Made by a program: the position numbers and the translations under genes. From a virus, in IMG/VR virus record IMGVR_UViG_3300036832_000577, positions 1 through 27,123 of that record: a stretch of DNA of 27,123 bases, one strand, 5' to 3'. Shown one piece after another: positions 1 to 27,123 of the stretch (positions are counted from its first letter, which is position 1; every line of letters starts with the position of its first letter). The notes under the pieces were generated by a model. The model saw only the letters and a program-made list of their open reading frames with translations. It was not told the DNA's origin and did no database searches.

Positions 1-417
1 ATCCGCAATCTAGCGTGGTTGATGAATCCGACGCAGAAGCTCGCGCTCAGCTTGGCTGCAGCACCTGGGGCCGGCGTCTTCCCGTTCCAAGCGCAGGTCG
101 ACGCCAATAATCTGCTGGGCTATCCAACCATCGACTCCGGCACCGTGCCGATCGGCACCGTCGGCGCCATCGACGCCGCGGACTTTGTCAGTGTGGGTGC
201 CGAAGCACCTCGCTTTGAGATCAGTGATTCTGCTGTGATTCACGAGGAAGATACGGCGCCTCTGCCGATTACGGCGCCCGGTGCGCCGCCAACTGTGGCC
301 GCGCCTGTGCGTTCTCTATGGCAGACAGATAGCCTCGCAATCCGACTCGTGCTGCCTCTGAACTGGGATATCAGGCGCACCGGCGTGGTTTCGTGGGTGC
401 AGGGCGTTAGCTGGTAA
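1..417 (+). CDS. Major capsid protein, HK97 fold, C-terminal part (5' truncated by window)
   Basis: The reading frame is already open at base 1 and stops at 415-417, so only about 138 C-terminal residues are present. A TTG/ATG pair at 19-24 is internal and should not be taken as the start. The ending, SLWQTDSLAIRLVLPLNWDI followed by RRTGVVSWVQGVSW, is the familiar C-terminal P-domain strand pattern of HK97-like capsid proteins in proteobacterial phages, where the preceding text (GYPTIDSGTVPIG) is also typical. The protein forms the icosahedral head shell. It lies upstream of the portal gene, whereas HK97-type clusters usually run portal, protease, capsid; any protease or scaffold would be outside the window. 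The family call is recognition from sequence, not a search. Confidence 0.82.
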   Translation: MRNLAWLMNPTQKLALSLAAAPGAGVFPFQAQVDANNLLGYPTIDSGTVPIGTVGAIDAADFVSVGAEAPRFEISDSAVIHEEDTAPLPITAPGAPPTVAAPVRSLWQTDSLAIRLVLPLNWDIRRTGVVSWVQGVSW

Positions 418-434
418 AGGAGAAAATTAACATG
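416..434 (+). promoter_or_regulatory. Ribosome binding site for the small gene after the capsid gene
   Basis: AAAGGAG at 416-422 overlaps the capsid stop region and lies 9 bases before the ATG at 432. It is one of the stronger Shine-Dalgarno matches here and supports both the 432 start and translation of the small protein. Confidence 0.7.
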
Positions 435-722
435 GCCGAACCATACAGACGCGAGCGGGCCGGTGAGGAATTGCTGGCACGCAACAAAGAGCGGGACGAG
501 GCGACCCGCAAGGCCGCCCAAGAGCGATTGGGAAAGGGCCGTCCGACGCCAACACAGGAGGAAATGGATTACTTCCGCATGACCGGCGTCAATGAGACGG
601 AAGATGACGGATCGGGGCCCGAGGAACATACGCGCCACCTTGAGCCGGCCAGCGGGGGGCAGTATCGTACCCGCCAGGCCCGCGCCGAATCGCAGCATCA
701 GCCGCCGACGCGGCCGGCGTGA
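432..722 (+). CDS. Small charged protein between capsid and portal (unknown function)
   Basis: A 96-residue, very hydrophilic protein. The N-terminal half is rich in Arg, Glu and Lys (RRERAGEELLARNKERDEAT) and probably helical; the C-terminal half is low in hydrophobic residues and probably disordered. A strong AAAGGAG site precedes the ATG. It sits 14 bp after the capsid stop and 6 bp before the portal start, so it belongs to the head operon. The position would suit a head accessory or decoration role, but nothing in the sequence identifies a family. Function unknown. Confidence 0.65.
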   Translation: MAEPYRRERAGEELLARNKERDEATRKAAQERLGKGRPTPTQEEMDYFRMTGVNETEDDGSGPEEHTRHLEPASGGQYRTRQARAESQHQPPTRPA

Positions 723-728
723 TCCGAT

Positions 729-2153
729 ATGACCTTCCGCGGTCTGTTGGCGCGCACGTTTGGCGCGCTTGCGCGGGCCGCGGAAGGTCAGCCCAGGCCC
801 GGGCCGTGGTATTTGCCGGTCACTGGCGGCTGGCTGCCGCAATCGGTGGGGCAATACTGGAACTGGTGGCAGCTTGGCTACGACCCGGTTACTTCGCCAC
901 GTTCGGCGATCGTCGAGGCCTGCGTATCGGCATACAGCCAGACTGTGGCCATGTGCCCTGGGTCGCATTGGCGGCTCAATGACAAAGGAGGCCGCGATCG
1001 CGTTACGAACTCGGCGCTGTCGCGCATTCTGCGCTACCCGAACGCCTATCAATCGATCTCGGACTTTCTGCTCAATCTGACGCGCTACCTTTATAGCGAA
1101 GGAAACGCCTATGCGGTGGCGCTGCGCAATGATCGCTATGAGGTTGACGAACTCCACCTGATGGACTCGCGCCTGTCGCGGCCTATGGTCGGCGAGGACG
1201 GCAGCATATTCTATCAGCTCGGCGGCAATAATGTCCTTGAGCGCATGATCGGCACCGAGATCATCGCGCCGGCCCGTGATGTGCTTCATGTCCGCTTGCA
1301 CGCGCGCCGTTTGTATTATCCGTATCCGTTGATGGGTGAATCGCCGCTGATGGCGGCATCTGCCGATGTCGCATTGAGCGAAGTCATCCGCGGCCAACAG
1401 GTGAATTACTTTCAGAACGAAGCGCGGCCGAGCGCAGTGCTGTCAACCGATCAGCGTCTGAGCAAGGAGCAGGTCGATTACCTGCAGGATCGCTGGGAGG
1501 AAAAATCCAAGGGCATGCACGCCGGCGGCACGCCGATCCTGACCTGGGGCCTCAAGCCGGTATCATGGGGTACGCCCGCAGCCGATGCGCAGATCGCCGA
1601 ACTACTGAAGCTTAGTAACGAGCAGGTCGCGCTCGTCTTTCGCATTCCGCTGCAAATCCTCGGCCTTGGCGGCGCGCCGCTCGGCTCGACCGAAAGCATG
1701 ATGCAATTCTGGATCGCAACCGGGCTGGGATTCGCGCTCAATCACATCGAAGAAAGCATCGGAAACTTTTTTGGCCTTGATGGTCAACCCGACGATTACG
1801 TCGAGTTTGATACTGATGCGTTGCTGCGATCGGCACTGAAAGACCGGATCGACGCGCTGGTGAAAGGCATCCAGGGCGGCTTATACGCACCGAACGAAGC
1901 TCGCAATATCGAGAGCTTGCCCGATGTGAAATTTGGCGATGAGCCCAGGGTGCAAGCGCAGGTGATTCCGTTAAGCCAGGTTGGCAAGACGCCACCATCA
2001 TCGCCGCCGCCGCCGGTGCCTCCATCGGCGCCGGTAATACAACCGTCCAAACCGGACAAAGAGCCACCACCGAAAGATTACAGCGATGGAGCCAAACGGG
2101 AGCTCGAACGGCTGCGGATTGCCGCCGACCGAATCTCAGGACGCCTTAACTAG
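729..2153 (+). CDS. Phage portal protein, HK97 family
   Basis: 474 residues, the usual size for HK97-type portals. Family-like stretches run along the protein: an N-terminal [20 protein letters not shown] segment, [20 protein letters not shown] near residues 115-135, a [21 protein letters not shown] block near 180-205, and [12 protein letters not shown] near 300-315, which is the loop leading to the stem helix. The last 60 residues carry a Pro-rich linker ([12 protein letters not shown]) and a charged helical tail. The portal forms the dodecameric ring through which DNA is packaged and to which the neck attaches. It starts 6 bp after the preceding small gene, and its 3' end overlaps the collagen-like gene in another frame. 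Confidence 0.93.
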
Positions 2154-3087
2154 CGCATGGCGGGAGGTTCTGGCCGAGATGCTGGCGCAGGAGCGGCGCC
2201 AGTGGGACCGCGAGCGCGAGCGCATCGAGGCTCAGGCGCGGGCCATAGTGGCGGAGTTCGAGATGAAGATCGTCACCCTGCAGTCGGAGATCGACCGCCT
2301 GGTGGCCGATCGCCTCGCCGTCTTGCGTGACGGCGCGCCCGGAGCGGCGGGGCCGCAGGGCGAGACTGGGCCAGCCGGGCCGGCCGGCCCGCAAGGGGTC
2401 GAGGGCAAGGACGGCGAGCCGGGAAAAGATGGCTTGCCCGGTAAAGACGGCCAGGACGGCGCTGCGGGCGCCGTGGGTGCGATCGGGCCGCCGGGGCCTG
2501 CTGGCATAGCGGGGCCGCCTGGAAGCGATGGACGGCCCGGAGAAAGCGGCCCGGCAGGGTCGAAGGGCGATCCCGGACCGCAAGGCGAACGCGGCCTGCC
2601 GGGAGTTTTGACAATTGTCAAAGAGTGGTCCGACGCCGTGCATTACGCGGGCGAGCTCGTGATCTGCCAGGGCAGCACATGGCAGGCGCTGCGCGATACC
2701 GGCCGGGCGCCTCCGCATGCCGATTGGATATGCATCGCCAGCCGTGGCCATGACGGCACCTCGCCATCGTTCCGCGGTCTGTGGCGCGCCGAGATCGCCT
2801 ATCGGGCCTTTGATGTGGTGGCGCTCAACGGTGGCAGCTACGTGGCTACCCGCGACGATCCCGGCATCTGTCCTGGCGACGGCTGGCAGGCCCTCGCCTT
2901 CCAGGGCAAGCGCGGCCCTCCGGGGCCTCCCGGCGATCGCGGCGGCAAACCTTGGCCCGCGATCGTCGGCTGGCATATCGATACGAAAGCATATGCGGCA
3001 CGGGCCGTCATGTCCGATGGCAGCGAGGGCGCGGTGCTGGAGCTGCGGCCATTGTTCGAACAGTACCAGGCCGAGACTGCGGCTTGA
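2086..3087 (+). CDS. Collagen-like protein with N-terminal coiled coil (head/neck fibre candidate)
   Basis: 333 residues in three parts. Residues 1-80 are a highly charged amphipathic helix with heptad-like spacing ([20 protein letters not shown]). Residues 83-175 are collagen-type Gly-X-Y repeats ([16 protein letters not shown]). Residues 175-333 are a mixed domain containing two related segments, each with a short aromatic 'W..xxxY..GxLV..xGxxW/Y' pattern, resembling carbohydrate-binding 5/12-type repeats, and a short Gly-Pro stretch ([11 protein letters not shown]) near residue 280. Such proteins usually trimerise. Start choice is uncertain: ATG 2086 overlaps the portal gene by 68 bp, while the in-frame ATG at 2179 has GGGAGG at 2162-2167. 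The helix appears to continue upstream of 2179, so 2086 is kept. Its place between portal and connector suggests a virion surface fibre; that is inference. Confidence 0.8.
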
Positions 3088-3090
3088 TCC

Positions 3091-3714
3091 ATGGACGCGA
3101 TTGTCAAAATACTGACGCCGGCAACGTCGTTCGACTTCCTGACGCTGGACGAGCTCAAAATGCTCCTCGGCATCAGTCTGACCGATACGACCAAGGATAC
3201 CTTGCTGCAGGCGCAGCTGGATTCCACTGGCGATACCATCGCGCGCATGTGCAATCGGGTGTTTGCTCGCGAGGAGATCGAGGAAACGGTTTATGACCTC
3301 GGTGGCCGGCGTCTGTTTCTGTCGCATTGGCCAATCGCCGAGGCGGACATCGAAAGCGTGACGGCAAACGGTGCCGATGTCACCGGCTGGGTCATCGAGG
3401 AGCGCTCCGGGAAGCTTGAAAATATCGTCGATGGCTGCTGGTACGAACCCGTGGTCGTCACCTATTGGGGCGGCTATCTGCTGCCGGACGATGCGCCGCC
3501 AAGCCTGAAGCAGGCGCAGGAGCTGCTCGTCCGCGATTTGCGTATGCTGTCAACCGTCGGCGCGATGAGCGGTGTGCGCAGTCTCAGCCACAAGGAAAAG
3601 CGTGTGCAATTTTATGATACGTCGCAGATGCTCGCGAAAGCCGGCACCGGCACCACGCCAATCCGCGCTGCGGTCGATAATCTGCTGGAGAAGTTTATGC
3701 GGGTGGAGGCCTGA
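3091..3714 (+). CDS. Head-tail connector protein (HK97 gp6 / phiE125 gp8-like)
   Basis: 207 residues. The beginning, TPATSFDFLTLDELKMLLGI with a following string of helices (DTTKDTLLQAQLDSTGDTIARMCNR), is the usual N-terminal helix bundle of gp6-type connectors, where residues such as 'CNRxFAxEEIEETV' precede a beta region (LFLSHWPIAEADIESVTANG). Proteins of this family form the ring directly below the portal and prepare the neck for the tail. It is 3 bp downstream of the collagen-like gene and shares its stop with the next start (TGATG at 3712-3716), indicating coupled translation. Confidence 0.85.
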   Translation: MDAIVKILTPATSFDFLTLDELKMLLGISLTDTTKDTLLQAQLDSTGDTIARMCNRVFAREEIEETVYDLGGRRLFLSHWPIAEADIESVTANGADVTGWVIEERSGKLENIVDGCWYEPVVVTYWGGYLLPDDAPPSLKQAQELLVRDLRMLSTVGAMSGVRSLSHKEKRVQFYDTSQMLAKAGTGTTPIRAAVDNLLEKFMRVEA

Positions 3715-4070
3715 TGCCCGCGCAAATGCACATTGAAAATATCGCAGCGGTGACCGGCTGCTTCGATGCCATGCTGAAAAACATCCAGCAGATGCCGACC
3801 GTGGTGCCGGCGGAATTCGCAGCATGGCAAACCGAGGATGTTAATCGCAAGCAGGCGAGCGTCATGGCCGAAGGGGCAAGCGCCTGGTCAACGATCTTCC
3901 GGCCGCGTGGATTAAAAGTGTACGTGCGCAAAACTTCGCGACATTCTCCTTCCCAGCCGCCGCGAACAACTGTACGGCGCTCCACGCGGCCGATTTTGCG
4001 TCCCGAGCTGTTCGATCAGTTGGTGGCGCGTATGGCGGCATTGATGCTGGCGACTCTGCGATGGCGGTGA
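3714..4070 (+). CDS. Putative neck/minor tail protein (unknown family)
   Basis: 118 residues, starting on the ATG that overlaps the previous stop by one base. The N-terminal half looks helical (FDAMLKNIQQMPTVVPAEFAAWQTEDVNRK). The C-terminal half is very basic (VRKTSRHSPSQPPRTTVRRS) and ends in a short helix (ELFDQLVARMAALMLATL). Placement between the gp6-like connector and an FII-like protein is where head-closure or tail-completion proteins are found. I do not recognise the family, so the role is inferred only from position. It overlaps the next gene by 10 bp. Confidence 0.65.
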   Translation: MPAQMHIENIAAVTGCFDAMLKNIQQMPTVVPAEFAAWQTEDVNRKQASVMAEGASAWSTIFRPRGLKVYVRKTSRHSPSQPPRTTVRRSTRPILRPELFDQLVARMAALMLATLRWR

Positions 4071-4444
4071 ACTTCGCCGATGTGCTGCTCGCCCCGAATT
4101 ACGAGTTCTGGGGCCGGCCGATCACCATCACGCCGCTGGTCTCGCAGCCCGGCGCCGGCGCCTACTCGCGCACCGGTATCTTCGGGAGCGGCCCGATCAT
4201 GTATCAGGCCGAGGACGGCTCCGTCATCGGCGACCAGCAGACCAGAGTAGACGTGCGCGACGCCGACTTCACTGTGCTGCCAGTTCAGGGCGACCAGATC
4301 GATATTCCGACAGACAGCGCCTCGCTTGCATCGCCGCTCGGCTCATTCGAGATCGTCAATACCGAGAACGACGGCGGCGGCGAAACCACATTGATCCTGC
4401 GCAAGCTCTATCCGCCAACTCCGGTGGTGACACCGTTCAAGTAA
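4061..4444 (+). CDS. Head-tail joining protein, gpFII-like (tentative)
   Basis: 127 residues, mostly predicted beta. It starts with MAVNFADVLLAPNYEFWGRP, followed by strands such as ITITPLVSQ and TRVDVRDADF, then a 'PVQGDQIDIP' turn and a C-terminal LGSFEIVNTENDGGGETTLILRKL. This arrangement, including a 'G D x I ... G x F E I' pattern, is like small head-tail attachment proteins of the lambda gpFII group, which cap the head and present the joining surface for the tail. Its position after the gp6-like connector agrees. The ATG overlaps the preceding gene and the stop (TAA 4442-4444) abuts the next ATG. The family assignment is moderate. Confidence 0.68.
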   Translation: MAVNFADVLLAPNYEFWGRPITITPLVSQPGAGAYSRTGIFGSGPIMYQAEDGSVIGDQQTRVDVRDADFTVLPVQGDQIDIPTDSASLASPLGSFEIVNTENDGGGETTLILRKLYPPTPVVTPFK

Positions 4445-5170
4445 ATGCCCGCGCCAATCGTCGAGCTTCAATGGTCACCCGGTATCAGCGGGGTACAAAG
4501 CGCGCCGTGGATATTCCGCGAATGCTTCATTGCTGTGCTGCAGCCGCTGTTTCCCGAATTCACCATCCTGCGCAATAAACGCGTGCCGGTGCAACCGGAG
4601 CAGCTGCCGGTTCTCGGGGTCTATATCGTCTCGGAACGCATGACGCCGGACGGCGAGTTCAACGCCGGCAACGTTCGTTTCATCCACAATTGGATCATCG
4701 GCTTTTCGATTATCATCGCCAGCAATTCATCGCCCGACGCCGAGCAGGCGATTGATTTCTCGTATTGGCGATTGATGAACGGGCTATGGTGCAACGCTTC
4801 GCTAATGAATCTGCTCGGCAGCGACAATCCCGATAATCTAGTGATCGAGGGGCTGACTGCCGGCAACCGGCGCCATGTGTGGGGCGCGGTCGGTGCCAGG
4901 AATGAAACGCCGACGGTTGAGGCTCAATTCGAAGTCACCGGCACGCATCGCTGGGGATACGATCCGATCATTCCCGATCGCCTCGACCTGATCGTGGAAA
5001 CTGCCATCCCGGCCGGCTTCGATCCCAGCAAAACGCCGCCGGTCAACATCCGATACGACTTCACGCAAGGGAGCAGCTCAAATGGCCGATCTCAGCAATC
5101 AACGCATCGCGGTCGCCCCGGTGCCAAGCTCGAAGACGACAAGAGACGCTTGGAAAAAGGCACGCCGTGA
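4445..5170 (+). CDS. Putative tail completion/terminator-type protein
   Basis: 241 residues. It opens with a helix after 'PWIFRECFIAVLQPLFPEF' and then 'ILRNKRVPVQPEQLPVLGVYIVSE', a layout common to tail terminator or tail completion proteins that form the ring at the top of the tail tube (gpU/gpZ or Mu gp37-like). A long strand region (NWIIGFSIIIASNSSPDAEQ) and a final RLDLIVETAIPAGF follow. The last about 29 residues are translated from DNA that also encodes the next gene's N-terminus (89-bp overlap). They are low-complexity and basic, suggesting that an older stop codon was lost. Function is inferred from position and general shape, not a clear signature. Confidence 0.65.
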   Translation: MPAPIVELQWSPGISGVQSAPWIFRECFIAVLQPLFPEFTILRNKRVPVQPEQLPVLGVYIVSERMTPDGEFNAGNVRFIHNWIIGFSIIIASNSSPDAEQAIDFSYWRLMNGLWCNASLMNLLGSDNPDNLVIEGLTAGNRRHVWGAVGARNETPTVEAQFEVTGTHRWGYDPIIPDRLDLIVETAIPAGFDPSKTPPVNIRYDFTQGSSSNGRSQQSTHRGRPGAKLEDDKRRLEKGTP

Positions 5171-5405
5171 GGCCATCGCCAAAAACATGACGCCGCCGCG
5201 CGTGCGCGTCGAGCCCACCAGTGAGGACTTCCGCCGCGTGCTCAAGCATCCGCGCACCGGCGTCGGCTTTCGCACCAGCGGCTCGATTGAATGGCCGGAC
5301 GACCGGTTCACCAAAATGCGCATCAAAAATGGATCGGTGAGGATCGCCGAGAGACAAGAAGCCGGCGCTGCCCCGGAAGTGGCTGAGGAAACCGGGCAGC
5401 CATGA
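5082..5405 (+). CDS. DUF2635-like small protein upstream of the sheath gene
   Basis: 107 residues. AAGGGAG at 5067-5073 lies 8 bases before the ATG, so the start is well supported even though it lies inside the previous gene. The first half is basic and probably disordered (TTRDAWKKARREAIAKNM). The second half (RRVLKHPRTGVGFRTSGSIE, then PDDRFTKMRIKNGSVRI) resembles the short DUF2635 module found just before the tail sheath gene in Mu-like phages, where a 'HPxTG..x...G..V...xFW.RR..DGxVx' pattern is typical. Its biochemical role is not known. The stop overlaps the next ATG by four bases (ATGA). Confidence 0.65.
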   Translation: MADLSNQRIAVAPVPSSKTTRDAWKKARREAIAKNMTPPRVRVEPTSEDFRRVLKHPRTGVGFRTSGSIEWPDDRFTKMRIKNGSVRIAERQEAGAAPEVAEETGQP

Positions 5406-5620
5406 TCGGAACCATCATCGGCGTTATCTTTGCGCTCATTATTCTGGGCGTGATCTGGTGGGCGGTTCAGCAATTGCTGCCGCTTGTTCCGCTAGGCGAG
5501 CCGTTCCGAACCATCATACGGGTTTTGATTACGGTTCTGGCAGTGCTGATCGTGCTGTGGGTCATCGCCCAGCTTCTGGCGATCGCAGGATTCTCAATAC
5601 CAATATTCGGCCATCGGTGA
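5402..5620 (+). CDS. Small two-helix membrane protein (possible holin, unproven)
   Basis: 72 residues, almost entirely two hydrophobic helices: one at about residues 2-28 (TIIGVIFALIILGVIWWAV) and one at about 37-66 (TIIRVLITVLAVLIVLWVIA), joined by a short 'PLVPLGEPFR' turn, with a short C-terminal tail ending in HR. Size and topology would fit a class II holin, but no lysis gene is next to it and the location between a DUF2635-like gene and the tail sheath gene is unusual for one. It is translationally coupled to the preceding gene by ATGA. Call it a membrane protein; holin is only a possibility. Confidence 0.7.
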   Translation: MIGTIIGVIFALIILGVIWWAVQQLLPLVPLGEPFRTIIRVLITVLAVLIVLWVIAQLLAIAGFSIPIFGHR

Positions 5621-5795
5621 CAAAAGAGCGTATAATAGAGCGTCATCGCCACCGATCGATTGCCGGTTATCTGAACGCACAGCGCATAGCCGACCTTACC
5701 TTGCTCTGCCGTTGGAATTGAACTCATCATACAGCCAATACACAGCCAAGTGTTCATGCGATCCACTCCACCTCTAGTCAACGAGGGGTTACAAC
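5621..5795 (+). promoter_or_regulatory. Intergenic gap before sheath gene, possible promoter (-10 TATAAT)
   Basis: This 175-bp gap is the first sizeable break in the head/tail cluster. A perfect TATAAT lies at 5631-5636, but no good -35 is visible 16-18 bp upstream (TTCGGC at 5606-5611 is weak and 19 bp away). The gap ends in GAGGGG at 5782-5787, the sheath ribosome binding site. A promoter for the tail genes is plausible but weakly supported. Confidence 0.35.
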
Positions 5796-7373
5796 ATGCC
5801 CGTGAGCTTCAATCAAATTCCTAGCAACTTGCGCGTTCCTTTGTACTGGATCGAGGTCGACCCCTCAATGGCGGGCCTGCCGACGTTCGGCATGCCGGCC
5901 CTGCTGTGCGGGACGAAGAGCAGCGAGGGCACCGCACCGCCGGATGTGCCGCTTGCCATCGGTTCGCAGGCCCAGGCTGATGCGGCCTTTGGCCAGGGCA
6001 GCGAGCTGTCGCGAATGGCGAAAGCTTTTTTCGCCAATAATTTCGCGAACGAGGTTTACGCTTTGCCAGTCGCCGAGCAAGTCACCGGCACGGCGGCCAC
6101 TGGCGATATTGCTATCACGATGACGCCGACCGAGGCCGGCACCATCCATCTATACATCGGCGGCGAGCACGTCGATGGCATTAATGTTTCGTCAAGCGAT
6201 ACGCCTGATGACATCGCGACCGCGATTGCTGATGCGGTCAACGCGCAGGAGGATTTGCCGGTAACGGCCGACGCAGTGGTGACAAGCGGCACCTGTACGC
6301 TGACCGCCAAATGGAAGGGCGTCAACGGCAACGACATCACGGTCCTGGTGAATTACTTCGGCACCCTCGGCGGCGAGCAAACGCCCGCCGGACTGGTGAT
6401 GACATTGCCGACCGGTGGCGTGCTGGCTGGCGGCGCCGGTGTGCCGGACTGGGATAACGGCATCGCCGCGCTCGGCGAAAAAGTGTTCGAGTATGTTGCG
6501 ATGCCCTACACCGATTCCAACTCGCTGTTGGCCTGGGAGCAGGAATATGGCTTCGAGGACGTCGGCCGGTGGGGTTGGATGCGCCAACTTTACGGTCACA
6601 TCCTGACGGCCAAGCGCGATACTTATGACAACCTGCTGACCTGGAGTCCGACACGCAACTCCGGCGTGACGGCTGCGCTCGGCATCGAGGTTGAAAGTCC
6701 ATCGCCGGTGTACGAATGGGCCGCGGCCTTTGCCGCCAAGGCGCAGCGCGCGTTCATCAATGATCCGGCCCGGCCGTTGCAGACGCTGGTGCTCAACCAG
6801 ATCAAGCTGGCACCGCTGCACAGCCGCTTCAGCACCCTGGAAATCAATTCGCTGGCCGGCAATGGCATCGCGACGCAGAAGGCCGGCTCCGACAACCAGC
6901 CGATGATTTCACGTGAAACAACGACCTATCAGCTCAACTCGTATGGGACGCCGGACACCGCCTATGAGCTCATGACGACGCTGGCGACGCTGGCGCGGCT
7001 GTTCCGCAATCAGCGGCAGGCGATTACGTCCAAGTTCGCGCGCTGCAAGCTGGCGAACGACGGCACGCGCTTCGGCCCCGGTCAGGCGATCGTCACGCCG
7101 TCGATCATCAAGGCCGAGCTCATCGCCGAATACCGGATGGACATGTGGAATGGCCTTGTGGAGGACATTACCGACTTCAAGGCCAATCTCCTGGTCGAAC
7201 GGGACCCGAACGACCCGAACCGCGTCAACGTGGTCTACCCGCCCGATCTCATCAACCAGCTGCGTATCTTCGCGGTGCTGGGGCAGTTCCGCCTGCAGTA
7301 CAACGCCAACATCGATCCCATCGCCGGCGCCAATATCGGCGTGACCGGCGTGCTGCCTGGGCTTGCGGCCTAA
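5796..7373 (+). CDS. Contractile tail sheath protein (Mu gpL/gp39-like)
   Basis: 525 residues, close to Mu-type sheath size. The N-terminus 'VSFNQIPSNLRVPLYWIEVD' is characteristic of Mu-like sheaths, where 'F..IP...RVP..Y.E.D.S' forms the arm that interlocks neighbouring subunits. An inserted domain at about residues 95-210 holds a repeat-like pair of beta segments (GTIHLYIGGEHVDGINVSSS). The conserved C-terminal part includes RETTTYQLNSYGTPDTAYEL and YPPDLINQLRIFAVLGQFRLQY. The sheath surrounds the tube and contracts to drive it through the cell envelope, so the phage is a myovirus. GAGGGG at 5782-5787 is the ribosome binding site. Unlike in Mu, the tube gene is not next: three adhesin-type genes intervene. 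Confidence 0.95.
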   Translation: MPVSFNQIPSNLRVPLYWIEVDPSMAGLPTFGMPALLCGTKSSEGTAPPDVPLAIGSQAQADAAFGQGSELSRMAKAFFANNFANEVYALPVAEQVTGTAATGDIAITMTPTEAGTIHLYIGGEHVDGINVSSSDTPDDIATAIADAVNAQEDLPVTADAVVTSGTCTLTAKWKGVNGNDITVLVNYFGTLGGEQTPAGLVMTLPTGGVLAGGAGVPDWDNGIAALGEKVFEYVAMPYTDSNSLLAWEQEYGFEDVGRWGWMRQLYGHILTAKRDTYDNLLTWSPTRNSGVTAALGIEVESPSPVYEWAAAFAAKAQRAFINDPARPLQTLVLNQIKLAPLHSRFSTLEINSLAGNGIATQKAGSDNQPMISRETTTYQLNSYGTPDTAYELMTTLATLARLFRNQRQAITSKFARCKLANDGTRFGPGQAIVTPSIIKAELIAEYRMDMWNGLVEDITDFKANLLVERDPNDPNRVNVVYPPDLINQLRIFAVLGQFRLQYNANIDPIAGANIGVTGVLPGLAA

Positions 7374-7389
7374 TCGCGAGGGGGCGGCG

Positions 7390-7758
7390 ATGCTTCCAGC
7401 TACCTACGATCTCTCTCTGTATCGCGGAGATACCGGCCGCTGGCAGTTCAAGCTTTGGAGTGATGCGGACAAGACCCAGCCGGTCGATCTTACCGGCGTC
7501 ACAGTCGATGCGATGATACGGGATAAGGCAACCGGCGGCAGCTACTCCACCACGATGGCTTGCACAGTCACGCAGCCAAACATCATCGATATGGTGCTGA
7601 CCTCCCAGCAAAGCCGCGACCTCCCAGCCAAGGGATTATGGGATTTGCAACTAACCTATCCGAGTGGAGACATCGTTACTCCGCTGAAGGGTGCGGTAGC
7701 GGTGACTCAGGATGTTACTTATCCCAATGTCGCTAAGCGTTTGAGAGTGGCAAAGTGA
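7390..7758 (+). CDS. BppU-like N-terminal domain protein (fibre/baseplate adaptor), copy 1
   Basis: An upstream in-frame ATG at 7363 lies inside the sheath gene; ATG 7390 is preferred because GAGGGGG at 7378-7384 precedes it with proper spacing, giving 122 residues. The text [20 protein letters not shown], then [20 protein letters not shown], then ...[23 protein letters not shown] follows the pattern of the immunoglobulin-like N-terminal domain of baseplate/fibre 'BppU'-type proteins ('RGDT..F.....G.P.DLTG......IR'). A second copy with the same pattern is at 19655-20008; both are followed by a collagen-like fibre gene through a 4-nt overlap. The likely role is anchoring the fibre encoded next. 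The start of the fibre gene (GTG 7755) overlaps the stop. Confidence 0.72.
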
Positions 7759-8585
7759 GTGAGATCATCGACATCGTTGCGGTCGAGGCCTCGGCCATTG
7801 TAATTGAGGTTGAGATATCGCCTCCGATTGCGATGATCGATGTCAATGTGCCGCCCAGTCCGGTCGTGATCGATGTTGAGCAAGGTCAGAAAGGTGATCC
7901 GGGGCCGCCGGGCTCGCCCGGTCCTCCTGGCCCCGCTGGAGCGGACGGAATCGCTGGACCTCCTGGTCCACAGGGACCGCAGGGACCAGCCGGTGCCGAC
8001 AGCACTGTGCCAGGCCCGCAGGGGCCGCAGGGACCGCAGGGCATTCCCGGCGCGCAGGGACCGCCGGGAACGGATTCCACCATACCGGGGCCTGCGGGTC
8101 CGCAGGGTCCTCAGGGTCCAACGGGAGCGGTTGGTCCAGCTGGACCGCAAGGGCCGCAGGGTATTCCCGGCGCGCAGGGACCAGCCGGTGCCGACAGCAC
8201 TGTGCCAGGCCCGCAGGGGCCGCAGGGACCGCAGGGCATTGCGGGACCGCTCATTATTTCTGCTGCATGGATCGCGGGGACGGCGCCTAATGGCGTGAGC
8301 GTATTCATTGCCAGCCGGGCATTGACCATTACCTCGGCCGTTGGCGTGGTTGAGACACCTAACGGCGCAGCAGCAAATATCTCGGTGGTCAAGGCATCAA
8401 GCGGCACAGCTCTTAGCGCTGGTATTCCCATTCATAGTGGGAGTTTCGATGCCAACGGAGCTGCTGCAATCAATCAAACATTGCCGGTGACTATGACATC
8501 TCTGGCGATTGGTGACAGGCTCGGCCTGATCTCGACCGGGACGTTCTCAGCCTCGGTCGGTTCGATCGGCATCACGGTGCAATGA
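7755..8585 (+). CDS. Collagen-like fibre protein 1
   Basis: 276 residues starting at GTG 7755 (GTGA overlap with the upstream stop). Residues 1-44 are short beta-type repeats (VIEVEI, MIDVNV, VVIDVE), probably an attachment domain. Residues 45-168 are an almost unbroken Gly-X-Y collagen repeat rich in GPQGPQG and [11 protein letters not shown]. Residues 169-276 form a hydrophobic beta-rich C-terminal domain ([31 protein letters not shown]) suited to trimer nucleation or a tip. The collagen part contains long exact DNA repeats (see the repeat entry). Likely a trimeric fibre paired with the preceding BppU-like protein and the following LamG lectin. Confidence 0.82.
7978..8240 (+). repeat. Direct repeats inside the collagen-like fibre gene
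   Basis: A 68-nt segment at 7978-8045 recurs exactly at 8173-8240, an offset of 195 nt (65 codons). A second shared segment, ATTCCCGGCGCGCAGGGACC, occurs at 8043-8062 and again at 8163-8182 (offset 120 nt). Both offsets are multiples of three, so recombination between copies would change fibre length without shifting the frame. Confidence 0.88.
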
Positions 8586-8607
8586 AGTCATCCGTCTTTG
8601 CAGCGAT

Positions 8608-9255
8608 ATGCTGATACTCACACCACCGCTTGCGCCTCCTGTCCTTGTGACGGACGGGCTGGTTGGTGCTTGGCGGCTATCTGATCAGTCGAGCGGTACG
8701 CTTATCACCGACTGGAGTGGTAACGGTAATCAAGGTACGACCTACAATGGTCCGATATGGGTAGCCGATGGTTTGAGCTTTCAGGGAAGCCAAGGCATCA
8801 TGCTGCCTGATAATCCATCGTTGCAGCTTGTTGGTGCTGTCACGCTTGCAACGTGGGTTAAAACGGCAATAACGGGCCTTGGTATGCTCGTTCACTGCTA
8901 CGATATGAATGCGCCATACTATGGCTACGGTGGCTTAATTGGTTATCCAGCTTCAGGTAATTATAGTTCTTGGTCTAATGAGTGGTTACCAGGAACATCA
9001 ATCGTCAATGATGACACATGGCATCACGTGGCGATGTCAACCACGTCTGGTGGAGCGATGGCGTTCTACAAGGACGGCGTAGCGGACGGGACAGCCCAAG
9101 CGGCGGCGTCAATAAATTTTTTCTCTGGACCGCGCAATATCGCTATCCAGCCTGGGGGTACCAGCGGGTTGGTTGGGACACTTGCTGACGTTCGCATCTA
9201 CAATCGTGCACTGTCTGCGGCCGAGATCGCTCGGATTTACGCCGGGACCGGATGA
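8608..9255 (+). CDS. LamG/concanavalin A-like lectin domain protein
   Basis: 215 residues forming one LamG-type jelly roll. Typical elements are VTDGLVGAWRLSDQSSGT near the start, a DWSGNGNQGT turn at about residues 35-45, LQLVGAVTLATWVKT at about 70-85, NDDTWHHVAMSTTSGG at about 130-145 and the ending GTLADVRIYNRALSAAEIAR, the hallmark C-terminal motif of this fold. Such domains bind glycans, so this is a candidate receptor-binding lectin of the virion. The gene looks more AT-rich than its neighbours and its ribosome binding site is weak, suggesting later acquisition. It ends 15 bp before the tube gene and closes the inserted cassette. Confidence 0.85.
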   Translation: MLILTPPLAPPVLVTDGLVGAWRLSDQSSGTLITDWSGNGNQGTTYNGPIWVADGLSFQGSQGIMLPDNPSLQLVGAVTLATWVKTAITGLGMLVHCYDMNAPYYGYGGLIGYPASGNYSSWSNEWLPGTSIVNDDTWHHVAMSTTSGGAMAFYKDGVADGTAQAAASINFFSGPRNIAIQPGGTSGLVGTLADVRIYNRALSAAEIARIYAGTG

Positions 9256-9270
9256 AGGGAGTGGCCTACA

Positions 9271-9636
9271 ATGGCACAAAGAGTAGCTGGAACTGCTTAT
9301 CTTTTCGTCGATGGTAATCAACTCGCACTGCGCGGGAACTTTACCGTTTCACCATCTCCGGTAGAGCGCACGATGCTAGCTGGCCAGGATGGCGTCCATG
9401 GCTATCAAGAGCTGCCGCGTGTACCGTATGTCGAGGGCGACATCACCACCATGCGGGGCTTCGCACTCGCAAGCCTGGACGGCATGGTAGATGTGACGGT
9501 GATGGCACAGCTTGCCGACGGCATGAACTACTCGCTGGTCGGCGCGACCTGCAAGGCGGGGCTCGAAAACAATACCCGCGACGGCCAGGTACGCGTGCGC
9601 TGGGAAGGCCTGACCTGCGAGGAATTTGGTGTATGA
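9271..9636 (+). CDS. Tail tube protein (Mu gpM/gp40-like)
   Basis: 121 residues, the normal size for Mu-like tube proteins. The sequence starts MAQRVAGTAYLFVDGNQLAL and continues with a 'RGNFTVSPSPVERTMLAGQDG' stretch, the usual strand pair and loop of this family ('G.a...vdG..l...g....'), then VPYVEGDITT and a C-terminal DGQVRVRWEGLTCEEF. The protein polymerises into the inner tube ejected on sheath contraction. AAGGGAG (9255-9261) is a good ribosome binding site. In Mu the gene directly follows the sheath gene; here it is displaced by the 7390-9255 cassette. The stop overlaps the next ATG by four bases. Confidence 0.93.
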   Translation: MAQRVAGTAYLFVDGNQLALRGNFTVSPSPVERTMLAGQDGVHGYQELPRVPYVEGDITTMRGFALASLDGMVDVTVMAQLADGMNYSLVGATCKAGLENNTRDGQVRVRWEGLTCEEFGV

Positions 9637-10091
9637 ACGAAGCTGTCCGCGAGGGGTTCGTCACCACCGCGCAGCCGGTCGAAACACCGGCTGAGCGCTT
9701 GTCGAAGCCCGCAGCAATACCGCCGCCGGCAAAGCCGGTGCAGCCGCCCGCCGCTCCGCCGGAACCGGCGTTGCGTGTTCTCAGCGATACATGGCCGATC
9801 ACTGTGCGCCTGGTCCACAAGACGCTGCGCGGCGCCAAGGGCGAGGACATCAAGGAACTCACGTTTCGCGAGCCAACCGCGCGTGACGTTCTGCAATGCG
9901 GCTTTCCGGTATCCTACAACGAAAGCCTGGAGCGCGTGATCAACGACGAGAAGATGTTCAATATGATCGTGCGACTGTCAGGGCAGTTCCTGCCCGTGAT
10001 CGAACGCATGGACCCGCGTGACCTGCAATCGATCGTCGTGAGGCTGTCGCGTTTTTTTCAAGGGGAAACGACGGGTTGGTTCCCCGAGTAG
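9633..10091 (+). CDS. Tail assembly chaperone, zero-frame product (Mu gp41-like)
   Basis: 152 residues. After a Pro/Ala-rich N-terminus (PPPAKPVQPPAAPPEP) comes the chaperone domain: WPITVRLVHKTLRGAKGEDI, then KELTFREPTARDVLQCG, then an EKMFNMIVRLSGQ helix. 'L..p......i..l.lREPta.D' is the characteristic beginning of Mu/P2-type tail assembly chaperones, which coat the tape measure during tail assembly and are absent from the virion. In the family, a longer form is made by a -1 frameshift near the 3' end; the same signal is present here at 10052-10058. Start ATG 9633 overlaps the tube gene stop. Confidence 0.9.
   Translation: MNEAVREGFVTTAQPVETPAERLSKPAAIPPPAKPVQPPAAPPEPALRVLSDTWPITVRLVHKTLRGAKGEDIKELTFREPTARDVLQCGFPVSYNESLERVINDEKMFNMIVRLSGQFLPVIERMDPRDLQSIVVRLSRFFQGETTGWFPE
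10052..10085 (+). promoter_or_regulatory. Programmed -1 ribosomal frameshift site (slippery T TTT TTT plus stem)
   Basis: The zero-frame codons at 10053-10058 are TTT TTT, preceded by T (10052), giving the -1 heptamer T_TTT_TTT. Slipping back one base continues in the frame that stays open to 10258. Starting three bases later, GGGGAA (10062-10067) pairs perfectly with TTCCCC (10080-10085), a 6-bp stem with a 12-base loop; a competing CCCC/GGGG pairing exists at 10082-10085 and 10091-10094. Confidence 0.85.
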
Positions 10092-10258
10092 GGGATGATG
10101 ATTCAATCATTCTCGATTGCTATCGGCTCGCCCGGCATTATCACTGTTCCCCGATTGAGTTTCTCAACCTGCCAATTACCGAAGTGCAGCAGCACGTCCA
10201 CTTCACCAGCCGCCTGATCCGCGAGCGCAGCGCCAACAACGCCGACGACGATGCCTGA
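10058..10258 (+). CDS. Tail assembly chaperone, -1 frame extension
   Basis: This frame has no good start: an internal TTG at 10076 lacks a ribosome binding site. It is therefore read as the 66-residue extension produced by the -1 frameshift, giving a fusion of about 208 residues. The extension contains SIILDCYRLARHYHCSPIEFLNLPITEVQQHV, a helix-rich segment with a 'hHCSPxEFLxLPitEvqxH' pattern like the second domain (gpE'/gp41'-type) of tail assembly chaperones, which recruits the tape measure. It ends by overlapping the tape measure start (10251). Confidence 0.88.
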   Translation, partial: SRGNDGLVPRVGDDDSIILDCYRLARHYHCSPIEFLNLPITEVQQHVHFTSRLIRERSANNADDDA

Positions 10259-13025
10259 TAATTCGCAAGACCAGGAACTGAAGCTCGTTGTCAATTTTGT
10301 CGACAACGCAACGCCGCAGTTGCAGCGCTTCCGCGCGCAATTGAACGAAACGGCGTCGGCGGCCAGCCAGAGTTTCGGTCGCAACACTGAGGAATTGGAA
10401 AAGAGATCAAAGCGGATCACCGAGAACGCCAAGGGCATCCACGAGGCGGTTACGCAGGCGACCAAAGGCTTCTCGCGCTTTGCCACCGAAGTAACGGGGC
10501 TGCCGCTCGAACGGTTTTCGAAGACGATCGAGGGCGCCTCGAGAGGTATTGGCGGCTTTGGTCTCGCGGTCGGCGCCATCCCGCTGGCGCTGTACGGGAT
10601 AGGCAAGAGCCTCGACGAGTTCGGTAAGAAGATGGTCGATCTTGATGTGAACGCCAAGGCGCTCGGCGTTCCCGTGGGAACCATCAAGAACCTCGTCGAT
10701 CAGCTGGGTCAATATGGCCTGTCCGGCAGCGAGGCGATGCAAAACATCTCAGGTTTCATCAAAAGCATTGAGGAGGCATCGCGGCCGGGAACGGCCGCTT
10801 TTGCGAATATCCAGCGCCAGTTCCGCCCGGACCAGATTCGCGCGGCCGTTCGCGAGATCAAGCAGGCGCTCGAAGAAGGTCACGTCGAGAAAGCCATCAA
10901 CACGGCGCTGGCTGATGCGCAGCAGCAATACGACAACCTGATCAAGGCTGGTTACAGCGTCACGGAATCCGCGCGGCAGCGCCGAACGATTTTGGAATCG
11001 CTGTTCGGTTTGTCCAGCAAGATGCTGGAAGTCAGCGGCGAGCTCAAGGAGGCGACGGAGGAACAGCAAAAGGACCTGGCGCATCAAGTCGAATTGGGAA
11101 AGCAGTATGTTGGTCAATGGAACGCACTGGGACAGGCGTTCGAAGACGTCGGTGACAAAATCTCGACAAAGCTTGTCGGCCCGATTGGCGATCTTACGAA
11201 GCTGCTCAAGGATAATGCCGGCGCGATTGGTGATTTCATTGGTGAAGAGATCGACCGTGATATCCGCGATTTGAAGGGCCTTGTTGATACCATTCAAGCG
11301 ACGGTCAAGTTCGTTAAAGAAGGCACGCTGCAAAGCACCATCGAGGAGAACCGCAAGAAGGCCGAAGCCGAGGTGGCGACAACAGGTAAGCCGGTGAAGG
11401 AATATGGCCCGGTCGAACGTCTGAAGAGTTGGCTTCCGCATCTTCAGCAAGGCGGCATCGTCACCGGTCCGACCCTAGCGATGCTCGGCGAGCACGGTTC
11501 CGAGGCGGTCATCCCGCTTGGCAGTAGCGGTCTGGCCGATGCCGCCGAGGAGCAGACCAAGACCACGGCCGATAACACAACCGAGCTTAAGCGCTTGAAC
11601 GACTTCCTTACCGGCGCTCGTCCCGTCGGTTTTGGCGGCGGCGGCGGCGGTGGTCTTGGAGCGGGCCCAGGCGGCGGTGGGAGCTTCGCTGATCGCGTTC
11701 TCGGTCCCGGTGGGGGTATGGGCGGTCTCGGCGGCGGGCCTATCAACGTGCCTCCCATGCGCGGCGGCGGCGCGCCCGGCGGCGTGCGGCAATCCATTGG
11801 CAGCGGCCAATCCGGCGACGAGGGAACCGCCAGCTCGGCCGGCGATCCGGCCAGCAGCGGGCCCAGCATGGGTGCGGCCCAGGCGCTCGCCTTCGCCCGC
11901 CAGCATCTTGGTCAGGATGAACGCGCCGATCGCTCCAAGCTCAGTTCATTCTTTGCCAGCAAGGGCATCAAGATCGATCCGGCAAGTACGGCATGGTGCG
12001 CGGCCTTTGTGAATGCCGAGCTCAAGGAAGCCGGCATGAAGGGAACGATCGATCCTGAGACCGGCAAGCCATCGCTGGCGGCCGGTTCATTCACCAAATG
12101 GGGCCACGGCGTCGGCGCCGGCGAGGCAATCCAGCCGGGGGATGTTGGCGTGGTGCGTGGCTTTTCCCCGCGCACTGGCCTTGAGGGCAAACACGTTGGC
12201 TTTCTCACCGGGCAAACACGCACGCGCGACGGCATCGAGGAAGTGCAAATGCTCGGCGGCAATCAGGGCGGAACGAGCTCGCGCCAGGGCGGCGTCAGCG
12301 AGCAATGGCGACCCCGGTCGAGCCTGATCGTGCGGCGTACCAACGAGGAGATCGGCCCCGGCGTCGGCGAGGGCGCGGGGGATACGGCGGCAGGGCCGAC
12401 GGGAGGTGGCAGTAATGCGCTGGCGCGGATGCGCGGCCGCGTCGGCCAGGAATTGCAGGACCCCGAGGCACGGCGCCTGCTGATGGCATCTATCGCTGCG
12501 GAAAACCCCAAAGATCCGCAAGCTTACACGGAAAGCGTGATGAACCGCGCGCTGGCGCAGAAACAAACGCTGACGCAGATATTGCGCAATCCGAAATATT
12601 ATCCCGACATGACAAAGTCCAAGCTTGGCCGCTCGTCATTCAGTGATGCAGAAAGGGCGAAATACAACGCCGCGATCGGCGAGGTGCTCGGCGGCTCGAA
12701 CATTACCGATCTTGCGACTGGAAATGAATTAGGTCCCGTGCGCTCTGGCGGCGCGCCGATCACCTATCGTTCACCTAGCGGCGAGCGCTATGTCGGTGAA
12801 AATTGGACCAAGGGCTGGCGCGAGTCAGCCCGCGCCGCGATTGATCGCGATACCGTGCAGACAGCCAAGGTCGAGGGCACCGGCAAGCTTGATGTCAACG
12901 TCAATGCGCCGGCCGGAACGAGCGTGCGGGCACAGGGCGGCGGCATCTTCAAGAAGACCAACATGACCCGTCAGACGCAGATGGCAAAGGCCGACACCGT
13001 GCCGGCCGAGGCGGCACCGCCGTGA
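10251..13025 (+). CDS. Tape measure protein with embedded peptidoglycan-hydrolase domains
   Basis: 924 residues. The first 340 are helical and coil-like (FRAQLNETASAASQSFGRNT) with a hydrophobic segment near 100-120 (GGFGLAVGAIPLALYGIG). A typical tape measure motif, GGIVTGPTLAMLGEHGSEAV, lies at about 400-420, followed by a Gly-rich linker (about 461-515). Residues 540-700 match a CHAP/NlpC-like amidase or endopeptidase: candidate Cys583 (TAWCAAFVN), His648 (GKHVGFLTG) and Asn671 (LGGNQGG). Residues 735-820 (SIAAENPKDPQAYTESVMNR, with candidate acid Glu751) resemble SleB/muramidase-like domains. The protein sets tail length and probably degrades peptidoglycan locally during entry. The catalytic residues are my reading of the motifs. 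Confidence 0.85.
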   Translation: MPDNSQDQELKLVVNFVDNATPQLQRFRAQLNETASAASQSFGRNTEELEKRSKRITENAKGIHEAVTQATKGFSRFATEVTGLPLERFSKTIEGASRGIGGFGLAVGAIPLALYGIGKSLDEFGKKMVDLDVNAKALGVPVGTIKNLVDQLGQYGLSGSEAMQNISGFIKSIEEASRPGTAAFANIQRQFRPDQIRAAVREIKQALEEGHVEKAINTALADAQQQYDNLIKAGYSVTESARQRRTILESLFGLSSKMLEVSGELKEATEEQQKDLAHQVELGKQYVGQWNALGQAFEDVGDKISTKLVGPIGDLTKLLKDNAGAIGDFIGEEIDRDIRDLKGLVDTIQATVKFVKEGTLQSTIEENRKKAEAEVATTGKPVKEYGPVERLKSWLPHLQQGGIVTGPTLAMLGEHGSEAVIPLGSSGLADAAEEQTKTTADNTTELKRLNDFLTGARPVGFGGGGGGGLGAGPGGGGSFADRVLGPGGGMGGLGGGPINVPPMRGGGAPGGVRQSIGSGQSGDEGTASSAGDPASSGPSMGAAQALAFARQHLGQDERADRSKLSSFFASKGIKIDPASTAWCAAFVNAELKEAGMKGTIDPETGKPSLAAGSFTKWGHGVGAGEAIQPGDVGVVRGFSPRTGLEGKHVGFLTGQTRTRDGIEEVQMLGGNQGGTSSRQGGVSEQWRPRSSLIVRRTNEEIGPGVGEGAGDTAAGPTGGGSNALARMRGRVGQELQDPEARRLLMASIAAENPKDPQAYTESVMNRALAQKQTLTQILRNPKYYPDMTKSKLGRSSFSDAERAKYNAAIGEVLGGSNITDLATGNELGPVRSGGAPITYRSPSGERYVGENWTKGWRESARAAIDRDTVQTAKVEGTGKLDVNVNAPAGTSVRAQGGGIFKKTNMTRQTQMAKADTVPAEAAPP

Positions 13026-13567
13026 GCTCGATCAAGGACATTCCATCAGCATGGCGCAAGGACCTCGTCCCGGCGAACTTCGACAACTGCTACTTTCATG
13101 TTGAGGCCTCAAGTCTCGGCGGCGGCCGGCGCATGGTTACTCATGAGTTCCCCAAGCGCGATCTGCCATACAGCGAAGACATGGGCCGGCGTGCCTCTGA
13201 ATACTCGGTGCGCGGCTATTGCATCCAGTTTGTCATGAACTCGCCGCCATCTTCCGTGGCGCCGGGCCTGTCAATGCTGTGGTCGCGCGATTACCGCCTT
13301 GCGCGTAATCGCCTGCAGACACGTCTCGACGCCGGAGGGCCCGGAACGCTGTGGCTGCCGACGCTGGCGCCGCAGGTCGTTGTCTGTCCGCGCTACCGGC
13401 TGACCGAGGAAGATCGTTTTGGCGGCTATGCGGCATTCGATATGCAGTTTGTCGAATACGGCGCCGGTATGCAGCAGCCGCAGCAATCGACTAAAGCGCA
13501 GCTGATCGCAGCGGCGAACGATCTGGCGCAGCGCATCCAGTACGTTCTCGATCATCCGCAAGCCTGA
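13022..13567 (+). CDS. Mu gpN/gp43-like protein, N-terminal half (DNA circularisation N-domain)
   Basis: 181 residues from GTG 13022 (GTGA overlap with the tape measure stop). 'DNCYFHVEASSLGGGRRMVT' followed by HEFPKRDLPYSEDMGRRASE and YSVRGYCIQ is the signature of the N-terminal domain of Mu gpN-type proteins ('F.....s...Ggrr...hefP.rd.p..edlGr.a..f.v.g...'). Residues 85-120 (RNRLQTRLDAGGPGTLWLPT) continue the family pattern. In Mu this domain and a C-terminal domain form one protein of the baseplate hub region; here the frame stops and the C-terminal half is a separate coupled gene. Confidence 0.88.
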   Translation: MSSIKDIPSAWRKDLVPANFDNCYFHVEASSLGGGRRMVTHEFPKRDLPYSEDMGRRASEYSVRGYCIQFVMNSPPSSVAPGLSMLWSRDYRLARNRLQTRLDAGGPGTLWLPTLAPQVVVCPRYRLTEEDRFGGYAAFDMQFVEYGAGMQQPQQSTKAQLIAAANDLAQRIQYVLDHPQA

Positions 13568-14235
13568 TGTTCAAAGACGACGCCATCGAGGCCGCGGCAA
13601 TTTCCGCTCCGGTCTATCAGACCATGCTGGCGCAGACCCCCTCGCGCGGCCGGTCCGGCTCGGACCTGCGCACCGCGATCAATGACTTTCGAGTCAATGC
13701 CCAGGCGCTGTTCATGGCCGACGCGGCAGGCGAGCCACAGACGGAAATCTTCACGCTGGCCGTCGCGGCCGGGATCACATTGCCGGGCATGGAAGTGGTA
13801 CGTCAGCAAGCCATGGCGCAGACGCCCAAGCTGGTCGGCGGCTTGATCGAGAAGGATTGCCTGTTGCGCTGGGCGCTGGCGGCGCAAGGTCAGATCATCG
13901 CCAACATGACGTTTACCAGCCGCGATGATGTCGATGCTCTCAAGGGCGGCGTCAACGATCGCTTTGCCGACTCCGAGGAAGCCGCGGCCGACGATATGGA
14001 CAGCGCTACCTATCGCAAGCTGGTGGCGTTGCATGCAGCGATCTCATTCCACCTGATCGAGACCGCGCGGCCGTTGCCGAACATGGCCACCTTCTGGTTC
14101 GCAACGCCGGGGCCGACGCTGTACTTCGCCAATCGGCTTTATGCCGATGCTTCGCGCGCCGACGAGCTCCGCGACGAAAACAAGGTGATTCACCCGGCAT
14201 TCATGGTGCGCACCGGGCGGGCATTGTCGTCTTAA
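13567..14235 (+). CDS. Mu gpN/gp43-like protein, C-terminal half as separate gene
   Basis: 222 residues starting one base into the previous stop (TGATG at 13565-13569). Helical N-terminus, then a C-terminal part reading ETARPLPNMATFWFATPGPT, then LYFANRLYADASRADELRDE, then NKVIHPAFMVRTGRAL. The last block ('LA.RLYgDa.RadEl...N.i.HPaFm..G..L') is the usual C-terminus of gpN/gp43 proteins in Mu-like phages. Together with 13022-13567 it would give roughly the single-chain length. The clean TGATG coupling and intact frames on both sides argue for a functional split rather than decay. Confidence 0.82.
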   Translation: MFKDDAIEAAAISAPVYQTMLAQTPSRGRSGSDLRTAINDFRVNAQALFMADAAGEPQTEIFTLAVAAGITLPGMEVVRQQAMAQTPKLVGGLIEKDCLLRWALAAQGQIIANMTFTSRDDVDALKGGVNDRFADSEEAAADDMDSATYRKLVALHAAISFHLIETARPLPNMATFWFATPGPTLYFANRLYADASRADELRDENKVIHPAFMVRTGRALSS

Positions 14236-14238
14236 CCA

Positions 14239-15393
14239 ATGGCTGTCGTTCTCCTTGATCCGCTGCCGCCGGAATCGACTGCGTCTCCGAAACCGGCGCC
14301 ACCGCCCGAATCCGAAATTGCAGTGATCGTCTGCAATGGGATGGAATTTGGCGACTGGGAAACGGTCATGGTGCAGCACACCTGGGGCGAGCCGAGCGCC
14401 AAGTTTGAATTCAGCGCGGCCGAGCGCGAGGACCCGGTCCCGACCCTGTGGAGCAAGCTTAAGATCAAGCCGGGCGACATCGTGAACATTACGCTGGCCG
14501 GCCAGGTCGCGATTACCAGCGGCATCGTGGTCACGCGCCAGGTCGCCTATGATGCCAATCAGCATGCCATTCAACTGCAGGGCTACAGCCAGCCGTGGGT
14601 CGCGGCGCGGTCAAGCGTGGATGTGCCGCAAGGCAATTTCGACGGCCAGAGCTTTCTGCAGATCGCGCAGAAGTGTCTCGCCAAGCATCCGGTCGGCATC
14701 AAGGTCATCGGCTCGATCGATCAAACGCCGTTCCAGAATTGTCAGAACGAAAAGGGCGAAACCAATTGGGAGTTTCTGGAGCGCATCGCCCGGCCGCGAG
14801 GGATCGTGCTCGCCGGCGATCATCTGAATAATTTTCTTATCATCGGCGAGCATGCCTATCCGGTATCGTCGAGCGTGATCGAAAGCGTCAATATCCTGAA
14901 ATGCCAATGCGTGATCTCGATCGAAAACCTGTATGCCAGCTATGGCGTATCAAGCCAGGCCCCAGCGAGTGATAGCCAGAATGGCACCGCGGCGAGCGAG
15001 CAGGAAAAGCATGTCAGCGGCTCGGGCCCCGGCAATTACCTGTCGCCGTCCACGTTCCCGGTGCATGACCTGTCCGAAGTTCTCAAGGCTGCCAACAACG
15101 AAGCGCGCTGGGCCGAGGGGACATTGGTGCAGGCTACCATCACGGTGCAGGGCTGGCTGCGTCCCGGCACCGGCGACCTCTGGCGCGTCGGCGATAACGT
15201 TCACGTTTATTCGCCGATGGCGATCCTCGATCAGACACTAAAAATCAAGACCGTGACCTATACTCAGGATAACAGTGCATCGGGCACGTTGGCGGAATTG
15301 CATCTCGTCGATCCGCGCTGGCTCGGTGATCAGGCCTATGGCCTCTCAGTCCCCACGAACATGCCGCCGGCTTCAAGGGAAGTTGAATTCTGA
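14239..15393 (+). CDS. Baseplate hub protein (Mu gpP/gp44-like, gp27 fold)
   Basis: 384 residues, normal for Mu gp44. An N-terminal Pro-rich lead is followed by SEIAVIVCNGMEFGDWETVM, a sequence typical of the first tube-like domain, then RQVAYDANQHAIQLQGYSQP and NWEFLERIARPRGIVLAGDH, the second 'f l..la...G......' element characteristic of phage late control/gp27 proteins. The C-terminal region TITVQGWLRPGTGDLWRVGD, then MAILDQTLKIKTVTYTQD, is the usual end. The trimer joins the tube to the central spike. It is 3 bp downstream of the gpN C-half and 0 bp from the spike gene. Confidence 0.92.
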   Translation: MAVVLLDPLPPESTASPKPAPPPESEIAVIVCNGMEFGDWETVMVQHTWGEPSAKFEFSAAEREDPVPTLWSKLKIKPGDIVNITLAGQVAITSGIVVTRQVAYDANQHAIQLQGYSQPWVAARSSVDVPQGNFDGQSFLQIAQKCLAKHPVGIKVIGSIDQTPFQNCQNEKGETNWEFLERIARPRGIVLAGDHLNNFLIIGEHAYPVSSSVIESVNILKCQCVISIENLYASYGVSSQAPASDSQNGTAASEQEKHVSGSGPGNYLSPSTFPVHDLSEVLKAANNEARWAEGTLVQATITVQGWLRPGTGDLWRVGDNVHVYSPMAILDQTLKIKTVTYTQDNSASGTLAELHLVDPRWLGDQAYGLSVPTNMPPASREVEF

Positions 15394-16248
15394 ATGCACC
15401 GTGCCACGCCCAGTCATACGGCCTTTCGCGCCTATAGCGCCGGCGGTGCGCGCTCGGTCGGCACTGCCGTGGATGACTCCAAGCTGATGCAGGAGTCGGC
15501 CGGCAACTTCATGAAGAATGAAAGCCGCAAGGGAATCGAGACGCCGCAGAATTATGGTTTCACGTCCGTGCCGATGGGGCCTGACAAGGACAAGGACGGC
15601 AATATCACCGGATCGTATGAGAACTTCATCGGTTTTGTCGGCGGCTCGCGCGCCTTCCCCTATGTCAGCATGCGCGACGATCGCCGCCACCGGCTGCTCG
15701 GCCTGCAGCCTGGCGACGTTGCACTGTACCGGACCAAAACTGACGGCATGCAGCTGCACATGAACAAGGATGGCGCCTTCTGGACAGGGCCGAACGACAA
15801 ATCGCTCAGGCTGCAATTGATCCAGCCGCAACAACAGCAGCAGCAACCGCAGCAGCAGGACAGCGCCTCGGCTGGACAATCGTCGCAGCAGGATCAGCAG
15901 TCCAATAAACCAACCGGACAGAAAGCGCTCTATCAGCAGCAGTCGACTGCGCACGTCCATATGACGGATGCTAATACCGAGTATCTCGCGAAGCAGCACA
16001 AGCTTGTCCTCGGCGATAACGCAACCGGCATCGACATCAACCCGGACAACAACGTCTATCTCGGCGCGCTGCAAGGTAAGGGTTCGTTTTTGGGCGTCAT
16101 GCTTGCCGATGGATCAGTAGCTAAAAACGTCTTCGGTCTTCGCAGCGGCGGCGCAGCAGATGAAGTCGAGGTGCAGCCGTCTCCTCTGCTCGAAATGGTG
16201 CAAGAGCTGATCAAACGCGTCGAGGCCTTGGAGGCGGCGTGTGCCTGA
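15394..16248 (+). CDS. Baseplate spike protein (Mu gp45-like)
   Basis: 284 residues, ATG immediately after the hub stop. The central block (NFMKNESRKGIETPQNYGFT, GFVGGSRAFPYVSMRDDRRHRLLGLQPGDVALY, then MQLHMNKDGAFWTGPNDK) matches the OB-fold part of Mu gp45 proteins ('e.....e.p..yGf.s.p..g.......gG.r.......d.r.r...l..Ge...y'). A Gln-rich linker at about 145-180 follows, then a C-terminal beta part and a helix (LLEMVQELIKRVEALEA). The spike tip pierces the outer membrane. The Q-rich insertion is encoded by CAG/CAA repeats around 15820-15905. AHVHMTD, with alternating His, resembles metal-ligand histidines of spike tips, but this is a guess. Confidence 0.88.
   Translation: MHRATPSHTAFRAYSAGGARSVGTAVDDSKLMQESAGNFMKNESRKGIETPQNYGFTSVPMGPDKDKDGNITGSYENFIGFVGGSRAFPYVSMRDDRRHRLLGLQPGDVALYRTKTDGMQLHMNKDGAFWTGPNDKSLRLQLIQPQQQQQQPQQQDSASAGQSSQQDQQSNKPTGQKALYQQQSTAHVHMTDANTEYLAKQHKLVLGDNATGIDINPDNNVYLGALQGKGSFLGVMLADGSVAKNVFGLRSGGAADEVEVQPSPLLEMVQELIKRVEALEAACA
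16230..16243 (+). promoter_or_regulatory. Ribosome binding site for gp46-like gene (fixes the GTG start)
   Basis: GGAGG at 16230-16234 lies 6 bases before GTG 16241, inside the end of the spike gene. It supports the GTG start with its short overlap. Confidence 0.7.
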
Positions 16249-16759
16249 TATTCGCCTCGTCCAGGCGCCGGATTTTCCGAACGCTATCAACATTGACTTT
16301 CTGCTGCTGAACGATGGCACACTGGACCAGACGCAGGCGCTCGCCACTGCGGTCATCGTCGCGCTGGGCACCGACCGATTGGCAATGCCGGGCGATATCT
16401 TGCCCGATCCCGACTCGACGGATCGCATGGGCTGGTGGGGTGACCTTGACGCGCAGGAAATCTGGAACGGCTGGCCGATCGGGACGCGGCTGTGGTTGCT
16501 CAAACGCGACAAGATTACCGGTACGGAAGCGCGCCAAGGTTCAACCACGGTGCGCGCCGAATACTACATTCGCGAGGCGCTGCAGCCATTCATCAACTTG
16601 AAGATCGCCTCGCATATGGATGTGCAGTGCAACCGCGTCGGCCTGGAGCGCATCGATGCGCTGGTAAGGCTGTATCGCTACGGCGACATGCTCGTCGATC
16701 TGCGTTTCCAGGTTTTGTGGGACGACATGTCAGTGCGAATGCTGACAACCGGTTATTGA
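16241..16759 (+). CDS. Baseplate protein Mu gp46-like
   Basis: 172 residues, GTG start at 16241 with a good ribosome binding site. The opening 'MPDIRLVQAPDFPNAINIDFLL' and the central RMGWWGDLDAQEIWNGWPIG are diagnostic for gp46/GP46-family baseplate proteins, whose core is 'D..GWWGD........G S.LWLL'. Then comes WLLKRDKITGTEARQGSTTV and a C-terminal DRIDALVRLYRYGD-type segment. The protein is a wedge component comparable to gp25 of T4. It lies between spike and baseplate J genes exactly as in Mu. Confidence 0.9.
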   Translation: MPDIRLVQAPDFPNAINIDFLLLNDGTLDQTQALATAVIVALGTDRLAMPGDILPDPDSTDRMGWWGDLDAQEIWNGWPIGTRLWLLKRDKITGTEARQGSTTVRAEYYIREALQPFINLKIASHMDVQCNRVGLERIDALVRLYRYGDMLVDLRFQVLWDDMSVRMLTTGY

Positions 16760-16760
16760 T

Positions 16761-17843
16761 ATGCCCTGGCAGACGCCGGCCCTCAAGGACGTTCGACAGA
16801 CGATCCGCGATTATGTGCAAGGTTCCTTGCCCGGCGCGGACGCCAGCGTGCCCAATAGCATTCTACGGGTCGCCAGCGACGCGCAGGGCGGCCTCTGCCA
16901 TCTCAATCTGCAGTATCTCGATTGGCAGGCGCTGCAGCTTCTGCCCGACACCGCGGAGACGGAATGGCTGGATCGTCACGCCGATATTTGGTTAACCAAT
17001 GCTGATGGCTCGACTGGACGCAAGCTTGCGAGCTACGCGACCGGCACCGTCACCTTCACCGGCGTAGCCGGCGCGATCGTTCCCGCGGCGACGCAACTCG
17101 GCAACTCGCAGTGTTCCTATGAGACGCTGGCCGACGTGACGCTGGCGGCAGGGGGAGCGGCGACGCCTGGCGATGTGCGCGCACTTGATCCAGGCACTAT
17201 CGGCAATCTCGATCCTGGAATGAACCTGCAGGTAAGTACGACGATTGGCGGCATTGATCCAACCGCAGTCGTGGTCACGCTCGGTGGCGGCACGGACGAG
17301 GAAACCGATGACGAACTGCGCGCCCGCATCCTGCGGCGCATTCAACAGCCTCCGATGGGCGGCGCCGCCGGGGATTACGAGGCCTGGGCCCTTGCCGTGC
17401 CGGGTGTAACGCGAGCCTGGGCGGCGACGAATATGGGGCTCGGCACCGCCACTGTGCGATTTCTGATGGACGCCCTGCGGGCTTCCGACGATGGCTGGCC
17501 GACGCCGGATGACATTGCGCAGGTCGCCGGCTACATCGACACGGTGCGGCCGGTAACAGTAAAGGATTGCTACGTCGTCGCGCCGATCAAGACGTTTCTC
17601 GACATCACGATAGCCGATCTCGTTCCGGCAGATAACGCGAATACCCAGGCCGAGATCGAGCAAAGCCTGCGCGCCATGCTCTTCGAGCGGGCCGCGCCCG
17701 GCGCCACGATATTCGCCAGCTGGATCAGCTACGCGATCATGAGCGCGGCGAGTGTTGTATCGTTTACGCTCGTGACCAATACCGACTTCGTCATGCCGTC
17801 GCCGGGTAATATGGCGGTGCTCGGGAATATTATCTACGAGTAG
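16761..17843 (+). CDS. Baseplate J-like wedge protein (Mu gp47-like)
   Basis: 360 residues, normal for the family. The family core is clear: VPNSILRVASDAQGGLCHLN, LLPDTAETEWLDRHADIWLT, then a beta domain YATGTVTFTGVAGAIVPAAT near residue 95, GNLDPGMNLQV, and the long loop GGTDEETDDELRARILRRIQ near residues 175-195 ('G.D.EtDe.lR.Rll...q.pp.gG...dY..wa..vpGV'). GDYEAWALAVPGVTRAWAAT follows. It connects the hub to the outer baseplate. One base separates it from the gp46-like stop. Confidence 0.94.
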   Translation: MPWQTPALKDVRQTIRDYVQGSLPGADASVPNSILRVASDAQGGLCHLNLQYLDWQALQLLPDTAETEWLDRHADIWLTNADGSTGRKLASYATGTVTFTGVAGAIVPAATQLGNSQCSYETLADVTLAAGGAATPGDVRALDPGTIGNLDPGMNLQVSTTIGGIDPTAVVVTLGGGTDEETDDELRARILRRIQQPPMGGAAGDYEAWALAVPGVTRAWAATNMGLGTATVRFLMDALRASDDGWPTPDDIAQVAGYIDTVRPVTVKDCYVVAPIKTFLDITIADLVPADNANTQAEIEQSLRAMLFERAAPGATIFASWISYAIMSAASVVSFTLVTNTDFVMPSPGNMAVLGNIIYE

Positions 17844-17845
17844 CG

Positions 17846-18625
17846 ATGAGTGATCGACATCTCCGCCGTTCAGGGTCCGATTACGCCGCCGCTTTCCAAA
17901 TGCTGCTGCCGCGTGGCCAAGCTTGGTCACGCGACCCTGAAACGGTGCAGGTTCGGGTCTGGAACGGGCTTAGTCAATATTGGGGCGTTGTGGACGGCCG
18001 CGCCGCCGATCTCCTTGAAACGGAGAGCGACCCGCGCCGTACGACGGAGCTGCTGCCCGACTGGGAGCGCAATTGGGGCCTTCCTGATCCATGTTACACG
18101 GCGCCTCAGAGCATCGGAGACCGGCAGCGCGCGCTAGTGCAGCGCATGACCATGCTGGGCGGGCAGTCGCGCCAGTGGTTCATCGATTTTGCTGCATATA
18201 TTGGCTACACCATCTCGATCAGTGAATACCGGCCATTTATGGCCGGGCTGGATCGCTGCGGTGACAATCGCGTCTACGGCGATGGCACCAACCCGATGTT
18301 CTCGGACATGTTCGTCTGTGGATATCTGCCAGTTTGCGGCGTCAGTGGCACACGCATAACCGATGGCGAGCTATCAGAATATCCGAACTACGGGCTCGCG
18401 GCGCCGGAAATCCGTTATTACTGGACGGTGCATGTCAGCGCAACGAGCCTGACTTGGTTTCGTTGCGGCAGCGGCGGCGGGCAATGCGGCGTCGATCCGC
18501 ATCTTCTCATTGGTGTAGCCAGCGACCTCGAATGCATTCTGGCGCGATGGAAGCCGGCGCATACTCAGATCATCTTCGACTACGCCAACCTGGCGCCCGG
18601 CGGCCCGATGACAGGAACACCATAA
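17846..18625 (+). CDS. Baseplate/tail protein Mu gp48-like (YmfQ/DUF2313)
   Basis: 259 residues. 'YAAAFQMLLPRGQAWSRDPE' is the normal opening of gp48 proteins ('Y...l..LLP.G.aW......'); PRRTTELLPDWERNWGLPDP follows near residue 70 ('t..elLpdWE...Gl'), and the C-terminal part holds ECILARWKPAHTQIIFDYA ('le....r..PaHt...f.y'). The protein is an outer wedge component that links fibres to the baseplate. Several Cys residues (CGDN, VCGYLPVCG, RCGSGGGQCG) mark an inserted loop. The start is 2 bp after the gp47-like stop. Confidence 0.9.
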   Translation: MSDRHLRRSGSDYAAAFQMLLPRGQAWSRDPETVQVRVWNGLSQYWGVVDGRAADLLETESDPRRTTELLPDWERNWGLPDPCYTAPQSIGDRQRALVQRMTMLGGQSRQWFIDFAAYIGYTISISEYRPFMAGLDRCGDNRVYGDGTNPMFSDMFVCGYLPVCGVSGTRITDGELSEYPNYGLAAPEIRYYWTVHVSATSLTWFRCGSGGGQCGVDPHLLIGVASDLECILARWKPAHTQIIFDYANLAPGGPMTGTP

Positions 18626-18638
18626 AGCGAGAGTGGCA

Positions 18639-19658
18639 ATGCTTTACAATCAGCCTTACGGCGTCAGTGACCCGAACGCATCCTATATCAACGGCAATCC
18701 ATCGACGGGCACGGCTGGCTCGATCCCGCCGGCCGCTTCCATCGAGCATGATCAGCGCGAAATTGTGAACGTCATCCAGTGGGCATTCGATCATGGCTAC
18801 ATCGATATGGATGGCAACCCGTGCGGGGCACCGAGCTCTGCCATACTTGATCAACTGCTCAAGGCGCTGTTCGGGATAATGAACTCAACACTGTTGCGGG
18901 CCCCCCAGACCTATTACGTTGATGGCACCAATGGCAGCGATTCGAACGATGGCCTGACAACGGCCACGGCATTCGCCACGATCCAGAAAGCACTCGACAC
19001 GACCGTCACATGGAATCAGAACGGCTTCGGGGTCACGATCAATGTCGCCGCAGGCGTCTATGATGGAACCGTTCTGCCAGCTTTGAATGGATCCGGCGGA
19101 TGCACCATAGTGGGTTCTGGCACTGGAACTTGTACCATCTCAGGTGTTAATAAATCAGCGGTTATACAGAATGGAGGCGTTTATGAGATATCGAATTTTG
19201 CGCTTACGGCAAGCGGGGTTAGTCCTCCCGGTGACCACGTAGCCGGCATCCAGTCGAATCAAGGGATGATTATAATTCATGACATTAAGTTCCTGGCATG
19301 CGTCGGACCTCATCTAGAAGTTCTCACTGTCAGCCAGGTGGCAATGACGGGTCCCATAGAGATTGCAGGCAGTGCGCTCTCGCATCTGCAAGTCGAGTGG
19401 GGCGGCAAGATAACATCAGACCAAGACCCATATAAGCCAGTGTTGACGATCTCGGCGCCAGTCACGTTCGGTACCTTTGCCCTTGCAAATAATGCCTCAA
19501 TGATCATTGCGACTTATCAGTCGATAACTGGCTCGGCTAACGTGACCGGAAAGAAATACGATGCTACGGGCAACAGCGTCATCAACACCGGGGCTGACAT
19601 CAATTATCTTCCTGGCACCATAGCCGGCACGACGGCAACGGGCGGTCAATATACATGA
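18639..19658 (+). CDS. Tail spike/fibre with beta-helix-type domain
   Basis: 339 residues. ATG 18639 is chosen over the in-frame GTG 18633 because GAGAG (18629-18633) is spaced 5 bases from it. Residues 1-75 (MLYNQPYGVSDPNASYINGN; EHDQREIVNVIQWAFDHGYI) look like an N-terminal virion-attachment domain. From about residue 95, YYVDGTNGSDSNDGLTTATA and FATIQKALDT is the standard start of right-handed parallel beta-helix tailspikes and pectate-lyase-like proteins, followed by short repeated strands rich in G, V, I and T (CTIVGSGTGTCTISGVNK). A polysaccharide-binding or -degrading spike is likely; no catalytic residues can be assigned. Confidence 0.82.
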   Translation: MLYNQPYGVSDPNASYINGNPSTGTAGSIPPAASIEHDQREIVNVIQWAFDHGYIDMDGNPCGAPSSAILDQLLKALFGIMNSTLLRAPQTYYVDGTNGSDSNDGLTTATAFATIQKALDTTVTWNQNGFGVTINVAAGVYDGTVLPALNGSGGCTIVGSGTGTCTISGVNKSAVIQNGGVYEISNFALTASGVSPPGDHVAGIQSNQGMIIIHDIKFLACVGPHLEVLTVSQVAMTGPIEIAGSALSHLQVEWGGKITSDQDPYKPVLTISAPVTFGTFALANNASMIIATYQSITGSANVTGKKYDATGNSVINTGADINYLPGTIAGTTATGGQYT

Positions 19659-20008
19659 CGGCCACCTGCGATATTTCTGTCGAGAACGACTCGGACTTCC
19701 GCTACTCGTTTGTCTACCAGACAGTGACCGGCGTTCCGATCGATCTGACCGGGACAACCATGTACATGATGCTGCGGATGAACTTGCCTGACGCGACGGT
19801 GTCATTCGAGTTGACCACGGAGAATGGCCGCATAGCCGTCACTGATCCAGTGAATGGGAGATTCAGTCTGACCATCTTGCAGGCCGATCTTGAGCGATTG
19901 GCCGTTGGTGTCTACCAGCAATCGCTGATTGCGTCGTCGGCGGCTGCTGGCGAACTCTGGCGCATCTGGCGCGGATCATTCACGCTGAACCTGGGACCAT
20001 CGCGATGA
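19655..20008 (+). CDS. BppU-like N-terminal domain protein, copy 2
   Basis: 117 residues, ATGA overlap with the spike stop. The pattern [33 protein letters not shown], then ...[22 protein letters not shown], then ...[20 protein letters not shown], resembles the protein at 7390-7758 in order and spacing ('D..F......G.P.DLTG......R......tf.....g.I......g.f...l'). It probably anchors the fibre in the following gene, to which it is coupled by another ATGA. The name refers to fold resemblance and should be checked. Confidence 0.7.
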
Positions 20009-21279
20009 TCGAGGTGGCCGTCAGCAATAGTGCTATCAATGAAGTCGTCATAGGCCAGGACCCTTCGGTCATCGTCTCTGACCCGGTTGATGGCGCCATT
20101 GAGATCGGCAGCGTCGGGCCTCCTGGGCCGCAAGGTCCGCAAGGGCCGCAAGGTCCGCAAGGTGCGCAGGGACCGCAGGGCATACCTGGACCGATAGGAG
20201 TTACAGGACCACAGGGGCCGCAGGGTATCATTGCTGAGGCGCCCACAGATGGACAACTTTACCTCCGCCAGGGTAGCACTGCATCGTGGCAGCTGCCGCC
20301 AGCCAGCAGCCAGAACCGCAACCGGCTCATCAACGGGCACTTCATCGTCGATCAGCGCAACAATTTCGCTGCGGTGACGCCGGCTGCCGGCTATATCTGT
20401 GATCGCTGGATGCTGAACGTCACTCAGGCGAGCAAACTGACGGCGCAGACGCTCCCGGCGTCGAGCTTTTCTCAGGGCATCATTGGGGCTCTGAAAATTT
20501 CCACGGCGTCGGCCTTCACTCCGGCGGCAGGCGACGCATTCGAGCTTCATCAGGCAATCGAATTCCAGAACATCACCGATTTCGGTTTTGGAGCCGCGGG
20601 AGCCTCGTCAGCGACTCTGTCGTTCTGGGCTTTGTCCACCATCGCTGGAACATATTCGGGATCACTCGGCAACAGCGCCGGCGACCGCAGTTATATATTT
20701 ACGTTCACCCTTACAGTAAACACATGGACAGAGGTTACTGTCGCGGTCCCGGGTGATGTGGCCGGAACATGGTATCCAGGAAGCGCCAATGGCATCGGCG
20801 TTTATGTGAAATTTGATTTTGGCTGCGGCTCGACCTACCGCACGGCAACCGTTGGTTCTTGGCTTGCGGGTAATTTTATCGGCGCCAGCGGCTCGGTCGC
20901 GCTGGTCGCCAACGCAGGCGCGATATTCCAGATTGCCAACATGCAGCTTGAGGTTGGCAACGTCGCGACGCCGTTCGACTGGCGCAGTGTTGCAGATACT
21001 TTGGCAGCGTGTCAGCGTTACTATGAAGCTGGCAATGGCCTGACGTGGGGCGGCTACGTCGTGAACACGATGGGCGCCTATTTGACGAGCACGTTCAGGG
21101 CAATCAAGCGCACCACCCCCACGATGACCTATGCCGATGCCGGCAGCTCTGGGTTTCCGGCTGGTGTGCCAACATCCACGTCCATCGATCCCACTGGCTT
21201 CGCGGTCAGCAAAACAGCGAATGGCGGCCCCGGAGGGGGTTATTACATCTTCAATTTCACCGCCAACGCGGAATTGTGA
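20005..21279 (+). CDS. Collagen-like tail fibre with receptor-binding domain
   Basis: 424 residues. Residues 1-36 are short beta repeats ([16 protein letters not shown]), similar in style to the start of the 7755 fibre. Residues 37-72 are collagen repeats ([13 protein letters not shown]). From residue 95, [20 protein letters not shown] followed by [16 protein letters not shown] is the common phage receptor-binding opening ('N.liNG.f.i.Qr.......g...DRW'). The rest reads as a carbohydrate-binding jelly roll ([38 protein letters not shown]) and ends in a distal domain starting [12 protein letters not shown] ('e..rC.RyY'). A trimeric receptor-binding fibre is likely. Confidence 0.88.
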
Positions 21280-21280
21280 C

Positions 21281-21496
21281 ATGTACAGCCAGTGCATCAA
21301 TACAATGACCGGCGAAGTATCGCCGTACATTATCAGAGACGTGGATGGCGCCACCATCCCTGACGATCCAAATAATGCAGATTGGCAGGAATATCAGAAA
21401 TGGCTCGCGGACGGTGGCGTGCCGAACCCACCGCCGCCGCCGTTCGATCCGGTTCTTGACATGGGCGGTACCACGAAACAAATCATTGGGAGTTGA
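21281..21496 (+). CDS. Small fibre-associated protein (possible fibre chaperone)
   Basis: 71 residues from ATG 21281, immediately after the fibre stop; a longer frame opening at 21131 is inside the fibre gene and is rejected. The sequence includes CINTMTGEVSPYIIRDVDGATIPDDPNNADWQEYQKWLADGG and a PNPPPPPFDP tail. A 'W.EYq.WLa.GnxP.P' motif is common in small proteins next to tail fibres, some of which act as fibre assembly chaperones or C-terminal fibre segments. No direct evidence for chaperone activity is visible. Confidence 0.62.
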   Translation: MYSQCINTMTGEVSPYIIRDVDGATIPDDPNNADWQEYQKWLADGGVPNPPPPPFDPVLDMGGTTKQIIGS

Positions 21497-21500
21497 GCCT

Positions 21501-21824
21501 ATGGCAGCCGTCGATTTCATCGCTACCGCCCGCAACGACGAATTTTCGGCGCGGGTGCTGTTTTTGACGGTGGAGACCGCACAAGAGGTCGCCGCTGAAG
21601 ACCCGGCGACAGCCGATCACGACAAGCGCATGAACTATGCTGCGCTCGTCATCCGCGGTGACGATAATCCCAAGATGACCGCGACCCACGTGATCGCGTC
21701 CAATCCGACGATCCAAGCGACGATTACATCGGCGCCAGAATTGTATGGGAGCAACGTGCCGGACAGCGATATTTTGTTCGCACTCTCCAGCATTTGGACC
21801 GCACGCGCGATCGCGTTCGCCTGA
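21501..21824 (+). CDS. Small conserved-looking phage protein (unknown function)
   Basis: 107 residues; ATG 21501 with GGGAG at 21488-21492 upstream. The frame extends back to 21345 inside the previous gene, but the ribosome binding site favours 21501. Mostly helical with a regular composition: FIATARNDEFSARVLFLTVE, then AAEDPATADHDKRMNYAALV, then VIASNPTIQATITSAP, ending SDILFALSSIWTARAIA. I recall similar proteins near the ends of tail-fibre modules in Rhizobiales prophages, without known function. The pattern of paired helices could reflect a small structural protein; this is a guess. Confidence 0.65.
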   Translation: MAAVDFIATARNDEFSARVLFLTVETAQEVAAEDPATADHDKRMNYAALVIRGDDNPKMTATHVIASNPTIQATITSAPELYGSNVPDSDILFALSSIWTARAIAFA

Positions 21825-21866
21825 CCACACAAGCGCATTTTGCTGCCAACCAGAGGAGATCAACAC

Positions 21867-22445
21867 GTGGCCCAAACCTATCTTGTTGTCGTGGAGCCGA
21901 TCACGCCGGGGCTGCCGCCGCCGGCCGTAATGCCGCCGATTTATTATCCCCCGCCCGTCGTCGGCGGTGGTCCAATGCCGCCGCAAATTCCGACATATCC
22001 CGGCTGGGGGTTGCCTGCACCGCCTTACCCGCCGCATGTCGGTGGTGGACCGATGCCGCCGCAATTCCCGGCATATCCAGGCTGGGGTTTGCCCGCGCCG
22101 CCTTATCCGCCTCACGTCGGTGGCGGGCCAGTGTATCCGCCAGTGTATCCCGGCGGTGGTCCAGTCTATCCGGGCGCGCCGACGCCGCCGATTTATTATC
22201 CGCCGGGCGTGTGGCCATCGCCTCCGGGACACGTCGGTGGCGGGCCAATCTATCCGCCGCCGATCTTCCATCCCGGCCACCCCGATCACGGCCTGCCGGT
22301 GCCACCGAGCGTCTCGCCACCGATCTATCATCCGGGGCATCCTGACCACGGTTTGCCGGTGCCACCAGAAGTCGGTGGTGGTCCGGTCGTGCCGCCCCCG
22401 ACTGTAGGTGGTGGTCCGGCACTGACGCCAGCACCAAAAAGATAA
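21867..22445 (+). CDS. Proline/glycine-rich repeat protein (unknown function)
   Basis: 192 residues from GTG 21867, chosen because AGAGGAG at 21852-21858 precedes it; an upstream in-frame ATG at 21840 has no such site. After MAQTYLVVVEPITPGLPPPA the sequence is Pro-, Gly- and Tyr-rich: two exact-length 26-residue repeats (VGGGPMPPQ.P.YPGWGLPA then PPYPPH), a third partial one, and a 20-residue repeat beginning HPGHPDHGLPVPP twice. No signal peptide or membrane segment is seen. Such sequences are extended and probably disordered; a virion surface or cell-surface role is possible. It is the last gene before a strong terminator. Confidence 0.68.
   Translation: MAQTYLVVVEPITPGLPPPAVMPPIYYPPPVVGGGPMPPQIPTYPGWGLPAPPYPPHVGGGPMPPQFPAYPGWGLPAPPYPPHVGGGPVYPPVYPGGGPVYPGAPTPPIYYPPGVWPSPPGHVGGGPIYPPPIFHPGHPDHGLPVPPSVSPPIYHPGHPDHGLPVPPEVGGGPVVPPPTVGGGPALTPAPKR
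21960..22384 (+). repeat. In-frame tandem repeats in the proline-rich gene
   Basis: A 78-bp unit starts at 21960, repeats at 22038, and begins a third time at 22116 before diverging. A second unit of 60 bp (encoding HPGHPDHGLPVPP) starts near 22268 and again near 22328. Copies differ mainly at third codon positions, so the repeats are kept at protein level rather than being recent copies. Confidence 0.8.
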
Positions 22446-22453
22446 TCCTCCCC

Positions 22454-22503
22454 GACGCGCAATCGTCGCGTCAATCTTGGCCGGCCTTCGGGCCGGCTTT
22501 TTT
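22454..22503 (+). terminator. Intrinsic terminator of the structural operon
   Basis: A hairpin GACGCG/CGCGTC (22454-22472) is followed by a perfect 7-bp stem GCCGGCC (22480-22486) and GGCCGGC (22491-22497) with a TTCG loop, then six T (22498-22503). This is a classic rho-independent terminator, 34 bp after the last stop. Confidence 0.93.
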
Positions 22504-22517
22504 ATTGCCTCCTATAC

Positions 22518-22583
22518 TTAACAATATTTAACAATATTCTATGAATACCTACTTGACTTATAGGGCCGTCGGCCCTATATATT
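22518..22583 (+). promoter_or_regulatory. Sigma70-type promoter with UP-like repeats and palindromic operator
   Basis: TTGACT (22553-22558) and TATATA (22576-22581) are separated by 17 bp. Upstream, TTAACAATATT occurs twice in tandem (22518-22528, 22528-22538), an AT-rich UP-like element. Bases 22559-22579 are a perfect palindrome: arms of 10 bp (TATAGGGCCG and its complement) around one central T, filling the spacer and overlapping the -10. This placement is typical of a repressor operator. Confidence 0.78.
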
Positions 22584-22589
22584 AATTAC

Positions 22590-22943
22590 TAAGAGACCAG
22601 GGCGGACGTCGTAGACCCCGCAGAGACCGCCGCCCCGGACCGAACCGAAAGCCCAAAGAAGCCAAGGCTGGATGATGGGCCATTAGGAAGATTGACCAAA
22701 CCGAGAGGTTCGGTGAGCGGAGGGACCGCATGAAGCATCCCGATCCGAGGCGTCCTGGCTAGCCGCTAACGCTGGGCTCATAGAGGACCGGCAGAAGACG
22801 GATTGCCTTGTCCCCCCGCTCACCGAACTTCTCGACCAGAAAGAAAAGAGGATTGGCAGCAACTAACGGTCCTCACCGCAGCGCGGCCCCACGCGGGCCG
22901 CGTCACGGTGCGATCCACGCATCAGACAATGAAGGAAATCCAA
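22590..22943 (+). ncRNA. Structured leader / candidate non-coding RNA
   Basis: About 350 bases without a convincing gene between the promoter and ATG 22944. Bases 22703-22725 pair with 22811-22833 as a 23-bp stem (21 Watson-Crick pairs, one G-U, one A-C mismatch). Inside it, 22741-22747 pairs with 22799-22805, GTCCT (22752-22756) with AGGAC (22784-22788), and AGCC (22761-22764) with GGCT (22775-22778), giving one long extended hairpin. Before it, GGGCGG (22600-22605) can pair with CCGCCC (22630-22635). After it, CGCGGCCC (22882-22889) pairs with GGGCCGCG (22895-22902), enclosed by CACCG/CGGTG (22874-22878, 22906-22910). The last hairpin lacks a T-run. I do not match it to a known RNA family. 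Confidence 0.6.
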
Positions 22944-23153
22944 ATGACAATCCAGGAATTGGTCGAACACCTTGGCGACATGCACGCAATAGACCGCGCC
23001 CATTGCGAGGACCTTGAAATAATAATCTCGGACGACGCCGATGGCACGCGGGTCTGGGTGCATTGTGACGGCAAGCTGGTCGGGCGGTTTTACCGGATCG
23101 GCAAGCTGCATATGGACGACCGCCGAAAGGCAATCGCCGCAGTGGCGATCTGA
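22944..23153 (+). CDS. Small acidic protein, first gene of the HTH operon (unknown)
   Basis: 69 residues. ATG 22944 is preferred: AAGGAA at 22932-22937 precedes it, while the in-frame opening at 22803 lies in the structured leader. An ATG at 22929 is also in frame but has no ribosome binding site. The sequence has a helix (TIQELVEHLGDMHAIDRA), then strands DLEIIISDDADGTRVWVHCD and KLVGRFYRIGKL, ending in a helix. This compact alpha-beta arrangement is not one I can name. Stop and next start overlap (TGATG at 23151-23155), so it is translated with the HTH protein. Confidence 0.68.
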   Translation: MTIQELVEHLGDMHAIDRAHCEDLEIIISDDADGTRVWVHCDGKLVGRFYRIGKLHMDDRRKAIAAVAI

Positions 23154-23380
23154 TGACCCCATCCGAATATCGCGATCTGCTCGCGGCCCTCGACCTTAGT
23201 CAGGCTGGGGCCGCGAGGCTTCTCGGCGTCGACGAGGGCACGGCGCGGCGCTGGGCAAGCAGCTCCAAGCGTGGGCGTCATGCCCCGCCGCCGGTCGAGC
23301 GGTTCCTTAGATTTCTGCTTCTGGCACGCATCTCACCGGATGAAGTGATCAATCTGCTCGGCGATGGGATGCGGCGATGA
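23153..23380 (+). CDS. Small helix-turn-helix DNA-binding protein (XRE-like)
   Basis: 75 residues. MTPSEYRDLLAALDLSQAGA then ARLLGVDEGTARRWASSSKR is a clear Cro/CI-type helix-turn-helix: the 'LSQAGAARLLGVDEGTARRWA' helices are at residues 14-34. The following PPPVERFLRFLLLARISPDE suits a short dimerisation helix. No other domain is present. It lies in a three-gene operon downstream of a promoter with a palindromic operator, so autoregulation is a reasonable inference. Proteins of this kind are common in alphaproteobacterial phages, and a role as repressor or as Cro-like factor is not decided by the sequence. Confidence 0.8.
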   Translation: MTPSEYRDLLAALDLSQAGAARLLGVDEGTARRWASSSKRGRHAPPPVERFLRFLLLARISPDEVINLLGDGMRR

Positions 23381-23751
23381 TAGAATGCAAGCACGTACTC
23401 GGTTCCGATGAAATTGATCTGACCGATTGGTCCTTTTACACAGAACCGCATGGCGACCGAGACGACAAGTGTCTTGGCGCGGCCGTGACGCAGGTCATTC
23501 GTGAGGAATTTAAGCGCGATCCTCCATGGCTCGATTTGCCGAGCCTCAGCGAATCGTGGGTCGGGAATGCCTTAACGCTCGATGTCTGGCTGCCACTCGG
23601 CAAGGATCAGGACCATATCGTTAAATATCGCGCGACGCTGGATGAGATCATCAGCGAAGAGCTCACCAATGGTGAGAACATGATGCACATCGCGGATGAA
23701 CTCGATCGCCTGGCCCAAAAAATTCGCGATCACCAGCCCGTCCGGTTCTAG
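23377..23751 (+). CDS. Hypothetical protein, third gene of HTH operon
   Basis: 124 residues, ATGA overlap with the HTH gene. It starts MIECKHVLGSDEIDLTDWSF, contains an AAVTQVIREEFKRDPPWLDLPS segment, a strand pair WVGNALTLDVWLPLGKDQDH, and a long C-terminal helix (NMMHIADELDRLAQKIRDHQ). Acidic overall. I do not recognise a family. Its coupling to the HTH gene suggests shared regulation; a partner or anti-repressor role would be speculation. Confidence 0.68.
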   Translation: MIECKHVLGSDEIDLTDWSFYTEPHGDRDDKCLGAAVTQVIREEFKRDPPWLDLPSLSESWVGNALTLDVWLPLGKDQDHIVKYRATLDEIISEELTNGENMMHIADELDRLAQKIRDHQPVRF

Positions 23752-24086
23752 TGTCCTTCTATTGCCGCTAACGCGGCCATCTTGAAGCCGGAGGGAGCGA
23801 AGCCTAAGTTCCCGGCGAGCGGCCAACCATAAGCGGTGTCCCCAGGAGAACCTGTCCCCCCAGCCCTCCGCACCGCATCGGAGGCCGCTCGCCTCTCCCT
23901 CTCCCCCCCTGTTCCCCCAGAAGGCGCACCACGGGCCTCCGTAGACGCACAGAGAGGCATTCTGGTGGCATCGGCGTATAGCCTGCGGCGTTGCTCGCTA
24001 TACACGCGGCGTATAGCCTGCGGCGCCGATTGCTATCACGTAGGATTTCTGGTATCTTGGTCGTTCTGGGAAACTCCTTCTGATTG
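23752..24086. other. Non-coding stretch with hairpin, C-rich tract and GTATAGC repeats
   Basis: About 335 bases without a supported gene. CCTCCG (23865-23870) pairs with CGGAGG (23879-23884). A pyrimidine tract follows, with CCC at 23897-23899, seven C at 23903-23909 and five C at 23914-23918, so the minus strand could form a G-quadruplex. A 19-nt direct repeat beginning CGGCGTATAGCC occurs at 23972-23990 and 24007-24025, with an inverted GCTATAC at 23997-24003 between them; the whole is framed by ATCGGCG (23970-23976) and CGCCGAT (24024-24030). Confidence 0.6.
23970..24030. repeat. GTATAGC repeat cluster
   Basis: Two direct 19-nt copies containing GTATAGC, 35 bp apart, plus one inverted copy between them, enclosed in a 7-bp inverted repeat. 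The arrangement could be a protein-binding site or a folded transcript element; sequence alone cannot decide. Confidence 0.75.
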
Positions 24087-24114
24087 GCCGGCCCGTGACG
24101 GGGCCGGCTTTTTT
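24087..24114 (+). terminator. Intrinsic terminator closing the HTH cassette
   Basis: GCCGGCCC (24087-24094) pairs with GGGCCGGC (24101-24108) around a 6-base loop, followed by six T (24109-24114). The sequence is nearly a copy of the terminator at 22480-22503. Confidence 0.9.
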
Positions 24115-24200
24115 ATAGCCGCACCCGCGGGGGCTTGCAGGCAATGGTTGGGGCCTTTTTGGGGGCCTCGCGCGATCCGGCGCTAAATAAACAATAAACA

Positions 24201-24213
24201 AATCAAGCAGTTG
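24201..24213 (+). promoter_or_regulatory. IHF consensus match
   Basis: AATCAAGCAGTTG fits WATCAANNNNTTR at every defined position and lies beside an AT-rich stretch, as is usual for IHF sites in attachment regions. Confidence 0.55.
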
Positions 24214-24253
24214 TGCTACCATACGGAATCCGTGACCGGTCTCGCTATTGAGC

Positions 24254-24395
24254 GTCCGCCGACGACCGTTGGCGACCGTTAACAATCGTTTACGACCGCG
24301 CGGCGCAAACATCCCTTGCTTTTTCAAGCCGCTAATCCCAATCTTATTGTCCGCCGACGACCGTTTACGACCGCCGTCGGCCGTTGACAACCGCG
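24254..24395 (+). repeat. Two arrays of 10-bp repeats (integrase arm-type sites)
   Basis: Block 1, 24261-24300: GACGACCGTT, GGCGACCGTT, AACAATCGTT, TACGACCGCG. Block 2, 24356-24395: GACGACCGTT, TACGACCGCC, GTCGGCCGTT, GACAACCGCG. Consensus about RACRACCGTT. The blocks also share GTCCGCCGACGACCGTT (24254-24270, 24349-24365), 95 bp apart. Placement just upstream of the integrase gene and helical-turn period suggest binding sites for the integrase N-terminal domain. Confidence 0.75.
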
Positions 24396-24448
24396 GTTTT
24401 TTGCGGCCTCCATTAGGGGCTCGATTGCACCAAATAGGAAACCAATTC

Positions 24449-25699
24449 ATGCTGACTGACATCGCAATCCGCAACCTCAAGCCTGGCCCAAAGCCGCGCA
24501 AGATCGGCGACTCCGGGGGGCTGTACATCCTGCTGAAACCAACCGGGGCGCGCCTCTGGCGGCTCCAGTATCGCTTCGCCGGCAAAACCAGGACGCTTTG
24601 CCTCGGCATCTATCCCACGGTGTCGCTGGCAATGGCCCGCGAGGAACGCGATAAGGCGCGCAAAATCCTCGCCGGTGGCATCGACCCGGCAATCCAGCGT
24701 CGCCGGGACTACGACAACATGGTCAGGGAGGCCGGCGATACATTCGGGGCGATCGCAAACGCCTGGCTCGAAAGGCGTTTCATCCCGCAAAAGCCTGCCG
24801 AGCTGACCATCAAGCGCGAGCGCCGGAACATCGGCCAGCTGGCAAAGAGGTTCGGCAATCTACCGATCACCACCATCGACGCTCGCGACCTGCTCGGCGC
24901 GATTAGGGAAATCCATGGCAATCACGGTCGGCATGATGCAGCGAGGCGCATGCTCAACACAGCGTCGCGCGTCTTTGAATTCGCGATCGCCGAGCGCGCC
25001 TGCGGCCGCAATTCGGCAAACGACATCGCTCGTGCGCTCACTCCGGCCAAAGGTACCAGGCGTCCGGCCATCACCGAGCCCGAAGCCGCGGCCGAGCTCA
25101 TGCAGGCGATCGGCGGCCGCAGCGATGTGATGGGGCTCGCGCTTCAATTCCTCGCCCTCACCGCGGTGCGGCCCGGCAATGTTGCAGCGGCCGAATGGAG
25201 CGAATTCGATCTGGACAAAGCCGTATGGCGAATTCCGGCGGCCAAGATGAAGATGCGGCGTGATCACGAGGTGCCGCTGTCGAGGCAGGCTGTCAATATC
25301 CTGCGCCAGGTCTGGGCCATCAACAGCGGCCGGCGCTTCGTGTTTTCGGTTTCCAAGGACAAGCCGTTTCATCGATCATGTCAGAACGTGATCTTGCAGC
25401 AGCTTGGAATCGACACCCGGACGCATTGCGCGCACGGATTTCGCAGTACGTTCTCGACACTGCTTAACAGCGAGCGCCGAAACGGTTTGCCGATCTGGCA
25501 TCCCGATGTGATCGAGCTTGCCCTGGCGCATACCGACGGCGATGGCGTGAGGGCCGCATATAATCGCGCGACCTTGTGGCCATCGCGCGTCGAGCTCATG
25601 CAGCATTGGGCCGACCGTATCGATCTCATGCGTGCCGGCGCGAAGGTCCTGCAGCTGCATCAGCCGCATAACGAGGACTTGGCATATGGCACAAACTGA
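24449..25699 (+). CDS. int: Tyrosine recombinase integrase (P4/DUF4102 type)
   Basis: 416 residues from ATG 24449; the frame is open from 24248 but that upstream part would translate the arm repeats. MLTDIAIRNLKPGPKPRKIG then GDSGGLYILLKPTGARLWRL is the DUF4102 arm-binding domain of P4-type integrases (residues 1-85). A core-binding domain follows (FGAIANAWLERR, about 95-190). The catalytic domain has Arg241 (LTAVRPGNVAAAEW), a Lys in KMKMRRDHEVPL, His329 and Arg332 (HGFR), His361 (LALAHTDGD) and nucleophile Tyr371 (AAYNRA), so all key residues are present. It carries out site-specific integration and probably excision. AGGAAA about ten bases upstream is a modest ribosome binding site. Confidence 0.95.
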   Translation: MLTDIAIRNLKPGPKPRKIGDSGGLYILLKPTGARLWRLQYRFAGKTRTLCLGIYPTVSLAMAREERDKARKILAGGIDPAIQRRRDYDNMVREAGDTFGAIANAWLERRFIPQKPAELTIKRERRNIGQLAKRFGNLPITTIDARDLLGAIREIHGNHGRHDAARRMLNTASRVFEFAIAERACGRNSANDIARALTPAKGTRRPAITEPEAAAELMQAIGGRSDVMGLALQFLALTAVRPGNVAAAEWSEFDLDKAVWRIPAAKMKMRRDHEVPLSRQAVNILRQVWAINSGRRFVFSVSKDKPFHRSCQNVILQQLGIDTRTHCAHGFRSTFSTLLNSERRNGLPIWHPDVIELALAHTDGDGVRAAYNRATLWPSRVELMQHWADRIDLMRAGAKVLQLHQPHNEDLAYGTN

Positions 25700-25898
25700 A
25701 GACGAGCTGAGAGATGCCCAACTGCGTCTCTATCGAGTGCAGGCACGCTGGGAACCGTGGAAGGCACTTGCGGCGCTGGTCGGAGCGGCCGCCATATTCG
25801 CAGGCTCCGTGCTGGCCCTGTCCAATTGGATCGCACGCCAGCCGCAGACGATCAATGTCCACCTCGATTCACCGCTGCTGGTAGCGCCGCAGCGATGA
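25686..25898 (+). CDS. Small single-span membrane protein (unknown)
   Basis: 70 residues from ATG 25686, overlapping the integrase 3' end by 14 bp; GAGGA at about 25674-25678 supports this start over earlier in-frame openings. A charged amphipathic N-terminus (AQTEDELRDAQLRLYRVQAR) is followed by one hydrophobic helix (LAALVGAAAIFAGSVLALSNWI, residues about 28-49) and a short polar tail (NVHLDSPLLVAPQ). Similar small proteins with a helix and one membrane span occur near lysis and integrase genes in Rhizobiales prophages, but no function can be assigned. A holin or spanin-like role is not supported by any motif. Confidence 0.68.
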   Translation: MAQTEDELRDAQLRLYRVQARWEPWKALAALVGAAAIFAGSVLALSNWIARQPQTINVHLDSPLLVAPQR

Positions 25899-25921
25899 AG
25901 TGCGCGTCCGGAGGCAATTTT

Positions 25922-26197
25922 ATGCTGACCATTAAATGGATCGACCGAGGCTTTGAACCGAAAAATCCGCCTGATCCGCGCTATCCGAACGGGATCGATC
26001 TCGACCTCTCGGAAGGCGCGTCGGCAACTTGCCTAACGGCCTTGCCCTATCCGGCAAAACGCTGCGGTTATTTTCTGATCGCATGCGACGAGTGCGATTT
26101 TTCGGGCATCATTACAACGGCTGGCCGGCGAGATGATCCGCGATCTGCCAAAATTGCGTGTAAAGTAAATAGAAAGGGCAATGGCACAGATCGGTGA
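25922..26197 (+). CDS. Small cysteine-containing protein (possible zinc-binding)
   Basis: 91 residues from ATG 25922, with GGAGG at 25910-25914 spaced 7 bases upstream, the best ribosome binding site in this part; the frame opening at 25757 is rejected. MLTIKWIDRGFEPKNPPDPR, then ATCLTALPYPAKRCGYFLIA, then CDECDFSGIITTAGRRDDPR, then SAKIACKV. The pattern C..(12)..C..(6-7)..CxxC..C is like a small zinc-ribbon fold. I recall proteins of this shape in Bradyrhizobium genomes, function unknown. It lies 23 bp after the membrane protein. Confidence 0.72.
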   Translation: MLTIKWIDRGFEPKNPPDPRYPNGIDLDLSEGASATCLTALPYPAKRCGYFLIACDECDFSGIITTAGRRDDPRSAKIACKVNRKGNGTDR

Positions 26198-26383
26198 TCA
26201 GCGCTCCTGTTCGATCCTCACCAGCTTGGTCCTGGTGGCATCGATCTGTATCCTGACGTAGCCGCTGAGCTTCCGAAGCGCATTTAGTTCGATCTCGGCC
26301 TGACTGATCTGGGCCTCGCAAACGTGCTCCCTTGCGCGAATAGGTCAAAGTCTCATTCTCCACATCGCGCGCTTCGCCCTGCC
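26198..26383 (-). pseudogene. Remnant of a minus-strand gene, 3' end
   Basis: Read on the minus strand, 26344 down to the stop at 26198-26200 gives 48 residues (AREHVCEAQISQAEIELNAL then RKLSGYVRIQIDATRTKLVR, ending IEQER) with mostly G/C third positions and a coiled-coil look, but no start codon: TGA at 26345-26347 closes the frame. Directly upstream another frame reads DVENETLTYSR. This looks like the frameshifted tail of a gene whose 5' part has been replaced by the pentamer array. It is the only minus-strand coding signal I find credible, and it is weak. Confidence 0.35.
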
Positions 26384-27123
26384 CCGCCTCGCCACGCCGC
26401 GCCTTGCCTGCCGCGCCGTGCCGGGCCGAGCCAGGCCCTGCCGCGCCATGCCAAACCGCGCCATGCCTTGCCCCGCCTTGCCCCGCCATGCCTGCCGCGC
26501 CGTGCCGGGCCGAGCCAGGCCTCGCCGAGCCATGCCGGGCCTCGCCTAGCCCCGCCTCGCCTCGCCTCGCCTCGCCTGCCGTGCCGGGCCGAGCCAGGCC
26601 CTGCCTTGCCGAGCCCTGCCTCGCCTGGCCCAGCCTTGCCTGCCGCGCCTCGCCTCGCCTGGCCATGCCTTGCCTTGCCGAGCCCTGCCTTGCCTGGCCT
26701 CGCCGCGCCACGCCGGGCCCCGCGCCGGGCCGCGCCGCGCCATGCCTGCCGCGCCTTGCCTGCCGTGCCGGGCCGAGCCAGGCCCTGCCGGGCCACGCCG
26801 CGCCTTGCCTGCCGCGCCTCGCCTGGCCATGCCCTGCCTTGCCAGGCCATGCCTTGTCGCGCCACGCCCCGCCTCGCCTGGCCATGCCCCGCCGCGCCGG
26901 GCCGCGCCGCGCCATGCCTGCCGCGCCTTGCCTGCCGTGCCGGGCCATGCCGGGCCCTGCCGGGCCCCGCCGCGCCTTGCCTGCCGCGCCTCGCCTGGCC
27001 ATGCCTTGCCTTGCCGAGCCCTGCCTGGCCTGGCCCAGCCGAGCCGCGTCCAGCCAAGCCCTGCCGCGCCTGCCTTGCCGTGCCTCCCACGCCCCGCCTT
27101 GCCCCGCCATGCCGCGCCGGGCC
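26373..27123. repeat. Degenerate pentanucleotide tandem array (NGCCN), runs off the window
   Basis: About 750 bases of 5-bp units in which GCC is fixed and the two flanking bases vary (CGCCT, TGCCC, GGCCG, AGCCA and so on), roughly 150 units. The register slips now and then through a 4-base unit (TGCCT GCCG CGCC). Longer phrases recur, such as GTGCCGGGCCGAGCCAGGCC near 26416, 26500, 26580 and 26766. All minus-strand frames are open because the repeat almost lacks stop codons there; these are not genes. The end of the array is outside the window. Confidence 0.93.

Follow-up and report, generated by a model that had tools for sequence, protein, structure and literature searches.

Positions 22553-23751 of the analysed DNA, a 27,123-bp IMG/VR record hereafter called the window, hold an operon of recognisable kind behind a leader that is both real and unusual: a core promoter built around a perfect palindrome, about 355 nt of folded non-coding sequence and then an orphan gene (p69), a gene for a small HTH protein and a second orphan gene (p124). 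Judging from comparison with relatives and from analogy with Aca proteins, p69, the HTH gene and p124 are quite probably under the control of the operator promoter, with an Aca-type HTH dimer repressing its own operon. The fuller reading, an autoregulated acr-aca-like phage operon whose unusually long structured 5′ leader also has some role at the RNA level, we regard as evenly poised.

The record represents a phage with a contractile tail, as its genes for a tail sheath, a Mu-like baseplate and tail fibres show, and its left end is cut inside the structural genes, so that replication genes are not visible. The region runs from a terminator (22479-22505) through promoter, leader, p69, HTH gene and p124 to a second terminator (24086) and a tyrosine integrase gene:

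22479-22505, + strand, intrinsic terminator ending the upstream tail operon (terminator scan)
22518-22537, + strand, tandem pair of TTAACAATAT, 16 bp ahead of the −35 (read in the sequence)
22553-22583, + strand, promoter: TTGACT at 22553-22558, 17-bp spacer, TATATA at 22576-22581 (matching layout in relatives)
22559-22579, + strand, predicted palindromic operator, TATAGGGCCG-T-CGGCCCTATA, a perfect 21 bp (10+1+10)
22588-22943, + strand, untranslated leader of ~355 nt with a presumed start (non-coding in six frames; fold z −5.2)
22702-22834, + strand, large hairpin, 133 bp in total: arms 22702-22726 and 22810-22834, 83-nt interior
~22848-22875 and ~22877-22912, + strand, two smaller hairpins before the gene (z −3.7 for 22835-22943)
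22944-23153, + strand, p69, orphan gene, 69 aa, ATG at 22944 (coding statistics)
23153-23380, + strand, 75-aa HTH protein resembling Aca10 and Aca1, probably an autorepressor (profile and predicted-fold matches)
23377-23751, + strand, p124, orphan gene, 124 aa (coding statistics)
24086-24114, + strand, terminator behind the operon (terminator scan)

Coding statistics class p69, the HTH gene and p124 all as coding. Neither p69 nor p124 has a PHROG, Pfam or NCBIfam match or any relative in the libraries searched, and the structure of p69 predicted without an alignment is of low confidence (pLDDT 66). Such absence of relatives is common among anti-CRISPR genes, although it proves nothing. Three sets of repeats lie further downstream. 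The non-coding sequence that separates p124 from the terminator has a tandem pair of ~35-bp units (CGGCGTATAGCCTGCGGCG; 23972-24040). Repeated units resembling GACCGTT closely precede the integrase gene (24254-24395) and are perhaps arm-type integrase sites. Beyond the integrase, a long low-complexity array (26375-27113) consists of 5-bp units that contain GCC, such as GCCGT and its variants, together with larger imperfect repeats.

The palindromic operator and its candidate repressor

The preliminary description had proposed a promoter whose 17-bp spacer holds a perfect palindrome with 10-bp arms, and this arrangement is present exactly where it was placed; as read from the sequence, the palindrome at 22559-22579 occupies the spacer and reaches into the start of the −10. 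A generic σ70 scan does not list the promoter at 22553-22583 and reports the palindrome alone, as a stem, so that support for the promoter comes from relatives with an equivalent layout and not from that scan. The tandem TTAACAATAT pair might serve as an UP element or as another site for a protein.

Relatives of the HTH protein are encoded by many IMG/VR phages, by Bradyrhizobium phage ppBeUSDA76-2 and in genomes of a Bradyrhizobium-like family. Among 101 non-redundant loci, 21 carry a TA-N-TA palindrome directly behind a TTGAC-like −35. The corresponding controls give 0 (equal-length stretches downstream), 1 (far upstream) and 0.75 (shuffles); it is important to note that this site definition was devised after examples had been seen, so that the test, though fairly controlled, is not blind. 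It replaced a broader count of palindromes upstream of HTH genes, which proved too noisy. The palindromes vary by lineage (TAGGGCC..GGCCCTA, TACGCAG..CTGCGTA, TAGGCCC..GGGCCTA, TAGGACA..TGTCCTA), and operators that differ in sequence among lineages yet remain palindromic constitute, on sequence comparison, covariation in the DNA itself. A Bradyrhizobium-like 16S query led to a family of which 352 genomes were covered; of the 26 HTH loci examined there, 2 carry the operator (L408 and L411) and none has the leader of the window.

By profile, the best solved-structure match of the HTH family is Aca10 (7xi5; E 1.2e-4 and 8.7e-5), followed by Aca1 with weak values (E 0.03-0.07). The predicted structure of the window's HTH protein (pLDDT 90.7) retrieves Aca1 at ranks 1-6 in Foldseek, with modest E values of 0.012-0.047 and 33-37% identity over 55-57 columns, and places Aca2 and Aca10 lower. 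Since HigA2 and MqsA tie with the Aca proteins against the same structure in the VIA-align table, the fold alone is not decisive for an Aca assignment. The Arg of a GER motif conserved in the HTH family aligns with Arg44 of Aca10, which is required for binding, and the Aca10 target is a 21-bp palindrome of perfect 10-bp arms and one central base, situated between −35 and −10 (PMC9410881). The palindrome at 22559-22579 has the geometry and promoter position of that operator. Two hallmarks of an Aca system are present, namely a small HTH protein with kinship to established Aca repressors and an inverted repeat inside its own core promoter, and the reading of the operon as acr-aca-like follows from the Aca10 profile match, the operator's geometry and position, and the aligned Arg44. 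In the scheme we propose, the promoter with the palindromic operator as its −35/−10 spacer would drive p69, the HTH gene and p124, and the HTH protein, as an Aca10/Aca1-type dimer, would bind the palindrome and shut off its own operon.

A long folded leader

From the expected transcript start (~22588) to the ATG at 22944 lie about 355 nt that score as non-coding in all six frames, in keeping with the ~350 gene-free bases first noted here and excluding a decayed gene inside the leader. No terminator was found by the terminator scan between leader and p69. Together with the promoter palindromes of relatives and the Aca resemblance, this backs the earlier suggestion that the stretch is the leader of the HTH operon under the operator promoter.

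Relative to shuffles, the whole leader folds with z −5.2 and the large hairpin with z −5.6. The flanks are folded too, and preferentially on the transcribed strand: z −3.7 on the + strand against −1.1 on the − strand for the stretch 3′ of the hairpin (22835-22943), and −2.2 against −0.3 for the stretch 5′ of it. In a scan with 120-nt windows, those of the leader range from +1.2 to −3.2 around a background mean z of approximately −0.25. The 25 positions of each hairpin arm include 24 pairs (23 Watson-Crick and one G-U) and one A·C. The 23-bp stem originally described (22703-22725/22811-22833) was correct in its one mismatch and one G-U, but the true stem is slightly longer, at 22702-22726/22810-22834. 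Its claimed rarity in random DNA is borne out: with one mismatch allowed, 200 dinucleotide shuffles of the 426-nt region reach at most 15 paired positions, and the next-best stem anywhere in the window has 19. Three nested stems had also been reported inside the hairpin; the 83-nt interior folds no better than shuffles (z +1.02), and those stems accordingly carry no weight.

Searches for homologues of the leader or hairpin came back empty across every collection covered, the fetched IMG/VR loci included. The window has no Rfam 15 match at the gathering score, as the first reading had anticipated, and the weak matches (E up to 5) fall within the promoter region or the terminator that precedes it. 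By blastn there is no homologue of leader or hairpin in annotated phages and plasmids, and none of the leader in 80 baseplate relatives and 160 integrase relatives; a single-sequence covariance model retrieves none in two sets of loci and none in 385 alphaproteobacterial genomes, the latter under strict filters and without a positive control. A homologue missing from these collections may still exist in nature, and the window's own or very near records were possibly left out of them. A search with the stem pattern gives 9 matches in IMG/VR and one site each in 5 of the 385 alphaproteobacterial genomes, and a laxer stem scan adds matches mainly inside open frames, plus one iteron hairpin (L401). 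One locus, L265, has at 2977-3101 a true 16-bp hairpin of similar size which fills the gap before a small gene and has the stem core CGGTGAGCGG in common with the window hairpin; an HTH gene of the family lies 2.3 kb away. We do not claim it as kin, the loops being unlike (shuffle p 0.26-0.35).

The operons of the inspected relatives begin differently, with the first gene roughly 10-60 nt past the promoter as against about 355 nt in the window. About a dozen of them carry a short leader hairpin, e.g., AAGGGCAATCCTGCCCGG, adjoining the ribosome site, and nothing like it occurs in the window. The form CATCAGCAAGGGCAATCCTGCCCGGCGATGGAGAG stands by the ribosome site in L270, L271, L272, L276, L277, L278, L282, L283, L330 and L331, with variants in L265 and L287. 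This short hairpin is conserved despite differing operators; for 3 of its 7 pairs one sequence shows both partners changed, a slight signal, and six loci scanned give no Rfam match. A role as an operator mimic is unsupported, as L276 combines a different operator with the identical hairpin.

Competing accounts of the large hairpin

The hairpin region is most likely leader RNA. In the proposed scheme a transcript beginning near 22588 would carry a leader of ~355 nt, formed by one long hairpin and two smaller ones ahead of the p69 ribosome site. As the weakest step, the folded leader may then tune output post-transcriptionally, through ribosome access or mRNA stability. A still bolder version, which we think rather doubtful, is an Aca-type operon regulated twice, by the repressor and by a leader hairpin that sets translation or stability, with p69 and p124 as new anti-CRISPR or anti-defence proteins.

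Alternatively, the hairpin could be functionless, an inserted inverted-repeat element or a template-switch inverted duplication that landed in the leader of an ordinary operon. This account, somewhat unlikely in our estimate, draws on the sharp ends of the repeat, on relatives that lack the hairpin and on an interior no more structured than chance, and the flanking 7-mers ACCAAAC and ACCAGAA agree at 5 of 7 positions, a weak hint of target duplication. It sits less well with the folding of the hairpin's flanks and with the failure to find a further copy, whether elsewhere in the window, among annotated phages and plasmids or in the fetched loci.

The hairpin might instead act as DNA, as a pRN1-type stem-loop replication origin whose replication protein would be encoded beyond the ends of the truncated record. 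We consider this improbable: size and shape do recall the pRN1 origin (PMC4234260) and the iteron hairpins that other phages carry near primase-helicase genes, hairpins that also give the best, if weak, matches to the structural model; but the arms contain no tandem iterons, the hairpin sits between a promoter and a gene, and the record, cut at its left end, has no replication gene. The similar-sized hairpin of L265 likewise has no recognisable replication module nearby within the sequence read, and a D5_N match is absent from its record.

A stand-alone phage RNA, as suggested at first, here acting in trans, would suit a strong promoter-like element followed by a long folded non-coding stretch; it is very improbable and loses its footing with the missing terminator before p69, with the equivalent promoter of relatives serving an operon and with the lack of any Rfam match or homologue.

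Should the acr-aca-like reading of the operon hold, the HTH family and its changing operators would flag many small phage operons for a search for anti-defence genes, and p69 and p124 would be testable candidates. A functional leader would likewise bring a long RNA element into operons of a class whose control is known chiefly at the promoter.

Comparison with known systems

The pRN1 stem-loop origin spans ~100 bp with a 21-nt stem and a 58-nt loop (PMC4234260). Origins of this type and the window hairpin share a length of ~100-130 bp, a long stem, a large loop and a lack of sequence conservation; unlike those origins, the window hairpin is not found 3′ of a primase-helicase gene but has tail genes upstream and p69 downstream; with the record truncated on its left, the phage may carry a gene of that kind elsewhere. 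Nine stretches of other loci contain long inverted repeats of ~106-153 bp whose arms are tandem 8-10-mers (L309:313-418, L308:909-1029, L313:3640-3761, L315:3631-3761, L295:4539-4667, L307:3176-3304, L401:2549-2659, L198:9773-9903 and L201:767-919). Those of L295, L309 and L401 adjoin primase-helicase-like genes, the centres of several are alternating GC/CA, and related loci differ in repeat sequence while the shape is kept. Some of the phages that carry them also encode this HTH gene. These tandem-repeat hairpins probably serve as origins of replication, of the type known from pRN1 or P4.

In a 2024 Nature paper, Aca2 is reported to control the mRNA that encodes it by way of hairpins close to the ribosome site. 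That system and the window have in common a structured 5′ leader joined to an Aca-type repressor operon. Unlike the Aca2 system, the window has one long predicted hairpin, which stands ~110 nt from the start codon.

The window is set apart from acr-aca operons by its 355-nt folded leader, and no anti-CRISPR gene is recognisable in its operon from PHROG, Pfam or NCBIfam. With such operons, above all acrIC7-acrIC6-aca10 of Pseudomonas citronellolis (PMC9410881) and those of the Aca families tested in PMC9410906, it shares small genes accompanied by a small HTH gene behind a core promoter that contains a perfect inverted repeat.
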